Under the pieces are notes generated by a model. It made no database searches. It was not told the DNA's origin and was given only the letters and a program-made list of their open reading frames with translations. This document shows, piece after piece, positions 1 to 64,000 of a DNA stretch of 64,000 bases. The position numbers and the translations under genes were made by a program. Location of the stretch: assembly GCF_003097515.1 (NCBI RefSeq), contig NZ_CP029188.1, positions 5,934,531 through 5,998,530 on the forward strand, written 5' to 3'. Each line of letters begins with the position of its first letter. Positions within the stretch are counted from its first letter, which is position 1. This stretch comes from Streptomyces tirandamycinicus (lineage in GTDB: Bacteria > Actinomycetota > Actinomycetes > Streptomycetales > Streptomycetaceae).

Positions 1-144
1 GTAAGGCCTCAACGGAGAACTCCGGGCGGGCAGTCGGCGACGAAGCAGAGAGCATCACGGCGCGAGCCGTGAGAACCCCCTCCCTACAGGCAGGGGAGAG
101 TCAAGTACCTGCATGCGTGTTCCTCCTCCTCCCTCCCTCTGGTC

Positions 145-1326
145 TCATTCCATCGCCTGCAGCAGCCCGTCGCAAAAACGCGCCGCCATCCCCTGCGACG
201 TGTACGCCGAGGCGTCGTCCTGGCAGGCCGTGCGCAGGGCCTGAAGCCGTGCCCGGTCGTGCAGCAGCGCGGTCACGGCGCCGGCGTAGGCGGCGGGGTC
301 GTCCGGTGTGACCAGCGCGTTGCGGCCGTCGGCCAGGTACTCGAACTCGGGGGCGTGCCAGGGCCAGCTTGTGGTGACGACGGGGGTGCGCAGGGCGAAG
401 GAGTCCACCGCGCAGAGCCCGACCCGGCCCGGCATCAGCATGATGTCGCTGACCGCCCCGAGCGGCGCGGCGCTCGGCCCGCTCGTGTGGCCGATGGCGA
501 TCACCGGGCTGCCGGGCCGGGAGGCGGCGGCGTCGACCAGGTGCCTGTCGGCGCCGTCGCCCGCCACCAGGAGCCTGAAGCCCGGGAGTTCGGCGGCGAT
601 GCGGTCGGCACAGTCCAGCAGGAACGGGATCCGCTTGGGCGCGTCCAGCACGCCCAGGAACAAGGCGGTGCGTCCTTCGGCCAGGCCGTACCGCTTGCGC
701 AACTGCGCGGTCTCGGTGAACTCCGCCGTCCCCGGCCGCACTGCCCGGGCGCGCGCGGCCACGAGCTGTGTGGTGTCGACGGAGTTGCGTACCACGGTGA
801 TCCGGTCGCGGGGGAATCCCCGGGAGGCGACGTGTGCCGCGCCGCCGTCGGTGTAGGCGAAGAACCAGGAACCCCGCCGGGTCAGCGCGCCCTTCAGGGC
901 CTCCTCGAGACGCCTCGGCGGTTTGGTGTAGGTCCGGCCATGGCCCCAGAAGGCCACCGTGGGGGCCCCCTTGGCCGTCCGTCGCCTCGGCTGCCGCAGT
1001 AGCAGGGGGTATGCCTCCAGGTTCTGCAGCGCCTGCTCCAGCACGACGAGGTCGGCACAGGCCGCCCGGTGCTGCACCCGGCGCCAGAGCAGGGACCGTC
1101 CGCCGGGCGCGTGCAGGAGGCGGGTGGGGACCTGAGTCGCGCAGGCGCAGGACGCGGCGTCCTTGCCGACGGCCTGGTGCGCGGGCGCGGGCCCGTGCAG
1201 CACCTCGAGATCCACGCGCTCGCGGGCCAGGCGCGCCTGCAGGTGGTCGAAGAAGGACGTGCGGTAGTCGGCGATATACGGCTGCACCACGACCACGCGG
1301 CGCCGGGCGCTCTGAGCGCTCAGCAC
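145..1326 (-). CDS. Glycosyltransferase family 4-like protein
   Basis: A 393-residue protein with the two-lobed layout of GT-B sugar transferases. It opens with a beta-strand and short loop (VVVVQPYIADYR, about residues 10-21). A second Rossmann-like lobe starts near FLGVLDAPKRIPFLLD, and a glycine-rich turn (VAGDGAD) lies in its donor-binding half. There is no signal peptide, so it should act at the cytoplasmic face on a lipid-linked acceptor. It is the last gene of a leftward operon. Its GTG start at 1326 overlaps the end of the upstream glycosyltransferase by 7 bases, which suggests translational coupling. The donor sugar and acceptor cannot be read from the sequence. The context (UDP-glucuronate decarboxylase, WecG-like transferase, initiating transferase) argues for exopolysaccharide or cell-wall glycopolymer assembly. 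Confidence 0.85.
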   Translation of the reverse strand: MLSAQSARRRVVVVQPYIADYRTSFFDHLQARLARERVDLEVLHGPAPAHQAVGKDAASCACATQVPTRLLHAPGGRSLLWRRVQHRAACADLVVLEQALQNLEAYPLLLRQPRRRTAKGAPTVAFWGHGRTYTKPPRRLEEALKGALTRRGSWFFAYTDGGAAHVASRGFPRDRITVVRNSVDTTQLVAARARAVRPGTAEFTETAQLRKRYGLAEGRTALFLGVLDAPKRIPFLLDCADRIAAELPGFRLLVAGDGADRHLVDAAASRPGSPVIAIGHTSGPSAAPLGAVSDIMLMPGRVGLCAVDSFALRTPVVTTSWPWHAPEFEYLADGRNALVTPDDPAAYAGAVTALLHDRARLQALRTACQDDASAYTSQGMAARFCDGLLQAME

Positions 1327-2576
1327 GCCGGCTCCAGGGGAGCCGCCGGCCGGCCCGCGGCCTGTGCCATGGCCTGGGCGTACACGGCTTGGATGCCGGC
1401 CGTCCAGGACCGTGCGCTGTACCGTTCGGCGTGCATCCGGCGGCAGTGCTCACGCAGCGCCGGGAAGCGCTCGCGTGCCGTCGCCAGGGCCTGCGGCAGG
1501 TCGCCGGCGTCGCCGTAGACCGCCCCCGTACCGTCCCTGCGCACACTGTCCGCCGCCGCCGATCCCGCGAGGGCGAGCACGGGAACTCCTGCGGCCAGCG
1601 CCTCCTGGCACACGAGGGGGGCGCCCTCGGGGCAGATGCTGGGGAAGACCAGACCGGTGTAGCGCGGCAGCCGGGCGGCGATCTCCTGGCGCGAGAGGGT
1701 GCCGAGCAGCCTCACTGTGCCGGTCGCGCTGTGCCGGCAGGCCGGCTCCAGTGGTCCGGAGCCGATCACGTCGAGGGGTTCGCCCTCCGGCCAGCTCCTC
1801 AGCAGCGGCAGGATGCCCTTCTCCTCGCTCAGCCGCCCGACGTACACCCACCGCGCGGCGGTTTCCGGTGTCACCGTGGTGGAGTCCTCGGGGCAGGCCG
1901 GGCTTCCGGCGTGGACGAAGTTGGGGACCAGGGCGAGTTTTTCCGGCGGCACGCCGAACCGCAGGTACAGGTCCCGGCTGCGTTCGGACAGCGTCACCAG
2001 CCGTTGGGCGCGGCGCAGAAGGGGATGGGCCGCAGCGCCGCGCCGGCCGGCCCAGGCCAGGGGCAGTGTGGCGCTGCGGCCGCCCCGGTAGCACCCGTGC
2101 CGCAGCCCCGCCCAGCGGTCGCCGTCGGGGCAGGCGGTGCACATCGTCCCCTCGCGGAAGAGCGTCGCGGACGCGCACGCCGGCCGGTAGTTGTGGAGCG
2201 TGGCGACCAGGGCGCCGGGCCAGCGGTTCAGCCAGTCGGTGGCGAAGTTGGGGAACAGATTGTGCACATGCACCACATCGGGGCCGAGCCGGCGCAGCTG
2301 GGCCAGCGGGGACCGGCCGCGGCCGGTGGCGACCTGGACCGCCGCACGCAGGGCGTAGCCGCGTTCGGTCTCCAGCGTGTCGGTGTGGGCGGCGACCAGG
2401 GTGACGTCGTGCCCGGCACCGCGCAGCGCCTCCGCCTGGTCGAGCACGGCGGCGTTCTCTCCGCTGGGCCGGCGGGAGGAGTAGAAGCTGTGCACCAGCG
2501 CCACGCGGTAGGCCGCTGGGTTCCTCGGCGGAATGCCCTGGTGGAGAAGGGGTGCCTCGATCATCGTGTCGTCCAT
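1320..2576 (-). CDS. Glycosyltransferase family 4 protein with cysteine cluster
   Basis: A 418-residue GT4-type transferase. The N-terminal lobe begins RVALVHSFYSSRRPSGEN (residues 24-41), where the conserved glycine of the acceptor loop is visible. The donor lobe has WVYVGRLSEEKGILPLL and the EX7E-like signature PEGAPLVCQEAL. Between the lobes sits a cysteine cluster (C134, C146, C149 and C162 in the CTACPDGDRW area), a pattern seen in some GT4 capsule enzymes that may bind zinc. It lies 75 bp downstream of the frameshifted glycosyltransferase and overlaps the next gene by 7 bases, so it belongs to the same operon. The ribosome site before the ATG at 2576 is weak (GAAAGAG). Substrate unknown. 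Confidence 0.87.
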   Translation of the reverse strand: MDDTMIEAPLLHQGIPPRNPAAYRVALVHSFYSSRRPSGENAAVLDQAEALRGAGHDVTLVAAHTDTLETERGYALRAAVQVATGRGRSPLAQLRRLGPDVVHVHNLFPNFATDWLNRWPGALVATLHNYRPACASATLFREGTMCTACPDGDRWAGLRHGCYRGGRSATLPLAWAGRRGAAAHPLLRRAQRLVTLSERSRDLYLRFGVPPEKLALVPNFVHAGSPACPEDSTTVTPETAARWVYVGRLSEEKGILPLLRSWPEGEPLDVIGSGPLEPACRHSATGTVRLLGTLSRQEIAARLPRYTGLVFPSICPEGAPLVCQEALAAGVPVLALAGSAAADSVRRDGTGAVYGDAGDLPQALATARERFPALREHCRRMHAERYSARSWTAGIQAVYAQAMAQAAGRPAAPLEPAC

Positions 2577-2651
2577 GAGTTCTGCTGCTCTTTCCGGTTG
2601 CGGTGGGCGGGCGGGTCCAGGGGAAGAAGACCGGCCGCGAGCGGACGAGGA

Positions 2652-3985
2652 TCAGCGGCGGTTCACCACGGTCTCGTACAACTGCTCAGCGAGCTTGGCT
2701 TCTGTGACCAGGTGTGCTGTCGTGCCCACCGCAGCCCGGCCTCCGCCCTCCGGTGGCGGGCCTGATGGTCGGTGAGCACCGCGCCGAGCGCGCGGGCCAG
2801 GCGCTGCGGCAGGTCCGCCGCATCGCCCAGCGGTACCGCAGTCGCGCAGCCCGGTGCGGAGAAGTCCCCGGACCCCCTGGTGGTCGAGGTGCACCACCGG
2901 CACACCGCGGGCCCAGGCCTCCAGGTTCTGCACCCCGAAGGAGTCGCGCAGGCTGGTGAAGAGCAGCACGTCCGCCTCGTCGTAGGCGCCGAGGGTCTGC
3001 GGCCACGGCAGCCGGCCCCTGAAGCACACCGACCCGCTCACCCCCAGCCGCCCGGCCAGCCGCTCCAGTTCGTTGCGCAGCGGGCCGTCCCCGAGCACCT
3101 CCAGGCGGGCGCCGGGAATCTCGTCCAGCAGCAGCGCGAAGCGCGCAGCGCCAACTGGGGGGCCTTGATGGCGGTGAACCGGCCGACCCACAGGACCGCC
3201 GGCGGGCGTCCCGGCCGCGCAGGGGCCTGCCACGGGGGTTCTTTCAGCAGTTCGTCGGGCACGCCGTCGCTCAGAACCATCCGGGGATCGGTGCGGCCCA
3301 GGCGGCGAGCCCGCCGGGCGGTGTCCTGATTGGTGGTCAGCACCTCAGCGGCGCCGCGGAGTGTGGCGCGGCACGCGGGCCGCAGGCTCATGCCGCGCAC
3401 CCACAGCAACTCCCGCACCACCTCCTGAAAGTACGCCGGGCCCATCCAGCGCCGGTGGCTGCGCGGGGCGGTCTGCCCGCCGCCCACGGGGCCGAACACC
3501 AGCGGCGGTCCCAGCCGGCGCAGCGCGCTGCCGCCCACCAGCGAGCCGTAGGAGACGCGGTGCACCACATCGGCGCCGCCGAGCCCGTGGCGCCGTGCAT
3601 GCTCAGGGGCGCGGCGCTGCCATCCGTCGTAGCGGGCGAACTCCAGGGCCTGGCCGCGCAGGAAGCTGGGCAGCAGGCGGATCCACCAGGGGCGGGGCGG
3701 GACGGGCACGACATGGGGCCTGATCCGCCGGCCCACCGGTCCGAGGGCCTCGATGCGCCGCACGATGTGCCGGGTGTTGTCGCCGTGAGGGCGGGTCAGC
3801 AGCTCGACCGTGTGCCCGCGCCGCGCCATTGCCTCGGCCCAGGCCCACCCCATGCCCGGCTCCGTGCCGCGGCTCGGGTCGCACGCGTACGAGGCCAGGA
3901 CGATCCGCAGCGCCCCCACGCCGGGCCGGGGGGACTGCTGCGCGGGGCCCGCGTGGTGCGCGGACGTGCCGGCCGGGGCGGTCAC
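2652..3985 (-). pseudogene. Glycosyltransferase family 4 gene with three frameshifts
   Basis: Homology to GT4 enzymes continues across the span but jumps frame three times. The first part (from IVLASYACDPSRGTEPG to VLWVGRFTAIKAPQLAL) reads in one frame. Near 3143 it moves to a second frame (LLLDEIPGARLEVLGDGP to VPVVHLDHQGVR), as if one base were missing. Around 2866-2869, in a run of four C, it moves to a third frame (DFSAPGCATAVPLGDAADL to LRWARQHTW), as if one base were added. Near 2705 it returns to the second frame to end in LAEQLYETVVNRR. Restored, it would be about 444 residues. The GTG start at 3985 overlaps the preceding stop as GTGA and follows GGAGAAGG. The neighbours are intact. 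Either this is a decaying gene or the sequence carries indel errors. Confidence 0.8.
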
Positions 3986-4911
3986 CGCGCCTTCTCCCGC
4001 ACCTCGGCGTCCGCCGCCCCGATGGCCGGCGGCCGCACCGGCGCCACGGCTCTGCCCGGAGCCGTCCGCAGCGCCGCCTGCCGGACGACACCCTTGACGA
4101 ACCGGGCGTTGCCGAACAGGTAGCGCCGCCACAGCCGCCGCGGCTCGCAGCCCAGCCGGAACAGCCACTCCAGCCCCCCGCGGCGCATCCAGTGCGGCGC
4201 CTGCCGCTTGCTGCCCGCGATGAAGTCGAACGCGGCGCCCACCGCCACGGTCACCACGGGCAGCGCGGCGCCGAGCTCGGCCGCGCGGTGGTCCTGCAGG
4301 GGCGTACCGAGGCCCACCCAGACGATGTCGGCCTCGCGGGCGCGGATGTCCTCCTCCTGGTCCCGCAGCTCACGGGCGGTCAGCGACCTGAACGGCGGAG
4401 AACAGGACCCGGCGAGCACGGCCCGGGGGAAGCGCCGCCGCAGTTCGCGCTGCAACGCGGCCAGGACATCCGGCGTGGAGCCCAGCAGGTAGTGACGCAG
4501 TCCCGTGCCCTGGCTCATCGAGAAGACGTCCAGCATGAGGTCCGGGCCGTAGACGCGCCCGCGGGGCAGCGCGGTGCCCCGGTGGAGGAACCGGTTCGCC
4601 CAGACCACCGGCTGTCCGTCGGCGAGGTTGAGGAACGCCGAGCGGAGGGTACCGAGCAGTTCCGGATCCCGGTCGCCGAGAGCGAGCGTGTAGGCGTTGC
4701 ACAGGTGCACGTCGCTCCCCTCGGGGGTGACGGCCGGGCCGACCGCGTCCCCCGTCCGGTGCGCCTCGCGGGCCTCCCGGACGTGCAGGGCGCGGTGCAC
4801 CACCCGGCGGGCCGCGCTTTCGGGGGTGTGTGCCGCGACGGGCACGCCGAGACACGAGACGACGGGAACGGCCCCCGGGCCGTTCGCCGTCCGATCGCCG
4901 ACCGCCGTCAT
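3982..4911 (-). CDS. WecG/TagA/CpsF family glycosyltransferase (GT26)
   Basis: A 309-residue protein with clear GT26 landmarks: the substrate loop LADGQPVVWANRF, the RVYGPDLMLDV motif, and the WVGLGTPLQDHRAAEL segment that corresponds to the family's GxPxQE region. WecG and TagA transfer N-acetylmannosamine to undecaprenyl-linked GlcNAc in enterobacterial common antigen and wall teichoic acid. Many actinobacterial members have unknown donors. The ATG at 4911 overlaps the stop of the upstream decarboxylase gene as ATGA, and its own stop overlaps the next GTG. It is therefore the second gene of a tightly coupled operon. The likely role is the second sugar transfer onto the carrier lipid primed by the divergent sugar-phosphate transferase. 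Confidence 0.88.
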   Translation of the reverse strand: MTAVGDRTANGPGAVPVVSCLGVPVAAHTPESAARRVVHRALHVREAREAHRTGDAVGPAVTPEGSDVHLCNAYTLALGDRDPELLGTLRSAFLNLADGQPVVWANRFLHRGTALPRGRVYGPDLMLDVFSMSQGTGLRHYLLGSTPDVLAALQRELRRRFPRAVLAGSCSPPFRSLTARELRDQEEDIRAREADIVWVGLGTPLQDHRAAELGAALPVVTVAVGAAFDFIAGSKRQAPHWMRRGGLEWLFRLGCEPRRLWRRYLFGNARFVKGVVRQAALRTAPGRAVAPVRPPAIGAADAEVREKAR

Positions 4912-5906
4912 CGGCGGGCTGTGCCGTTCAGCACGGTGACGGGATGCCGCCGGGGCGTGGTGCCGAGGTCGTCGAGGTCCACCCGGCGGCGGAAGTCCTT
5001 GATGGTCTCCCGGAGGCCGTGCTCCACCGGTGTCGTGGGGTTCCAGTCCAGCAGTTGCCGGGCCAGCGTGATGCTCGGACGGCGCTTCTCGGGATCGTCC
5101 TGCGGCCGGGGGACCAGCACGATCTCGGAGGGGGACTCGGTGAGCTTGCTGATCCACTGGGCCAGTTCGAGCATCGTGATCTCGTGGGGGTTGCCGAGGT
5201 TGACCGGGCCGCCGTGGCTGCTCCCGATCATCCGCACCAGCCCGTCGACCAGGTCGTCGACGTAGCACAGCGACCTGGTCTGGCTGCCGTCCCCGGTGAC
5301 CGTGATCGGCTCTCCCCGCAGGGCCTGGCGGATGAAGGTGGGGATCGCCCGGCCGTCGTCCGGGCGCATCCTGGGCCCGAAGGTGTTGAAGATGCGCACG
5401 ATCTTGGCGTCGACACCGCGTTCCCTGCGGTAGGCCATCGTCAGTGCTTCGCCGAAACGCTTCGCCTCGTCGTAGACCGAGCGGGGGCCCACCGGGTTGA
5501 CGTGCCCCCAGTAGCTCTCCGGCTGCGGGTGCACCTGGGGGTCTCCGTAGGACTCCGAGGTGGAGGTCAGCAGGAAGCGGGCGCCCTTGTCGGCGGCCAG
5601 GTCGAGTGCGTGCCAGGTGCCGGCCGACCCCACGCGCAGCGTCTCCAGCGGCAGCCTCAGGTAGTCCGGGGGAGAGGCGGGCGAGGCCAGGTGGAACACG
5701 GCGTCCACCGGGCCGCTCACGCCGAGGCCCTCGGTGACGTCCCGGTACTCGAACCGGAAGCGCGGGTGGTCCATCAGATGGGCGACGGTGTCCTCGCTGG
5801 ACGTCACGAGGTTGTCCACGCACAGCACGGAGTGGTCTGCGGCGAGCAGGCGCTCGCACAGATGGGATCCGATGAACCCGGCCCCACCCGTCACTACAGC
5901 ACGCAT
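4908..5906 (-). CDS. NAD-dependent epimerase/dehydratase, UDP-glucuronate decarboxylase-like
   Basis: A 332-residue extended short-chain dehydrogenase. The N-terminal NAD motif is VTGGAGFIGSHLCERL and the active-site pair is YDEAKRFGE (YxxxK) after TSTSESYGDP. The stretches LASPASPPDYL and ESYWGHVNPVGPRSVYDEAKR are typical of UDP-glucuronic acid decarboxylase (UXS), which makes UDP-xylose. RmlB-like or other nucleotide-sugar epimerases are less likely. The ATG at 5906 is preferred over an upstream in-frame start because GAGAGGACC precedes it. It heads the leftward polysaccharide operon and would supply a nucleotide sugar to the downstream glycosyltransferases. Confidence 0.88.
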   Translation of the reverse strand: MRAVVTGGAGFIGSHLCERLLAADHSVLCVDNLVTSSEDTVAHLMDHPRFRFEYRDVTEGLGVSGPVDAVFHLASPASPPDYLRLPLETLRVGSAGTWHALDLAADKGARFLLTSTSESYGDPQVHPQPESYWGHVNPVGPRSVYDEAKRFGEALTMAYRRERGVDAKIVRIFNTFGPRMRPDDGRAIPTFIRQALRGEPITVTGDGSQTRSLCYVDDLVDGLVRMIGSSHGGPVNLGNPHEITMLELAQWISKLTESPSEIVLVPRPQDDPEKRRPSITLARQLLDWNPTTPVEHGLRETIKDFRRRVDLDDLGTTPRRHPVTVLNGTARR

Positions 5907-6037
5907 GAAGGTCCTCTCGACGGCCACGTCGCGGGTCGACTGCGGCAAGGTGATGTGTCATTGCCGAGGCCTGCCCCGACATCGTGTTTGCATCTATTGG
6001 TCGGTTATGGACTATTCGAGACGTTAGGTGAGCGAAT

Positions 6038-6748
6038 ATGCCTCCGCGATGGGCAACTTTCCCTCGTTCAGTTGAAGAGGAGGGCGGGGCGGCTTCCCCC
6101 GTCGCAGTGACGGCCGCTCACGCCCCCGATTCGCCCGGACGGCCGAAGCCCGGACGAGCGGCCGTCAAGCGGACCATCGACCTGGTCGGCGCCGCCGCGC
6201 TGCTCCTGCTGCTCGCGCCGCTCCTCCTGCTGGCGGCCGTGGCGGTGAAGGCGGACTCCCCGGGACCGGTCCTGTTCCGGCAGAGGCGCACGGGTCGCTA
6301 CGGCCGGGAGTTCGACATGCTGAAACTGCGCACCATGCACGTCGGGGCGGAACGGATGCGAGACGCACTCGGCACCCGCAACGAGTCCGACGGGCATCTG
6401 TTCAAGATGCGCGAAGACCCCCGGATCACCACGACCGGCCGCTGGCTGCGCCGCTGGTCCCTGGACGAACTGCCGCAACTGGTGCATGTGCTGACGGGCC
6501 GGATGTCGCTGGTCGGCCCGCGGCCGCTGCCCGTCCGGGACTCCGACTTCGGCGAGGACGCCCGCCGCCGCCTGCTGGTCCGGCCCGGACTCACCGGGCT
6601 GTGGCAGATCGGCGGACGGTCCGACCTCGGCTGGGAGGAGGCGCTCCGACTGGACCTGGAGTACGTGCGCTCCTGGTCGATCCGCAAGGACCTGGCCATC
6701 CTGCTGCGCACGCTGCCCGCCGTCGCGCGCGGCGACGGCGCCTACTGA
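6038..6748 (+). CDS. Sugar transferase (initiating polyprenyl-phosphate glycosyl-1-phosphate transferase)
   Basis: A 236-residue bacterial sugar transferase of the short, PglC-like form. A single hydrophobic segment (about residues 50-70, rich in Leu and Ala) precedes the catalytic domain. That domain has KADSPGPVLFRQRRTG, KLRTMHVGAE, the DPRITTTGRWLRRWSLDELPQL helix, MSLVGPRPLPV and RPGLTGLWQIGGRS. Such enzymes move a sugar-1-phosphate from a nucleotide sugar to undecaprenyl phosphate, the first step of exopolysaccharide synthesis. The four- or five-helix N-terminal bundle of WbaP/WcaJ proteins is missing. The ATG at 6038 has GGTGAG upstream; a GTG at 6107 is an alternative. It is divergent from the glycosyltransferase operon across 131 bp. 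Confidence 0.9.
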   Translation: MPPRWATFPRSVEEEGGAASPVAVTAAHAPDSPGRPKPGRAAVKRTIDLVGAAALLLLLAPLLLLAAVAVKADSPGPVLFRQRRTGRYGREFDMLKLRTMHVGAERMRDALGTRNESDGHLFKMREDPRITTTGRWLRRWSLDELPQLVHVLTGRMSLVGPRPLPVRDSDFGEDARRRLLVRPGLTGLWQIGGRSDLGWEEALRLDLEYVRSWSIRKDLAILLRTLPAVARGDGAY

Positions 6749-6790
6749 CAACGCGTGGCCCCACCACCGCCCGACGGAAGGGAGACGCGG

Positions 6791-8620
6791 ATGCCGCGTC
6801 CGGAACGAGGTCTCGCGCCGAGCATCGCGGACCGGGCGGTGCGCTGGTGCCGCCGCCGGCCCGTCCTGGCGGCCTGGTGCGCCGTCACGGGGCTGGCCCT
6901 GGCCGGTGCCGCCTGGATCGCCGTCACCGGCCTGCTCGCCCGCCACGAACTGCAGGCCGCCCAGCGGACCCTGGAGTCGCTGCGCCACCGGGCCGCCCCG
7001 GGAGGGCCGGCGGCCGCACCCGGGACACGCACCCCGGCGGACGCGGTGCGCGATGCGGCCGCCCGCGCGGCCGAAGCGCACCGGCTCACCACCGGTCCGG
7101 CCTGGTACACCGCCGCGCACCTGCCCGTCCTCGGTGACCCCGTCCGTACCGTACGGGGTGCCGCGGAGGCCGCCGACCGGCTGACCCGCGACGTGCTCTC
7201 ACCCCTGGCGGACACGGCCGGCGAACTCGTCGCCGGCGCCGGAGCGGACGGCGGCCATCTCGACCTGTCCGCGCTGCGCCGTGCCGCCCCCGCCCTCCAC
7301 GCGGCATCGCGCCACGCCTCCGAGGTGCGCGCCGACGTGGCCGCCCTGCCCCGCGGCACCTGGCTGCCCGCCGCCGACCGGGCCCGGGCCCTGCTCGCCG
7401 GACAGCTCGACCTCGTCGTCCCCGCCACGGCCGAGGCCGCGGTCGCGGCACGGCTGATGCCGTCCATGCTCGGCGAGCGGGGCCCGCGACGGTACCTGGT
7501 GGTCTTCGAGAACACGGCGGAGGCGCGCGGCACCGGCGGGCTGCCCGGCGCGTTCGCGATCCTCACCGCGGACCGGGGCCGTCTGGGGTTCGAACGCTTC
7601 GGCAACGACGGCGAGTTGGCGAAGGTCCGGGCGTCCGTCGACCTGGGCGCCGAGTACACCGCGATGCACGGCCGCCACGCTCCCACCGGCGTCTGGGTCA
7701 ACTCCAACGTCAGCCCGCACTTCCCGCACGCGGCGCGCATCTGGAGCGCCATGTGGCGGGCGCACAGCGGCCAGCGGCTGGACGGCGCCTTCGCCCTGGA
7801 CCCCGGAGCGCTGGCAGGGCTGCTCACCGCCGCCGGCCCGGCGAAGCTCCCGGACGGAACCTCCGTCACCGCCGCCAACGTGGTGGACCTGACCGAGCGC
7901 ACCAGCTACGCGGCCTTCCCCGACACCGCCGAGCGCAAGGCGTTCTTCCTCGACGTCGCCCGCGCCACGTCCGAGGTCCTCCTGGACGGCGCCGGCGACC
8001 CGGCGCGACGCTCCGCGCTGTTCGCGGCGCTGCGCGGCCAACTGCGCGAAGGACGGGTCAAGGTGTGGAGCGCCCATCCGTCCGAGCAGCGCGAGCTGGC
8101 ATCGCACCCCTTCGGCGGCGTCCTGCCCGACGGGCCCGCCCCGTTCGCCGGACTGGTCGTCAACAACGCCGCGGGCACCAAACTCGACTTCTACCTGGAC
8201 CGCCGCATGGACTGGAGAGCCGGACGGTGCACGGCGGCCGGACGGGAGGTGACCGTGACCGCGTCCCTGACGAACCGGGCGCCCGGCTCCGGCCTTCCCG
8301 CCTACGTCACCCAGCGGGTGGACCGCCCGCCCTACCGGACCCGGCCCGGCGACAACCGCCTGCTGGTCTCCTACTACGCGACGGAGGGAGCCCGGCTGGC
8401 GAGGGCCACGGTGGACGGCCGGCCGGCCATGCTGAACCAGATGACCGAACGCGGCCATCCCGTCTATACGGTCGACATGGAGCTGCCCCGGGGCGCCACC
8501 CGCACCCTCGTACTGGAACTCCTGGAGCGGCCCTCGGACCGCCCGCCGCTGCTGCTGCACCAGCGGCTGGTGCAGCCCCTGCGGTTCACGGCGCGGCCGC
8601 CCGGCCCGTGCGACGGCTGA
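6791..8620 (+). CDS. DUF4012 domain-containing membrane-anchored protein
   Basis: A 609-residue protein with one transmembrane helix near the N-terminus (VTGLALAGAAWIAVTGLLA), a helical region with many Ala residues, then the DUF4012 core (YLVVFENTAEARGTGGLPGAFAIL; GVWVNSNVSPHFPHAARIW). Most of the chain should lie outside the membrane. The function of DUF4012 is not established, but the family recurs in actinobacterial exopolysaccharide clusters beside initiating transferases, as here, where it follows that gene by 42 bp. The start at 6791 is chosen because GGAAGGGAG lies just upstream. A C-terminal beta-rich region (residues about 480-600) could be a carbohydrate or wall-contact domain; this is inference. 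Confidence 0.85.
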   Translation: MPRPERGLAPSIADRAVRWCRRRPVLAAWCAVTGLALAGAAWIAVTGLLARHELQAAQRTLESLRHRAAPGGPAAAPGTRTPADAVRDAAARAAEAHRLTTGPAWYTAAHLPVLGDPVRTVRGAAEAADRLTRDVLSPLADTAGELVAGAGADGGHLDLSALRRAAPALHAASRHASEVRADVAALPRGTWLPAADRARALLAGQLDLVVPATAEAAVAARLMPSMLGERGPRRYLVVFENTAEARGTGGLPGAFAILTADRGRLGFERFGNDGELAKVRASVDLGAEYTAMHGRHAPTGVWVNSNVSPHFPHAARIWSAMWRAHSGQRLDGAFALDPGALAGLLTAAGPAKLPDGTSVTAANVVDLTERTSYAAFPDTAERKAFFLDVARATSEVLLDGAGDPARRSALFAALRGQLREGRVKVWSAHPSEQRELASHPFGGVLPDGPAPFAGLVVNNAAGTKLDFYLDRRMDWRAGRCTAAGREVTVTASLTNRAPGSGLPAYVTQRVDRPPYRTRPGDNRLLVSYYATEGARLARATVDGRPAMLNQMTERGHPVYTVDMELPRGATRTLVLELLERPSDRPPLLLHQRLVQPLRFTARPPGPCDG

Positions 8621-8648
8621 ACCACCGGTCCCGTCAACCGGCGGGGAG

Positions 8649-8669
8649 CCGGGCCCCTCGGCGGCCCGG
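8649..8669. terminator. Hairpin between convergent genes
   Basis: A perfect 7-bp inverted repeat (CCGGGCC, 8-base range loop, GGCCCGG) sits between the converging ends of the DUF4012 and phosphatase genes. There is no T-run, which is usual for Streptomyces. Confidence 0.55.
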
Positions 8670-8676
8670 GGGCTGC

Positions 8677-9246
8677 TCAGCGGGCGGCGGCCAGCACGGC
8701 CGCGGAGATGCGTTCCACCGGCTCGGCGATCCGCAGGGCCACCTCCCGCGCCGTCTCCAGCGGCGCGCCGTGCGGGTCGGCCACATCGTCGTCGTCGGCC
8801 CGGCCCGTGTTCCCGCGCCGCGCCGCGGCGCCCTCGACCAGCGCCGCTGCCCGCCCGGCGGGGTCCGTGACGCCCTCGGCGTCCTCCGCCCTCAGCAGCC
8901 TGGCGAACTCCCGCAGGGTGAAGGCGCGCCGCAGCGCCCACACAGGGGAGAGCCGTACGGCCGCTTCCCGGTGTTCCGCCGCCGCGCCCAGGACGAGGTC
9001 CGAGTCCTCCACGAGGGCCGCGGTCAGCCGGCGGGCGAGCGCGCCACGGGGATCGCCGCCGAGTTCGGCCAGGAGCGACGCGGCGACGGGGTCCATCGGG
9101 ATGCCGGTGGCACCGGCGGTGCCGGCGCTGCTCACCTCGAACGCTCCCGGTGAGCCGGCGAGCCTGGCTCTCAGCAGGCGTTCGGCCAGAGGCGAGCGGT
9201 GCAGATTGCCCGTGCAGACGACGAGTACGCGAAAGGGCCCGGTCAC
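8677..9246 (-). CDS. Low-molecular-weight protein-tyrosine phosphatase family protein
   Basis: About 189 residues. The P-loop VCTGNLHRSPLAERLL near the N-terminus carries the CX5R catalytic signature of low-molecular-weight tyrosine phosphatases. The acidic stretch DDDDVADPHGAPLE near residue 155 holds the DP general-acid loop. The likely start is the GTG at 9246, giving VTGPFRVLVVCTG; its ribosome site is weak, and no better in-frame start is seen before the malate synthase gene. In many bacteria such phosphatases pair with tyrosine kinases that control exopolysaccharide polymer length. Position beside the polysaccharide genes suggests that role here, but no kinase is visible in the window. 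Confidence 0.88.
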   Translation of the reverse strand: MTGPFRVLVVCTGNLHRSPLAERLLRARLAGSPGAFEVSSAGTAGATGIPMDPVAASLLAELGGDPRGALARRLTAALVEDSDLVLGAAAEHREAAVRLSPVWALRRAFTLREFARLLRAEDAEGVTDPAGRAAALVEGAAARRGNTGRADDDDVADPHGAPLETAREVALRIAEPVERISAAVLAAAR

Positions 9247-9389
9247 CTGTCCCGGGACCGGGGCGGAGGGGGAAGGGAGCACAGCGGAATTGTCCGGCAG
9301 GTGGTGGCCGTTCGGCCGGGCGCCTCGCCGTGCCGTTGCCGACGCCGACGACGACGGCCCGCCGCCCCCGGCGCTGTGCGGTGCCGAGG

Positions 9390-9404
9390 GTGACGGGCCG
9401 TCAC
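9390..9404 (-). terminator. Possible short terminator hairpin after malate synthase
   Basis: GTGACG-GGC-CGTCAC, a 6-bp stem with a 3-base loop, begins 10 bases past the malate synthase stop. It is short, so the call is tentative. Confidence 0.35.
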
Positions 9405-9413
9405 GGCGGGCGG

Positions 9414-11036
9414 TCAGCCGACCAGCTGCTCGTACGCGGGCAGGGTCAGGAAGTCCGCGTAGTCGGCGTCGAGCGAGACGTGCAGCAGCAGGTCGTGCGC
9501 CTGCTGCCAGCGACCCGCCGCGAACGCCTCCTCGCCGATCTCTTCCCGGATCGCCGCCAGCTCCTCCGCGGCCACCCTGCGGGCCAGTTCGGGAGTCGCC
9601 GTCTCGCCGTTCTCGAAGACCACGCCCGCGTTGATCCACTGCCAGATCTGCGAGCGGGAGATCTCCGCCGTGGCCGCGTCCTCCATCAGGTTGAAGATCG
9701 CGACCGCGCCGAGGCCCCGCAGCCAGGCCTCGATGTAGCGGATGCCGACCTGCACGGCGTTGCGCAGGCCCTGGTACGTGGGGTGCGCGTCGAGCGACGC
9801 GATGTCGATCAGCTCGGCGGCCGTGACGTGCACGTCCTCGCGCAGGCGGTCCTTCTGGTTGGGCTTGTCGCCCAGCACCGCGTCGAAGGAGGCCATGGCG
9901 ATGGGCACCAGGTCGGGGTGGGCGACCCAGGAGCCGTCGAAGCCGTCCCCGGCCTCGCGGTCCTTGTCGGCCTTCACCTTCTCGAAGGCGACCTTGTTGA
10001 CCTCGGCGTCCCTGCGGGACGGGATGAAGGCCGCCATGCCGCCGATGGCGTGCGCTCCGCGCCTGTGGCACGTACGGACCAGCAGTTCGGTGTACGCGCG
10101 CATGAACGGCGCGGTCATCGTCACCGCGTTGCGGTCCGGCAGGACGAACTTGGCCCCGCCGTCACGGAAGTTCTTGACGATAGAGAACAGGTAGTCCCAG
10201 CGGCCGGCGTTGAGGCCCGCGGCGTGGTCGCGGAGCTCGTAGAGGATCTCCTCCATCTCGTAGGCGGCCGTGATCGTCTCGATCAGGACGGTGGCGCGGA
10301 CGGTGCCCTGCGGGATGCCGACGTGGTCCTGGGCGAAGACGAAGACGTCGTTCCAGAGCCGGGCCTCCAGGTGCGACTCCGTCTTCGGGAGGTAGAAGTA
10401 CGGGCCCTTGCCGAGGTCGATGAGCCGCCGGGCGTTGTGGAAGAAGTACAAGCCGAAGTCGACCAGCGCACCGGGCACCGGGCGGCCGTCGACCAGGAGA
10501 TGACGCTCGTCCAGGTGCCAGCCGCGGGGGCGCATCACGACGGTGGCGAGCTCCTCGGCGGGCCTCAGCGCGTACGACTTGCCCGTGCGCGGGTCCGTGA
10601 AGTCGATACGGCGCTCATAGGCGTCGATGAGGTTGAGCTGGCCGAGGACCACGTTCTCCCAGGTGGGTGCCGACGCGTCCTCGAAGTCGGCGAGCCAGAC
10701 CTTCGCGCCCGAGTTGAGGGCGTTGACGGTCATCTTGCGGTCGGTCGGGCCGGTGATCTCGACGCGGCGGTCGTCGAGCGCGGCCGGGGCCGGGGCTACC
10801 CTCCATTCCTCGTCCTCGCGGATCCGTGCGGTCTCCGGGAGGAAGTCGAGGGTGCCGGTACGGGCGATCTCGGCGCGGCGTTCGGTGCGGCGGGCCAGGA
10901 GCTCGTCACGTCGGGGGGTGAACCTGCGGTGCAGCTCCGCCACGAAGGCGAGCGCCGCGTCGGTCAGCACCTCCTCCTGCCGGGGCAGTGGTTCGGCTTC
11001 GACGATGGCCAGCGGCGACGGCGCTGGTGCGGACAT
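9414..11036 (-). CDS. aceB: Malate synthase A
   Basis: A 540-residue enzyme of the normal length for malate synthase A, which condenses glyoxylate with acetyl-CoA to malate in the cytoplasm. Diagnostic stretches are [20 protein letters not shown] followed by [23 protein letters not shown], and the acetyl-CoA-side segment [13 protein letters not shown]. No isocitrate lyase is nearby. Its neighbours are allantoinase and allantoicase, whose pathway ends in glyoxylate, so it most likely serves purine/allantoin catabolism. From memory, Streptomyces coelicolor has the same linkage near SCO6243-SCO6248. A clear promoter and a candidate AllR site lie 140-165 bp upstream. Confidence 0.95.
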
Positions 11037-11172
11037 GAGCTGTCACTTCCTTCAGCGAGCTGCACGGGCGGTACGGGCGGCGGTCGGCGCACAGTGAAGT
11101 GGCACTCGGTGCCGGGCCTTCGGGAGTGCTGCCGAGGGCGCCATGGGTCGGTTGGGTGCTTCTGATCAGTGG

Positions 11173-11201
11173 ATACTAGTTATCGCATGGTGGAAGTACA
11201 A
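11173..11201 (-). promoter_or_regulatory. Candidate promoter of malate synthase
   Basis: On the minus strand, TTGTAC (11201-11196) and TAGTAT (11178-11173) are separated by exactly 17 bases, a good sigma-70-type match. The spacer contains the candidate AllR operator, so repressor binding would block RNA polymerase directly. Confidence 0.6.
11181..11195 (-). promoter_or_regulatory. Candidate AllR operator in the malate synthase promoter
   Basis: TTCCAC-CAT-GCGATA reads on the minus strand between the -35 and -10 boxes. It matches the TTYCAC-N3-GYGRWA pattern also found before allantoinase. IclR-family regulators typically bind palindromes of about this size. Confidence 0.5.
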
Positions 11202-11382
11202 GGTTTGTTGACGTCGAGATTCTTCCCCTCGACATATCGTGGCGCTCGGTGCCAGGGCCCTCACGCGACGCGACACGGCGAGGTCGCGACGCGGCACGGC
11301 GAGGGATGGGGCGGTGTGGCGGGGGTGGGGGACGAGACGGCGCGACGGGAGACCGGGTGATGGGAGCATGGGCTCGTCCGGC

Positions 11383-11994
11383 TCACTCGAGGTGGGCCAG
11401 ATCCTCCGGTGTGTCGATGTCGTACGCCTCGGCCACGTCACCGCACTCGACCAGCATGATCTCGCTCTCGTGCTCCGCCAGGTAGTCCCGTGCGCCGCGG
11501 TCGCCCGAGGCGCGCTCGGCCACCGCCTCCCAGCGCCGGGCGCCGATCAGCACCGGATGCCCCCGGCGGCCGTCGTACGCCGCCGACACCAGCGCGGAGG
11601 GCGAGTCGCACGCCGCCACGATCCTGGCCACGGCCGCGGCCCCGATGCCGGGCTGGTCCACCAGTGACACCAGGGCCGCGTCCTGGACTCCGCCCGCGGT
11701 GGCCAGCGACCTCAGCCCGGTCCGCAACGAGGAGCCCATCCCCTCTTCCCAGTCCGGGTTCACGGACACGACGCAGCCCGCCAGGTCGGCCCGCCGCAGC
11801 ACCTCGTCCGCCGCCGCCCCCAGGACGACGTGCACGGACCGGCAGCCGCCCGCCCGCAGCACCCGCACGGCGTTCTCCACCAGGGGCCGCCCGCGGTGCT
11901 CCAGCAGCGCCTTCGGGCGGCCGCCCAGCCGGCGACCGCCGCCTGCCGCCAGCACCAGCCCTGCGACCTGCGGTTTGTCTGATGTGTGAGCCAT
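11383..11994 (-). CDS. MocA/MobA-like nucleotidyltransferase family protein
   Basis: A 203-residue NTP-transferase fold protein. The nucleotide-binding loop LVLAAGGGRRLGGRPKALL lies at about residues 13-31, the region SLVDQPGIGAAAVARI carries the metal-site aspartate, and RRGHPVLIG is a conserved substrate motif. MocA makes molybdopterin cytosine dinucleotide for xanthine-dehydrogenase-type enzymes; CofC-like or sugar nucleotidyltransferases are alternatives. Xanthine dehydrogenase feeds purines into the allantoin route, so its place beside allantoin genes supports a cofactor-maturation role, although no dehydrogenase subunit is in the window. The start at 11994 has AGGGAG four bases upstream. 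Confidence 0.85.
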   Translation of the reverse strand: MAHTSDKPQVAGLVLAAGGGRRLGGRPKALLEHRGRPLVENAVRVLRAGGCRSVHVVLGAAADEVLRRADLAGCVVSVNPDWEEGMGSSLRTGLRSLATAGGVQDAALVSLVDQPGIGAAAVARIVAACDSPSALVSAAYDGRRGHPVLIGARRWEAVAERASGDRGARDYLAEHESEIMLVECGDVAEAYDIDTPEDLAHLE

Positions 11995-12140
11995 GCTCCC
12001 TGCTTACCTCATCGGGCGGCACCGCGGCGCGACGAACCGTCCGTGCCCCGCACCGGCGCGCCGCGCGTCCCGGCCCCGTACTCACCCGGCCCGTGCCGGG
12101 ACGCGGTGTGCGGGGCGGATTCCGCCGGCCTCCGTATGCC

Positions 12141-12221
12141 CCGTTTCCCCGGCATCCCCCGTTTCCCCCGTTTCCCCCGTTTCCCCCGCATCCCCCGCAT
12201 CCCCCGCATCCCCCGGATCCC
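12141..12221. repeat. 9-bp tandem array (CCGTTTCCC / CCGCATCCC)
   Basis: Nine consecutive 9-bp units: one CCGTTTCCC, one variant, three more CCGTTTCCC, three CCGCATCCC and a final CCGGATCCC. As 9 is divisible by 3, every frame yields an artificial three-residue repeat. Confidence 0.95.
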
Positions 12222-12253
12222 ACTCGTCTCCTCGGCTCCGCCGTCCCGGCGAG

Positions 12254-12293
12254 CGGATCGCACCGGATCGCACCGGATCGTGCCGGATCGTGC
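12254..12293. repeat. 10-bp tandem array (CGGATCGCAC / CGGATCGTGC)
   Basis: Four adjoining 10-bp units, two of each variant, followed by a degenerate fifth. The unit has about one helical turn per repeat. Confidence 0.9.
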
Positions 12294-12525
12294 CGGAACC
12301 GGCCGGAACGCAGCTGAACGGGCCGGGAAGCCGCAGCGGCACCGTTCACACCGTGCGCCGGGCGGCGCGGGGAGCGCCGGTAGCAGACACGTCGAGCTGA
12401 ATTTCGTACCACGGAGTGGCGGAACGCCTACGGAATGGCGTTAACTGGCCCGCGACCCCAGGCGTTCGACCACCGTCCGGCGGGTCGTTCACCGGGCAGC
12501 ACAACGACGTGCGAGGGGGAGACCT

Positions 12526-12837
12526 TTGTTGCGGAGCGTGGGGCAGACGCGGGAGACGCAGAGCGGCGAGGACCCGAGAGTGACGGAGCTGCGTGCCGCC
12601 GTCTCCCGGCTCCGGCGCGAACTCGCCGGCCACCCGGCCGAGTTCGCGGACCGCGGAATAGCGGAGGACGAACTGGCGGCGATGGACGCGATGGCGCTCA
12701 GCGGTGTGCCCGAGGTCCGGCGGCTCCGCCGGTCGCTGCTGCTGATCGCCGGAGCGGTCGGCTCGGTCAGCGCCCTGGCGGCCGGACTGGCGAACGTGCG
12801 GCACGCGGTGGAGCTGTTCGGCGAGTCGAAGAACTGA
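12526..12837 (+). CDS. DUF5955 family small protein
   Basis: A 103-residue protein that I recognise as the actinobacterial DUF5955 family. An N-terminal helix rich in Arg and Glu (VTELRAAVSRLRRELAGHP) is followed by RGIAEDELAAMDAMALSGVPEV and one hydrophobic segment near the C-terminus (LLLIAGAVGSVSALAAGLA), probably a membrane anchor. The TTG at 12526 follows GAGGGGGAG. Function is unknown. In other Streptomyces a gene of this type also lies between malate synthase and the allantoin genes (from memory), which suggests a conserved neighbourhood. Confidence 0.75.
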   Translation: MLRSVGQTRETQSGEDPRVTELRAAVSRLRRELAGHPAEFADRGIAEDELAAMDAMALSGVPEVRRLRRSLLLIAGAVGSVSALAAGLANVRHAVELFGESKN

Positions 12838-12860
12838 GAGCACGCACCGCCCGGGAGCCG

Positions 12861-12935
12861 GCCCGCGGCGTTCCGCCGGTCGGCCCCGCTACGGCCCCGA
12901 CCCAGGCCCGCGGCGTTCCGCAGGTCGGCCCCGCT
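12861..12935. repeat. Imperfect direct repeat, period 45 bp
   Basis: A 30-bp sequence beginning GCCCGCGGCGTTCCGC occurs at 12861-12890 and again at 12906-12935 with one difference, in the spacer before the methyltransferase. Confidence 0.85.
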
Positions 12936-13001
12936 GCAGCCCGGTTCCGGTCCCGTTCCGGCCCCGCGCCGACCGAGGGCGGTCCCGTACGCTGGGAGCC
13001 G

Positions 13002-13715
13002 ATGTTCACCTCCCGGGGCCCCACCCTCCGCGAACTCGCCGTACAGGCGCTGTCGTCGGTCGAGCGCGGGTACGACCTGCTCGCGCCCAAGTTCGACCTG
13101 ACGCCGTTCCGCACCCCGGACCGCATCCTCGACGAGACGGCGGACGCGCTGCGACCGCTGGGGCCCTTCCGTGACGGGCTGGACGTCTGCTGCGGCACGG
13201 GCGCCGGCGGGCGAGTGCTGCGCGCACTCTGCCAGGAGCGGGTCGTCGGAGTCGACTTCAGCGCCGGGATGCTCCGCGAGGCCCGGCGCGCCCACCCCGC
13301 GGCGGTCCTGGTCCGCGCCGACGCCCGCGCCCTGCCCTTCCGCCCGGTGTTCGACCTGGCGGTGAGCTTCGGCGCCTTCGGGCACTTCCTGCCGCGGGAA
13401 CGCCCCGGACTCTTCGCCCAGGTGCATTCCGCACTCCGCCCCGGCGGGGTCTTCGCGTTCCCCGTCGGCGCACCGCCGCGCTTCGGCACCCTGCCGTACT
13501 GGTCGATGCTCGGCTTCGACGCGGTGATGCGCGTCCGCAACCGGGTGTGGCGGCCCGATTTCGTGATGTACTACCGCACGTTCCCCCTCGGCGAGGTGCT
13601 CGCCGAGCTTCGACGGACCGGATTCGACGTGGAGTCGACCCCGCTCGAAGGCCTCGGGCGGCGCCCCGACGGCACCCCGCGCTGCGCGATGGTGGTGGCG
13701 CGGCGCAGGGCGTGA
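13002..13715 (+). CDS. Class I SAM-dependent methyltransferase
   Basis: A 237-residue methyltransferase of the Methyltransf_11/25 type. Motif I is LDVCCGTGAGGRVL (about residues 62-75), the acidic end of strand 2 is VVGVDFSAGM, motif II is VRADARALPF, and post-II is SFGAFGHFLPRERPGLF. The C-terminal part (PYWSMLGFDAVMRVRNRVWRP; VMYYRTFPLGEVL) is where small-molecule methyltransferases choose substrate. It converges on the IclR gene with only 26 bp between stops. It is annotated from the ATG at 13002; no strong ribosome site is visible. Substrate unknown. Confidence 0.83.
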   Translation: MFTSRGPTLRELAVQALSSVERGYDLLAPKFDLTPFRTPDRILDETADALRPLGPFRDGLDVCCGTGAGGRVLRALCQERVVGVDFSAGMLREARRAHPAAVLVRADARALPFRPVFDLAVSFGAFGHFLPRERPGLFAQVHSALRPGGVFAFPVGAPPRFGTLPYWSMLGFDAVMRVRNRVWRPDFVMYYRTFPLGEVLAELRRTGFDVESTPLEGLGRRPDGTPRCAMVVARRRA

Positions 13716-13741
13716 GCCGGGCAGCACGGCGAGTCCGGCGG

Positions 13742-14548
13742 TTACTCCCGGGGAGCCGAGGTGCTCGCCAGTGCCTCCGAGAGTTCCTTCGCCACCGTCC
13801 GCAGGACCGGCACGATCTTCTCCGTCGCGGCCTCCGTCACACGGCCCGCCGGTCCCGAGATGGAGATCGCCGCGGCGGTGGGGGAGTCGGGCACCGGGAC
13901 GGCGAGGCAGCGCACCCCGATCTCCTGCTCGTTGTCGTCGACGGCGTAGCCCGTGCCGCGGACCTGCTCCAGCGCCGCGAGGAAGCCCTCGGGCGTGGTG
14001 ATGGTCTTCTCCGTCGCGGCGGGCATGCCGGTGCGGGCCAGCAGCGCCCGTACCTCGTCCGGCGGGAAGTGGGCGAGGAGCGCCTTGCCCACGCCGGTGG
14101 AGTGCGGCAGCACCCGGCGGCCGACCTCGGTGAACATCCGCATCGAGTGCTTGGACGGCACCTGCGCCACATAGACGATCTCGTCGCCGTCGAGCAGCGC
14201 CATGTTCGCCGTCTCGCCGGTCTCCTCGACCAGGCGGGCGAGGTACGGGCGGGCCCAGGTGCCGAGCAGCCGGGAGGCGCTCTCGCCGAGACGGATCAGC
14301 CGGGGGCCGAGGGCGTAGCGCCGGTTCGGCTGCTGGCGGACGTAGCCGCAGGCCACCAGGGTGCGCATGAGCCGGTGGATCGTGGGCAGGGGGAGCCCGC
14401 TGCTCGCGGAGAGCTCGCTCAGCCCGACCTCGCCCCCGGCGTCGGCCATCCGCTCGAGCAGGTCGAAGGCCCGCTCGAGGGACTGCACGCCGCCGCTGTT
14501 GGCGGCGGGCTTGGCGGCGTCGGTGGTGCTGGCGCTGGACGTCGGCAC
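13742..14548 (-). CDS. allR: IclR-family regulator, AllR-type
   Basis: A 268-residue regulator with an N-terminal winged helix (VQSLERAFDLLERMADAGGE; LSELSASSGLPLPTIHRLMR, about residues 21-65) and a C-terminal IclR effector domain (VGKALLAHFPPDEVRALL; EQEIGVRCLAVPV near residue 205). It is divergent from allantoinase. From the literature, Streptomyces coelicolor AllR represses allantoin genes and responds to pathway intermediates; orthology is inferred from position and family. The GTG start at 14548 follows AAAGGA. The palindromes in the 336-bp divergent region and in the malate synthase promoter are its probable operators. Confidence 0.87.
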   Translation of the reverse strand: MPTSSASTTDAAKPAANSGGVQSLERAFDLLERMADAGGEVGLSELSASSGLPLPTIHRLMRTLVACGYVRQQPNRRYALGPRLIRLGESASRLLGTWARPYLARLVEETGETANMALLDGDEIVYVAQVPSKHSMRMFTEVGRRVLPHSTGVGKALLAHFPPDEVRALLARTGMPAATEKTITTPEGFLAALEQVRGTGYAVDDNEQEIGVRCLAVPVPDSPTAAAISISGPAGRVTEAATEKIVPVLRTVAKELSEALASTSAPRE

Positions 14549-14712
14549 GTCAACGGTCCTTTCAGGCAGGCGGGCAAGGCAGCAGCCTACCCGGCGGTGC
14601 CGGGGCGCACACCGCTCGTGCGGGAGCCGTCGGGGCCGGTCAGGGCGTCTGTGCCGGTGTGCGGCCGGTCATCTCCGAAGGTCCCGCGACGGCGCCTCGG
14701 TGCACAGTCGAG

Positions 14713-14727
14713 TTCTGCTTGTCGAAA
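14713..14727 (+). promoter_or_regulatory. Candidate AllR half of a tandem operator (upstream copy)
   Basis: TTCTGC-TTG-TCGAAA is a TTC-N9-GAA sequence exactly 21 bp, two helical turns, before the next copy. Confidence 0.4.
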
Positions 14728-14733
14728 GCATAG

Positions 14734-14748
14734 TTCCACTTGGTGAAA
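14734..14748 (+). promoter_or_regulatory. Candidate AllR operator
   Basis: TTCCAC-TTG-GTGAAA is a near-palindrome that fits the TTYCAC-N3-GYGRWA pattern shared with 11181-11195 and 14842-14856. Confidence 0.5.
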
Positions 14749-14824
14749 ATCTCCGATGGTCGCCGACCTGATCGGGAGCGGGCCCGCAAGGTCTTGACTG
14801 GGCGGGGGCGGAGGGGAAGACTTC

Positions 14825-14856
14825 TTCAACAGTTCGTTGAATTTCACTGTGCGGAA
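14825..14856 (+). promoter_or_regulatory. Operator region just upstream of allantoinase
   Basis: A perfect inverted repeat TTCAACAGTTCGTTGAA (14825-14841) abuts TTTCAC-TGT-GCGGAA (14842-14856). A TTGACT at 14794-14799 could be a -35 box, with AAGACT 17 bases on as a poor -10, so the sites would lie near the transcript start. Confidence 0.5.
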
Positions 14857-14884
14857 GTACCGCGGTACGGAAGTGAGGGGCAGG

Positions 14885-16237
14885 GTGTCCGATACGCACG
14901 TCACGGACGTGAACCTGGTGCTGCGCTCGACACGCGTCGTCACGCCCGACGGCACACGCCCCGCGTCGATCGCCGTTGCCGCCGGGCGGATCGCGGCGGT
15001 GCTCCCGCACGACGCCGACGTGCCCGCCGGGGCCCGGCTCGAGGACGTCGGTGACCACGCCGTCCTGCCCGGTCTCGTCGACACGCATGTGCACGTCAAC
15101 GATCCGGGCCGCACCGAGTGGGAGGGCTTCTGGACCGCCACCCGCGCGGCCGCCGCCGGCGGCATCACCACCCTGCTGGACATGCCGCTGAACTCCCTCC
15201 CGCCCACGACCACGGTCGGCAACCTGCGCGTCAAGCAGGACGTGGCACGGCCCAAGGCGCATGTGGACACCGGGTTCTGGGGCGGCGCCGTCCCCGGCAA
15301 CGTCAAGGACCTGCGCCCACTGCACGACGCCGGCGTCTTCGGCTTCAAGTGCTTCCTGTCGCCGTCGGGCGTCGAGGAGTTCCCGGAACTCGACCAGGAG
15401 CAGCTCGCCGGATCCCTCGCGGAGATCGCCGGCTTCGGCGGACTGCTGATCGTCCACGCCGAGGACCCGCACCACCTGGCCGCCGCGCCGCAGCGGCCGG
15501 GTCCCCGGTACGTCGACTTCCTCGCCTCCCGCCCCCGCGACGCCGAGAACACCGCGATCGCGAACCTCATCGCCCAGGCCCGGCGCCTGGACGCACGGGT
15601 GCACGTGCTGCACCTCTCCTCCGGCGACGCACTGCCGCTGATCGCCGAGGCCAGGGCCGAGGGCGTACGCGTCACCGTCGAGTCCTGCCCGCACTTCCTC
15701 ACCCTCACCGCCGAGGAAGTCCCCGACGGCGCGACCGAGTTCAAGTGCTGCCCGCCGATCCGCGAGGCGGCCAACCAGGACGTGCTCTGGCAGGGGCTCG
15801 CCGACGGCACGATCGACTGCGTCGTCTCCGACCACTCACCCTGCACCGGCGATCTGAAGACCCCCGACTTCGCCTCCGCCTGGGGCGGGATCTCCTCGCT
15901 CCAGCTCGGCCTGCCGGCGATCTGGACGGAGGCCCGCAGGCGCGGACACACCCTGGAGGACGTCGTCCGCTGGATGTCCTCGGCCCCCGCGGAACTCGCC
16001 GGCCTCACCCGGAAGGGGGCCATCGAGGGCGGGCGCGACGCCGACTTCGCCGTCCTGGCCCCCGACGAGACCTTCACCGTCGACCCCGCCGAACTCCACC
16101 ACCGCAACCAGGTCACCGCCTACGCGGGCAAGACCCTGCACGGTGTCGTCAAGTCGACATGGCTGCGCGGCACGCGGATCGTGGAGAACGGCACCGTCGC
16201 CGAGCCCACCGGCCGGCTGCTCGAAAGGAACGACTGA
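14885..16237 (+). CDS. allB: Allantoinase
   Basis: A 450-residue cyclic amidohydrolase that opens allantoin to allantoate. The zinc-binding [17 protein letters not shown] gives H68 and H70, and [17 protein letters not shown] has the lysine that is carbamylated in this family. [20 protein letters not shown] and [14 protein letters not shown] supply later metal ligands (His and Asp). The GTG at 14885 is preferred over an in-frame ATG at 14837 because GAGGGG precedes it and the longer N-terminus is not typical. Allantoicase follows four bases after its stop, so the two are co-transcribed. Confidence 0.95.
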
Positions 16238-16241
16238 CATC

Positions 16242-17363
16242 GTGGCGATACCGTCCTTCACCGGCAACGCGAACCCGTACGGGGGCGGCGACCCGTACGC
16301 CGACTACCGCACCGCGGACTTCCCGTTCACCGGTCTCGCGAACCTCGCCGACCGCCGGCTCGGCGCGGGTGTGATCGCCGCGAACGACGAGTTCTTCGCC
16401 CAGCGGGAGAACCTGCTGGTGCCCGAGCCCGCCGAGTTCGACCCCGAGCACTTCGGCCACAAGGGCAAGATCATGGACGGCTGGGAGACGCGGCGCCGCC
16501 GCGGTGCCTCGGCCGAGCAGCCCTGGCCCACGGCCGACGACCACGACTGGGCGCTGGTCCGGCTCGGCGCGCCGGGCGTGATCCGCGGCATCGTCGTCGA
16601 CACCGCGCACTTCCGCGGCAATATGCCGCAGGCCGTGTCCGTCGAGGGAACCGCCTGGGAAGGGGCCCATGGCGCCCCGACCCCGGAGGAACTCCTCTCC
16701 GGGAACGTGAAGTGGACGACGCTCGTACCGCGCACCCCGGTGGCCGGCCACGCCGCCAACGGCTTCGAGGTCACCGCCGAGCAGCGCTTCACCCATCTGC
16801 GCGTCAACCAGCACCCCGACGGCGGCATCGCACGGCTGCGCGTGTACGGGGAGGTCGTCCCCGACCCGAAGTGGCTCGCCGCGCTCGGCACCGTCGACGT
16901 CGTGGCGCTGGAGAACGGCGGCGCCGTGGAGGACGCCTCCAACCGCTTCTACTCGCCGCCGGTCAACACCATCAGCCCGGGCCGCTCCCGCAAGATGGAC
17001 GACGGCTGGGAGACCGCGCGCCGCCGTGACCGGGGCAACGACTGGATCCGGTACCGGCTGGCCGCCGACTCCGAGATCCGCGCCGTCGAGATCGACACCG
17101 CGTACCTCAAGGGCAACGCCGCGGGCTGGGCCGCGCTGTCCGTCAGGACGGGCGAGGACGGCGAGTGGGCCGAGTTCCTGCCGCGCACCCGTCTGCAGCC
17201 GGACACCAACCACCGTTTCGTGCTGGACACCCCGGCGGTCGGCACGCACGTCCGCATCGACATCTTCCCGGACGGGGGCTTCTCCCGGCTGCGTCTCTTC
17301 GGCTCGTTCACCGAGCGGGGCGCGGCGGAGCTGGCGGCCCGCCACCGCGAACTCGGCGGCTGA
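16242..17363 (+). CDS. alc: Allantoicase
   Basis: A 373-residue enzyme that hydrolyses allantoate to ureidoglycolate and urea. It shows the internal duplication of the family: two jelly-roll repeats, each with a similar start (KGKIMDGWETRRRRG and SRKMDDGWETARRRDRG) and a similar end (HLRVNQHPDGGIARLRVYG and HVRIDIFPDGGFSRLRLFG). The GTG at 16242 (VAIPSFTGNANPYGG) follows AAAGGA. With malate synthase the pathway would carry allantoin carbon to malate; ureidoglycolate lyase and urease are not in the window. Confidence 0.94.
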   Translation: MAIPSFTGNANPYGGGDPYADYRTADFPFTGLANLADRRLGAGVIAANDEFFAQRENLLVPEPAEFDPEHFGHKGKIMDGWETRRRRGASAEQPWPTADDHDWALVRLGAPGVIRGIVVDTAHFRGNMPQAVSVEGTAWEGAHGAPTPEELLSGNVKWTTLVPRTPVAGHAANGFEVTAEQRFTHLRVNQHPDGGIARLRVYGEVVPDPKWLAALGTVDVVALENGGAVEDASNRFYSPPVNTISPGRSRKMDDGWETARRRDRGNDWIRYRLAADSEIRAVEIDTAYLKGNAAGWAALSVRTGEDGEWAEFLPRTRLQPDTNHRFVLDTPAVGTHVRIDIFPDGGFSRLRLFGSFTERGAAELAARHRELGG

Positions 17364-17401
17364 CCCGCCCCACCCGGCAGGCGGCCACGGCAACCGCCCC
17401 C

Positions 17402-17440
17402 GCGGGACGCACCGGACCCCACGGCACCGGTGCGTCCCGC
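17402..17440. terminator. Strong bidirectional terminator hairpin
   Basis: A perfect 14-bp stem (GCGGGACGCACCGG / CCGGTGCGTCCCGC) with an 11-base loop lies between the converging allantoicase and DUF418 genes. Confidence 0.85.
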
Positions 17441-17462
17441 GCCGCCTCGGCCGGGCGCGCAC

Positions 17463-18671
17463 TCAGCGTCGCAGGACCCGGCTCTGCACGGACTCCAGCG
17501 GGCCCCTGGGGAACCGCCGCAGCCACAGTGCGGAGCCCCCCATCAGCACGGCGCACACCGCCGCCCACAGCGCCATGACCCACCACGGCCGCCCGGACTC
17601 GCCGAGTCGTTCCGCGAGGCCGAGGCCGATGCCGTACGAGACGAGCACGCACAGCACGTTCTGCAGCACATAGGCGGACAGGGCCGTCCGCCCGACCGAG
17701 GTGAGCCCCTTCGTGAACCATCCCTCGCGGCGGACCCGGTCCACGGCGGCGCCGATCAGGCCGATGTAGCCGACGGCCACCAGCGGGGCGGCGCAGTAGC
17801 GTCCGAGCAGGAAGCCGTCCGGTCCGGCGAGGACGGAGAGCGCGGTCAGCGGTACGCCCAGGCCCAGCCCCCAGCGGAGCATCCGGGCACGGCTGCGGCG
17901 GCCGGCGGTGCCCGCGCCGAACGCCCCCGCCCGGTAGAGGCGCACCCCGAGCAGGAACAGGAAGACCAGGAGCCCGAACGACAGCACCGGTTCCAGCCTC
18001 AGCGCAACGGCGTTCTCCAGACGGAACGCGATCTGGTCCGGGTAGCCGCCGTGCGCGTACAGCTCGACGACCCGGCGGGGGACGTTCCCCCCGGTCCCCG
18101 CGCCGCCCTGCTCCCCGGACGCCACCAGCGCCGCGGTCAGCCCGCCCATCAGCAGCAGGTGCAGACCGCCCGCCCACCACATCACCCGGCGGCGGGCCCG
18201 GTCGGATCGGGTCAGCAGCCGGGCGACGAGCAGGGCCGTGACCGCGTACCCCATGAGGACGTCCCAGGCGAACACCAGGACGAAGTGGACGGTGCCCTCG
18301 GCGAGGAGGAACAGTGCCCGGCCCCGGTACGTGCCCGGCCAGGGCGGCCCGCGCCGGGCGGCGGAGTCGAACTGGATGGCGAGGCCGACGCCGAAGAGGA
18401 TCGTCAGCATGGACAGGAACTTGCCGTCCGCGAGGAGCCGGAACAGGGTCTCGGCGCCGTCCGACGGGGACGTGAACCCCGGTGCGCCGCCCGCGCCCCG
18501 GAGGATCGCCCCTTCGGCGCCCGGGGTGGTGAAGACCCACACGTTCGTCATCAGCGTGCCGAGGACGGCGGTGCCGCGGAGCACGTCGAGCAGGGCCAGC
18601 CGGCCGCCCGGGGTGCCGGACGCACCGGGCGCACCGGACGAGCCGGCCTGGGTGGAGAGGGTCTCGGTCAT
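17463..18671 (-). CDS. DUF418 domain-containing membrane protein
   Basis: A 402-residue integral membrane protein with about eight to ten hydrophobic segments. The N-terminal LALLDVLRGTAVLGTLMTNV matches the start of the YeiB/DUF418 family, and the C-terminal half (SVGRTALSAYVLQNVLCVLV; LERLGESGRPWW region) carries the DUF418 domain proper. The first ~20 residues of an upstream in-frame extension look non-coding, so the ATG at 18671 with GATGGGG upstream is used. Function is unknown; related proteins resemble acyltransferase-3-type membrane proteins. It follows the glycerol-3-phosphate dehydrogenase gene, but a strong hairpin separates them. Confidence 0.82.
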   Translation of the reverse strand: MTETLSTQAGSSGAPGASGTPGGRLALLDVLRGTAVLGTLMTNVWVFTTPGAEGAILRGAGGAPGFTSPSDGAETLFRLLADGKFLSMLTILFGVGLAIQFDSAARRGPPWPGTYRGRALFLLAEGTVHFVLVFAWDVLMGYAVTALLVARLLTRSDRARRRVMWWAGGLHLLLMGGLTAALVASGEQGGAGTGGNVPRRVVELYAHGGYPDQIAFRLENAVALRLEPVLSFGLLVFLFLLGVRLYRAGAFGAGTAGRRSRARMLRWGLGLGVPLTALSVLAGPDGFLLGRYCAAPLVAVGYIGLIGAAVDRVRREGWFTKGLTSVGRTALSAYVLQNVLCVLVSYGIGLGLAERLGESGRPWWVMALWAAVCAVLMGGSALWLRRFPRGPLESVQSRVLRR

Positions 18672-18750
18672 GTCCCCATCGTCCGGGCCGTTCCCGCCGC
18701 GATCGTCGTGGCGGATGATGAACGCGCGCTGCACCGAAGGATGTAGAGGT

Positions 18751-18802
18751 GCCGGCGCCGTCTACGACCTCGGGACGCCGGCGCCGTCTACGGCCCCGGG
18801 AC
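18751..18802. repeat. 26-bp tandem duplication
   Basis: GCCGGCGCCGTCTACG begins both adjoining 26-bp copies (18751-18776 and 18777-18802), which differ at two positions. It lies upstream of the DUF418 gene. Confidence 0.92.
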
Positions 18803-18866
18803 ACCCGTGCCGCCCGCGCACCACCGGGAGGCACGCCGCGGGCGGGGTGCTGCGGCCGTGCGTCCG

Positions 18867-18893
18867 GACCTCCGGGCGCGCCGCCCGGAGGTC
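18867..18893. terminator. Terminator hairpin downstream of glycerol-3-phosphate dehydrogenase
   Basis: A perfect 12-bp stem GACCTCCGGGCG / CGCCCGGAGGTC with the 3-base loop CGC, 65 bp beyond the leftward dehydrogenase stop. Confidence 0.82.
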
Positions 18894-18957
18894 GCGATGA
18901 CGTGCGGGCCCGGCCGCCGCGACCGTCCGGTCCATCCGGTTCATCCGGTTCGGCCGG

Positions 18958-20514
18958 TCAGCCGGTCCGGGCGGCCAGTGCCTCGCGCGCCGCGTCCAGC
19001 GCGGACTCCCGGTCGTACGGCACCAGGCCGATCCGGGTACGGCGGTCGAGCAGGTCGGACTCGTCCAGGGCACCCTCGTGCCGTACGGCCCACAGCAGTT
19101 CGGCCCCCGTGACCGGATGGCCGGGTACGACGGGACGGGCCAGCGCGGGGTCGGCGACGCCGAGGGCGTGTACGGCCGGTGCCTCGGAGCCGTAGCGGCC
19201 GACCAGCCGCGCGGGCGCGTCCAGCGCGGCGAGTGCGTGAGGACCGGCGGCGCCGACCAGCGGCAGTGCGGCCGTCCGGCACCGCCCGGCGCGCAGCCCG
19301 CGTGCCGTGACCGCCGCGTCCACCGCGTCCTGCGCCATCCGCCGGTACGTGGTGAGCTTCCCGCCGACGACCGTGACGACCCCGTCGGGCGAGGTGAGGA
19401 CGGCGTGCCGGCGCGAGATGTCCGCGGTGCGCTCCGGGTCGCCGTCGCCGGAGGTGTCCAGCAGCGGGCGCAGCCCGGCGAAGGCGCCGACCACGTCGTC
19501 GCGGCCGACCGGCACGTCGAGCGCGGAGCCGAGGACGTCGAGGAGGAAGCCGATGTCCGTCTCCGGCACCTCCGGCACATCGGGCACGTCGCCGTCGACC
19601 GGCTCGTCGGTGAGGCCCACGTACACCCGGCCGTCGCCCTGCGGCAGGACGAGGACGAAGCGGTTGGCCTCGCCGGGGATGGGGATGTGCAGGCCGGCCG
19701 CGAGACCGCCGAGCACCTCGGAGCGGAGCACCAGATGGGTGCCCCGGGAGGGCCGCAGCCGCACGTCGCCGACGAGTCCGCCCGCCCAGACGCCGGTGGC
19801 GTTGATCACCGCGCGGGCCCGGATCCGCAGTTCCTCGCCGGTCCGCTCGTCGCGTACCGCCGCGCCCCGGCCGCCGACGGAGAGCGCGCGTACCCGGGTG
19901 AGGATCCGGGCGCCGTGCGCGGCGGCCGTCCGGGCGACGGCGGTCACCAGCCGGGCGTCGTCGCTGAGCCGGCCGTCCCAGGACAGCAGTCCGCCGCGCA
20001 GCCCGGCCGGCCGCAGCGCGGGCGCCAGGTGGCGGGTCTCCACCGCGGACAGGGTGCGCGGCGCGGGCAGGGCCGTCCGCGAGGTGCGTGCGGAGACCCG
20101 AAGCAGGTCGCCGGCCCGGAAGCCGGCCCAGGCCAGCGCGGCCTGGCCGCGCGGGACCAGCGGTGTCAGCGGGAGGACGAACGGCTGGGCGCGCACCAGG
20201 TGCGGGGCGGTGCGCTCCATGAGGATGCCGCGTTCGACGGCGCTCTCGTGGGCGACGTCCAGCTGGGCGCTCGCGAGGTAGCGCAGTCCGCCGTGGATGA
20301 GCTTGGAGCTCCACCGGGAGGTGCCGAAGGCGAGGTCGTGGGCGTCGATCGCGGCGACCGACAGCCCCCGCGAGGCGGCGTCGAGGGCCGCTCCCGCGCC
20401 CGTCGCGCCCAGGCCGACGACGAGCACGTCGACCTCGGCCCCGTCGGCGAGTGCGGCGAGCTCCCGCGCGCGGCGGGCCGCGTTCAGGGAGGAGGCGGGA
20501 CGCGGAGTGCTCAT
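18958..20514 (-). CDS. glpD: Glycerol-3-phosphate dehydrogenase (FAD-dependent, GlpD-like)
   Basis: A 518-residue FAD enzyme that oxidises glycerol 3-phosphate to dihydroxyacetone phosphate at the membrane. The FAD motif VLVVGLGATGAGAALDAASRG is at about residues 31-51, the family signature is FGTSRWSSKLIHGGLRYL, and the C-terminal part has VVTVVGGKLTTYRRMAQDA followed by the DAO_C-type helical domain. The ATG at 20514 overlaps the TetR stop as ATGA, so regulator and enzyme share a transcript. The divergent gene encodes an alkylglycerone-phosphate-synthase-like enzyme that would use a dihydroxyacetone-phosphate ester, a metabolically coherent pairing. Confidence 0.92.
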   Translation of the reverse strand: MSTPRPASSLNAARRARELAALADGAEVDVLVVGLGATGAGAALDAASRGLSVAAIDAHDLAFGTSRWSSKLIHGGLRYLASAQLDVAHESAVERGILMERTAPHLVRAQPFVLPLTPLVPRGQAALAWAGFRAGDLLRVSARTSRTALPAPRTLSAVETRHLAPALRPAGLRGGLLSWDGRLSDDARLVTAVARTAAAHGARILTRVRALSVGGRGAAVRDERTGEELRIRARAVINATGVWAGGLVGDVRLRPSRGTHLVLRSEVLGGLAAGLHIPIPGEANRFVLVLPQGDGRVYVGLTDEPVDGDVPDVPEVPETDIGFLLDVLGSALDVPVGRDDVVGAFAGLRPLLDTSGDGDPERTADISRRHAVLTSPDGVVTVVGGKLTTYRRMAQDAVDAAVTARGLRAGRCRTAALPLVGAAGPHALAALDAPARLVGRYGSEAPAVHALGVADPALARPVVPGHPVTGAELLWAVRHEGALDESDLLDRRTRIGLVPYDRESALDAAREALAARTG

Positions 20515-21110
20515 GGCGTGAGGGTCCTCTCCAGAAGGATCCGCAGCTCTTCGAGGAAGGCCGCGTCGGTGAGCGCGGGGTCGTCCGGTTCGGTCATCGT
20601 GCGCAGCGACATGGCGAAGGACTGCACGACGAGCAGCAGCGACCTGGCCTGCAGATCGGGGTGGAGCCGCCGGACTGAGCCGTCGGCGTGGCCCTCCGCC
20701 AGGGCGCCGGCGATCAGCCCGAGGAGCGCGTCCTGGCTGGCGCCGCGGCGGTCGAGCAGGTACGGCAGCAGCAGTTCGGGGTCGACGTCGACGATCTTGT
20801 GGAACAGGGGGTGGGCGCGGAAGGCGGCGACCCCGCCGACGAGTCCGTCGACCAGCCGCGCCCGGGTCGTGGCGTCCGCCCGGACCGGCGGGATGGCGCT
20901 CACGGCGAGGGCGATCCACTCGCGCGTCATCAGGTCGCCGACGAGGGTCCGCACGTCCGGCCACCGCCGGTAGAGGGTCATGCGTGACACACCGGCGCGC
21001 CGGGCCACGTCGGTCAGGGTGGTCCGGCGTACGCCGACGGCCAGGACGCAGTCCCGTGCCGCGTCGAGCACGGCATCTCCGTCCCCATGGTTGTGACGAA
21101 TAGGCGTCAT
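20511..21110 (-). CDS. TetR-family regulator of the glycerolipid locus
   Basis: A 199-residue TetR protein. The helix-turn-helix is TTLTDVARRAGVSRMTLYRRWPD at residues about 30-52, after AVLDAARDCVLAVGV. The C-terminal half (HPLFHKIVDVDPELLLPYLLDRRG) is typical of TetR proteins that sense lipid-like or hydrophobic ligands, but the ligand is unknown. It is co-transcribed with the dehydrogenase (ATGA overlap) and divergent from the flavoenzyme gene across 72 bp. A palindrome over its start codon suggests autoregulation. Confidence 0.87.
   Translation of the reverse strand: MTPIRHNHGDGDAVLDAARDCVLAVGVRRTTLTDVARRAGVSRMTLYRRWPDVRTLVGDLMTREWIALAVSAIPPVRADATTRARLVDGLVGGVAAFRAHPLFHKIVDVDPELLLPYLLDRRGASQDALLGLIAGALAEGHADGSVRRLHPDLQARSLLLVVQSFAMSLRTMTEPDDPALTDAAFLEELRILLERTLTP
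21094..21109. promoter_or_regulatory. Candidate TetR operator
   Basis: TGACG-AATAGG-CGTCA is a perfect 5-bp inverted repeat spaced by six bases, overlapping the TetR start codon in the divergent region. Confidence 0.45.
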
Positions 21111-21182
21111 CTGTCACAGTGTAATGCAGGGCAGGCCGCGCGGCACCGCGCCCCGCGAAACCGACGGTGAAGGACGGACGAC

Positions 21183-22778
21183 GTGGACATGTTGTGGAGC
21201 GGCTGGGGCGACCCGGCCAAGGCGGCACCGCTGCCCGACTCGGTGGTCGGCCTGCTGCGCGATCTGCTGGGAGTCACTCCCCGCGAGAGCGGCCCCGCCG
21301 CCCTCGGCGACATCGCCGTACCCGGATCCGCGCTGACCGGCGCGGCCCGCCGCGCGCTCACCGCCGCCGTCAAGGAACCCGTGCACCTGCGCACCGACGC
21401 GGAGTCCCGGATCCGCCACACCCGCGGCAAGTCCACCCCGGACCTGCTGCGGATCCGCGCCGGGGAGGTCGACGACATCCCCGCCGCCGTCGTCCTGCCC
21501 GCGAACCACGACGAGGTGCTGGCCGTGCTGCGGGCCTGCGCCGAACACGGTTTGGCGGTGGTGCCGTTCGGCGGCGGCACCTCCGTCGTCGGCGGTCTCG
21601 CCCCCGAGGCCGAGCAGGGATTCGTCGCCCTGGACCTGCGCCGCCTCGACGGACTCCTCTCCTTCGACGAGGTCTCCCGCACCGCCGTGCTCCAGCCCGG
21701 GCTGCGCGCGCCCGACGCCGAGGCGCTACTGGGCGAACGCGGCTTCACCCTGGGCCACTTCCCCCAGTCCTATGAGTGGGCGTCGATCGGCGGGTTCGCC
21801 GCCGCCCGCTCCAGCGGCCAGGCCTCCGCCGGATACGGCCGCTTCGACGAGATGGTCCTCGGCGTCACCGTCGCCACCCCCGAGGGCACCCTGGAGATCG
21901 GGCGCGCCCCGCGCTCGGCCGCCGGACCGGACCTGCGCCAGCTGGTGCTCGGCTCCGAGGGCGCGCTCGGCGTGATCACCTCGGTCACCGTCCGCGTCCG
22001 TCCCCTGCCCCACACCCGGGTCTACGAGGGCTGGCGCTTCGCCTCCTTCGAGGCCGGAACGGCCGCCCTCCGCAAGCTGGCCCAGGACGGCCCCCGCCCC
22101 ACCGTGCTGCGGCTGTCCGACGAGACCGAGTCCCTCGTCGGCCTCGCCCAGCCCGACCGGATCGGGAGCCCGGACGCGCCGGGGTCCGCCGGGTGCATGG
22201 CGATCGCCGGGTACGAGGGCACCGCCGAGGACACCGCCGACCGGCGCGCCCGGGCCCGCGAGGTCCTCCTCGCCTGCGGCGGCGAGTACGTGGGCGAGGA
22301 GCCGGGCGAGCGCTGGGCCCACGGCCGCTACAACGCCCCGTATCTGCGCGACGCGCTCCTCGACGCCGGCGCCTTCGCCGAGACCCTGGAGACCGCGGCC
22401 TTCTGGTCCGCGCTGCCCGGCCTCTACGACGCGGTGCGCGGCGCCCTCACCGCCGCCCTCACCGACGCGGGCACCCCGCCGCTGGTCATGTGCCACATCT
22501 CGCACGTGTACGAGAACGGCGCCTCGCTCTACTTCACCGTCGTCTCCGCCCAGGGCGGCGACCCCGTCGCCCACTGGGCCCCGGCGAAGCGGGCGGCGGG
22601 CGACGCGATCCTGGCCTCCGGCGGCACCATCAGCCATCATCACGGCGTCGGTACCGACCACCGCGACTGGTTCACCCGGGAGATCGGGCCCGTCGGCGTC
22701 CGCGTGCTGCAGGCCGTCAAGGCCGAGCTCGACCCCACCGGGATCCTCAATCCCGGTGTGCTCATCCCCGTCCGCTGA
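21183..22778 (+). CDS. FAD-binding oxidase, alkylglycerone-phosphate synthase (AGPS)-like
   Basis: A 531-residue VAO-type flavoenzyme. The FAD-binding half has VVPFGGGTSVVGGL and the helix-loop SYEWASIGGFAAARSSGQAS then YGRFDEMVLGV. The C-terminal half ends with GGTISHHHGVG (HHH at 485-487), a long helix and DPTGILNPGVL. Human AGPS has the same triad in SHHHGVG; it replaces the acyl chain of acyl-dihydroxyacetone phosphate by a fatty alcohol to form the ether bond. D-lactate/glycolate oxidases are the main alternative, but the HHHGVG and SxGxxS features fit AGPS better. It is followed 28 bp on by a lipid kinase. GTG start at 21183 after AAGGACGG. Confidence 0.85.
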   Translation: MDMLWSGWGDPAKAAPLPDSVVGLLRDLLGVTPRESGPAALGDIAVPGSALTGAARRALTAAVKEPVHLRTDAESRIRHTRGKSTPDLLRIRAGEVDDIPAAVVLPANHDEVLAVLRACAEHGLAVVPFGGGTSVVGGLAPEAEQGFVALDLRRLDGLLSFDEVSRTAVLQPGLRAPDAEALLGERGFTLGHFPQSYEWASIGGFAAARSSGQASAGYGRFDEMVLGVTVATPEGTLEIGRAPRSAAGPDLRQLVLGSEGALGVITSVTVRVRPLPHTRVYEGWRFASFEAGTAALRKLAQDGPRPTVLRLSDETESLVGLAQPDRIGSPDAPGSAGCMAIAGYEGTAEDTADRRARAREVLLACGGEYVGEEPGERWAHGRYNAPYLRDALLDAGAFAETLETAAFWSALPGLYDAVRGALTAALTDAGTPPLVMCHISHVYENGASLYFTVVSAQGGDPVAHWAPAKRAAGDAILASGGTISHHHGVGTDHRDWFTREIGPVGVRVLQAVKAELDPTGILNPGVLIPVR

Positions 22779-22806
22779 CCGGCCCTGCCTTCCGAAAGGC
22801 GCATCC

Positions 22807-23688
22807 ATGCGACAGTTCACCGCCGTCGTCAACCCCACCGCGGGCGGCTCCAGCGGTACGGCGGCCCTGCTCCCGCTGGCCCGCATCCTGAGGGAGGCCG
22901 GGGCCGGGCTCGACACCCGGTACAGCCGCAACCTCGAACACGCCCGGGAGCTGGCCCGGGAGGCCGGCCGCAAGGGGCAGGTCGTGCTCGCCGTCGGCGG
23001 CGACGGGATGGCCGGATGCGTCGGCGGCGCCCTCAGCGGCACCGACACGGTCCTCGGTCTGGTACCCGCCGGACGCGGCAACGACTTCGCCCGGGCGCTG
23101 GGCCTGCCCACCGACACGGCCGCCCTCGCCGCCGTACTCCTCGACGGCACGCCCCGCGCGGTCGACACCATCCGGGTCGAGTCGGCCACCCACGCCGGGG
23201 TGTCCGTCCTGGGCAGCGTCTACGCCGGTGTCGACGCCGTCGCCAACCAGCACGCCAACACCTCCAAGCTGCTGCGCGGCGCGGCCTCGTACTACGCGGG
23301 CGGGCTGCGGGCCGTCGCGGCCTGGCGGCCGGCGGAGTACCGCGTCACCGTGGACGGGGTGCTCCACGAGCGGCGCGGCTACACCGTCGTCGCCGCCAAC
23401 TCGGGCTACTACGGCTTCGGCCGCAACATCGCCCCCGGGGCCCGCCTCGACGACGGCGTGCTCGACGTCGTCGTCATCCGGCACGCGCCCAAGCGCCTCT
23501 TCTTCACGATGATGAACGAGCTCAAGACCGGTGCGCACCTGAGGCGCCCCGAGATCGAGGTCCTGCGCGGCGAGGAGATCCGGATCGAGGCCGAACGCTC
23601 CCTCCCGTACGGGGCGGACGGCGAGGTCGACGCGACCCTGCCGGTGACGGTGCGGGTGCAGCCGGGCGCGCTGAACGTGCTGGCCTGA
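22807..23688 (+). CDS. Diacylglycerol kinase-family lipid kinase
   Basis: A 293-residue protein of the DAGK_cat/YegS family. The ATP-site loop is VLAVGGDGMAGCVGGAL (GGDG at about 64-67) and the second motif is LGLVPAGRGNDFARALGLP. The C-terminal sandwich includes GYYGFGRNIAPGARLDDGVLDVVV and LPYGADGEVDA. Such enzymes phosphorylate diacylglycerol or a related lipid alcohol. Start ATG at 22807 after GAAAGG, 28 bp behind the AGPS-like gene, so one operon. With the dehydrogenase opposite it suggests a glycerophospholipid or ether-lipid branch. Confidence 0.9.
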   Translation: MRQFTAVVNPTAGGSSGTAALLPLARILREAGAGLDTRYSRNLEHARELAREAGRKGQVVLAVGGDGMAGCVGGALSGTDTVLGLVPAGRGNDFARALGLPTDTAALAAVLLDGTPRAVDTIRVESATHAGVSVLGSVYAGVDAVANQHANTSKLLRGAASYYAGGLRAVAAWRPAEYRVTVDGVLHERRGYTVVAANSGYYGFGRNIAPGARLDDGVLDVVVIRHAPKRLFFTMMNELKTGAHLRRPEIEVLRGEEIRIEAERSLPYGADGEVDATLPVTVRVQPGALNVLA

Positions 23689-23690
23689 TC

Positions 23691-23738
23691 GTGCGGCGGC
23701 GCTGCGGGCCGCTTCCCCTGCCCGCCGCGCCGCCGCAC
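23691..23738. terminator. Long bidirectional terminator hairpin
   Basis: GTGCGGCGGCGC pairs perfectly with GCGCCGCCGCAC (12 bp). After one mismatch the stem extends by GCGGG / CCCGC. It separates the converging lipid-kinase and saccharopine-dehydrogenase-like genes. Confidence 0.85.
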
Positions 23739-23775
23739 CCCCCTGTGCGTGCACCCCCCTCTGCGCGCACCGCGC

Positions 23776-25041
23776 CTACTGCTCGCGCATGCCCCAGGGG
23801 GTGCCGTACTCCGTCAGCAGATCGAGGAAGGGGCGCGCCTCGAAGGCCTCCGGGCCGAGGATGCCGGTCCCGGACCACGCGCCCGTCGCCAGCAGTTCCA
23901 GGGCGACGACCGGGTTGACCGCGGTCTGCCACACCACGGCCTGGCTGCCGTACTCCTTCATCGACCACTCGTTGTCGACGACGTGGTAGAGGTACACCTC
24001 GCGCGGCCGGCCGTCCTTGACGCCCTTCACCCACGTCCCCGCGCACGTCTTCCCCCACATCCGGTCGCCGAGCGTGGCCGGGTCCGGCAGGCAGGCGGCG
24101 ACGACGTCACGCGGCGACACCTGCACCGGGCCGTCGGCGCCGCGCACCGTCACCGGTTCCGTGCGGTCCAGGCCGATCTGGTGCAGCACGCGCAGGGTGT
24201 TGATGAAGTCCGAGCCGAGGCCGTACTTGAAGGTGACGCGGTCCGCGTCCACCCAGCGCGGGATGAGCAGCACCTCCTCGTGCTCCACGTTGACGCACTC
24301 CACCGGGCCGATCCCCTCGGGGAAGTCGAACACCTCCGGCTCGCTGAACGGCGGTGTGGTGAACCAGCCGCGGCCCGTCTCGAAGACCACCGGAGGGTTC
24401 AGGCACTCCTCGATCGTGGTCCAGATGCTGAACGAGGGCGCGAAGTCGTAGCCCTCCACGGTGAGGTTCGCGCCGTCCCGTACGCCGACCTCCTCGATCG
24501 AGTCGAAGAGCTCGTCCGCCGCGTGGCGGGCGAAGACGTCCGACAGACCGGGCTCCACGCCCATCCCGACGAGTGCGACCCGGCCGGACTGCGACCAGCC
24601 CTCCGCCAGCGCGAACTGCTCGTCGCCGAGCTTGACCCCGCACTCCTCGTACGGCCGCTGCGGATGCGGCCGCGACAGGGACATCGCCATGTCCAGGTAG
24701 TGCGCGCCCGCGGCGAGCGACGCCCGGAACAGCGGCATGACGAACCGGGGGTCCGTCGCGTTGAGCAGGACGTCGCAGCGCTCCCGCTCCAGGAGTTCCC
24801 TGACGGCGGCCTCGTCCGAGGCGTCGATCCGGGCGGCGGAGAACCGGCCGCCTTCCGAGGTGCCGCCGCCGTCCGTCCCGGCGGGACCTCCGTCGCCGGC
24901 CTGCGAGACACCGGCCACGGCGGCCCGGGCCCGGGTCTCGTCGTAGTCCGCGACGACCATGTGTTCGAAGAATTCGCGGCGAGCGGCGATCCGGGTGACT
25001 GCTGTCCCCACTCCGCCGGCGCCGACCAGCAAGATGCGCAT
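23776..25041 (-). CDS. Saccharopine dehydrogenase family protein
   Basis: A 421-residue oxidoreductase with an N-terminal Rossmann motif RILLVGAGGVGTAVTRIAARR at the extreme N-terminus, DVLLNATDPRFVMPLFRASLAAGAHYLDMA around residue 100, and the long saccharopine-dehydrogenase-like C-terminal domain (GMGVEPGLSDVFARHA; EVYLYHVVDN). The family includes saccharopine reductase and carboxynorspermidine synthase; members in Streptomyces are mostly uncharacterised. The ATG at 25041 follows GGAAGGGAAGAGG. It is divergent from a TetR gene, with an inverted repeat between them that may control it. Confidence 0.85.
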   Translation of the reverse strand: MRILLVGAGGVGTAVTRIAARREFFEHMVVADYDETRARAAVAGVSQAGDGGPAGTDGGGTSEGGRFSAARIDASDEAAVRELLERERCDVLLNATDPRFVMPLFRASLAAGAHYLDMAMSLSRPHPQRPYEECGVKLGDEQFALAEGWSQSGRVALVGMGVEPGLSDVFARHAADELFDSIEEVGVRDGANLTVEGYDFAPSFSIWTTIEECLNPPVVFETGRGWFTTPPFSEPEVFDFPEGIGPVECVNVEHEEVLLIPRWVDADRVTFKYGLGSDFINTLRVLHQIGLDRTEPVTVRGADGPVQVSPRDVVAACLPDPATLGDRMWGKTCAGTWVKGVKDGRPREVYLYHVVDNEWSMKEYGSQAVVWQTAVNPVVALELLATGAWSGTGILGPEAFEARPFLDLLTEYGTPWGMREQ

Positions 25042-25059
25042 GACCTCTTCCCTTCCCTC

Positions 25060-25089
25060 TTCATCAGGACTCTTCCGGGGCCTGATGAA
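25060..25089. promoter_or_regulatory. Large inverted repeat in divergent promoter region
   Basis: TTCATCAGG (25060-25068) and CCTGATGAA (25081-25089) form a perfect 9-bp inverted repeat with a 12-base spacer, 18 bp upstream of the saccharopine-dehydrogenase-like start. It is a candidate operator for the adjacent TetR protein, or an RNA hairpin in the leader. Confidence 0.5.
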
Positions 25090-25180
25090 ACTCACCGCCC
25101 ACTGGTAGCGTCAATGGCGTTGGCATAAGCGCGCCGGGGCCGGTACCGGCGGGTGCCAACCACGGTGGGAGGAGGGGGCG

Positions 25181-25876
25181 TTGCCCAAGAAGGTGGTTCC
25201 GGAGGGCGCGCGCCGCCGCCGTCGCCCCACGAAGGCCGGAGTGGTCCTTTCGGAGCAGCTGATCGTCACCACGGCGCTGCGGATGCTCCGGGAGCACGGC
25301 GGCGAAGGGCTCACCGCGCGCCGGCTCGGCGCGGCCCTCGGGGCGGACCCGAGCACCCTGTACCGCTACTTCCGCGGCATGGACGAGCTGATCCTCGCCG
25401 TCGGCGACGAGCTGATCGGCCGGGCGCTCAGGGGATGGCGCGCCACCGACGACTGGCGTGCGGACCTGCGCGAACTGGGGCTGCGCATCCATGCCGCCTA
25501 TCTGGCCCACCCGCAGGCCGCGGTGCTCACGGCCAGCCGCGTCTCGGGGCGGGCGAACGAGATCGCCGCGGACGAGGCCGTCCTCGGCGTGCTGCACCGC
25601 GCGGGCTTCCCGGTGCGCGACGCCGTGCGGGTCTACCACTGCTTCATCGACCAGACGCTCGCCTTCGCGGCACTGGACGCGGCGGCACTGGCCCTCCCCG
25701 AGGCGGCGCGCCGCGCGGACGAGGCGGTCTGGCAGGCGACGTACGCACGGCTGCCGGCGACGACGCACCCGCACATCGCACCGGCGGCGCGCCATCTCGT
25801 CGCCGAGATGAACGTGAGCGCGTACCCGGCGGCGCTGGACATGCTGATCGCGAGCGCGGCCTCGGAGCTGGGGTAG
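25181..25876 (+). CDS. TetR/AcrR-family regulator
   Basis: A 231-residue TetR-type regulator with an unusually basic start (EGARRRRRPTKAG), then the DNA-binding helix-turn-helix GLTARRLGAALGADPSTLYRYF (about residues 43-64) and a TetR_C-like domain with HCFIDQTLAFAALDAAAL. TTG start at 25181 after GGGAGGAGGGGG. Divergence from the saccharopine-dehydrogenase-like gene suggests that gene as the target; the ligand is unknown. Confidence 0.87.
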   Translation: MPKKVVPEGARRRRRPTKAGVVLSEQLIVTTALRMLREHGGEGLTARRLGAALGADPSTLYRYFRGMDELILAVGDELIGRALRGWRATDDWRADLRELGLRIHAAYLAHPQAAVLTASRVSGRANEIAADEAVLGVLHRAGFPVRDAVRVYHCFIDQTLAFAALDAAALALPEAARRADEAVWQATYARLPATTHPHIAPAARHLVAEMNVSAYPAALDMLIASAASELG

Positions 25877-25982
25877 CCGGGGTGGGCGGTTCCGGCGCGG
25901 GGGCGAGCGGGGCGCCCCGCCACCCGCCACCTGTCGTCCGCCGTCCGCCACCCTCCGTCCGGTGCCGGGCGGTCGCGTGGCC

Positions 25983-26022
25983 CCGCTGCCGCGCTGCCGC
26001 GCTGCCGCGCTGCCGCGCTGCC
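25983..26022. repeat. 8-bp tandem array (GCGCTGCC)
   Basis: Five consecutive 8-bp units, the first with one mismatch, between the converging TetR and Gfo/Idh-type genes. The 8-bp unit is not a multiple of 3, so this is not coding. Confidence 0.93.
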
Positions 26023-26037
26023 GGATGGCCGGACGGC

Positions 26038-27042
26038 TCAGAGTCCCGGGATCTCCTCCAGGCGCACCGGGCGGCGCTCCCGCCGGGACAGCTCGCACGC
26101 CTCGGCGACGCGCAGTGCCTCCAGGGCCTCCCGGCCGTCGCAGGGGTTGTCCAGTTCGCCCATCGCGAGGCGGACGAACGCGTCCAGCTCGGCCTCGTAG
26201 GCGGGGGCGAAACGCTCCAGGAAGCCCGGCCACGGCTTGTCGGCGGGCGGCGGGCCCTGCGGTTCGGTGGAGGTGATCGGCGTACGGTCGTCCAGGCCGA
26301 CGGCGACCGTGTCGTCCTCGCCGCACAGCTCCATCCGGACGTCGTAGCCCGCGCCGTTGCAGCGGGTGGCCGTGGCGGACGCCAGGGTGCCGTCGTCGAG
26401 GGTCAGCACGGCGGCCGCGGTGTCGATGTCGCCCGCCTCGCGGAACATGGCGGGCCCGGCGTCCGAGCCGGTGGCGTACACCTCCACCACCTCCCGTCCG
26501 GTGATCCAGCGCAGGATGTCGAAGTCGTGCACCAGGCAGTCGCGGTAGAGCCCGCCGGACAGCGGCAGGTACGCGGCGGGCGGCGGGGCCGGGTCCGCGG
26601 TGACCGCCCGTACGGTGTGCAGCCTGCCGAGCCGGCCCGAGCGCACCAGTTCGCGGGCCCTGCCGTACCCGGCGTCGAAGCGCCGCATGAAGCCGAGCTG
26701 GAGCTCGGTCCCGGCACGGTCGACCTCGCGCAGGGCCTCCAGGGTCCCCGGCAGGTCCAGCGCTATCGGCTTCTCGCAGAAGGCGGGGAGCCCGGTGCGT
26801 GCGGCCCGGCCGATCAGCTCGGCATGGGCGGCGGTGGCCGAGGAGATGACGACGGCGTCCACGCCCCAGGTGAAGACCTCGTCGACGGAAGGAGCCGCGG
26901 TGGCGTCGATCCGGGCCGCGACCTCGCGCGCCCGCCGGGCGTCGGTGTCCGCGACCACCAGGGCGCCGACATCGCGATGGCGGCTGAGGACGCCCGCATG
27001 GAAGGCGCCGATCCGTCCGGTTCCGATGAGTCCGATGCGCAT
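26038..27042 (-). CDS. Gfo/Idh/MocA-family dehydrogenase, inositol 2-dehydrogenase-like
   Basis: A 334-residue NAD-dependent oxidoreductase. The N-terminal motif is RIGLIGTGRIGAFHAGVL (residues 2-19), the conserved lysine loop is PAFCEKPIALDL (EKP, about residue 93), and the substrate-side motif is GGLYRDCLVHDFDILRWITG with the catalytic Asp/His pair. Myo-inositol 2-dehydrogenase (IolG) is the closest recognised type; other sugar dehydrogenases are possible. No clear ribosome site precedes the ATG at 27042. A TTGACA lies about 30 bases upstream with a poor -10, so the message may be leaderless. It is divergent from the GntR gene and near an ABC sugar importer, so it probably begins catabolism of the imported polyol. 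Confidence 0.86.
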   Translation of the reverse strand: MRIGLIGTGRIGAFHAGVLSRHRDVGALVVADTDARRAREVAARIDATAAPSVDEVFTWGVDAVVISSATAAHAELIGRAARTGLPAFCEKPIALDLPGTLEALREVDRAGTELQLGFMRRFDAGYGRARELVRSGRLGRLHTVRAVTADPAPPPAAYLPLSGGLYRDCLVHDFDILRWITGREVVEVYATGSDAGPAMFREAGDIDTAAAVLTLDDGTLASATATRCNGAGYDVRMELCGEDDTVAVGLDDRTPITSTEPQGPPPADKPWPGFLERFAPAYEAELDAFVRLAMGELDNPCDGREALEALRVAEACELSRRERRPVRLEEIPGL

Positions 27043-27081
27043 GGCCCAAAGGTGGAGGTCGGCGAAGGGCCCTGTCAAGCA

Positions 27082-27095
27082 TTTGTCCTGACAAT
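27082..27095. promoter_or_regulatory. Candidate GntR operator, divergent region
   Basis: TTTGTC-CT-GACAAT contains the perfect inverted repeat TTGTC-N2-GACAA. It lies between the inositol-dehydrogenase-like gene and the GntR gene. A related sequence occurs before the ABC operon. Confidence 0.5.
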
Positions 27096-27143
27096 CGAAC
27101 GACACAACTTCCCGTCAATAGACCCTGCGACTACCCTCGCAGC

Positions 27144-27917
27144 GTGCCCAAGCAGCCCAGAGACACGACGGACGCCACCGCGCCGCTCCAGCTCAGCGTG
27201 GACCGCGCCAGCCCGGTCCCGCTGTACTTCCAGCTGTCCCAGCAGCTGGAGGCCGCCATCGAGCACGGCACGCTGACGCCCGGCAGCCTCCTCGGCAACG
27301 AGATCGAACTGGCGGGCCGGCTCGGGCTGTCCCGGCCCACCGTCCGCCAGGCCATCCAGTCCCTCGTCGACAAGGGGCTGCTGGTGCGCCGCCGGGGGGT
27401 GGGTACCCAGGTCGTGCACAGCCAGGTGAGGCGCCCGCTGGAACTGAGCAGTCTCTACGACGACCTGGAGGCGGCGGGGCAGCGGCCCGCCACCCGCGTC
27501 CTGCGCAACCTCGTCGAACCGGCGACCGCCGAGGTCGCGGCCGCGCTCGGGGTACCGGAGGGCAGCGACGTCCACCTGGTGGAGCGGCTGCGCTCGGCGC
27601 ACGGCGAGCCCATGGCGCACCTGTGCAACCACCTGCCGGCCGGGCTGCTGCCGCTGGAGACCGGGCAACTGGAGTCCACCGGGCTCTACCGGCTGATGCG
27701 CGGCGCCGGCATCACCCTGCACAGCGCCCGGCAGTCGGTCGGCGCCCGGGCCGCCACCGGCGACGAGGCGCGGCTGCTCGGCGAGGAGGCGGGCTCCCCG
27801 CTGCTGACGATGGAGCGGACCACCTTCGACGACACCGGGCGCGCCGTCGAGTTCGGCTCGCATGTCTACCGGGCCTCGCGGTACGCCTTCGAGTTCCAGC
27901 TCCTGGTCCGTCCCTGA
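27144..27917 (+). CDS. GntR/HutC-family regulator with UTRA domain
   Basis: A 257-residue regulator. The winged helix covers about residues 24-92 (VPLYFQLSQQLEAAIEHGTL; LAGRLGLSRPTVRQAIQSLV; GVGTQVVHS), and the UTRA ligand domain covers 105-255 (LYDDLEAAGQRPATRVL; VERLRSAHGEPMAHLCNHLP). UTRA proteins sense small sugars or amino acids. Its place between a Gfo/Idh dehydrogenase and a sugar ABC operon argues that it senses the imported substrate and controls both directions. GTG start at 27144. Confidence 0.88.
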   Translation: MPKQPRDTTDATAPLQLSVDRASPVPLYFQLSQQLEAAIEHGTLTPGSLLGNEIELAGRLGLSRPTVRQAIQSLVDKGLLVRRRGVGTQVVHSQVRRPLELSSLYDDLEAAGQRPATRVLRNLVEPATAEVAAALGVPEGSDVHLVERLRSAHGEPMAHLCNHLPAGLLPLETGQLESTGLYRLMRGAGITLHSARQSVGARAATGDEARLLGEEAGSPLLTMERTTFDDTGRAVEFGSHVYRASRYAFEFQLLVRP

Positions 27918-27996
27918 GGGATCCCGTGGCGGGTGCCGCGCCGCCCGGGCCGGATGAGCGGCGGGACCCGCTCCCATCGCACCAGCCCCGCGTAAG

Positions 27997-28042
27997 AATG
28001 TTCGGACAAAGTATTGACGGGGTGGCGCCGCCCCCGTAGAAA
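27997..28042 (+). promoter_or_regulatory. Promoter and candidate operator of the ABC importer operon
   Basis: A sigma-70-like promoter TTGACG (28014-28019), 17-base spacer, TAGAAA (28037-28042) precedes the first binding-protein gene. Directly upstream, AATGTTCGGACAAAG (27997-28011) shares GGACAAA and other positions with the palindrome at 27082-27095 read on the other strand. Confidence 0.55.
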
Positions 28043-28089
28043 CTCACCCAGCCGCAACCGGGCGGCCGGGAGAGAAGGCGGACCCCACC

Positions 28090-29085
28090 ATGCGCAGACC
28101 CCGCACGGCAGCAGTCCTGCTCGCCGCACTCGCACTCGCCGTGGCCGGATGCAGCAGCTCCGGCGGCAAGGACTCCGAGGAGAACGCCGCAGGCGGCAGC
28201 GGCGGCGGGAAGCCCGCCACCACCGAGCGGCTGAGGATCGCCATGGTGACCCACTCCGGCGAGGGCGACACCTTCTGGGACATCGTCCAGCGCGGAGCGA
28301 AGGACGCCGCCGCCAAGGACAACGTCGAGTTCCTGTACGCCGCGAACAAGGAGGGCAAGGAGCAGGCCCAGCTGGTCCAGACGTACATCGACCAGGAGGT
28401 CGACGGCATCGTCGTCACCCTCGCCAAGCCCGAGGCGCTCAGGGACGTCGTCAGGAAGGCCGTCGCCGCCGGCATACCCGTCGTCACCATCAACTCCGGC
28501 GGGCAGTTCTCCCGGGAGCTCGGCGCGCTCGGCCACATCGGCCAGGACGAGTCGGTCGCCGGCGAGGCCGTCGGCGAGGAACTGGGCAAGCGCGGCAAGA
28601 AGAAGGTCCTCTGCGTCATCCACGAGCAGGGCAACGTCTCGCTGGAGGAGCGCTGCGCGGGCGTGCGGAAGACCTTCGGCGGCACCGTCGAGAACCTCAA
28701 CGTGGACGGCACCAACATGCCCGCCGCCACCTCCTCCATCGAGGCGAAACTGCAGAGCGGCAAGGACATCGACGCGGTCGTCACCCTGGGCGCCCCGTTC
28801 GCCGCCGCATCCGTGCAGGCCAAGCGGACCGCGGGGAGCGGGGCCGAGATCGACACCTTCGACCTGAACGCCGAGGTGGTCAAGCGGCTCAAGGCCGAGG
28901 AGGTCGGCTTCGCCGTCGACCAGCAGCCGTACCTCCAGGGCTACCTCGCCGTCGACGGACTCTGGCTCAACAAGACCAACGGCAACGTCGTCGGCGGCGG
29001 CAAGCCGGTGCTCACCGGCCCCGCTCTGGTGACGGAGAAGGACGTCCCCGCACTGGAGAAGCTCACGGCCGACGGCACGCGATGA
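28090..29085 (+). CDS. Sugar ABC transporter substrate-binding lipoprotein, copy 1
   Basis: A 331-residue secreted lipoprotein with signal peptide and lipobox AVAGC (C21), a low-complexity linker, then a Peripla_BP_4-type domain ([46 protein letters not shown]). Such proteins deliver ribose, inositol or other sugars to a BPD_transp_2 permease. About two thirds or more of its residues match the next gene by eye. Start ATG at 28090; GGAGAGAAGG lies about 10 bases before it. First gene of an operon driven by the promoter at 28014-28042. Confidence 0.92.
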   Translation: MRRPRTAAVLLAALALAVAGCSSSGGKDSEENAAGGSGGGKPATTERLRIAMVTHSGEGDTFWDIVQRGAKDAAAKDNVEFLYAANKEGKEQAQLVQTYIDQEVDGIVVTLAKPEALRDVVRKAVAAGIPVVTINSGGQFSRELGALGHIGQDESVAGEAVGEELGKRGKKKVLCVIHEQGNVSLEERCAGVRKTFGGTVENLNVDGTNMPAATSSIEAKLQSGKDIDAVVTLGAPFAAASVQAKRTAGSGAEIDTFDLNAEVVKRLKAEEVGFAVDQQPYLQGYLAVDGLWLNKTNGNVVGGGKPVLTGPALVTEKDVPALEKLTADGTR

Positions 29086-29180
29086 CCCGGCTCACCAGCC
29101 ACCCGCCGGCCGCCCCGGCCGCCGGGCTCGGGGATACTTGCCCGGGAGTACGGCAGGCACAGCAAGAGGGGCACGGCGTC

Positions 29181-30197
29181 GTGGCAAGGGTTCGGACTGG
29201 GGTACGTGCGATCGGCGCGGTGCTGGCGGCGGTGCTCGGGGCATCAGCCCTCGCGGGGTGCAGCGCCACCGGCGGCAAGCGCGCCGAGGACGCCCGCAGG
29301 GCCGCCGAGGCGCAGGGAAGGGCCGCGGTCGACACACCGCGCTGGACGTTCGCCATGGTCACCCACTCGGGAGACGGCGACACCTTCTGGGACATCGTCC
29401 AGAAGGGCGCCCGGCAGGCGGCGGCCAAGGACAACGTCGAGTTCCTGTACGCCCACAGCGACGAGGCCCAGCAGCAGTCCCAACTCGTCCAGACGTACAT
29501 CGACAAGAAGGTCGACGGGCTGATCGTCACGCTCGCCAAGCCAGAGGCGATGAAGGACGTCGTCGCCAAGGCCACCCGGGCCGGCATCCCGGTGATCACC
29601 GTCAACTCCGGCTCGGCCGAGTCGAAGGCGTACGGCGCACTGACCCACGTCGGCCAGGACGAGACCGTCGCCGGCGAGGCCGTCGGCGACGAGCTCGACC
29701 GGCGCGGGCGGAAGAAGGCCCTGTGCGTCCTGCACGAGCAGGGCAACGTCGGCCATGAGCAGCGCTGCTCCGGGGCGGCGAAGACCTTCGGCGGCGACCT
29801 GCAGAACCTGTACGTCGACGGCACCAACATGCCCGACGTCCGGGCCGCGATCGAGGCCAAGCTCCAGACCGACCCGTCCATCGACGCCGTCGTCACCCTG
29901 GGCGCCCCGTTCGCCGACGCCGCCGTCCAGGCCAAGCGGACCGCGGGGAGCGGGGCCGAGATCGACACCTTCGACCTCAACGCGAAGGTCGCCGCCGGGC
30001 TCAAGGCCGGCGACCTCGGCTTCGCCGTCGACCAGCAGCCGTACCTCCAGGGCTACGAGGCCGTGGACCTGCTGTGGCTCTACCGCTACAACGCCGATGT
30101 GCTGGGCGGCGGACGGCCCGTCCTCACCGGCCCGCAGATCATCACCGAGAAGGACGCCGCCGAACTGCAGGAGTACACCGAGCGGGGGACCCGATGA
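29181..30197 (+). CDS. Sugar ABC transporter substrate-binding lipoprotein, copy 2
   Basis: A 338-residue paralogue of the preceding lipoprotein. It has the same [20 protein letters not shown] start of the mature domain, the same [29 protein letters not shown] and [20 protein letters not shown] blocks. The GTG at 29181 is chosen because it gives a textbook lipoprotein signal (basic RVRTGVR, hydrophobic core, LAGC with C27). An ATG at 29082 overlapping the previous stop would add a non-signal-like prefix. Two paralogous binding proteins in front of one permease are unusual. Confidence 0.9.
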
Positions 30198-31249
30198 CCA
30201 CGACCGCACCACCGGCCGGCGACAGGACCGGCCCCCCGGACGAGCGGCTGCTGCACACCTCGCCGTGGCGGAAGCTGCTCGGGCGCCCCGAACTGGGCTC
30301 GGTCGTCGGCGCGGCCGCCGTGTTCCTCTTCTTCTCGATCGTCGCCGACACCTTCCTGCGGACGTCCAGCCTGAGCACCGTGCTGTACGCGGCCTCCACC
30401 ATCGGCATCATGGCCGTGCCGGTCGCCCTGCTGATGATCGGCGGGGAGTTCGACCTGTCGGCCGGTGTACTGGTGACCAGCTCCGCGCTGGTCTCCTCGA
30501 TGTTCAGCTACCAGATGACGGCGAACGTGTGGGTAGGCGCCCTGGTGTCGCTCCTGGTCACGCTGGCGATCGGCGCCTTCAACGGCGTGATGCTGGTCCG
30601 TACGGGACTGCCGAGCTTCATCATCACGCTGGGCACGTTCCTGATGCTCACCGGCCTGAACCTCGGCCTCACCAAGCTGATCAGCGGCACGGTGTCGACG
30701 AGGACCGTCGCCGACATGGAGGGCTTCCCCGCGGCCAAGAAGGTCTTCGCCTCGTTCACCGTCGGCGGTGTCGACGTCAAGACGACCATCCTGTGGTGGA
30801 TCGGCCTGGTCGCCGTCGCCACCTGGATCCTGCTGCGCACCCGGTTCGGCAACTGGATCTTCGCGGTCGGCGGCGGCGCGGGCGCGGCGCGGGCCGTGGG
30901 CGTCCCGGTGGCCCGGACCAAGATCCTGCTCTACACGGGAGTGGCCTTCTGCGCCTGGATCTCGGGCCAGCACCTGCTGTTCTCGTTCGACGTCGTGCAG
31001 TCCGGCGAGGGCGTCGGCAACGAGCTGATCTACATCATCGCGGCCGTCATCGGCGGCTGCCTGATCACCGGCGGCTACGGCTCGGCGATCGGCTCCGCGG
31101 TCGGTGCCTTCATCTTCGGCATGACCAGCAAGGGCATCGTGTACGCGGAGTGGAACCCGGACTGGTTCAAGTTCTTCCTCGGAGCGATGCTGCTCCTGGC
31201 GACCCTGCTGAACGCATGGGTCCGCAAGCGCGCGGAGGCGACGGCATGA
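30194..31249 (+). CDS. Sugar ABC transporter permease
   Basis: A 351-residue permease of the BPD_transp_2 (RbsC-like) family with about eight to ten membrane helices. Family features are [19 protein letters not shown] and the EAA-like cytoplasmic loop [18 protein letters not shown]. The ATG at 30194 overlaps the stop of the second binding protein as ATGA, and its own stop overlaps the ATPase start in the same way, so expression is coupled. Confidence 0.92.
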
Positions 31250-32058
31250 CGGCCCTCGTGGAACTCGACGACGTCAGCAAGTACTACGGGAACGTGCGCG
31301 CGCTTCAGGGCGTGTCACTGGAGGTCCACGCGGGCGGGATCACCTGCGTCCTCGGCGACAACGGCGCCGGCAAGTCCACCCTCATCAAGATCATCGCGGG
31401 CCTGCACCGGCACGACTCCGGCACCTTCTCCATCGAGGGGGAGGAGACCTCGCTGGGCTCTCCCCGCGAGGCCCTCGACCGGGGCATCGCCACGGTCTAC
31501 CAGGACCTCGCCGTCGTGCCGCTGATGCCGGTCTGGCGCAACTTCTTCCTCGGCTCGGAGCCGACCAGGGGCAGGGGCCCCTTCCGGCGGCTCGACGTCC
31601 GCGCGATGCGCGAGACCACCCGCGCGGAGCTGCTGCGCATGGGCATCGACCTGCGCGACGTGGACCAGCCCATCGGCACCCTGTCCGGTGGCGAGCGGCA
31701 GTGCGTGGCCATCGCCCGGGCGGTCTACTTCGGCGCCAGGGTCCTCGTCCTCGACGAACCCACCGCCGCGCTGGGCGTCAAGCAGTCCGGGGTGGTGCTG
31801 AAGTACGTGGCCGCGGCGCGCGACGCGGGGCTCGGGGTGGTCCTGATCACCCACAACCCCCACCACGCCTATCTCGTCGGCGACCGGTTCATCCTGCTCA
31901 AGCGGGGCGTGATGGCGGGGAGCCACCGGAAGTCGGAGATCACCCTGGACGAGCTGACCCGGCAGATGGCGGGCGGCAGCGAACTCGACGACCTGCGCCA
32001 TGAACTGGAGCGCGCCCCCGCACCACGCCATCTCGGCGGGCACGACCTGGGGCACTGA
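31246..32058 (+). CDS. Sugar ABC transporter ATP-binding protein (single nucleotide-binding domain)
   Basis: A 270-residue ATPase. Walker A is GDNGAGKST, the Q-loop is VYQDLAVV, the signature is [14 protein letters not shown], Walker B is [12 protein letters not shown], and the H-loop is LITHNPHH. RbsA/MglA-type partners of this permease family usually carry two fused ATPase domains; this one has a single domain of normal length, so it probably acts as a homodimer. The last ~20 residues ([16 protein letters not shown]) are a loose tail. Confidence 0.93.
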
Positions 32059-32186
32059 CGGGGCGGGGCGGCGGGGCCGCGCGCCGGGGCTGGACCCGCC
32101 CCGAGTCCGCGCTGGCCGTCGTCGACGTGGACGCCGTCGGCTGACGGTCGTGGTCCGCGTGGTGCACGACCGCGGGGACCGGTTCA

Positions 32187-32202
32187 CCGCCCGTGGGGGC
32201 GG
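32187..32202. terminator. Short hairpin between ABC operon and YihY gene
   Basis: CCGCCC-GTGG-GGGCGG gives a 6-bp stem just before the converging end of the YihY/BrkB gene. Weak evidence. Confidence 0.35.
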
Positions 32203-32215
32203 AGCACCCCACGCC

Positions 32216-33154
32216 TCAGCCGCCGTCCGTCCCTCCGGGCCGCCCGGTGCCGTCCACGGCCCATCGCGGACCGCTGTCGCCGAGCCGCCCCGCCAGCCAC
32301 GGCTCACGCGCCAGCACGGCCCCGGTGGTGACGCCGAGCGCGATCGCGACGCAGAGCACGATCAGCCAGGACAGCAGGGTGAAGACCGTGCCGACGGAGC
32401 CGTACTCGGTCAGGCTCCGGTCGATGGCACGGGGCATGTAGTACCGGCTGCCGATGAACAGCGCCGTCACGGCGAAGCCCGTCAGCAGCGCGCCCGGCAG
32501 CAGCGGCCGCCATCCGACGAGCCCGCCCAGCAGCAGGTGCTGCGACCACCACCACAGCAGGACCTGCGACAGCATGGTGACCGGTACGGCCACCCACAGA
32601 CCGGCGCCGAACCCGTCGCGTACCGGCCCCTGGACCATCAGTACGGCCAGCCACACGCCGATCCACGCCAGCCAGCGCCAGGGGGCGATCCGCACGCCCG
32701 ACCTCGGGACGAGCCAGGCCCGCTTGCACAGTCGCTGCATCGCCCGGCTGCAGGCCGTGGCGGACAGCAGCACCATGACCGCGCCGATCACGCCGGTGGC
32801 TTCGCGCAGGTTGTCGTCCGTGGACCGGTACACCTGTTCGAGTAGATCCTTCGATGCCCCGGTGAGTCCGAAGATCGCCGACACGGAACTCACCAGCTGG
32901 TCCCGCACCGCCTCGGGCGCGAAGGACCCGATCACGAACAGCAGCGGTACGGCGGTGAGGAAGCACTGGGCGGCCAGCCGGGTGGCGGAGTCGAGGATGT
33001 TGACCGAGATCATACGGGTCGTCAGATGGGTGACGACGGGGAAGCGGGTCTCGGTGCGCTCGGCCGCCGACCGCGCGGAGGCGTTCCACGACGCGAAGCG
33101 TCCCGACCACCACGACGGGCGGAGGACGTCCGGAGCCCGGCGCCGCGTGGTCAT
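32216..33154 (-). CDS. YihY/BrkB-family inner-membrane protein
   Basis: A 312-residue membrane protein of the YihY/virulence-factor BrkB family with about six helices. The sequence runs through FLTAVPLLFVIGSFAPEAVR, an amphipathic stretch LTGASKDLLEQVYRSTDD, and WLIVLCVAIALGVTTGAVLA. Despite early names, it is not an RNase; its transport or permeability role is unknown. ATG at 33154 follows GGAAGGAG. It is the only leftward gene at the edge of the redox block. Confidence 0.85.
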   Translation of the reverse strand: MTTRRRAPDVLRPSWWSGRFASWNASARSAAERTETRFPVVTHLTTRMISVNILDSATRLAAQCFLTAVPLLFVIGSFAPEAVRDQLVSSVSAIFGLTGASKDLLEQVYRSTDDNLREATGVIGAVMVLLSATACSRAMQRLCKRAWLVPRSGVRIAPWRWLAWIGVWLAVLMVQGPVRDGFGAGLWVAVPVTMLSQVLLWWWSQHLLLGGLVGWRPLLPGALLTGFAVTALFIGSRYYMPRAIDRSLTEYGSVGTVFTLLSWLIVLCVAIALGVTTGAVLAREPWLAGRLGDSGPRWAVDGTGRPGGTDGG

Positions 33155-33238
33155 GCGTGCTCCTTCCCTGGGACCAAGAGTGCGGGACCCGGTCCGCAAC
33201 GGCATCCCGGGACGCCGAGCACGCCCGCCGCCCGGGGG

Positions 33239-33317
33239 ACCGCCGGACTCCGTGCGTGGGAGGCCGCCGCACCGGGTCACCGCCGGGCTCTGTTTGCGGG
33301 AGGCCGCCACCGGAGGT
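33239..33317. repeat. 40-bp imperfect tandem duplication
   Basis: Two related 39-base stretches (33239-33277 and 33279-33317), each beginning ACCGCCGG and containing GGGAGGCCGCC, lie in the 279-bp divergent spacer between the YihY and GAP-family genes. That spacer holds no gene. Confidence 0.8.
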
Positions 33318-33433
33318 GACCATGGACGGTGGGCGAGCCGGTCGCGGCCCGTGTCCGCGCGGGGCGGCCGTCGGCTCAAGGGCCCACTCGCGAGCGTCCC
33401 GCACGGCGCGGGAACCCGCCGGAGGGGAGCGAC

Positions 33434-34108
33434 ATGGTCCTCGACTTGCTGCTCATCGCCGTCGCCATCACCCTCGACCCGCTGCCCATCATGGCCTTTG
33501 TGCTGGTGCTGTCCTCCTACCGGGGCGTCTGGCGGGGCCTGGCGTTCATCCTCGCCTGGCTGGCCTGTCTCGTCGCCGTGATCGCCCTGGTGCTGCTGTT
33601 CACAGGCGGTCAGCCACCACCGCCCAGGTCGCCGCCCTCCACCGCCGCCCTCGCGGCCAAGCTCGCGATCGGCGTCGGACTGGTCCTGTACGGCGCGCAC
33701 CGGCGGCGCGTGCACCGGGCGCCCCAGGCGGCCACCGAGGCGAAGGGCCGGGCCAAACACGCGTCCGACCCGCACGGCGGTACGGGCAGGATGTCGCCCT
33801 GGTCGGCGGCCGCGCTGGCGGTGTTCCTGCAGCCCTGGGGCCTCGTCGCGGCCGCCGCCACCGTGGTGGTCCGCGCGGACCTCTCCCACTTCGCGTCGTT
33901 CGCGGCCCTGTTCGGGTTCGTGCTGCTCGCCACGGGCAGCCTGCTCGCGGCCGAGTTGTACACGGTGTTCGCACCCGAGGCGGCGGGCGTGCGGCTGGCG
34001 CGGCTGCGGAGCTGGCTGCAGGAGCACCAGGAGCCGGCCATCGTCGTCGGCTGCCTGGTGCTGGGCCTGTGGCTGACGGGGAACAGCATCTACCAGCTCA
34101 CCAGTTGA
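33434..34108 (+). CDS. GAP-family (SfLAP) membrane protein
   Basis: A 224-residue protein with about six membrane helices in two bundles of three, joined by a basic loop (HRRRVHRAPQ to KHASDP). MVLDLLLIAVAITLDPLPIM and ALAVFLQPWGLVAAAATVVV match the GAP/Sap family described in mycobacteria, where members help export glycopeptidolipid; other roles are unproven. GGAGGGGAG precedes the ATG at 33434. It begins a rightward series of stress-type genes. Confidence 0.82.
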   Translation: MVLDLLLIAVAITLDPLPIMAFVLVLSSYRGVWRGLAFILAWLACLVAVIALVLLFTGGQPPPPRSPPSTAALAAKLAIGVGLVLYGAHRRRVHRAPQAATEAKGRAKHASDPHGGTGRMSPWSAAALAVFLQPWGLVAAAATVVVRADLSHFASFAALFGFVLLATGSLLAAELYTVFAPEAAGVRLARLRSWLQEHQEPAIVVGCLVLGLWLTGNSIYQLTS

Positions 34109-34277
34109 CCGGGCCGACCTGGTACCGGCAGGTCCGGGGGCCCTGGAGGCCGCCCCGCCGGAGGTGCGAAGCATTCGGGCGAGTGCTCCAATGGCTTACG
34201 GGACGCCCCCCGAGGGGCTGCCGGACGTTCGGCGGGCAAGCCGCCCCGGACCGCTGATGCGCTCGCAGGGAGTGGTC

Positions 34278-34742
34278 ATGAGCGATGACTTCGAAGAAAT
34301 GGGACCCGTCGACTACCTGGTGGTGGAGTTCCCCGGCAACCGCATGACGGGTGAGGGCTTTCCGCTGCTCGTCGACCTCGTCGACCGGAGGATCATCCGC
34401 ATTCTCGACCTGCTGTTCGTCCGCAAGGACACCGACGGCACGGTCACGGCCCTGGAGCTCGCCGACATGGACGGCGACGGGACCCTCGACCTGACCGTCT
34501 TCGAAGGGGCGTCCTCCGGTCTGCTCGGCCAGGACGACCTCGAGGAGGCCGCCGCGGCCGTCGAACCGGGCAACTCCGCGGCCGTCCTGGTGTACGAGAA
34601 CTCCTGGGCCGCGCCGCTCGCCCGCGCCATGCGGCGCAGCGGGGCCCAACTGGTCGCGGGTGGACGCATCCCCGTCCAGCAGCTGCTGGCCGCCCTGGAC
34701 GAGGTCGAGGGCGTGTCCGGTCAGGGAGAACCGGCGGCCTGA
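34278..34742 (+). CDS. DUF6325 family protein
   Basis: A 154-residue soluble protein that I recognise as DUF6325. GPVDYLVVEFPGNRMTGEG near the start and LLVDLVDRRIIRILDLLFV are characteristic. ELADMDGDGTLDLTVFEGAS resembles a calcium loop (DxDGDGxLD) but is not a full EF-hand. The C-terminal half (YENSWAAPLARAMRRSGAQLV) fits the family. It commonly sits beside SHOCT genes in Streptomyces, as here, where the SHOCT gene begins 58 bp on. Function unknown; association with envelope stress is inference. Confidence 0.82.
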   Translation: MSDDFEEMGPVDYLVVEFPGNRMTGEGFPLLVDLVDRRIIRILDLLFVRKDTDGTVTALELADMDGDGTLDLTVFEGASSGLLGQDDLEEAAAAVEPGNSAAVLVYENSWAAPLARAMRRSGAQLVAGGRIPVQQLLAALDEVEGVSGQGEPAA

Positions 34743-34800
34743 GCGAACGGTCCGCCGTCACCGACACGGAGACGTCCCTTCATCCGTACGGGAGGACGAC

Positions 34801-35139
34801 ATGCCCCGCCTCATCCGCAGAGTGGTCCGCACGGCCGCCATCGCGGGCACCGCCACCGCGGTGTCCGGCCGCGTGTCGCGCCGGCAGTCGGGCCGGTGGG
34901 CACAGCAGGACCAGCAGCAGAACCAACAGAACCAGCAGGCGCAGCCGCAGCAGGCGCAGGCTCCGTCCGGGGCGGACCCGGCCGCGGCCCAGGCCCAGGG
35001 AGCGGTGCCCCCGCCGATGCCGCCCGACGACGAGATGGGCCGGAAGATCGACAGGCTCAAGGAACTCGGCGAGCTGAAGGCCCAGGGCCTGCTCACCGAG
35101 CAGGAGTTCGCCGCCGAGAAGCAGAAGGTCCTCGGCTGA
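34801..35139 (+). CDS. SHOCT domain-containing small protein with Gln/Asn-rich linker
   Basis: A 112-residue protein in three parts. It has a basic, weakly hydrophobic N-terminus (LIRRVVRTAAIAGTATAVSG), a linker of about 33 residues made almost only of Gln, Asn, Ala and Pro (35-67), and a C-terminal SHOCT motif (KIDRLKELGELKAQGLLTEQ, then EFAAEKQKVLG). SHOCT domains are short oligomerisation or interaction modules. The start at 34801 follows GGGAGGAC. The linker length is likely to vary among strains. Confidence 0.87.
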   Translation: MPRLIRRVVRTAAIAGTATAVSGRVSRRQSGRWAQQDQQQNQQNQQAQPQQAQAPSGADPAAAQAQGAVPPPMPPDDEMGRKIDRLKELGELKAQGLLTEQEFAAEKQKVLG

Positions 35140-35151
35140 GGGCCGCCGCCG

Positions 35152-36549
35152 ATGACGCAGCCGCAGGCCGGGCCGGAGCGGGAGAACGCCGCGCCCGGGA
35201 GCCCCCGTCCGGAGCCCGACGTGCTGCGCGGTCTCCTGCTCAGCACCTCCTACCGCCGGATTCTGCTGTTCTCCGCGCTCATCGGAATCCCGATCTCGCT
35301 CATCGCCTTCTGGTTCCTCGTCGCGCTGCACCAGCTCGAGCACCTGATGTGGGACCACCTGCCGAAGACGCTGCTCGGCAGCCCGGAGCCGCCGTGGTGG
35401 TGGCCGCTGGTGCTGCTGCCCCTCGCGGGTCTGATCGTCGGCCTGGTGGTGGCCCGGCTGCCCGGTGCGGGCGGCCACGTCCCCGCGTACGGACTGCAGC
35501 CCGGGGGCGCCTCCCCCAGGGCCCTGCCCGGTGTGGTCATCGCGGCGGCGGCGAGCCTGCCGCTCGGCGCCACCCTCGGCCCGGAGGCGCCGCTGATCGC
35601 CCTCGGCGGCGGTCTCGCGCTGCTGTTCCGCAACCTCGCCCGCGGCAACGTGACGTCCCAGAACACCGCGCTGCTGGGCGCTGCCGGGGCAGCCGCGGCC
35701 ATCGCCGTGGTCCTCGGCAACCCGGTCATCGCCGCCGTCCTGCTGATGGAGATCATCGGCGTGGGCGGCCCGCGGCTGGTCGCGGTCATGCTCCCGGCGC
35801 TGCTGTCCAGCGGTGTCGGTTCGCTGGTGTTCACCGGTTTCGGCCGGTGGACCGGGCTGCAGACGGGCAGCCTCCGGCTGCCGCTGTCCGGGCCGTTCCC
35901 GCACCTCGACGCCGGGGACGTGGGATGGACCCTGCTCATCGGCGTGGTGGTCGGCGTGCTGGTCCACATGATCCAGGTCGTCGGGCGGCTGGCCGCCGGA
36001 CTCGTCCGCACCCGGCCGGTCCCCTTCACCGTCCTGTGCGCGCTGGCGGCGGGCGCCTGCGCGGCCCTCTACACCGGGATCACCGGCCGGACACCGGCGG
36101 ACGTCGCCTCGTCCGGAGAGGGCACGATGGTGCGACTGGCGTCCGACCCGGCCTCCTGGGGGGTCGGGGCGCTCGTCGCGGTCCTCGCCTTCAAGGGCAT
36201 CGCGTACGCGCTGTGCCTGGGCAGCCTCCGCGGTGGCCCGATCTTCCCGGCGCTGTTCCTGGGCGCCGCGACCGGCGTGCTGCTGGCGCCGCTGCCCGGA
36301 CTCGGCGTCATCCCCGGGATGGCGGCCGGCATGGCCGCCTCGGCCGGCGCCGCCCTGCGTCTGCCGGTCAGCAGTGTGGTGCTGGTGGCCCTGCTGCTCG
36401 GCAGCATCGCCATGACGCCCGTGGTGATCCTCGCGGCGGTGGTCGCGATCGTCACCACCGAACTGCTGCCGGGCGCCCACGGGGCACCACCCCCGGAGTC
36501 CGCTCCGGCGGCTCCGGCCGGAGCGGGCGCGACCGGGGGAGCACCATGA
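35152..36549 (+). CDS. ClC-family chloride channel/transporter
   Basis: A 465-residue ClC protein with the usual many re-entrant helices. The second anion-site motif is ATLGPEAPLIALGGGLAL (GxEGP varied to GPEAP), and the third is LRGGPIFPALFLGAA (GxFxP). No CBS domains follow, typical of bacterial members. The variant GPEAP and the residue aligned to the transporter gating glutamate should be checked to decide channel against H+/Cl- exchanger. It starts 12 bp after the SHOCT gene and its stop overlaps the next start (ATGA). Confidence 0.88.
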   Translation: MTQPQAGPERENAAPGSPRPEPDVLRGLLLSTSYRRILLFSALIGIPISLIAFWFLVALHQLEHLMWDHLPKTLLGSPEPPWWWPLVLLPLAGLIVGLVVARLPGAGGHVPAYGLQPGGASPRALPGVVIAAAASLPLGATLGPEAPLIALGGGLALLFRNLARGNVTSQNTALLGAAGAAAAIAVVLGNPVIAAVLLMEIIGVGGPRLVAVMLPALLSSGVGSLVFTGFGRWTGLQTGSLRLPLSGPFPHLDAGDVGWTLLIGVVVGVLVHMIQVVGRLAAGLVRTRPVPFTVLCALAAGACAALYTGITGRTPADVASSGEGTMVRLASDPASWGVGALVAVLAFKGIAYALCLGSLRGGPIFPALFLGAATGVLLAPLPGLGVIPGMAAGMAASAGAALRLPVSSVVLVALLLGSIAMTPVVILAAVVAIVTTELLPGAHGAPPPESAPAAPAGAGATGGAP

Positions 36550-37508
36550 ACGGGACCACGAGCGGAACGCCGAGCGGAACCCCGAGCGGGACGATGAGCG
36601 CCGAGGAGTTCCGGGCCCTCCACGAACGGGTCCGCGAGCGGACCCGGCGCGGCCCGGACGACCGGCGGGGCACGCTGGGGTACCTCACGCCCGACCGGGT
36701 GGTGGCCGCGGCCCGCGAGGTCACCACGGGCCGGACCGTGTCGCTCGCCGCGCCCGTGGACACCCGGCCCGGGCCGGACAACCCGGAGCCGGCCCGGCAC
36801 CGGATGAAGGCGCCCGACCTCGCCCGACAGCCGTCCCCCGGGCTGCAGTTCGCCCTCGACCGCTTCGCGATGAACGTGCACGGCGACGTCGACAGCCATC
36901 TCGACGCCCTGTGCCACGTCCTGTACGACGGCACGCTGTACAACGGCGTCCCGGCCGGCAGCCTGACCCCGGACGGAGCCGTGGAACTCGCCGTCGACGT
37001 GGCGCGGGACGGCGTCGTGGGCCGGGGCGTGCTCCTGGACATCCCCCGGCTCAGGGGTGTGCCCTGGCTGGAACCGGGGGAGCAGGTCACCGCCGACGAC
37101 CTGACCGCCGCCGAGGCCGCCCAGGGCGTGCGCACCGGACCGGGGGACGTGCTGCTGGTCCGGGTGGGCCACCGGCGCAGACGCCGGGAGCACGGCGTGT
37201 GGAACACCGCGGAGGCGCGCGCCGGACTCCATCCGGAGGCGGTCGAGTTCCTCGTCGACCGGCGCGTCGCGATGCTCGGCTGCGACGGCAACAGCGACAC
37301 CGCGCCGAGCACCGTGCAGGGAGTGGACTTCCCCGTCCACGTCCTGACCATCCACGCCATGGGCATGCAGCTCATGGACTACCTGCAGTTCGAGGAGCTG
37401 GTACCGGTCTGCGAGGAGGAGGGCCGCTGGAGCTTCCTGTGCGCGGTCGCACCGCTGCGGCTGCCCGGCGCCACCGGCTCACCCGTCAACCCGATCGCCG
37501 TGCTGTGA
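36546..37508 (+). CDS. Cyclase-family (PF04199-like) metal-dependent hydrolase
   Basis: A 320-residue protein of the cyclase/kynurenine-formamidase superfamily. The metal-binding sequence NVHGDVDSHLDALCH (HxDxxxH, about residue 112) and LLVRVGHRRRRREHG are seen. The end of the fold has NSDTAPSTVQGVDFPVHVLT. Members hydrolyse ring or amide bonds in small molecules; the substrate is not evident. The ATG at 36546 overlaps the ClC stop; an alternative ATG at 36594 would remove a low-complexity Gly-Thr-Ser leader. Confidence 0.83.
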   Translation: MNGTTSGTPSGTPSGTMSAEEFRALHERVRERTRRGPDDRRGTLGYLTPDRVVAAAREVTTGRTVSLAAPVDTRPGPDNPEPARHRMKAPDLARQPSPGLQFALDRFAMNVHGDVDSHLDALCHVLYDGTLYNGVPAGSLTPDGAVELAVDVARDGVVGRGVLLDIPRLRGVPWLEPGEQVTADDLTAAEAAQGVRTGPGDVLLVRVGHRRRRREHGVWNTAEARAGLHPEAVEFLVDRRVAMLGCDGNSDTAPSTVQGVDFPVHVLTIHAMGMQLMDYLQFEELVPVCEEEGRWSFLCAVAPLRLPGATGSPVNPIAVL

Positions 37509-37788
37509 CCGCCCGCCCCGCCGCACCGGCCCCGGTCCCCGACCACCGGCCCCGGCTCCCGAGCCTCGGCTCCGGGTACGCGGACCACCACCCGCCCCGG
37601 CTCCCGCCCCCCGGCCCCGACCCCGACCTCTATCGCGACCCCGACCCGGACCCCGTCCCCGTCCCATACCTCGACCCGTACCCCGACCCCGACCCCGACT
37701 CCGAACCGGACCGCCTCACCGATCCCGAACCCCCCATCCGGGCCAGAACGCGGATCCCGCGCCCGGAACCGCGAGAACGGTGGCTGCC
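37509..37788. repeat. Low-complexity CCCGAC-rich spacer
   Basis: A 280-bp spacer before the GMC oxidoreductase. Between about 37610 and 37710 it is largely degenerate 6- and 12-base repeats of CCCGAC. No gene is credible here. Confidence 0.7.
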
Positions 37789-39381
37789 ATGACCGAATCC
37801 CCGCACTACGACGACTACGACGTCATCATCATCGGCACCGGAGCAGGCGGTGGGACCCTCGCCCACCGCCTCGCCCCCACCGGCCGCCGCGTCCTCCTCC
37901 TGGAACGCGGCGGCTACCTCCCCCGGGAACGCGACAACTGGGACTCCACGGCCGTCTTCGTCAAGGGCAAGTACCGCGCCCCCGAGTTCTGGTACGACAA
38001 GCACGGCAACTCCTTCCCGCCCGAGGTCAACTACTACGTCGGCGGCAACACCAAGTTCTACGGCGCCGCGCTGTTCCGGCTGCGCCCCGAGGACTTCGGC
38101 GTACTGCGCCACCACGACGGGGTGTCCCCGGCGTGGCCGCTGAGCTACGAGGACCTGGAGCCCTACTACACCCAGGCCGAGCACCTGTACCTGGTGCACG
38201 GCAGCCACGGCGAGGACCCCACGGAGGGCGTGGTCAGCGGCCAGTACCGCCACCCGCCCGTCGCGCACGAGCCGCGCATCCAGCAGTTGAGCGACGACCT
38301 GGAGAAGCAGGGCCTGCACCCCTTCCACCTGCCCATCGGCGTCAACCTGGTGCAGGACGGCGACGGCCGCGCCACCCACTCCAGCGTCTGCATCCGCTGC
38401 GACCGGGTCGACGGCTTCCCCTGCCTGGTGCGCGGCAAGTCCGACGCCCAGGTCATCTGCGTCGAGCCCGCCCTGGAGCACCCCAACGTGGACCTGGTCA
38501 CCCACGCCCGGGTGACCCGGCTGGACACCGACGCCGCGGGCCGCAGCGTCACCACCGTCGTCGCGGAACTCGCCGACGGCACCGAGGCCCGGTTCTCCTC
38601 CCACCTCGTCGCCGTGGCCTGCGGCGCCGTCAACACCGCCGCCCTGCTGCTGGCGTCGGCCGGGGACCGGCACCCGGACGGGCTCGCCAACAGCTCCGGC
38701 GTGGTGGGACGCCACTACATGCGGCACAACAACATGGCGCTGATGGCGGTGTCGAAGGAACCCAACGACACCCGGTTCCAGAAGACCCTCGCCCTGCACG
38801 ACTGGTACCTGGGCGCGGACGACTGGGAGTACCCCCTCGGCGGGATCCAGATGCTCGGCAAGTCCGACGCCGAGCAGATCCACGGCGAGGCGCCGCGCTG
38901 GGCCGGTGCGGTGACGCCGCAGATGCCCTTCGAGGTGCTGGCCCACCACGCCGTCGACTTCTGGCTGTGCGGCGAGGACCTCCCGGACCCCGGCAACCGC
39001 GTCACCCTGGACCGCGACGGCGGCATCCATCTCGCGCTCGACGAGGGGAACAACATCACCGCGCTGAACCGGCTGCGCCACAAACTGCAGGGCATGCTCG
39101 GCCGGCTGGGGATGCACGAGCACCATCTGCTGCCGCACAGCCTCTACCTGCACAAGGGCATGCCCATCGGGGCGACCGCCCACCAGGCCGGCACCGTGCG
39201 CTTCGGCCACGACCCCGCGACCTCCGCCCTGGACGTCAACTGCAAGGCCCACGACCTCGACAACCTCTACGTCGTCGACACGAGCTTCTTCCCGAGCATC
39301 GGCGCCGTCAACCCGTCGCTGACCGCCATCGCCAACGCCCTGCGCGTCGGGGACCACCTGGCCGAGCGGCTTCGCGGCTGA
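37789..39381 (+). CDS. GMC-family oxidoreductase
   Basis: A 530-residue FAD enzyme. The ADP-binding motif DVIIIGTGAGGGTLAHRLA is at about residues 12-30; NYYVGGNTKFYGAALFRLRP follows. Near the end, PIGATAHQAGTVRFG holds the catalytic His and GAVNPSLTAIANALRVGDHL the partner Asn, the His-Asn pair of GMC enzymes. There is no signal peptide or membrane helix. Sugar- or alcohol-oxidising relatives pass electrons to quinone, so a link to the cytochrome bd oxidase downstream is attractive but unproved. ATG at 37789; a GTG nine bases earlier is possible. Confidence 0.88.
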   Translation: MTESPHYDDYDVIIIGTGAGGGTLAHRLAPTGRRVLLLERGGYLPRERDNWDSTAVFVKGKYRAPEFWYDKHGNSFPPEVNYYVGGNTKFYGAALFRLRPEDFGVLRHHDGVSPAWPLSYEDLEPYYTQAEHLYLVHGSHGEDPTEGVVSGQYRHPPVAHEPRIQQLSDDLEKQGLHPFHLPIGVNLVQDGDGRATHSSVCIRCDRVDGFPCLVRGKSDAQVICVEPALEHPNVDLVTHARVTRLDTDAAGRSVTTVVAELADGTEARFSSHLVAVACGAVNTAALLLASAGDRHPDGLANSSGVVGRHYMRHNNMALMAVSKEPNDTRFQKTLALHDWYLGADDWEYPLGGIQMLGKSDAEQIHGEAPRWAGAVTPQMPFEVLAHHAVDFWLCGEDLPDPGNRVTLDRDGGIHLALDEGNNITALNRLRHKLQGMLGRLGMHEHHLLPHSLYLHKGMPIGATAHQAGTVRFGHDPATSALDVNCKAHDLDNLYVVDTSFFPSIGAVNPSLTAIANALRVGDHLAERLRG

Positions 39382-39530
39382 GCCGACCGGGCGAACATCG
39401 GGCACCCAACGGCCCACACGACCGTGCGCTGTCCGCCTGACGGCACGCGCCGGTGGTTCCGTTGCGCGCGGGTTCCGTCCAGCGCCGCCGCGGCCCCGGG
39501 CCGCGGGCAGGCACGTTCCCAGGAGGCATC

Positions 39531-40367
<837 letters not shown>

Positions 40368-40409
40368 CACCGCGCGCGATCCGAAGGGCTCCGACGACCG
40401 AAGGCACAC

Positions 40410-41921
40410 ATGCACAATCCGGTATCCCTGCCGCCCGGGGCGCATCTGCTGCTCGCGGACGCACCCGCCCAGCTGCTCCCGGCCCGGGAGCTGATGGCGT
40501 TCACCCTCGCCTCCCACATCATCCTGGTGCCGATGGGGGTGGCGCTGCCGCTGATCACACTGGTCATGCACTACCGCGGGCTGCGCCGGAGCGACCCCAC
40601 GGCCCTGCTGCTCGCTCGCCGCTGGTCGGCCGTCATGGCCATCCAGTTCGCCGTCGGCGTCGTCACCGGCACCGTCCTCTCCTTCGAGTTCGGACTGCTC
40701 TGGCCGGGACTGATGGGCCGCTGGGGCGACGTCTTCGGCATCGGGTTCGGCGTCGAGGCGTGGGCGTTCTTCCTGGAGGCCGTCCTCATCGCCATCTACC
40801 TCTACGGCTGGCGGCGGCTGCCGCCGCGCACCCACTTCCTCCTCGGGCTGCCGCTGCCGGCCACCGCGCTGCTCGGCGCGTTCGGCATCCTGGCGGCCAA
40901 CTCCTGGATGAACACCCCTCAGGGCTTCCGGCTCGACGCCACGGGCAACCCCGTGGACGTCGACGTCTGGAAGGCCATCTTCACCCCGATGTTCGGTCCG
41001 CAGTACTGGCACTTCGTGGTGGCGATGTTCATGACCGCCGGGTACGTCGTCGCGGGCGTCTACGCCGTCGGCATCCTGAAAGGGCGCCGGGACCGCTACC
41101 ACCGGATCGGCTTCGCCGTCCCGTTCACCGTCGCGGCGATCCTCACGCCCGTCCAGTTCGTGCTCGGCGACTCCATCGCCCGCTCGGTGTTCCAGAAGCA
41201 GCCGATCAAGTTCGCCGCGATGGAACTCGTCTGGGAGACCGACACCCATGTGCCGGAGTACATCTTCGGCCGTCTGCACCCGGACGGCACCGTCACCGGC
41301 GGCATCAAGATCCCCCAACTCGACTCCATCCTGGCCGGGTTCCGGCCCGACACCCAGGTCACCGGCCTCACCTCGGTGCCCGCCTCCGACCGGCCCGATC
41401 CCACCGAGGCCACGATCGTCCACTGGGCCTTCGACATCATGGTCATCATCGGTTCGCTGCTGGGGCTGCTCGTGCTCTGCTACGCGTGGGTCGTCTGGCG
41501 CAGGAGGAAGCGGCCCGCGGCCGAACGGCTGCCCCAGTCACGGTGGTTCTACCGCAGCGCGGCCTGCGCCGGGGTCGCCTCCGTGGTCGCCGTCGAGTGC
41601 GGCTGGATCGCCACCGAGGTGGGCCGGCAGCCCTGGATCGTGTACCAGAACATGCGGGTCGCCGAGGCGGTCACATCGACCCGGGCCTCCACCCTCTGGA
41701 CCATGTTCGGCGTGGTGATCGTCGTGTACGTCTTCATCTTCGGCTCGTTCCTCGCGGTGCTGCTGAAGATGCGCACCCGCTGGCGGCTGGAGGACGCGGC
41801 GGCCGGGACGGCCACCCCCGCCGAGGGCCCGGAGACCGAGACGCCCTACGGCCCGCGCGCCGCCGTACCGGCCGCGTCCGCCGGCACCGGGGCCCGCGCG
41901 GGGGAGGACGGGACGCCATGA
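40410..41921 (+). CDS. cydA: Cytochrome bd-type ubiquinol oxidase subunit I
   Basis: A 503-residue membrane protein with about nine helices. The conserved early histidine lies in TLASHIILVPMG, and SFEFGLLWPG, GFGVEAWAFFLEAVLI and GWIATEVGRQPWIVYQNMRV are family signatures. The short periplasmic Q-loop and the GRQPW motif are of the short-Q-loop (CIO-like) type. The enzyme oxidises quinol and reduces oxygen without pumping protons, often under low oxygen or stress. Its stop overlaps the subunit II start. The gene name reflects the family; Streptomyces usually have another canonical cydAB set elsewhere. Confidence 0.92.
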   Translation: MHNPVSLPPGAHLLLADAPAQLLPARELMAFTLASHIILVPMGVALPLITLVMHYRGLRRSDPTALLLARRWSAVMAIQFAVGVVTGTVLSFEFGLLWPGLMGRWGDVFGIGFGVEAWAFFLEAVLIAIYLYGWRRLPPRTHFLLGLPLPATALLGAFGILAANSWMNTPQGFRLDATGNPVDVDVWKAIFTPMFGPQYWHFVVAMFMTAGYVVAGVYAVGILKGRRDRYHRIGFAVPFTVAAILTPVQFVLGDSIARSVFQKQPIKFAAMELVWETDTHVPEYIFGRLHPDGTVTGGIKIPQLDSILAGFRPDTQVTGLTSVPASDRPDPTEATIVHWAFDIMVIIGSLLGLLVLCYAWVVWRRRKRPAAERLPQSRWFYRSAACAGVASVVAVECGWIATEVGRQPWIVYQNMRVAEAVTSTRASTLWTMFGVVIVVYVFIFGSFLAVLLKMRTRWRLEDAAAGTATPAEGPETETPYGPRAAVPAASAGTGARAGEDGTP

Positions 41922-42970
41922 CGACCGCGGGCATCGTCGCCCTGGTGCTGCTGCTCGCCGTCGCCGCCTACGCCTGCGCCGGCGGCACCGACTACGGCGC
42001 CGGGTTCTGGGACCTCACCGCGGGCGGCGCCGAACGAGGCAGGCGGCCCCGGTGGCTGATCGACCACGCCATGGCACCCGTGTGGGAGGTCAACAACGTC
42101 TGGCTGATCTTCGTCCTGGTCATCATGTGGACCGGGTTCCCGCTGCTCTTCCAGACGGTGTTCTCGTCGATGTGGCTTCCCCTGGCCCTCGCCGTCGTCG
42201 GACTGGTCCTGCGCGGCGCCGGCTTCGCGCTGCGCAAGCCGATCAAGCGGGTGGCCGGACGGCGGCTGTACGGGGCGCTGTTCGCCGTCTCCTCGCTGCT
42301 CACCCCGTACTTCCTCGGCGCCGCCGTCGGCGGCATCGCCTCCGGCCGGGTCGCGCCCGGCACCACCGCGTCGGCGGAAGCCTGGGCCAACCCGACGTCC
42401 TTCTTCTTCGGGCTGCTCACGGTGACCGGGACCGCCTTCCTCGGCGCGGTGTTCCTCTCCTGCGACGCCGAGCGCTGGAACGCCCCCGATCTCGTCGGCT
42501 ACTTCCGGCGCCGGGCGCTGGGCGCGCTGGCCGTCGCCGCCCTGCTCGGCGTGGCCGCGCTCTTCGTCGTACCCACCGACGCCCCGCACCTGTGGAGCGG
42601 GCTCACCCAGGGCGCCGGGCTGGTGCTCGCCCTGGTGGCCGTGGCCTGCACGGTGGCGACGGCGGTGATGCTGCTGCGGGGACACACCCGCTGGTCCCGG
42701 TTCACGGCGACCGGCATCGTCGCCGCCTCCGTGGTCGCCTGGGGCGTCGCCCAGCGCCCGTACCTCATCCCGACCTCCCTGACCATCGAGCAGGCGGCGG
42801 GTGCCCCGTCGACGCTGGTGTGGCTGCTGGTCGTGACCCTGGTCGCGTTGCTCCTCGTCGGGCCCGCGCTCGTCCTGCTCTACTGGCTCGACACGCACGC
42901 CGAGCTGGAGTCCCTCTCCGAGTCGGATCTGCGCGAGGGCGGGGGCGGCAGCCCCGCCGGGAGCGGGTGA
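41918..42970 (+). CDS. cydB: Cytochrome bd-type ubiquinol oxidase subunit II
   Basis: A 350-residue partner subunit with about eight to nine helices. GGTDYGAGFWDLTAGG near the N-terminus is the family signature, and APVWEVNNVWLIFVLVIMWT follows. A C-terminal charged tail (LESLSESDLREGGGG) is cytoplasmic. ATG at 41918 overlaps the subunit I stop (ATGA), and the antiporter follows nine bases after its own stop. No cydDC ABC exporter genes are present. Confidence 0.92.
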   Translation: MTTAGIVALVLLLAVAAYACAGGTDYGAGFWDLTAGGAERGRRPRWLIDHAMAPVWEVNNVWLIFVLVIMWTGFPLLFQTVFSSMWLPLALAVVGLVLRGAGFALRKPIKRVAGRRLYGALFAVSSLLTPYFLGAAVGGIASGRVAPGTTASAEAWANPTSFFFGLLTVTGTAFLGAVFLSCDAERWNAPDLVGYFRRRALGALAVAALLGVAALFVVPTDAPHLWSGLTQGAGLVLALVAVACTVATAVMLLRGHTRWSRFTATGIVAASVVAWGVAQRPYLIPTSLTIEQAAGAPSTLVWLLVVTLVALLLVGPALVLLYWLDTHAELESLSESDLREGGGGSPAGSG

Positions 42971-42979
42971 CGTCCGCGC

Positions 42980-44755
42980 GTGCTGACCCCCGACCAGTTC
43001 CTCCTGGGCATCGCCCTGATCGTGCTGATCGCGGTCGGCTGCCAGATCGCGGCGAGCAGGCTGCGCATCCCGGCGCTGATCCTGCTGCTGCCCGCCGGGT
43101 TCACGGCGGGCGCCCTCACCGACGTCGTCCATCCGGACCAGCTGGCGCCGGGCAACTTCTCCTCGATCGTCTCGCTGTCCGTCGCGGTGATCCTCTACGA
43201 CGCCGGCCTCGGGCTCCGGCTGGCCCATCTGCGGGGCGCCATCCGCTCGGTGGTGCTCCGGCTGCTGTTCCTCGGCGTCCTGGCCAGCTGGGCCTCCGTC
43301 ACGGCGCTCGCCCCCGCGCTGCTCGGCGTCCCCTTCCCGGTGGCCTTGCTGCTGGGCGCCGTACTGGTCGTCTCCGGGCCGACGGTGGTCGGGCCGCTGC
43401 TCGACCACGTACGGCCCCCGGACCGGGTGCGGCGCATCCTGATCTGGGAGGGGACCCTGGTCGACCCGGTCGGGGCCATTCTCGGCGCCCTCGTCCTGCA
43501 CTCCCTGCTCTCGGGCGACTTCCGGGTCGGCCGCGGCTTCCACCTGGGCGAGTTCATGCTGAGCTGGCTGGTCGGGCTGGCGGGCGGCGCGGTGGGCGCC
43601 GCGGTGCTGTGGTTCCTCCTCCGCAGGCTCCGGCTCGGGGAGACGCTGGGGACGCTCGCCCAGCTCGCCACGGTGGTCGCGGTGTCGGCGGGCTGCGACA
43701 TCGTGCGCGACGACACGGGCCTGATCGCCGCGGTGGTGGCGGGACTCGCCGTGGCCAACCTCCCCGGCCTGGGCATGCCGGTCCGGCGGCCCTTCTTCGA
43801 GACCCTGGTGCAGCTGATCATCGGACTGCTGTTCGTGACCATCTCGGCCGGAGTGGCCCCGTCGTCCGTGCTGCCCGTGCTGCTGCCCGCGCTCGGACTG
43901 GTCGGCGCGCTCGTCCTGGTGGTCCGGCCGCTGGTCGCCTGGATCTCCACCCACGGGCACGGACTGCCGCGCGGGGAGCGGCTGTTCATCGCCTGGATGG
44001 CGCCGCGCGGCATCGTCGCCGCGTCCACCGCGTCCGCCTTCGCCTCGACCCTGGACGGTGAGGGGCTGCCCGGCACGGACGCGATCCTGCCGGTCACGTT
44101 CCTGGTGATCGTGGGGACCGTCCTGGTCTACGGTCTCACCGCGGCACCGGTCGCCGCCCGGCTGGGCATCACCCTTCCGACCCGGGCGCGGCCGCTGCTC
44201 GTGGGCGGGCGGCCCTGGTCGGTCGACCTGGCCCGGTGCCTGAAGTCCGCCGGGCTGGACGTCACGGTGTGGACGGCGACGGAGGAGCAGCGGCAGCGCG
44301 TCCGGCACGCCGGGATCGAGCCGGCGCCGGGGGAGCTCCTCACCGCGGCCACCGACCCGTCCGGGCGGCTCGAAGGGGTCACCTCCGTCCTGCTGCTCAC
44401 CGACGACGACGACTTCAACGCGCTGGTCTCCGTCGTCGCGCAGGACAGCGTCGACGGACCGGTCCACCGGGTCGGACCGCCCCCGCACGGCCCCGGCGCC
44501 GTCGCCACCCGCACCGGCCCGGACGTGCTCTTCGGCCCGGGCCTGGGGCGGGACGTGCTGGCGGACCGCCACGGCCGGGGCGCGCGCTTCACGGTGGGCG
44601 CGCCGGGCGAGTGCCCGCCGCCCGGTCACGACGCCCTGTTCGTGCTGGGCGCGGACGGCCGCCTGGAGCCGGTCACCGAGTCGCGGCCGGCCCGGCCGGG
44701 CCCGGGGGACCGGGTCGTCCTGCTGGGCCCGGCGCCCGGCGGAACGCCCGCGTAA
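42980..44755 (+). CDS. Cation/proton antiporter (CPA1-like) with C-terminal regulatory domain
   Basis: A 591-residue protein. About twelve helices fill residues 1-395, with SGPTVVGPLLDHVRPPDRVR and WEGTLVDPVGAILGALVL resembling the ion-binding NhaP-type region (D in LVDPVG). A soluble tail (about 400-591) begins TRARPLLVGGRPWSVDLAR, like a TrkA-N nucleotide-binding fold without a clear GxGxxG. It probably exchanges Na+ or K+ for protons. GTG start at 42980, closely behind the cytochrome oxidase genes, so oxidase and pH/ion control appear linked. Confidence 0.85.
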   Translation: MLTPDQFLLGIALIVLIAVGCQIAASRLRIPALILLLPAGFTAGALTDVVHPDQLAPGNFSSIVSLSVAVILYDAGLGLRLAHLRGAIRSVVLRLLFLGVLASWASVTALAPALLGVPFPVALLLGAVLVVSGPTVVGPLLDHVRPPDRVRRILIWEGTLVDPVGAILGALVLHSLLSGDFRVGRGFHLGEFMLSWLVGLAGGAVGAAVLWFLLRRLRLGETLGTLAQLATVVAVSAGCDIVRDDTGLIAAVVAGLAVANLPGLGMPVRRPFFETLVQLIIGLLFVTISAGVAPSSVLPVLLPALGLVGALVLVVRPLVAWISTHGHGLPRGERLFIAWMAPRGIVAASTASAFASTLDGEGLPGTDAILPVTFLVIVGTVLVYGLTAAPVAARLGITLPTRARPLLVGGRPWSVDLARCLKSAGLDVTVWTATEEQRQRVRHAGIEPAPGELLTAATDPSGRLEGVTSVLLLTDDDDFNALVSVVAQDSVDGPVHRVGPPPHGPGAVATRTGPDVLFGPGLGRDVLADRHGRGARFTVGAPGECPPPGHDALFVLGADGRLEPVTESRPARPGPGDRVVLLGPAPGGTPA

Positions 44756-44788
44756 GGCCGCCCGCGTGAGGGCCGCGCGCGTAGGGGC

Positions 44789-44817
44789 CGGCCCGCCGGG
44801 GACGGGTGAACGGGCCG
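44789..44817. terminator. Hairpin between antiporter and GH15 gene
   Basis: CGGCCCG and CGGGCCG form a perfect 7-bp stem with a 15-base loop between the converging genes. Confidence 0.45.
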
Positions 44818-44846
44818 CCGCCCGGGGGTTGCTCGGAGGAGGCTGC

Positions 44847-46724
44847 TCAGAGGTTGGACTCCGCCGGGGCGCCGGGCGCTCGGCCCTCCCCCCGTGCGCG
44901 GTTCAGTTCCGCGTCCAGGGTGAGTGCCGTGTCGATGAACGCCAGATGGGTGAACGCCTGCGGGAAGTTGCCCAGCTGCCGCCCCGTCAGGGCGATCTCC
45001 TCCGAGTACAGCCCGAGGTGGTTGGCGTAGGTGAGCATCTTCTCCAGCACCAGTCTCGACTGGTTCAGCCGGCCGGCCCGCGCCAGCGCGTCGACGTACA
45101 TGAACGTGCACAGCGAGAAGGTGCCCTCGGAGCCGCGCAGGCCGTCGGGGGAGGCCTCGGGGTTGTACCGGTAGACCAGGCTGTCGTTCACCAGTTCGCG
45201 GTCCATGGCGTCCAGCGTGGAGGTCCACATCGGGTCGTCGGGGGTGATGAAGCCGACCGTGGACATCCGTACCAGCGACGAGTCGAGCACATCGGTGTCG
45301 TAGTGCTGGACGAACGCCTGCCGCTGCTCGTTCCAGCCCCTGGTGAGGACCTGGGCGTACAGCCTGTCCCGCTCGCGGGCCCAGCGTTCGAGGGAGGCCG
45401 GGCGGCCGCTCGCCGCCGCCAGCCGCAGGGCCCGGTCGAAGGCGACCCAGGACATCACCCGTCCGTAGGTGAAGTCCCGGCGCCCGCCCCGGGTCTCCCA
45501 GAGCCCCTCGTCGGGCTGGTCCCAGTGGTCGCTGAGCCAGTCCAGGAGCGTACGCAGCGAGGTCCAGCCGCGGTGGTCGAGCCGGATGCCCCGCTCGTGC
45601 GCGAAGAAGATGCTGTCCAGTGCCTCGCCGTAGATGTCGAGCTGGAGCTGGGAGGCGGCGCCGTTGCCGATCCGGACGGGGCTGGAGCCCTCGTAGCCCT
45701 CCCAGTTGCCGAGGATCTCCTCTTGGAGGTCGGAGGAGCCGTCGACCCGGTACATGATGTTCAGCGGTCCAGAGTCGCCGTCGCGGCCGGCCTTCTCGTG
45801 GACGCGGTCGCGCAGCCAGCCGATGAAGGCCTGGGCCTCGTCGGTGAAGCCGAGTCCCAGCAGCGCGTACACGGAGAAGGAGGCGTCGCGGATCCAGGTG
45901 AACCGGTAGTCCCAGTTCCGCTCGCCGCCCAGCTGCTCGGGCAGCCCGGCGGTCGGGGCCGCCACGATCGCGCCGCTCGGCGCGTACGTCATCAGCTTCA
46001 GCGTGATCGCCGACCGCTCCACCGCCTCCCGCCAGCGGCCCGAGTAGCGGGACTGGCCGAGCCAGCCGCGCCAGAACTGCACGGTCTCGTCGAAGAGCTG
46101 CATGAACTCGGTGTGGTGGACGTGCCGCGGCGGGCCGTCGGCGAAGGTCTCCAGCACCACGCCGCGCTCCTGGCCGGCCTCCAGGGTGATGCTGAAGTGC
46201 ATGTCGTGGTCGCCGAGGTCGAGGGGGGCCAGCCGGTCGTCGCCGGGCTCGCGGACCGCGTGGACCGTCAGCTCCAGGCCGTCGGCGGCGAACACCGCCC
46301 CGCGCTCGGTGTAGTGCAGCTTGTGGGGGGAGCGGCCGTAGTCGAACCGCGGAGCGATGTCGACCTTGAAGGTGAGGCTGCCGCGGACACAGCGCAGCAA
46401 CCGCACCAGCCGGTGCCGCTGGGTGGCCGTGGAGCCCGTGACCGGCATGAAGTCGATGACCTCGCCCGCGCCCGCCTCGGTCATGAAGCGGGTGACCAGG
46501 ACCGCGGTGTCGGGAAGGTACAGCTGCTTGGTGGCGTACGTCCGGTCCACGGGCGCGACCTTGAAGTGCCCGCCGTTCTCGGAGTCCAGCAGCGAGCCGA
46601 AGATGCTCGGCGAGTCGAAGCGCGGTGTGCAGTACCAGTCGATCGTCCCCTGAGTGCTCACCAGTGCCGCCGTCTGCAGGTCACCGATCAGCCCGTGGTC
46701 CTCGATGAGGGGGTAGTCGCCCAT
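44847..46724 (-). CDS. Glycoside hydrolase family 15 protein (trehalase/glucoamylase-like)
   Basis: A 625-residue enzyme of the usual length. A beta-rich N-terminal domain (IEDHGLIGDLQTAALVSTQG; TIDWYCTPRFDSPSIFG) precedes an (alpha/alpha)6 barrel. NWDYRFTWIRDASF is the substrate-site signature, EGLWETRGGRRDFTYGRVM carries the likely general acid, and LRGSEGTFSLCTFMYVDAL the second carboxylate. No signal peptide, so cytoplasmic. Actinobacterial members include trehalases, which fits an osmotic-stress setting. It converges on the redox operon and is divergent from the DUF2254 gene. Confidence 0.9.
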   Translation of the reverse strand: MGDYPLIEDHGLIGDLQTAALVSTQGTIDWYCTPRFDSPSIFGSLLDSENGGHFKVAPVDRTYATKQLYLPDTAVLVTRFMTEAGAGEVIDFMPVTGSTATQRHRLVRLLRCVRGSLTFKVDIAPRFDYGRSPHKLHYTERGAVFAADGLELTVHAVREPGDDRLAPLDLGDHDMHFSITLEAGQERGVVLETFADGPPRHVHHTEFMQLFDETVQFWRGWLGQSRYSGRWREAVERSAITLKLMTYAPSGAIVAAPTAGLPEQLGGERNWDYRFTWIRDASFSVYALLGLGFTDEAQAFIGWLRDRVHEKAGRDGDSGPLNIMYRVDGSSDLQEEILGNWEGYEGSSPVRIGNGAASQLQLDIYGEALDSIFFAHERGIRLDHRGWTSLRTLLDWLSDHWDQPDEGLWETRGGRRDFTYGRVMSWVAFDRALRLAAASGRPASLERWARERDRLYAQVLTRGWNEQRQAFVQHYDTDVLDSSLVRMSTVGFITPDDPMWTSTLDAMDRELVNDSLVYRYNPEASPDGLRGSEGTFSLCTFMYVDALARAGRLNQSRLVLEKMLTYANHLGLYSEEIALTGRQLGNFPQAFTHLAFIDTALTLDAELNRARGEGRAPGAPAESNL

Positions 46725-46836
46725 CCCGAGCCCCTTTCGCCCTGGGTCGCGAGCGGATGCCGCCCCATCAGCTTAGGTAATACCTTCATTCCGGGCTTTT
46801 CGGGAAAATATGCCCGGTGCGGGGAAGGGCTCTGAC
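46725..46836. promoter_or_regulatory. GH15-DUF2254 divergent region
   Basis: A 112-bp region, AT-richer than average. AGGTA-A-TACCT (46775-46785) is a perfect palindrome, and CCGGGC / GCCCGG (46791-46796, 46812-46817) form a wider inverted repeat. Both are possible operator elements; no regulator gene is adjacent. Confidence 0.35.
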
Positions 46837-48171
46837 GTGGAGGCGAGAAGCGCACGACGGAAGAAGGGCCGCCGGGTCCCCGCGCCCGTGTCCTGGGCGA
46901 CGGCCTTCGCGCTGCGCCAGTACGCCATCGCATGCCTCTGGATCGTCCCGCTGGCCGGGATCGTCCTCGGCTCGCTCCTCGCGGAGGCCGCGGTGGCGCT
47001 CGACGGCGCCGTCCGGGTGCCGCAGGAGTGGCGGTACTCCCCGTCCACCGCGAGCAGCGTCCTCAGCTCCATCGTCGGAGCGATGGTCGCCCTGCTCGGC
47101 TTCGTCGTGACCATCGGCATCCTCGTGGTCCAGCAGGCCACCGGGACGCTGTCGCCGCGCTACATGCGGCTGTGGTACCGGGACCGGCTCCAGAAGGCCG
47201 TGCTCGCGACCTTCACCGGGACCTTCTCCTTCGCCTTCTCGCTGCTGCGCAGCATCGAGACCGACTTCGTGCCCGACCTCGGCGTCACCCTCGCCGGCGC
47301 GGCGGTCGCCGTGAGCCTGGTGCTGCTGCTCATGTACCTCAACCGCTTCATCCACAACCTGCGGCCGGTGGCCATCGCCGCCCTGGTCGCACGGGCCGGA
47401 CGGCGCGTGATCCGCCAGGGGGCGCTGATGGTCGAAAGCGGCGCCCTCGACCGTGCGGAACCCCCCGGGGCGCCCCGGGGGCCGGTGACCCGGGTGCTCT
47501 GCGGGACGGGCGGTGCGCTCCAGGGGTTCGCCCCCGAGCGGCTCGCCGCGCTCGCCGAGCGGTACGACTGCTTCGTGGTGCTCACCCACCCCGTCGGCGA
47601 CTTCGTACCGCCCGGGGTGACGCTCTTCGAGGTGCACGGCGCCACTCCGCCCCCGCCGCGCGAGCTGACCGGGCTCGTCGCGCTCGGCGTCGAACGGACC
47701 ATCGAACAGGATCCCGCCTTCGGGTTGCGCATCCTCGTGGACATCGCCATCAGGGCGCTCTCCCCGGCGGTGAACGACCCCACGACGGCGGTACAGGTCC
47801 TCAACCACATCGAGGCGTTCCTGCACACCCTCGGGCGGCTGGAGCTGAGCGGACGCTACACCCTCCGCGACGCCCGGGGCGTGCCCCGGCTCCAGGTCCC
47901 CGGCCGCTCCTGGGAGGACTTCCTCCAGCTCGCCGTCACCGAGATCCGCGAGTACGGCGCCGGCTCCCTGCAGGTCTGCCGGCGGCTGAGGGCGCTGTTC
48001 GACGGGCTCCTGGCCGCCGGGCTGCCCGAACGGAACCGGGAGGCGGTACGGGCCGAGCTGCGCCTGCTCGACGCGGCCGTCGGCGGCCGGTACCCCGACC
48101 CGGCCCGCCGGGCCGCCGCGCTGACCCCGGACCGCCAGGGCATCGGGGGCGGCGCGGGCACGCGGGCCTGA
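46837..48171 (+). CDS. DUF2254 membrane protein
   Basis: A 444-residue membrane protein. Four helices lie in the N-terminal half: around WIVPLAGIVLGSLLAEAAV, SSIVGAMVALLGFVVTIGIL, FTGTFSFAFSLL and VTLAGAAVAVSLVLLLMYL. The family signature DIAIRALSPAVNDPTTAVQV is near residue 310, in the soluble C-terminal part. Function is unknown. The GTG at 46837 is preferred over an ATG at 46810 because GGGGAAGGG lies seven bases upstream and the ATG lacks any ribosome site. Confidence 0.83.
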   Translation: MEARSARRKKGRRVPAPVSWATAFALRQYAIACLWIVPLAGIVLGSLLAEAAVALDGAVRVPQEWRYSPSTASSVLSSIVGAMVALLGFVVTIGILVVQQATGTLSPRYMRLWYRDRLQKAVLATFTGTFSFAFSLLRSIETDFVPDLGVTLAGAAVAVSLVLLLMYLNRFIHNLRPVAIAALVARAGRRVIRQGALMVESGALDRAEPPGAPRGPVTRVLCGTGGALQGFAPERLAALAERYDCFVVLTHPVGDFVPPGVTLFEVHGATPPPPRELTGLVALGVERTIEQDPAFGLRILVDIAIRALSPAVNDPTTAVQVLNHIEAFLHTLGRLELSGRYTLRDARGVPRLQVPGRSWEDFLQLAVTEIREYGAGSLQVCRRLRALFDGLLAAGLPERNREAVRAELRLLDAAVGGRYPDPARRAAALTPDRQGIGGGAGTRA

Positions 48172-48216
48172 GCGCGGCCGGCGGGGGCCTGCCGGGGATC
48201 CCGGCTCCTGCTGCCC

Positions 48217-48300
48217 CGGTCCGTGCCCGCGGTCCGTGCCGGCCTCGGTCCGTGTCCGCGGTCCGTGCCGGCCCCGGTCCGTGCCCGCGGTCCCGCCGGG
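48217..48300. repeat. 29-bp tandem repeat, nearly three copies
   Basis: Units starting CGGTCCGTG at 48217, 48246 and 48275; the third is incomplete. Each unit itself contains two copies of GGTCCGTG. It lies in the 300-bp spacer before the ROK kinase, which otherwise shows nothing. Confidence 0.9.
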
Positions 48301-48471
48301 GGCCCTGAACGCGCTCCGCGCCGCCGCCCGGCCGGGGCCTGCCGGCGTCCGCTCCGGCCGCCCGCCGGGGAGCGCCCCGGGCCGGGGCGGGCCCCGGATG
48401 GCACAATCGGGCACGGCGGGCGCCGCCCGCCTCCGGTGATCCGGACCCGCCCCACGACCCGCAGGGACGCC

Positions 48472-49659
48472 TTGAGCACGTACCGCGACTTCGCCCACCG
48501 GGGCTCCGCCCGGGCCACCGTCCTGCGGACCGTCGGCCCCCGGGAGCGGCGCTCGCACCTCACCGCGCCCCGCGTCCCCACGGTGGGCATCGACATCGGC
48601 GGCACCAAGGTGATGGCCGGTGTGGTGGACGCCGACGGGCTCATCCTGGAGAAGATCCGCACCGAGACCCCGGACCGGTCCAAGAGCCCGAAGGTCGTCG
48701 AGGACACCATCGTGGAGCTGGTCCTCGACCTCTCCGACCGGCACGACGTGCACGCGGTCGGCATCGGCGCGGCCGGCTGGGTGGACGCCGACCGCTCCAC
48801 GGTGCTCTTCGCCCCGCACCTGGCCTGGCGCAACGAGCCGCTGCGGGACTCGCTGCAGAACCGTCTCGCCGTCCCCGTCATGGTCGACAACGACGCGAAC
48901 ACCGCCGCCTGGGCCGAGTGGCGCTTCGGCGCCGGCCGCGGCGAGGACCACCTCGTGATGATCACGCTCGGTACCGGGATCGGCGGGGCGATCCTGGAGG
49001 ACGGCCGGGTCAAGCGCGGCAAGTTCGGCGTCGCCGGCGAGTTCGGCCATATGCAGGTCGTGCCCGGCGGGCACCGCTGCCCGTGCGGGAACCGCGGCTG
49101 CTGGGAGCAGTACAGCTCCGGAAACGCCCTGGTCCGCGAGGCGCGCGAGCTGGCGGCCGCCGACTCGCCGGTGGCGTACGGCATCATCGAGCGGGTCAAG
49201 GGCAACGTCCCCGACATCACCGGCCCGCTGATCACCGAGCTGGCCCGGGAGGGCGACGCCATGTGCGTCGAGCTCCTCCAGGACATCGGGCAGTGGCTCG
49301 GCGTCGGCATCGCCAATCTCGCCGCCGCCCTCGACCCGTCCTGCTTCGTCATCGGCGGTGGCGTCAGCGCCGCCGACGACCTCCTCATCGGCCCCGCCCG
49401 GGATGCGTTCCGCCGCCATCTCACCGGCCGCGGCTACCGGCCGGAGGCCCGCATCGCCAAGGCCCAGCTCGGCCCGGAGGCGGGTATGGTCGGCGCGGCC
49501 GACCTCGCGCGGCTCGTCGCGCGCCGGTTCCGCCGTGCCAATCGGCGCCGCGTCGAGCGGCACGAGAGATTCGAGCGCTACGCCCAGGTCCTCCGCGGCG
49601 CCGGAGGACTCGGCGACACCGGCGACAGCGACCGCCCCACCCACCAGGACCCCGAGTGA
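48472..49659 (+). CDS. ROK-family sugar kinase (glucokinase-like)
   Basis: A 395-residue kinase. Phosphate-binding motif VGIDIGGTKVMAGVVDADG, catalytic region VMVDNDANTAAWAEWRFGAG, ITLGTGIGGAILEDG, and the zinc motif GGHRCPCGNRGCWEQYSSG (CxCGxxGCxE). These are ROK glucokinase features; fructokinase or other hexose kinases are possible. It is about 75 residues longer than the typical 317-320, owing to an N-terminal lead of about 37 residues and a charged C-terminal tail (RRANRRRVERHERFERYAQV). The TTG at 48472 follows AGGGA. Its stop overlaps the next gene's GTG. Confidence 0.9.
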   Translation: MSTYRDFAHRGSARATVLRTVGPRERRSHLTAPRVPTVGIDIGGTKVMAGVVDADGLILEKIRTETPDRSKSPKVVEDTIVELVLDLSDRHDVHAVGIGAAGWVDADRSTVLFAPHLAWRNEPLRDSLQNRLAVPVMVDNDANTAAWAEWRFGAGRGEDHLVMITLGTGIGGAILEDGRVKRGKFGVAGEFGHMQVVPGGHRCPCGNRGCWEQYSSGNALVREARELAAADSPVAYGIIERVKGNVPDITGPLITELAREGDAMCVELLQDIGQWLGVGIANLAAALDPSCFVIGGGVSAADDLLIGPARDAFRRHLTGRGYRPEARIAKAQLGPEAGMVGAADLARLVARRFRRANRRRVERHERFERYAQVLRGAGGLGDTGDSDRPTHQDPE

Positions 49660-50234
49660 AGACCTTGCCCCGACCGACGGCACCCGTGGAAGAGAACGTG
49701 CGTCCCCCCGAGGGGCGATGGCACATGATCTGGCGCCGCGCGCTGACCGCGGCCGTCATCGTGCTGCTCATCGGCATCCCCGCCGGGTACCTGGTGATCT
49801 CCGCCGAGCAGAGCCGGGACAGCGGCCGGGACAAGGAGGCCGAGTCGTCGGCGACCGGGCTGCGCGAGAACTGGCCGTCCAAGATGAAGCGCCGCGTCTT
49901 CGAGGTGCCCATCCCGCCCCGGTCCACCGAGGTCGCCTACTACGAGACCAGCAACTGGAAGTCCAGCCGGCTGTACGTCAAGTTCCGTACGACCGCCGGC
50001 GGACTCGACGCGTTCCTCAACGACGTCGGCACCAGCCGTGCGCGGCTGAAGACCGGCGAGGTCACCGTCGGCGCGCGCGACGCCGCCACCGTCGGCTGGG
50101 TCTTCCGGCCCGAGGCGGCGTGGGCCGGGGCGTCGCACCGGCAGCCCGGTCCCCGCCCCAGTCAGGACATCGCCGTGGATCTGACCGATCCGTCCGCACC
50201 CATGGTGTTTGTGGTCTCGACCGCCACCCCCTGA
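49656..50234 (+). CDS. Small single-pass membrane protein of unknown function
   Basis: A 192-residue protein. After a short cytoplasmic stretch (RPPEGRWHMIWRRA) one transmembrane helix follows (LTAAVIVLLIGIPAGYLVI), then a soluble outer domain with YYETSNWKSSRLYVKFRTTA and DAATVGWVFRPEAAW. I do not recognise the family. The GTG at 49656 overlaps the ROK kinase stop (GTGA), so it is translated with that kinase; a role with it is only inferred. A downstream GTG (RPPEGRW) is an alternative start. Confidence 0.72.
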   Translation: MKTLPRPTAPVEENVRPPEGRWHMIWRRALTAAVIVLLIGIPAGYLVISAEQSRDSGRDKEAESSATGLRENWPSKMKRRVFEVPIPPRSTEVAYYETSNWKSSRLYVKFRTTAGGLDAFLNDVGTSRARLKTGEVTVGARDAATVGWVFRPEAAWAGASHRQPGPRPSQDIAVDLTDPSAPMVFVVSTATP

Positions 50235-50271
50235 TCCGGAATCACTCCCTCCGCTCGCTACTGTGGAGCGG

Positions 50272-51576
50272 GTGAGCGAGCAGACGCAGACGCCCCCGAA
50301 GACCCTGCAGTACCGGATCGACGGTCCGGACGACGCGCCCGTCCTCATCCTCGGACCGTCCCTCGGAACGACCTGGCACATGTGGGACCGGCAGGTGCCC
50401 GAGCTCTCGCGGCGGTGGCGGGTGCTGCGTTTCGACCTGCCGGGGCACGGCGGCGCCCCGGCGCACCCGGCCGGGTCGGTCACCGAACTCGCGGACCGGC
50501 TCGTCGCCACGCTGGACGAACTCGGCGTCCAGCGCTTCGGCTACGCGGGCTGCTCCGTCGGCGGCGCCGTCGGCATCGACCTGGCGCTGCGGATCCCGCA
50601 CCGCATCGCCTCGCTCGCCCTGGTGGCCGCGTCGCCGAGGTTCGGCACGGCGGACGAGTTCCGCCAGCGCGGGGTGATCGTCCGTACCAACGGCCTCGAC
50701 CCGATGGCGCGCACGGCGCCCGACAACTGGTTCACCCCGGGCTTCGCCGCCGCCCAGCCCGCCATCGTCGAGTGGGCCGTCCAGATGGTGCGCACCACCG
50801 ACCCCGGCTGCTACATCGCCGCCTGCGAAGCGCTGGCCGCCTTCGACGTACGGGCCGACCTGGCGCGGGTCGGCGTGCCGACGCTGGTCCTGGTCGGCTC
50901 CGACGACCAGCTGACCGGGCCCGCCGAGGCGCGCACCCTGGTCGCCGGGATACCGGACGCACGGCTCGCCCTGGTCCCCGGCGCCTCGCACCTCGCGCCC
51001 GTGGAGCAGCCGGCGGCGGTGACCGATCTGCTCGTCCGGCACTTCTGCCTGGCCTGGCAGGACACCCTCCACGCGATCCCCGCGCCGCCGTCCGCCCCGT
51101 CCGCCTCCTCCGTACCCTCCGTCTCCGCGCCCGTGGCCCCGGTCGCCGAGATCGCCCCGGCCGCCGAGCAGCCGCACCCCGAGGGTGCGGTACGGCCCGA
51201 CCCGTACGAGGCGGGCATGCGGGTCCGCCGCGCGGTGCTGGGGGACGCGCACGTCGACCGGGCGATGGCGGCGGCGGACGAGTTCACCGCGGACTTCCAG
51301 GAGCTGATCACGCGCTACGCCTGGGGCGAGGTCTGGACCCGGGAGGGCCTGGACCGGCGGACCCGCAGCGCGGTGACCCTCACGGCCCTGGTGGCGGGCG
51401 GTCACCTGGAGGAGCTGGCCTTCCACACCCGCGCGGCCCTCCGCAACGGCCTCACCCCGACGGAGATCCGCGAGATCCTCATCCACGCGGGCGTCTACTG
51501 CGGCGTCCCGGCGGCGAACGCCGCCTTCCGGGTCGCCCGTTCGGTGATCCTGGAGGAGACCACTCCGCGCGACTGA
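50272..51576 (+). CDS. pcaL: Fused 3-oxoadipate enol-lactonase / 4-carboxymuconolactone decarboxylase (PcaL-like)
   Basis: A 434-residue two-domain protein. The N-terminal alpha/beta hydrolase (about 1-260) has VLILGPSLGTTWHMWDRQVP, nucleophile elbow GYAGCSVGGAVG (with Cys-Ser and Ser as nucleophile), and the catalytic His in LVPGASHLAPVEQP. A Pro/Ala/Ser-rich linker (about 270-310) leads to the carboxymuconolactone decarboxylase domain (MRVRRAVLGDAHVDRA; EVWTREGLDRRTRSAVTLTA; EIREILIHAGVYCGVPAANA). In the protocatechuate pathway these two steps are consecutive. No other pca gene is in the window, so the substrate here may differ. GTG at 50272. Confidence 0.88.
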   Translation: MSEQTQTPPKTLQYRIDGPDDAPVLILGPSLGTTWHMWDRQVPELSRRWRVLRFDLPGHGGAPAHPAGSVTELADRLVATLDELGVQRFGYAGCSVGGAVGIDLALRIPHRIASLALVAASPRFGTADEFRQRGVIVRTNGLDPMARTAPDNWFTPGFAAAQPAIVEWAVQMVRTTDPGCYIAACEALAAFDVRADLARVGVPTLVLVGSDDQLTGPAEARTLVAGIPDARLALVPGASHLAPVEQPAAVTDLLVRHFCLAWQDTLHAIPAPPSAPSASSVPSVSAPVAPVAEIAPAAEQPHPEGAVRPDPYEAGMRVRRAVLGDAHVDRAMAAADEFTADFQELITRYAWGEVWTREGLDRRTRSAVTLTALVAGGHLEELAFHTRAALRNGLTPTEIREILIHAGVYCGVPAANAAFRVARSVILEETTPRD

Positions 51577-51759
51577 GCGGCCGGCTGTCCCGCGCCCCGG
51601 CTGTCCCGCGTCCGGCCCGGCGCCGGGACCGCTCTCGTGCCCGGCCCTCGCCCGAGGCCGGGCCCGCGGTTCGGGAAGGGACCGGGCGGGGAAGGATCGG
51701 CCCGGGGAACGGGCGCGCCGCGCCGTGCGGGGCCCGGACGCAAGAGGAAGGTCGTCCCC

Positions 51760-52392
51760 GTGAAGCTCACCAAGAAGTCGCACGCCTGCATCCGCCTCGA
51801 GAAGGCCGGCCGGACCCTCGTGATCGACCCCGGGGTCTTCAGCGAGCCCGACGCCGCCGCCGGGGCCGACGCGCTGCTCGTCACGCACGAGCACCCGGAC
51901 CACTTCGACGAGGGGCGGCTCCGGGTCGCGCTCGACGCCGACCCCGCCGTCGAGGTCTGGACCCTCCGCAGCGTCGCCGGGCAGCTCTCGGCCGCCTTCC
52001 CCGGCAGGGTGCACACCGTCGGCGACGGCGACGTCTTCACCGCGGCCGGCTTCGACGTGCGGGTACACGGCGAACTGCACGCCGTGATCCACCCGGACCT
52101 GCCGCGGATCACCAATGTCGGGTTCCTCGTGGACGGCGCGGTCTTCCACCCCGGCGACGCCCTCACCGTCCCCGGAGAGCCGGTGGAGACGCTGATGCTC
52201 CCGGTGATGGCCCCGTGGAACAAGGTCGCGGAGGTCATCGACTACGTCCGTGAGGTGGGACCGCGGCGGGCGATCGACATTCACGACGCCCTGCTCACCG
52301 ACCTCGCCCGCCCCGTCTACGACACCCACATCCGGAACCTGGGCGGCGCCGAGCACCGCCGGCTCGCCTCCGGGGAGTCCACCGAGCTCTGA
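51760..52392 (+). CDS. MBL-fold metallo-hydrolase
   Basis: A 210-residue metallo-beta-lactamase-fold protein of the short UlaG-like type. The metal motif is LLVTHEHPDHFDEGRL (HxHxDH), with VIHPDLPRITNVGFLVD and VFHPGDALTVPGEPVET giving later ligands, and IDIHDALLTD the last His. Substrate unknown. GTG at 51760 follows AGAGGAAGG. The C-terminal codons and stop lie in a 27-bp tandem duplication that continues past the gene. Confidence 0.85.
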   Translation: MKLTKKSHACIRLEKAGRTLVIDPGVFSEPDAAAGADALLVTHEHPDHFDEGRLRVALDADPAVEVWTLRSVAGQLSAAFPGRVHTVGDGDVFTAAGFDVRVHGELHAVIHPDLPRITNVGFLVDGAVFHPGDALTVPGEPVETLMLPVMAPWNKVAEVIDYVREVGPRRAIDIHDALLTDLARPVYDTHIRNLGGAEHRRLASGESTEL

Positions 52393-52434
52393 GGGCGGCC
52401 GCGTACCGCCGAGCTCTGAGGGCGGCCGCGTACC
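52382..52434. repeat. 27-bp tandem duplication spanning the MBL-gene stop codon
   Basis: A 26-base sequence starting CCGAGCTCTGAGGGCGG occurs at 52382-52407 and identically at 52409-52434. The first copy includes the gene's last codons and TGA. Confidence 0.93.
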
Positions 52435-52518
52435 CGCCCCGGACCGGGTCCGGCCCGTTCCTGTGGGGGATCCCGGGCCCACCCGTGACCGTCCGACCCC
52501 GCGGCTACGCTTGGCGGC

Positions 52519-53298
52519 ATGCGCATCGCCACCTTCAACGTCAATTCGATCACCGCCCGCCTGCCGCGGCTGCTCGCCTGGCTGGAGAGCAGCGGCACGG
52601 ACGTGCTGTGCATCCAGGAGACCAAGTGCACCGCCGAGCAGTTCCCGGTGGACGCCCTGAAAGAGCTCGGCTACGAGTCCGCGGTCAACGCCGACGGCAG
52701 GTGGAACGGCGTGGCGGTGGTCTCCCGGGTGGGCCTCGACGACGTCGTGAAGGGTCTGCCCGGCGGCCCGGAGTACGGCGGCGTGCAGGAGCCGCGGGCG
52801 CTGAGCGCCACCTGCGGCCCGGTCCGCGTCTGGTCGGTGTACGTGCCGAACGGCCGCGAGGTCGCCCACGAGCACTACACCTACAAGCTGGCCTGGCTGG
52901 AGGCGCTGAGGTCCGCGGTCGCGGAGGACGCGGCGGCCGGCCGGCCGTTCGCGGTGCTCGGCGACTACAACATCGCGCCGACCGACGACGACGTGTGGGA
53001 CAGGTCCTTCTTCGAGGGTATGACCCATGTGACCGAGCCGGAGCGTGCCGCCCTGGCCGGACTGCGCGAGGCGGGCCTCGCCGACGTGGTGCCGCGCCCG
53101 CTGAAGTACGACCACCCGTTCACGTACTGGGACTACCGCCAGCTGTGCTTCCCCAAGAACCGGGGTATGCGCATCGACCTGGTGTACGGCAACGAGCCGT
53201 TCGCCAAGGCCGTCAAGGACAGCTATGTCGACCGCGAGGAGCGCAAGGGCAAGGGCGCCTCGGACCATGCCCCCGTCGTGGTCGATCTGGACCTCTGA
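52519..53298 (+). CDS. xth: Exodeoxyribonuclease III
   Basis: A 259-residue enzyme of normal length for base-excision repair (3' exonuclease and AP endonuclease). RIATFNVNSITARLPRLL at the start, metal Glu in CIQETKC, VYVPNGRE, LGDYNIAPTDDDVWD, and the C-terminal RIDLVYG and SDHAPV with catalytic Asp/His are all intact. It is followed 84 bp on by a DUF6278 gene. Confidence 0.94.
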   Translation: MRIATFNVNSITARLPRLLAWLESSGTDVLCIQETKCTAEQFPVDALKELGYESAVNADGRWNGVAVVSRVGLDDVVKGLPGGPEYGGVQEPRALSATCGPVRVWSVYVPNGREVAHEHYTYKLAWLEALRSAVAEDAAAGRPFAVLGDYNIAPTDDDVWDRSFFEGMTHVTEPERAALAGLREAGLADVVPRPLKYDHPFTYWDYRQLCFPKNRGMRIDLVYGNEPFAKAVKDSYVDREERKGKGASDHAPVVVDLDL

Positions 53299-53382
53299 CC
53301 GCCGGCCCGGGGCCGCGCTCCCTCGGCCGGCGTCCGCGCGCCCAGTGGTGCGCCCGTCCACGGGAATGCGAGGCTGATCGGT

Positions 53383-53823
53383 ATGAACATCCCATTCTTG
53401 GACAGCTGGCGCAGAAGGCATGACGGTGCCCGCAGCCAGTCGCCGGCGTCCACGGCCGGGGGCGACCCGGAGGGCGTGGCGGAGCTGCTGTCCGAGTGCG
53501 AGCTGCTGCGGGCCAGGGTGGGCCGGCAGGGGCTCGAACTGGACGACACCCCGGCCTCGTTGGAGGCGCTCGACCAGTTGCCGCCGCGCTGGCGGGACGA
53601 CCCGGAGGAGCTTCCCTGGCTGGGGAACGACGCGGGGCTCTACCTGGGCACGGTGATCGTCCGTACCGTGCGGGGCGCCGCCTGGCACGTCTGGCCGGGC
53701 GGCCACCCCGTGGTCCGGCTCGCCTCCGGGCGCGAGGTCAACGTGGTGGAGGCGGGACTCGACTGGGCGATGCACGGATCGCCCGAGCTGTCCCAGGTGT
53801 ACGCGGAGGCGGCCGAAGCCTGA
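53383..53823 (+). CDS. DUF6278 family protein
   Basis: A 146-residue soluble protein resembling the actinobacterial DUF6278 family, which I recall next to exonuclease III in Streptomyces. Features are MNIPFLDSWRRRHDG at the start, VAELLSECELLRARVGRQG, DDPEELPWLGNDAGLYLGTV, and WPGGHPVVRLASGREVNVVE. It has no membrane segment. Function unknown. Confidence 0.75.
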   Translation: MNIPFLDSWRRRHDGARSQSPASTAGGDPEGVAELLSECELLRARVGRQGLELDDTPASLEALDQLPPRWRDDPEELPWLGNDAGLYLGTVIVRTVRGAAWHVWPGGHPVVRLASGREVNVVEAGLDWAMHGSPELSQVYAEAAEA

Positions 53824-53955
53824 TCCGGCTTCGATCCCTTTAGATGGCTATTACCGCTTTTGTCCTATCCGGTGCGTGTCGGGTCGTGAAGTGCCTTGCC
53901 GGGCTGGATAGTTTGCGCTGACCTCGACACCACCGAGATTGGGGCAGAGCAGCGT

Positions 53956-54045
53956 ATGGCCGTCGATCCGCTGATCGAGTTGAGTGATGTCGTCATGGAG
54001 CGCGTGTGCGTCGCGCGTCCCCCGGAGCCGGGCGGTAGCTCGTAG
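53956..54045 (+). pseudogene. Possible truncated start of an ABC-transporter ATPase
   Basis: A 29-codon frame from ATG 53956 reads MAVDPLIELSDV, like the first strand of amino-acid-type ABC ATPases, then departs (VMERVCVARPPEPGGSS) and stops inside the hairpin at 54025-54060. The preceding 130 bp are AT-richer than the flanks, as a promoter would be. It may be a fragment left by recombination; a chance match is possible. Confidence 0.3.
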
Positions 54046-54060
54046 AGCCGTGCCCGGCTC
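54025..54060. terminator. Double-stem terminator hairpin
   Basis: GAGCCGGGC and GCCCGGCTC form a perfect 9-bp outer stem. Inside the loop GCTC-GTA-GAGC forms a second stem. It begins 16 bases after the leftward CocE-type stop. Confidence 0.75.
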
Positions 54061-54075
54061 GGCGCCGGCCGGAGA

Positions 54076-55662
54076 TCACTGCTCGCGCAACGGGACCGAC
54101 ACGTACGAGGGGTCGGTCGCGGGTGAGGAGAAGGTCAGCCGTGCGCCGGACGGGTTGTGCTCGATGTAGAGCGGGTCGACTGTGTCGACGACCAGGGCCA
54201 GACGGTGGCCGGCCGGGACGTCGTAGGCGGTGGAGAACAGCTCCAGGTCTACGGGGAACGGCTTGCCCGGCGTCCGGCCGTGGAACGTGTAGGGCGCATG
54301 GCTGACCAGCTTGCCGAGGCCGAGCGGCCCCACGTCGTAGAGGTACGCGACGAGGGTGCCGCTCTCCTTGGTGCTGGTGACCGTGGTGTGGAGCTTCGCC
54401 GTACCCCTGATCCGCTGGGGGGAGCCGTGGCGTTCGGACCGCCAGACCGCGGCGAACCACCGGGGGAGCAGCGGGATCGAGGCGGTGGGGGGCAGCTTCG
54501 CGAACTGGTCCAGGGTGCCGGAGAGCATCGCGATGCCGCCGTTGGCTCCCGAGTCGACGTTCGCGCGGATCGTCTCCGTGCCGCCCAGGGCGATCTTGCG
54601 GGCGTCGGCGCCCACCGACTTCCAGTCCGGGTAGGTCTCGTACGCCCCGCCGGAGCGCGACATGATGCGTACGGGCGGTTCGCGGTCCACTCCGTTGTCG
54701 GTGCCCTTGAGATGGTGGTCCAGCCACCGGCGGGCGCCGTCCCAGACGTCGTTGGGCAGGCCGAGGAGACCCGGCGCCTCGGCGGTCGCGTGGTCGCCCG
54801 GGCGGAACTCCAGGCGCTTGGGCACGGTGAGCCGCTCGTAGAACTCGGCGTACTGGTTCGGCGGGAAGACGGTGTCGCCCCAGGCGTTCGCCAGCATGAC
54901 GGCCGTGCCGTTCCGGTTGATCCGGTCGACATGGGCGGAGGGGGAGCGCTTCTCCCCCCACGCCAGCATCTCGTCCTCCTTCTCCAGGTTCGCACCGAGG
55001 AAGTCCTTGGCGAACTGCCGGAGCTCGGGGCCGGGGCGCCCCGTGAGGTAGCCCGTGCCCAGCAGCAGGCCGGCGGCCTGGCGGTGCTGGGTGCGGCCGC
55101 TGTAGATGGAGTCGGTGAGGTCGGCCCAGCCGCTGAGCGCCGCCACGGCCCTGATCCGGTCGTCGTGCGCGGCGGCGAGCAGGCTGATGCCGGCCGCGTA
55201 CGACATGCCCGCCATGCCCACCCTGGACGGGTCGGCCGGGGTGTTGGCGAGCGCCCAGTCGACGACCTTGCGCGCGTCGGCGATGTCCGGCGGCCCGGCG
55301 ACCTCGATGTTCCCGCCGGACTGCCAGAAGCCGCGGACGTTGTAGGTGACCACGACGAAGCCGGCGCCGGCGAGTTTCCTGGCCTGCGCGAGGTACTCGA
55401 CCTGGGGCGTGGCCCAGCTGGTGGGGAGGACGACCACCGGGTACGTGCGGGAACCGCCGGCGCCGGCCGGGGTGACGACGTTGGCCTTGAGGACGGTGCC
55501 GCCGTCACCGTGGATGTCGACGAACCGTATACCGGGTGCGGCCGGGGTCCCGGCGGCCGCCGCGGGAGCGGCCGGGGCGAGCCCGACGGCGGCCCCGGCC
55601 AGCAGCGCCGCGGAGACGGCGCCGGTCATCGAGGTGCGCAGGGCCTTGTGGGGGTGTCCCAT
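54076..55662 (-). CDS. Secreted CocE/NonD-family alpha/beta hydrolase (X-Pro dipeptidyl-peptidase-like)
   Basis: A 528-residue exported enzyme. Signal peptide: basic HKALRTS, hydrophobic core, cleavage near APAAPAAAAGTPAAP. The hydrolase domain has VTYNVRGFWQSGGNIE and the nucleophile elbow VGMAGMSYAAGISLLAA (Ser in GMSYAA), DTVFPPNQYAEFYE with the acid, and a His in RPGDHATAE. A C-terminal jelly-roll (about 380-528) is the PepX_C-type domain. It probably cleaves peptides or esters outside the cell. ATG at 55662 follows AGGAGTGAG. Confidence 0.88.
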   Translation of the reverse strand: MGHPHKALRTSMTGAVSAALLAGAAVGLAPAAPAAAAGTPAAPGIRFVDIHGDGGTVLKANVVTPAGAGGSRTYPVVVLPTSWATPQVEYLAQARKLAGAGFVVVTYNVRGFWQSGGNIEVAGPPDIADARKVVDWALANTPADPSRVGMAGMSYAAGISLLAAAHDDRIRAVAALSGWADLTDSIYSGRTQHRQAAGLLLGTGYLTGRPGPELRQFAKDFLGANLEKEDEMLAWGEKRSPSAHVDRINRNGTAVMLANAWGDTVFPPNQYAEFYERLTVPKRLEFRPGDHATAEAPGLLGLPNDVWDGARRWLDHHLKGTDNGVDREPPVRIMSRSGGAYETYPDWKSVGADARKIALGGTETIRANVDSGANGGIAMLSGTLDQFAKLPPTASIPLLPRWFAAVWRSERHGSPQRIRGTAKLHTTVTSTKESGTLVAYLYDVGPLGLGKLVSHAPYTFHGRTPGKPFPVDLELFSTAYDVPAGHRLALVVDTVDPLYIEHNPSGARLTFSSPATDPSYVSVPLREQ

Positions 55663-55716
55663 CGCTCACTCCTGATTCGTGCGGGCCGGCTTGTGCCGGC
55701 CGCAAAGTGACCCGAC

Positions 55717-55780
55717 GGTAACCTCCCGTCCTTACCTCTGGTAACCGCTGGGTAAGTTACGCGAGGGTAACAATTGTTGA
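55717..55780. promoter_or_regulatory. Cluster of GGTAAC motifs and palindromes
   Basis: GGTAAC occurs at 55717 and 55766. Between are TTACC-TCT-GGTAA (55732-55744), GTAA-G-TTAC (55752-55760) and AACAATTGTT (55769-55778). The density in about 60 bp upstream of the secreted hydrolase suggests a regulated promoter with multiple operator sites. Confidence 0.5.
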
Positions 55781-55857
55781 CGTGGTGTCAGCAGGTGCCC
55801 ACGGCCGGAAGCGGTCACTGACGAGGCATCAGAAGGGCGGCTCCGCGCCGCCGCGAC

Positions 55858-55915
55858 CGGAACGCCCCGGCGGTACCGGCGCGGCACGGAACGCCCCGGC
55901 GGTACCGGCGCAGCG
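55858..55915. repeat. 29-bp tandem duplication
   Basis: CGGAACGCCCCGGCGGTACC starts both adjoining copies (55858-55886 and 55887-55915), which differ by about two bases near the end. Confidence 0.9.
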
Positions 55916-56247
55916 ACCGCGGCGCACGCGGCCCCAGCCGTCGCGGCGGCGCGGGCCCCGCGGCGCCGGAGGGTGGCGGGCCCCTGGGTGCGCGGTGACG
56001 CGGCCGACGGCACGGCCGCGGCTCAGCGGCCGAGTGCATGACGCCCTCTGCCCGGCGGGGAGCGACGGGCGGACGGACGGGCCGTTCGCACGTCGAGGTG
56101 GTTTCCGCTCCCTCCCGGTGCGGCATGTCCGACAGTGCGCCGGTCGCGCACCCTGGCGATTCCCCGCGCACCGGTACACCGTGGTGGCCTGCGGCCCCGG
56201 CTCACCCGCCGGGGCCCGCCCTCCGCTGCCCCGCGAACGGAGAAGAC

Positions 56248-57018
56248 GTGACACCCTTCGTGCTCCCGCACACGCTCCTCGGCGACGGCCCGCACCGGGT
56301 CGTGGCCGTCCACGGCTGGCTCGCCGACCGCGACGCCTTCGCCACCGTGCGCCCCGACCTCGACCTGGAGTCGTTCACCTACGCGTTCGCCGATCTGCGC
56401 GGCTACGGCGAGGCCATGGGCACACCGGGCAGCCACACCACCGGCGAGGGCGCCGCCGACGTCCTCTCCCTCGCGGGCCGGCTCTGCTGGGACCGCTTCT
56501 CGCTGGTCGGGCACTCCATGGGGGGAGCCGTGGCACAGCGCGCCGCCGCCCTCGCACCGGACCGGGTACGGCGGATCGTCGGCATCTCCCCGGTCCCGGC
56601 GAACGGGCTGCCGATGCCACCGGAACAGTGGGCCCTCTTCGCCGACGCCGCCGAGCACCCCGAGAACCGCCGTGTCATCGTCGACCTCAGCACCGGCTCG
56701 GTACGGCCCGGCGCCTGGCTGGACCGCATGGTCCGCAGATCCCTGGAGCGCAGCGACCCCAAGGCGTTCCGCGCCTGGCTGGACTCATGGGCCGGCGAGG
56801 ACTTCCACACCGAGGTCGACGGATCGGCCGTCCCCGCGCTCGCCGTCACCGGTGCGCTCGACCCGGCCATCACCGCCCGGCTGCTGCGGGACACCTGGAT
56901 GCGCTCGTACCCGAACGGCGAACTCGCCGAACTGGCCCACGCCGGCCACTACGCCATGGACGAGACCCCGCTCCAGCTCATCCGCATCGTCGAGGACTTC
57001 CTCCGGGCGGACGGATGA
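56248..57018 (+). CDS. Alpha/beta hydrolase
   Basis: A 256-residue hydrolase. HGW oxyanion turn in VVAVHGWLADRDAF, DLRGYGEAM, nucleophile elbow SLVGHSMGGAVAQRAAA (Ser in GHSMGG), and catalytic His in LAHAGHYAMDETP, with Asp in TGALDPAIT. Esterase, thioesterase or lactonase are all possible. The GTG at 56248 with GGAG five to six bases upstream is preferred over a much earlier in-frame ATG whose extension looks non-coding. The P450 gene begins within its stop (ATGA), so the pair probably works on the same compound. Confidence 0.88.
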   Translation: MTPFVLPHTLLGDGPHRVVAVHGWLADRDAFATVRPDLDLESFTYAFADLRGYGEAMGTPGSHTTGEGAADVLSLAGRLCWDRFSLVGHSMGGAVAQRAAALAPDRVRRIVGISPVPANGLPMPPEQWALFADAAEHPENRRVIVDLSTGSVRPGAWLDRMVRRSLERSDPKAFRAWLDSWAGEDFHTEVDGSAVPALAVTGALDPAITARLLRDTWMRSYPNGELAELAHAGHYAMDETPLQLIRIVEDFLRADG

Positions 57019-58349
57019 GCCCGGGGCCCGTCCCCGGCGGCCCCGGGGCCCCCGGCGTTCCCGGCGTCCCCGATGTATTCGACCCGCGCCGGTACGCGGC
57101 CGGACTGCCGCACGCCGCCTTCCGGGAGCTGCGCGACCGACACCCCGTCTCCTGGCAGGCCGAGTACGAGGTGCTGGGCTGGCCCCCGGGGCCCGGATTC
57201 TGGGCCGTGACCCGGCACGCCGACGTCGTGCACGTCCTCAGGGACCACGGAACGTACTCGTCCTGGGCCGGTGCCACCCAGATCCGCGACCCCGACCCGG
57301 CCGATCTGCCCTTCATCCGCCGCATGATGCTCAACCAGGACCCGGGTCCCCGCGGCCCGGCAGGACCCGGGCAGGGGGACGGCGCGGCGGGGGAGGGCCG
57401 CTCCGGCCACGGCCGGCTCCGGCGCCTCGTCAGCCGGGCCTTCACCCCCGGCCGCGTCGCCCGGTTCACCGGCGCCGCCCGCGCCCGCGCCCGGGAACTG
57501 CTCGGCGCCGCCCGCGCGACCGGGCCCGTCGTCGACCTCGTCACCGCCGTCACCGACGACTACGCACTCCTCAACCTCGCCGACCTGCTGGGCGTCCCGG
57601 AGAGCGACCGGGGGCTGCTGCTGACGTGGACGGAGCGCGTCATCGGCTACCAGGACCCGGACGAGCCACCCGTGCTCGACGCGGACGGCAGACCCGTCAA
57701 CCCGCGCTCGCCCGCGATGCTCAAGGAGATGTTCGACTACGCCCGCGAGCTGGCGGCGTACAAGAGGCGCGCCCCCGGCGACGACGTCATGACCGCGCTC
57801 GCCGGCAGCGGACTCCACGACGGCGAACTGGAGATGTTCTTCTTCCTCCTCACCGTCGCCGGGAACGACACCGTCCGCAGTGCCGCGCCCGGCGGCCTCC
57901 TCGCCCTCGCCGTCCACCCCGACCAGCAGCGGCGCCTGCGCTCCGGCGAGGCCGCACCGGACACCGCGGTCGAGGAACTGCTGCGCTGGCACCCGCCCGT
58001 GCTCTCGTTCCGCCGCACGGCGACCCGCGACACGACCCTCGCCGGCCAGGACGTCCGCGCCGGGGACAAGGTCGTCGTCTTCCACGCCTCGGCCAACTAC
58101 GACGACCGCGTCTTCGACGCCCCCCACCGCCTGGACCTGACGCGCGCCCCCAACCCCCATGTCTCGTTCGGCGAGGGCCCGCACGTGTGCCTCGGCGCGC
58201 ACTTCGCCCGCCTTCAGCTCCGGGTGCTCCACGAGGAGGCGCGTGCCCTGCTGCCGCCCTTCACCCTCGCCGCGGAGCCCCGGCGGCTGGTGTCCAACTT
58301 CGTCAACGGTGTGAAGTCGCTGCCGCTGGACCTGTCGAGAGGGGGGTGA
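57015..58349 (+). CDS. Cytochrome P450 (CYP124/CYP125-like) with Gly-rich insertion
   Basis: A 444-residue P450. I-helix FLLTVAGNDTVRSAA, ExxR in VEELLRWHP (helix K), and heme loop FGEGPHVCLGAHFARL with Cys392. YSSWAGATQIRDPDPADLPF and RRTATRDTTLAGQDVRAGDK resemble actinobacterial CYP124/125/142 enzymes that hydroxylate lipids or sterol side chains; the substrate here is unknown. Oddly, the C-helix motif, normally MLxxDPPxHxRLR, is split: DP at 109-110, about 20 Gly/Pro/Ala residues (111-130), then GHGRLRRLVSRAFTPGRV. The conserved His and Arg remain. ATG overlaps the hydrolase stop. Confidence 0.9.
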   Translation: MSPGPVPGGPGAPGVPGVPDVFDPRRYAAGLPHAAFRELRDRHPVSWQAEYEVLGWPPGPGFWAVTRHADVVHVLRDHGTYSSWAGATQIRDPDPADLPFIRRMMLNQDPGPRGPAGPGQGDGAAGEGRSGHGRLRRLVSRAFTPGRVARFTGAARARARELLGAARATGPVVDLVTAVTDDYALLNLADLLGVPESDRGLLLTWTERVIGYQDPDEPPVLDADGRPVNPRSPAMLKEMFDYARELAAYKRRAPGDDVMTALAGSGLHDGELEMFFFLLTVAGNDTVRSAAPGGLLALAVHPDQQRRLRSGEAAPDTAVEELLRWHPPVLSFRRTATRDTTLAGQDVRAGDKVVVFHASANYDDRVFDAPHRLDLTRAPNPHVSFGEGPHVCLGAHFARLQLRVLHEEARALLPPFTLAAEPRRLVSNFVNGVKSLPLDLSRGG

Positions 58350-58501
58350 GGCGGTTCGGTGGGCGCCGGGGCCGCCGCGGTTCCGTACGCGCCGGGACGG
58401 CCGCGAATCCGTACCCGCCGGGGCAGCGCCACGGCGCCGATGCGGCCCGCCCCGGCGCGGCGGTCCGCCCGCCGCCCTGCCGCCCGCCCGCGGGCTGTGC
58501 G

Positions 58502-59251
58502 TCACTGCGCCGGCGCGGGTGCCGGGTCCGGCTCGTCGGCCGGGGCCGGTGTCTGCGCGGTTCGGGTCACGTCGGCGACCAGTTCGACGACATCGGGCCC
58601 GTACGCCTGGGTGTTGACGACCTTCAGCAGCAGGACGAAGGAGCCCGAGCCGTGCTTGCGGGCGAGTTTCTCGTGGTGGCGGGCCAGATAGCGGGTGGCC
58701 GCCTGGTTGGTGACGGCGCGCTGGCCGCAGAAGAGGAAGACCGGGCGACCGCCCTCGCCCGCGGTCAGCCGGGCCAGGAGCACGTACTCGGTGCTGCCCG
58801 CCTCCAGCCGGTAGTGCTCGGCACCGATCCGGAAGGCGGCGCGTTCCGGGCCCGTCGCCGTCTCCGTGTCGATCCTCACCCCCGGCAGCAGACTCCCCAG
58901 GTGAGCGGCCGTCCGGCGATTGGAGAAGGGCCCGCCGACGCAGAACTCGGTGCGCTCGCCGAAGCCGAGCTGGGCGACGTCGTGCCGGAGTATCTGCGCT
59001 CGCGCCCCGCAGTCCTTGATCAGCGCGGAGAGCTCCAGCAGCGCGAACACGTCGAAGCGGTGCACGGCCCCGTCGGCGTCGGCGTCGCGGTTGACCACGA
59101 GCAGGCACTCGGAGTTCCCGGGGAGCCCGAAGAAGGCCTGCTTCCGGCGCAGCTTGCGGCGCCACAGGTAGGTCCGGAACGCCCAGCCGAGGGCGGCGCT
59201 GACGCCGGCGGCCACCACACCGAGCACGATGTTGCGCAGGTCTTCGTTCAT
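58502..59251 (-). CDS. Membrane-anchored protein of unknown function
   Basis: A 249-residue protein. One N-terminal helix (NIVLGVVAAGVSAALGWAF) is followed by a basic cluster (RRKLRRK), so the rest is likely cytoplasmic. The soluble part includes GLPGNSECLLVVNRDAD, FALLELSALIKDCGA, a tract of two Cys-containing segments (FCVGGPFSNRRTAAHL; PVFLFCGQRAVTNQAA), and RYLARHHEKLARKHGSGSFV. I do not recognise the family. The ATG at 59251 is used; the upstream in-frame extension runs through tandem repeats and is not credible. Confidence 0.72.
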   Translation of the reverse strand: MNEDLRNIVLGVVAAGVSAALGWAFRTYLWRRKLRRKQAFFGLPGNSECLLVVNRDADADGAVHRFDVFALLELSALIKDCGARAQILRHDVAQLGFGERTEFCVGGPFSNRRTAAHLGSLLPGVRIDTETATGPERAAFRIGAEHYRLEAGSTEYVLLARLTAGEGGRPVFLFCGQRAVTNQAATRYLARHHEKLARKHGSGSFVLLLKVVNTQAYGPDVVELVADVTRTAQTPAPADEPDPAPAPAQ

Positions 59252-59303
59252 GGGCGCGCATGGTAGCGGCCGGGGCGGGACAATGGTCGATGTCGATCCG
59301 ATC

Positions 59304-59431
59304 CGGTCTCGATGCGGCCCTGAACCGGTCCCGAGGCGGTCCCGAGACGGTCGTGGCCCCGTCCCGAGCGGGTCCCGAGATGGTCGTGACGCCGTCCCGA
59401 GACGGTCCCGAGGCGGTCCTGACGGCCGGTG
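59304..59431. repeat. Degenerate GGTCCCGAG repeat tract
   Basis: GGTCCCGAG or GTCCCGAG recurs at least six times with irregular spacing between the two divergent genes. Imperfect but clearly repetitive. Confidence 0.8.
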
Positions 59432-59477
59432 CGCGGTGACGTTACGCTGCGCGGACGTCCGCCGGATGGAGGTACGC

Positions 59478-61298
59478 ATGGGTCGCCGAGTCGCCCGTCA
59501 CGCTCCGCTCACCGTCGTCTTCACCACCCTGCTGGCCGTGCTGACGGCCGGTGCCGCCGCGCCGCCGACGCAGGCGCCCGACCCGGCGGCCGCACCGGTG
59601 AAGGAGCCCGTGGCCACCGGGTACGGCGGAGCCGTCGCGAGCGTCGACCCCGACGCCTCGGCGGCGGGTATCGAGGTGCTGAGGCGCGGCGGGAACGCCG
59701 TGGACGCGGCCGTCGCCACCGCCGCGGCACTCGGGGTCACCGAGCCGTACTCCGCCGGCATCGGCGGTGGCGGCTACTTCGTCTACTACGACTCCCGGAC
59801 GCGCAAGGTCCACACCATCGACGGGCGGGAGACCGCCCCGCGCTCGGCCGACGCCGCGCTGTTCCAGGAGAACGGCAAGCCCATCCCCTTCGCGGAGGGC
59901 GTCACCAGCGGTCTGAGCGTCGGCACCCCCGGCACCCCCGCGACCTGGGACGCGGCGCTCGCCGCCTGGGGCAGCCGCCCGCTGGCGCAGCTGCTGAAGC
60001 CCGCGGAACGGCTGGCGAGGAACGGCTTCACCGTCGACGAGACCTTCCGCAGCCAGACCCGGGCGAACGAGGCCCGGTTCCGGGACTTCCCGGCCAGCGC
60101 CGAGCTGTTCCTGCCCGGCGGCCGGCTGCCGGAGACCGGCTCGGTCTTCAGGAACCCCGACCTGGCCCGCACCTACGCGGAGATCGCCCGCAAGGGCACC
60201 CGGGTGATGTACCGGGGAGCCGTCGCCCGCGACATCGTCGACACCGTACGGGCCCCGGAGGTGCGCGAGGGCGCCACCCGAATCGTCCGGCCCGGCGACC
60301 TGACGCTCCGTGACCTCGCCTCGTACGACACGATCCGCAGGCAGCCGACGAGGGTGTCGTACCGGGGGCTCGACGTCTACGGCATGGCCCCTTCGTCGTC
60401 CGGCGGCACCACCGTCGGCGAGGCGCTGAACATCCTGGAGGGCACCGACCTCACCGGGCTGTCCGAGGCGAAGTACCTGCACCGCTTCATCGAGGCGAGC
60501 CGTATCGCCTTCGCCGACCGCGGGCGCTGGGTGGGCGACCCGGCCTTCGAGGACGTGCCGGTACGGGAGTTGCTCTCGCAGCGGTACGCGGACAGCCGGG
60601 CCTGCCTCATCCGCGACGACGCCGTCCTCACCAGCCCCCTCCCGCCAGGCGACCCCCGCGCCCCCCGGCCGTGCTCGTCGTCGGGCCGGGCCGCCCCGAC
60701 GACGTACGAGGGGGAGAGCACGACCCACCTCACCGTCGCCGACCGGTGGGGCAACGTCGTCGCCTACACCCTGACGATCGAGTCGACCGGTGGCAGCGCC
60801 ATCACCGTGCCCGGCCGGGGCTTCCTCCTGAACAACGAGCTGACGGACTTCTCCTTCGCCCCCGCCGACCCGGCCGTCCACGACCCGAACCTCCCCGGTC
60901 CCGGCAAGCGGCCGCGCTCCTCGATGTCCCCGACGATCGTCCTGGACGACCGCGCCCGGCCCGTGCTGGCACTCGGCTCCCCGGGCGGCGCGACGATCAT
61001 CACCACGGCCCTGCAGACGCTCACCGGTGTCGTCGACCGCGGCCTGCCCCTGGTCGACGCGATCGCCGCCCCGCGTGCCAGCCAGCGCAACCAGACCACC
61101 ACCGAGCTCGAACCGGGGCTGTGGAGCAGTCCGCTCAGGGCGGAGCTCGAAGCCCTGGGCCACGCCTTCCGCCAGAACCCGGAGATCGGGGCCGCGACCG
61201 CGGTGCAGCGCCTGCCGGACGGCCGCTGGGTGGCCGCGGCGGAGAAGGAGCGGCGCGGTGGCGGCTCGGCGATGGTGGTGCGCCCGGCGGGGCCGTAG
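59478..61298 (+). CDS. ggt: Secreted gamma-glutamyltransferase
   Basis: A 606-residue exported enzyme. Signal peptide: RRVARHAPL, core VVFTTLLAVLTAG, cleavage near AAAPPTQ. The N-terminal large subunit holds GGYGGAVASVD-like start (VATGYGGAVA) and IGGGGYFVYYD. Self-cleavage should occur before Thr415 in EGESTTHLTVADRWGN; this Thr is the nucleophile. The small subunit then has FLLNNELTDF, RPRSSMSPTIV and LGSPGGATIITTALQ. It hydrolyses or transfers gamma-glutamyl groups of glutathione-like compounds outside the cell. ATG at 59478 follows GGAGG. Confidence 0.93.
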   Translation: MGRRVARHAPLTVVFTTLLAVLTAGAAAPPTQAPDPAAAPVKEPVATGYGGAVASVDPDASAAGIEVLRRGGNAVDAAVATAAALGVTEPYSAGIGGGGYFVYYDSRTRKVHTIDGRETAPRSADAALFQENGKPIPFAEGVTSGLSVGTPGTPATWDAALAAWGSRPLAQLLKPAERLARNGFTVDETFRSQTRANEARFRDFPASAELFLPGGRLPETGSVFRNPDLARTYAEIARKGTRVMYRGAVARDIVDTVRAPEVREGATRIVRPGDLTLRDLASYDTIRRQPTRVSYRGLDVYGMAPSSSGGTTVGEALNILEGTDLTGLSEAKYLHRFIEASRIAFADRGRWVGDPAFEDVPVRELLSQRYADSRACLIRDDAVLTSPLPPGDPRAPRPCSSSGRAAPTTYEGESTTHLTVADRWGNVVAYTLTIESTGGSAITVPGRGFLLNNELTDFSFAPADPAVHDPNLPGPGKRPRSSMSPTIVLDDRARPVLALGSPGGATIITTALQTLTGVVDRGLPLVDAIAAPRASQRNQTTTELEPGLWSSPLRAELEALGHAFRQNPEIGAATAVQRLPDGRWVAAAEKERRGGGSAMVVRPAGP

Positions 61299-61555
61299 CA
61301 CGGGCTCGCGGCGCGGTCCTCGGCTCGGGCTCGTGACGCGGGCTCCTGGCGCGGAGCCGTGATGCGGTCCTCGGCGCGGGTTCGTGGCGCGGAGTCGTAC
61401 TGCGGTCCTCGGCGTGGGTTCGTAGCGCGGGCCCGTGACGGAGGGCGCGCGGCTGGCGGCCGGGGCGGGTCACCGGGTTCACCCTCACGGGCGGCCCCGG
61501 TGGCGCTCCGCCGCCCTTCCGCTGCTTGCTGGAGGGGACAGAAAGCGAGCAGCCC
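61299..61555. repeat. Imperfect repeats of GCGGTCCTCGG in spacer
   Basis: GCGGTCCTCGG occurs at 61313, 61364 and 61402, each followed by a related GGGTTCGTGGCGCGG-type sequence. The rest of this 257-bp spacer shows no gene. Confidence 0.7.
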
Positions 61556-62194
61556 ATGGAACCGAGCAGGGACCGACTGCGCACGCCCCGCGCCGCGGGA
61601 CTGGCGGGGATCGCGTTCGCGGTGCTGCTGGCCGCCGCGATCGTGCTGATGCGGCTGGCGATCCCCGAGGGTGTCACCGACGCGGGCGGCGACGCGCTCA
61701 GCCCCGACCGGCGGCGCGCGGTGCGCATGGCCCTGGAGCTGGTGCCGTTCGCCGGGATCTTCTTCCTGTGGTTCATGGGCGCCCTGCGGGCCCAGGTGGG
61801 GGAGCGGGAGGACAAGCTCGTCGCGACGGTGTTCCTCGGCAGCGGCCTGGTCTTCGTGGCCACCATGTTCGGCGCCGCGTCCGCGGCGGGCAGCATCCTC
61901 GAAGACCAGCAGCCCTCGGAGTTCGGCCGCAACTTCGCGTACACGCTGCTCACCACGTACTCGATGCGGATGGCCGCCGTCTTCATCTTCGCGACCTCGA
62001 TGATCGGCCACCGGCTCGGGGTGATTCCCCGGCCGCTCACCGTCGTCGGGTACGCGGCCGGCCTGGTGCTGCTGTTCGCGGGCCCCAGCTTCCCGTGGTC
62101 GGAGCTGGTCTTCCCGGCCTGGTCCGCGTTGATCGGCCTGCATCTGCTCCGGGTCCGGATGAAGTCCCGGCCGCAGCCGGCCGACGTGCACTGA
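61556..62194 (+). CDS. Small integral membrane protein of unknown function
   Basis: A 212-residue protein with five hydrophobic segments, centred on AGIAFAVLLAAAIVLM, ALELVPFAGIFFLWFMGAL, ATVFLGSGLVFVATMFGAAS, YSMRMAAVFIFATSMIG and VVGYAAGLVLLFAGPSF. I recall similar hypothetical proteins in actinobacteria without a function. ATG 61556 is used; a TTG at 61526 with GGAGGGG after it is a less likely start. Confidence 0.75.
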   Translation: MEPSRDRLRTPRAAGLAGIAFAVLLAAAIVLMRLAIPEGVTDAGGDALSPDRRRAVRMALELVPFAGIFFLWFMGALRAQVGEREDKLVATVFLGSGLVFVATMFGAASAAGSILEDQQPSEFGRNFAYTLLTTYSMRMAAVFIFATSMIGHRLGVIPRPLTVVGYAAGLVLLFAGPSFPWSELVFPAWSALIGLHLLRVRMKSRPQPADVH

Positions 62195-62483
62195 ACCCGC
62201 CGCGGCGGGCGGTTCCGCGCGCCGGCCGGGAGCCGCCGGGTCACGGCGGTGAGCGGCGCCGTACCGGCACGGGGGTTGCGGCGGTGCGCGGCGCGGTCCC
62301 GGCCCTGCGTGTCGGCCGTCTCGTCCCGCCCGCGCCCGGCGCCCCGCGCCGCCCCTCGGCGGTATCGCCTGGTCCCCGCCCCGTCCGCTCACCCCTTCGG
62401 CCCGCCCCGGCGAGCGGGACCGCCCCGGGGCCCGCATGCTGGTGCGGGGGGAGTGACGAGGCAACGGGAAGGGCTGATCCGTC
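62195..62483. other. Spacer without a recognisable gene
   Basis: A 289-bp GC-rich spacer. It contains a perfect CCCGCC-GC-GGCGGG palindrome at 62196-62209 just after the membrane-protein stop, possibly part of a terminator. I see nothing else. Confidence 0.5.
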
Positions 62484-62714
62484 GTGAGAGTTGTCGTCGA
62501 TCTCAACCGGTGCCAGGGGTACGCGCAGTGCGCCTTCCTCGCCCCGGACGTCTTCGAAATGCACGGCGAGGAAGCGCTGCTGTACAAGCCCCGGCCCGAC
62601 GAGGCGTTCCGGGAGGAGGTGGCCCGGGCCGTGGCCGCCTGCCCCGTCCAGGCCATCCTCGTGGACCGGTCCGACGAGACCGTGACCGCCCGGGAGGCCT
62701 CCGATGCCCGCTGA
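62484..62714 (+). CDS. [3Fe-4S] ferredoxin
   Basis: A 76-residue ferredoxin. RCQGYAQC gives C10 and C16, and AACPVQAI gives C53, so three cysteines in the CX5C...C spacing of single-cluster [3Fe-4S] ferredoxins that reduce P450s. Acidic overall. GTG at 62484 with GGGAAGGG upstream. It overlaps the reductase start by 11 bases, a normal arrangement for a ferredoxin/reductase pair. Confidence 0.92.
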   Translation: MRVVVDLNRCQGYAQCAFLAPDVFEMHGEEALLYKPRPDEAFREEVARAVAACPVQAILVDRSDETVTAREASDAR

Positions 62715-64000
62715 CGGATACCTCGAACGGCTCAAGCGCGAAGGGCGCATCGTCGTCGTCGGCGCGTCCCTGGCCGGTCTCAGGGCCGCCGAGACCCTGC
62801 GGACGGAGGGCTTCGCCGGCACGCTCACGATGGTCGGCGACGAGCCCTACGAACCGTACGACCGGCCCCCGCTCTCCAAGGGCGTCCTGCTCGGCAGGAC
62901 CACGCCGGACCACACCGCCCTGCCGCGGCGCCGGGCCCTGGAGGCCGACTGGCGGCTCGGCACGGCCGCGACCGGGCTGGACATGGCCGCCAAACGCGTC
63001 CGGCTGGACGACGGCGAGGAGGTCGAGTACGACCGGCTGCTGATCACCACCGGTGTCCGCGCCCGGCCGTGGCCGCACGACGGCGAGGCCGGACTCGACG
63101 GGGTCTTCGTGCTGCGGACCCGGGACGACGCGACCGCGCTGCAGAAGCGCCTCGCCGACGGGCCCCGCCGGGTGGTCGTCATCGGCGCGGGCTTCACCGG
63201 CTCGGAGATCGCCTCCGCCTGCCGGGAGCGGGACATCCCCGTGACGGTCGCGGAACGCGGAGCCTCGCCCCTGGTGGGCGCGCTCGGCGGGGTCATCGGC
63301 CAGGTGGCCGCCGAGCTGCAGCGCGAGCACGGGGTGGATCTGCGCACCGGCGTGATGGTGACCGGGCTCGAGGGCGACTCGGCCGGGCGGGTGCGTGCCG
63401 CCCATCTCTCCGACGGGTCCTCCGTCGAGACCGACATCGTGGTCGTCGCGCTCGGCGCGACGCGCAACACGGAGTGGCTCGCCGGATCGGGGCTCGGAGC
63501 CGGTCCCCGGGGCATCGCCTGTGACGCCGGCTGCCGCGCGTTCGACATCCGGGGCATCGTCACCGACGACGTCTTCGTCGCCGGTGACGTGGCGCGGTCG
63601 CCGCACCCGCTCTTCGGCTACCAGTTCCTGTCGCTGGAGCACTGGGGCAACGCCGTCAGCCAGGCAGAGACCGCCGCGCACAACATGCTCTGCGAGAGCG
63701 TCGACCGCCGCCCCCACATGTGGGTCCCGGCCTTCTGGTCCTCCCAGTTCGGCGTGAACATCAAGTCGGTGGGCGTGCCGTCCATGGGCACCGAACTCCT
63801 GATCTCCCAGGGTTCGCTCGCCGAACGGCGGTTCGTGGGGGTGTACGGGTACCAGGACCGCGTCATCGGTGCGGTCACCTTCGACCAGGCGCGCTGGCTG
63901 CCGTTCTACGAGCATCTGATCCAGACGACGGCGCCGTTCCCGCCGCCGTTCCCGACGGTGGACCGCCGCCCCGAGGGAGCACGGCCCGTACCGGCCGACT
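62704..64000 (+). CDS. NAD(P)/FAD-dependent ferredoxin reductase (partial at window end)
   Basis: At least 432 residues are present and the gene runs past base 64000. FAD motif RIVVVGASLAGLRAAETLR is at about residues 15-33, with YEPYDRPPLSKGVLL. The NAD(P)-binding motif VVVIGAGFTGSEIASACRE is near 160, and TDDVFVAGDVARSPHPLF near 285 binds the FAD. The C-terminal dimerisation/reductase domain begins WVPAFWSSQFGVNIKSVG. This is the rubredoxin/ferredoxin reductase type that serves P450 or dioxygenase systems. ATG 62704 lies inside the ferredoxin gene. Its partner may be the P450 4.4 kb upstream. Confidence 0.9.
   Translation, partial: MPADGYLERLKREGRIVVVGASLAGLRAAETLRTEGFAGTLTMVGDEPYEPYDRPPLSKGVLLGRTTPDHTALPRRRALEADWRLGTAATGLDMAAKRVRLDDGEEVEYDRLLITTGVRARPWPHDGEAGLDGVFVLRTRDDATALQKRLADGPRRVVVIGAGFTGSEIASACRERDIPVTVAERGASPLVGALGGVIGQVAAELQREHGVDLRTGVMVTGLEGDSAGRVRAAHLSDGSSVETDIVVVALGATRNTEWLAGSGLGAGPRGIACDAGCRAFDIRGIVTDDVFVAGDVARSPHPLFGYQFLSLEHWGNAVSQAETAAHNMLCESVDRRPHMWVPAFWSSQFGVNIKSVGVPSMGTELLISQGSLAERRFVGVYGYQDRVIGAVTFDQARWLPFYEHLIQTTAPFPPPFPTVDRRPEGARPVPAD

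Follow-up and report, generated by a model that had tools for sequence, protein, structure and literature searches.

In the 64,000-nucleotide stretch of DNA analysed here (the window), taken from the 7.29 Mb, single-contig chromosome of Streptomyces tirandamycinicus, an ORF for an alpha/beta hydrolase (56038..57018, + strand) is followed by a gene for a cytochrome P450 of 444 amino acids (57015..58349, + strand), the TGA of the first overlapping the ATG of the second in an ATGA. The best NCBIfam matches of the hydrolase are PcaD-type and lie under the curated cut-offs; a homologue is found within 1.2 kb upstream of the P450 in 83 of 152 orthologous loci. The heme cysteine motif, the helix C His/Arg and the P450 fold are all present in the P450 product, which is CYP125-like by similarity only: its best match in sequence and predicted fold, from the CYP125 family (steroid C26-monooxygenase), is CYP125MRCA, a reconstructed ancestor, at 45% identity and TM 0.79/0.89. 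The 19 extra residues in the C-helix motif of the window protein have no counterpart in CYP125MRCA. A 9-bp unit (CGTCCCCGG), repeated imperfectly about five times at 57029-57072, encodes the Gly/Pro/Val-rich N-terminus of the P450, and residues 1-11 have pLDDT values <50.

The altered motif had been placed by an earlier note on this DNA at 57333-57425, correctly corresponding to residues 107-137, with G131 and the following HGRLRR at 57405-57425. The codons of D109-P110, GAC CCG, occupy 57339..57344 (+ strand) and begin with GACC, one of the two tetranucleotides that most commonly directly precede the dispersed element described below. They are followed by a variable loop of 63 nt (57345..57407, + strand; residues 111-131), which replaces two canonical residues, and then by HGRLRR (57408..57425, + strand), identified as an intact helix C start by the alignment and the predicted structure. 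With 21 residues between DP and the H of DPPxHxRLR, and two in most orthologues, the net gain is 57 nt, or 19 codons. The earlier description of residues inserted in frame, with the flanking motifs and the heme cysteine intact, stands: the ORF at 57015-58349 is open, and in a 60-sequence alignment D109, H132, R134, L135, R136 and the heme C392 are invariant, R137 nearly so.

A structure predicted with AlphaFold2 from a 60-row alignment (mean pLDDT 85.8, pTM 0.87) has a P450 fold, in which residues 118-126 have pLDDT <50 and helix C runs from 132 to 142. When the gene is compared with those of loci L218 and L009, dN/dS outside the loop is 0.32, and two pairs of non-carriers give 0.23 and 0.26; within the loop, pN/pS among the window, L218 and L009 is 0.70 to 0.97 over 22 codons. 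The P450 gene is under purifying selection; most likely the enzyme works and the loop is an addition that it tolerates, disordered according to the model. Of the two outcomes envisaged in the note, a protein that still folds with a new loop near the heme thus agrees with prediction and substitution rates, and an impaired P450 is not borne out.

Orthologues place the insertion in a wider setting. In a first sample of 43, window included, 36 have the canonical length and seven are lengthened, with all extra residues at one point of the alignment. A larger sample, consisting of the first one, 80 named contigs and further genomes, gave 161 loci and 146 distinct proteins, namely 15 carriers with +4 to +52 residues, 128 canonical sequences and three that the search pattern did not parse (L171, canonical on reading, and L174 and L175, both truncated). 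The insert is thus not unique, a question for which the note had proposed an orthologue alignment. A search by pattern through 392 genomes of the genus returned 17 lengthened loops, or 19 with the window and genome G253, which lie outside the pattern, and this targeted search brought the total to 23 carriers among 154 distinct orthologues, a ratio that is not a frequency since the last eight sequences were found because they bear inserts. The extra lengths across carriers are 4, 9, 10, 11, 13, 19 and 52 residues. A sequencing artefact is ruled out by 19-residue inserts at the same place in G034 and G289, the protein stretch of G034 being the same as that of S. wuyuanensis L058, and the carriers in the two larger sets, 15 among 146 and 23 among 154, rule out a mutation unique to the strain.

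In three of the carriers the insert contains an intact copy of a short palindromic dispersed repeat, whose core is CTTCCCCAAGCTCTC-RRCTYCGYTCGAGCAGGGG-AGACCCCA. Single copies in L130 (S. aureoverticillatus) and L131 (S. chattanoogensis) add 13 codons each, and in L172 (G253) four tandem units, starting at L172:1153, lengthen the loop by 52 residues with the frame open; duplication is therefore able to add length secondarily. The three inserts have a 34-nt core, CTTCCCCAAGCTCTCAACTCCGTTCGAGCAGGGG, identical at 34 of 34 positions, and their flanking third codon positions are 65-66% identical; the core of L213 matches those three at 26 of 34, with flanking third positions 57-68% identical across the four. 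A profile built from 29 copies outside P450 genes and run against 196 kb, one strand, matched the loops of L172 (E-value 4.5e-15, four hits), L130 (6.7e-15), L131 (1.5e-14) and L213 (1.4e-6), with weaker values for L062 (E 0.03) and L050 (E 6.2); the best match outside a loop had E 4.9. An element origin of the inserts in the intact and near-intact carriers is, on this evidence, very probable.

Carriers are scattered on the P450 tree, the minimum number of changes being 11 in a tree of 144 rows, 14 in one of 151 and 12 in one of 58. A single clade for all 23 carriers is rejected (p-AU 3e-48; 58 of 154 rows), as is one for L130, L131, L172 and L213 (p-AU 6e-12; same 58 of 154 rows). The scatter is compatible alike with repeated insertion, with conversion between copies and with repeated exact loss, the latter two also as partners of insertion.

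Allowing up to two mismatches, the core was present in 7 of the 12 genomes tested first and in 35 of 61 from the genus. A sample drawn across the class had it in 6 of the 13 genomes belonging to its own genus and in none of the 135 others, so that in the samples searched the element is confined to Streptomyces; a reversed control pattern gave zero matches in all genome searches. Flanking sequences differ from copy to copy. GACC or CACC precedes 37 of 96 copies, contexts that are not independent because some represent one gene in several genomes, versus 1.8% of random positions, and the DP of DPPxH is encoded by GAC-CC. The features looked for in a MITE are terminal inverted repeats and a target duplication; here the palindrome is internal and imperfect, its CTTCCCC and CCCCA ends are not inverted copies of each other, and the consensus of the 29 copies has no GTAG or CGTC tag at either end. 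Five of the six reading frames are open in the CTTCCC form and all six in the CTCCCC form; therefore a host gene stays readable. Retention of the palindrome as an RNA structure found no support in the folding of 18 inserts (z from -1.27 to 2.10; -0.63 for the intact L131 copy), and no Rfam family was found in the five loci scanned. The element shows no link to the Y1 transposase (PF01797), which occurs in 9 of 35 element-bearing versus 7 of 26 element-free genomes; among the six genomes with at least eight copies it is absent from four (G026, G006, G009, G002) and present in two (G063, G040). The window has no second copy at up to three mismatches, and its own genome has only two at up to two mismatches (L181, G000:C1:2498064-2498097, and L188, G000:C1:4960126-4960159).

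Copies also lie inside other genes. In 24 of 96 contexts, which are no random draw since 40 regions were hand-picked from the list of the 61-genome survey, the reading frame continues through the copy with coding-type GC3 on both sides, under a strict test that fails to detect, among others, hemC, cydD and the P450 copy. Copies occur in either orientation and in several frames. This coding test was passed by 18 of 45 CTTCCC-type copies versus 6 of 49 of the CTCCCC type, and failed by both copies listed above for the window's own genome. Host genes identified by family models include NuoM, NuoL, SdhB, HemC, CydD, KdpA, PepN, an aldose epimerase and a CDO-type dioxygenase; a further host, a SufS-like aminotransferase, matches under the curated cut-off of its model. 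For sdhB, where the copy is preceded by GGTG, the site is empty in all seven other genomes, and empty sites were also found, among four genomes searched, for nuoM, nuoL, hemC, the SufS-like aminotransferase, the CDO-type dioxygenase and the epimerase. In all seven genes, the junction is shorter by 39 bp than the filled one in every empty row, and the nuoL rows of G000 and G030 likewise give 39 (BLAST). Next to the element, the bases of filled sites are not those of empty ones, and no clear target duplication was seen. The hemC of G004 (L308) has a separate 12-bp insertion shortly past the empty site. Worn copies are shorter: 27 bp in the nuoM of the window's own genome (L300) and of G030, and 30 bp in the aminotransferase of G030; at the nuoM site of L300, other Streptomyces are empty or have the full-length element.

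Direct tests do not identify the window insert as the element. Local alignment gives p 0.26, with the reverse complement scoring higher (27 vs 23), the 29-copy profile leaves it unmatched, and it folds like its shuffles (z 0.01). It retains TCCCC near its start and GCGGGGGAGG near its end; the latter begins one base before 57388 and is common to the window, L009, L218, L208 and L050. The best remaining 3' arm, chosen post hoc, is CGGGGGAGGGCCGC at 57388..57401 (+ strand), corresponding to CAGGGGAGACCCCA in the intact element, and gives p 0.31 when taken alone. A test for two arms in order, conceived after the alignment had been seen and therefore post hoc, gives p 0.0185 when the window insert is compared with dinucleotide shuffles and 0.003 when it is compared with gene segments. 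The 9-residue inserts of L050 and L208 have both arms in order (two-arm p 0.0005 and 0.0115), and the sister inserts of L009 and L218 fail against shuffles (p 0.18 and 0.11). Thirteen of the 20 P450 inserts long enough for the test, a set that leaves out three of +4 residues, pass at 0.05, the failures being L096, L218, L135, L009, L023, L220 and L217; the inserts of L023, L217, L220 and the +4 group may have other origins.

Phylogeny adds to this. A seven-row group (L218, L001, L009, L208, L219, L050 and L220), with support of 95 in a tree of 151 of the 154 rows and of 92 in another tree, consists entirely of carriers, and the next node out (support 89) has 11 rows, nine of them carriers; one of these, L062, shows the 5' arm clearly. 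The shorter, element-like inserts of the nearest relatives and the worn nuoM copy in the same genome lead us to read the loop at 57345..57407 as most likely a worn and lengthened copy of the element. Because the insert is not recognised directly, the test is post hoc and seven of 20 inserts fail it, we rate an element origin of the window's own insert as probable and no higher.

The whole explanation, which we consider likely, is that the dispersed element entered the DP codons and then wore and lengthened into the present loop. In a gene the element adds 39 bp, or 13 codons, net; it would move by what we infer to be a transposition-like process, and the DP codons (GAC-CCx) before helix C would offer it a typical site following GACC/CACC. 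Its occupation in several lineages may be due to a loop that tolerates extra residues. In the window lineage, arrival would predate the split of the seven related genomes. The window insert, if it descends from such a copy, would since have been eroded by substitutions as well as deletions within it and would have gained about 30 bp, giving a 19-residue, Gly/Pro-rich, probably disordered loop, the enzyme presumably remaining functional after the insertion.

Local slippage or duplication of GC-rich DNA could instead have formed the loop, with no dispersed element involved, and slippage expansion was the origin that the earlier note had suggested. Base composition favours such a process: GC content is 84-86% in 90-base windows from 57330 to 57539, insert included, and 65-78% across most of the P450 gene, so that the GC-rich stretch extends beyond the insert. 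In addition, GGACCCGGG can be read twice, at the start of the window insert and within it, and L172 has undergone tandem amplification at the same site. However, TRF finds no tandem repeat in the window insert at a score of at least 30, the doubled GGACCCGGG is missing from the sister inserts of L009 and L218, the shorter inserts of close relatives are element-like, and relatives have intact dispersed copies at the same nucleotide, which together make slippage an unlikely source. It is also improbable that the start of helix C is merely tolerant, the element having acted in other lineages only and the window clade having received an unrelated, random in-frame insertion that then drifted. The several inserts unlike the element (L023, L217, L220 and the +4 group), the failure to recognise the window insert on its own and the loop pN/pS of 0.70-0.97 in the window trio are all compatible with that history, but the related inserts of L050 and L208 keep both arms in order, and the group of seven is made up of carriers throughout, with L062, at the next node, keeping the 5' arm. 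That the loop is adaptive, for example in substrate gating or redox-partner contact, would fit its position just ahead of helix C, near the heme, and its retention in seven related genomes, yet it is highly improbable given a variable sequence and length, predicted disorder, absence from most orthologues and a pN/pS in the insert of the window trio above the dN/dS of about 0.32 elsewhere.

For an element that enters coding sequence, the Rickettsia palindromic elements (RPEs) are the best analogy. In PMC3767692 and PMC10969869, RPEs are described as dispersed palindromes of about 100-150 bp in Rickettsia and Wolbachia, lying in frame in unrelated protein genes, in exposed parts of the proteins and at the same positions in several species. 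The Streptomyces element likewise lies within unrelated ORFs with the frame kept, as seen in the 39-bp steps of seven genes and the 24 of 96 contexts, but its net length is 39 bp, the samples searched yielded it from Streptomyces alone, GACC/CACC often stands before it, and relatives have sites that lack it. REPs, tagged with GTAG/CGTC, are, according to PMC3733652, palindromes of 20-40 bp, some of them inside ORFs; two Xanthomonas species have them in recB at much the same position. The Streptomyces element is similarly a small palindromic repeat found inside ORFs, but it has no GTAG or CGTC end tag and no association with Y1 (RAYT-type) transposases. Streptomyces is unmentioned in the main text of PMC3733652; excerpts of PMC4681348 mention REP for E. 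coli, and the one mention of Streptomyces in those of PMC1525189 concerns IS117. Searches of the open-licence literature gave no Streptomyces report of such an element among the papers listed, and those for the core DNA strings and the encoded peptides gave either nothing or papers with unrelated titles; this is not proof of its absence from print. Size, host, favoured preceding bases, the missing tag and the missing link to a Y1 transposase set the element apart from RPEs and REPs.

Taken together, the observations lead us to favour, with some reserve, a recently active, genus-specific and frame-preserving mobile palindrome of 39 bp net that would prefer (G/C)ACC, rewrite loops of working enzymes, those of the respiratory chain included, and have struck the same P450 DP codons repeatedly, the window loop being its fossil and its mover something other than the resident Y1 transposase. 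Streptomyces are free-living hosts amenable to genetics; relatives offer empty as well as filled alleles, and NuoM, NuoL, SdhB, HemC and a P450 are available as targets, so that movement of the element and the effect of a new peptide on an enzyme become directly testable. Some caution follows for annotation: where a Streptomyces protein contains a DPSPSSQLRSSRGDP-like or odd Gly/Pro stretch, this may be left over from the element and not an evolved domain. In G157:C1, a single-contig chromosome with 17 copies, the prevailing strand changes at about 4.1 Mb: six of the seven copies to the left of this point are on the - strand and nine of the ten to its right are on the + strand, a distribution resembling alignment with replication.
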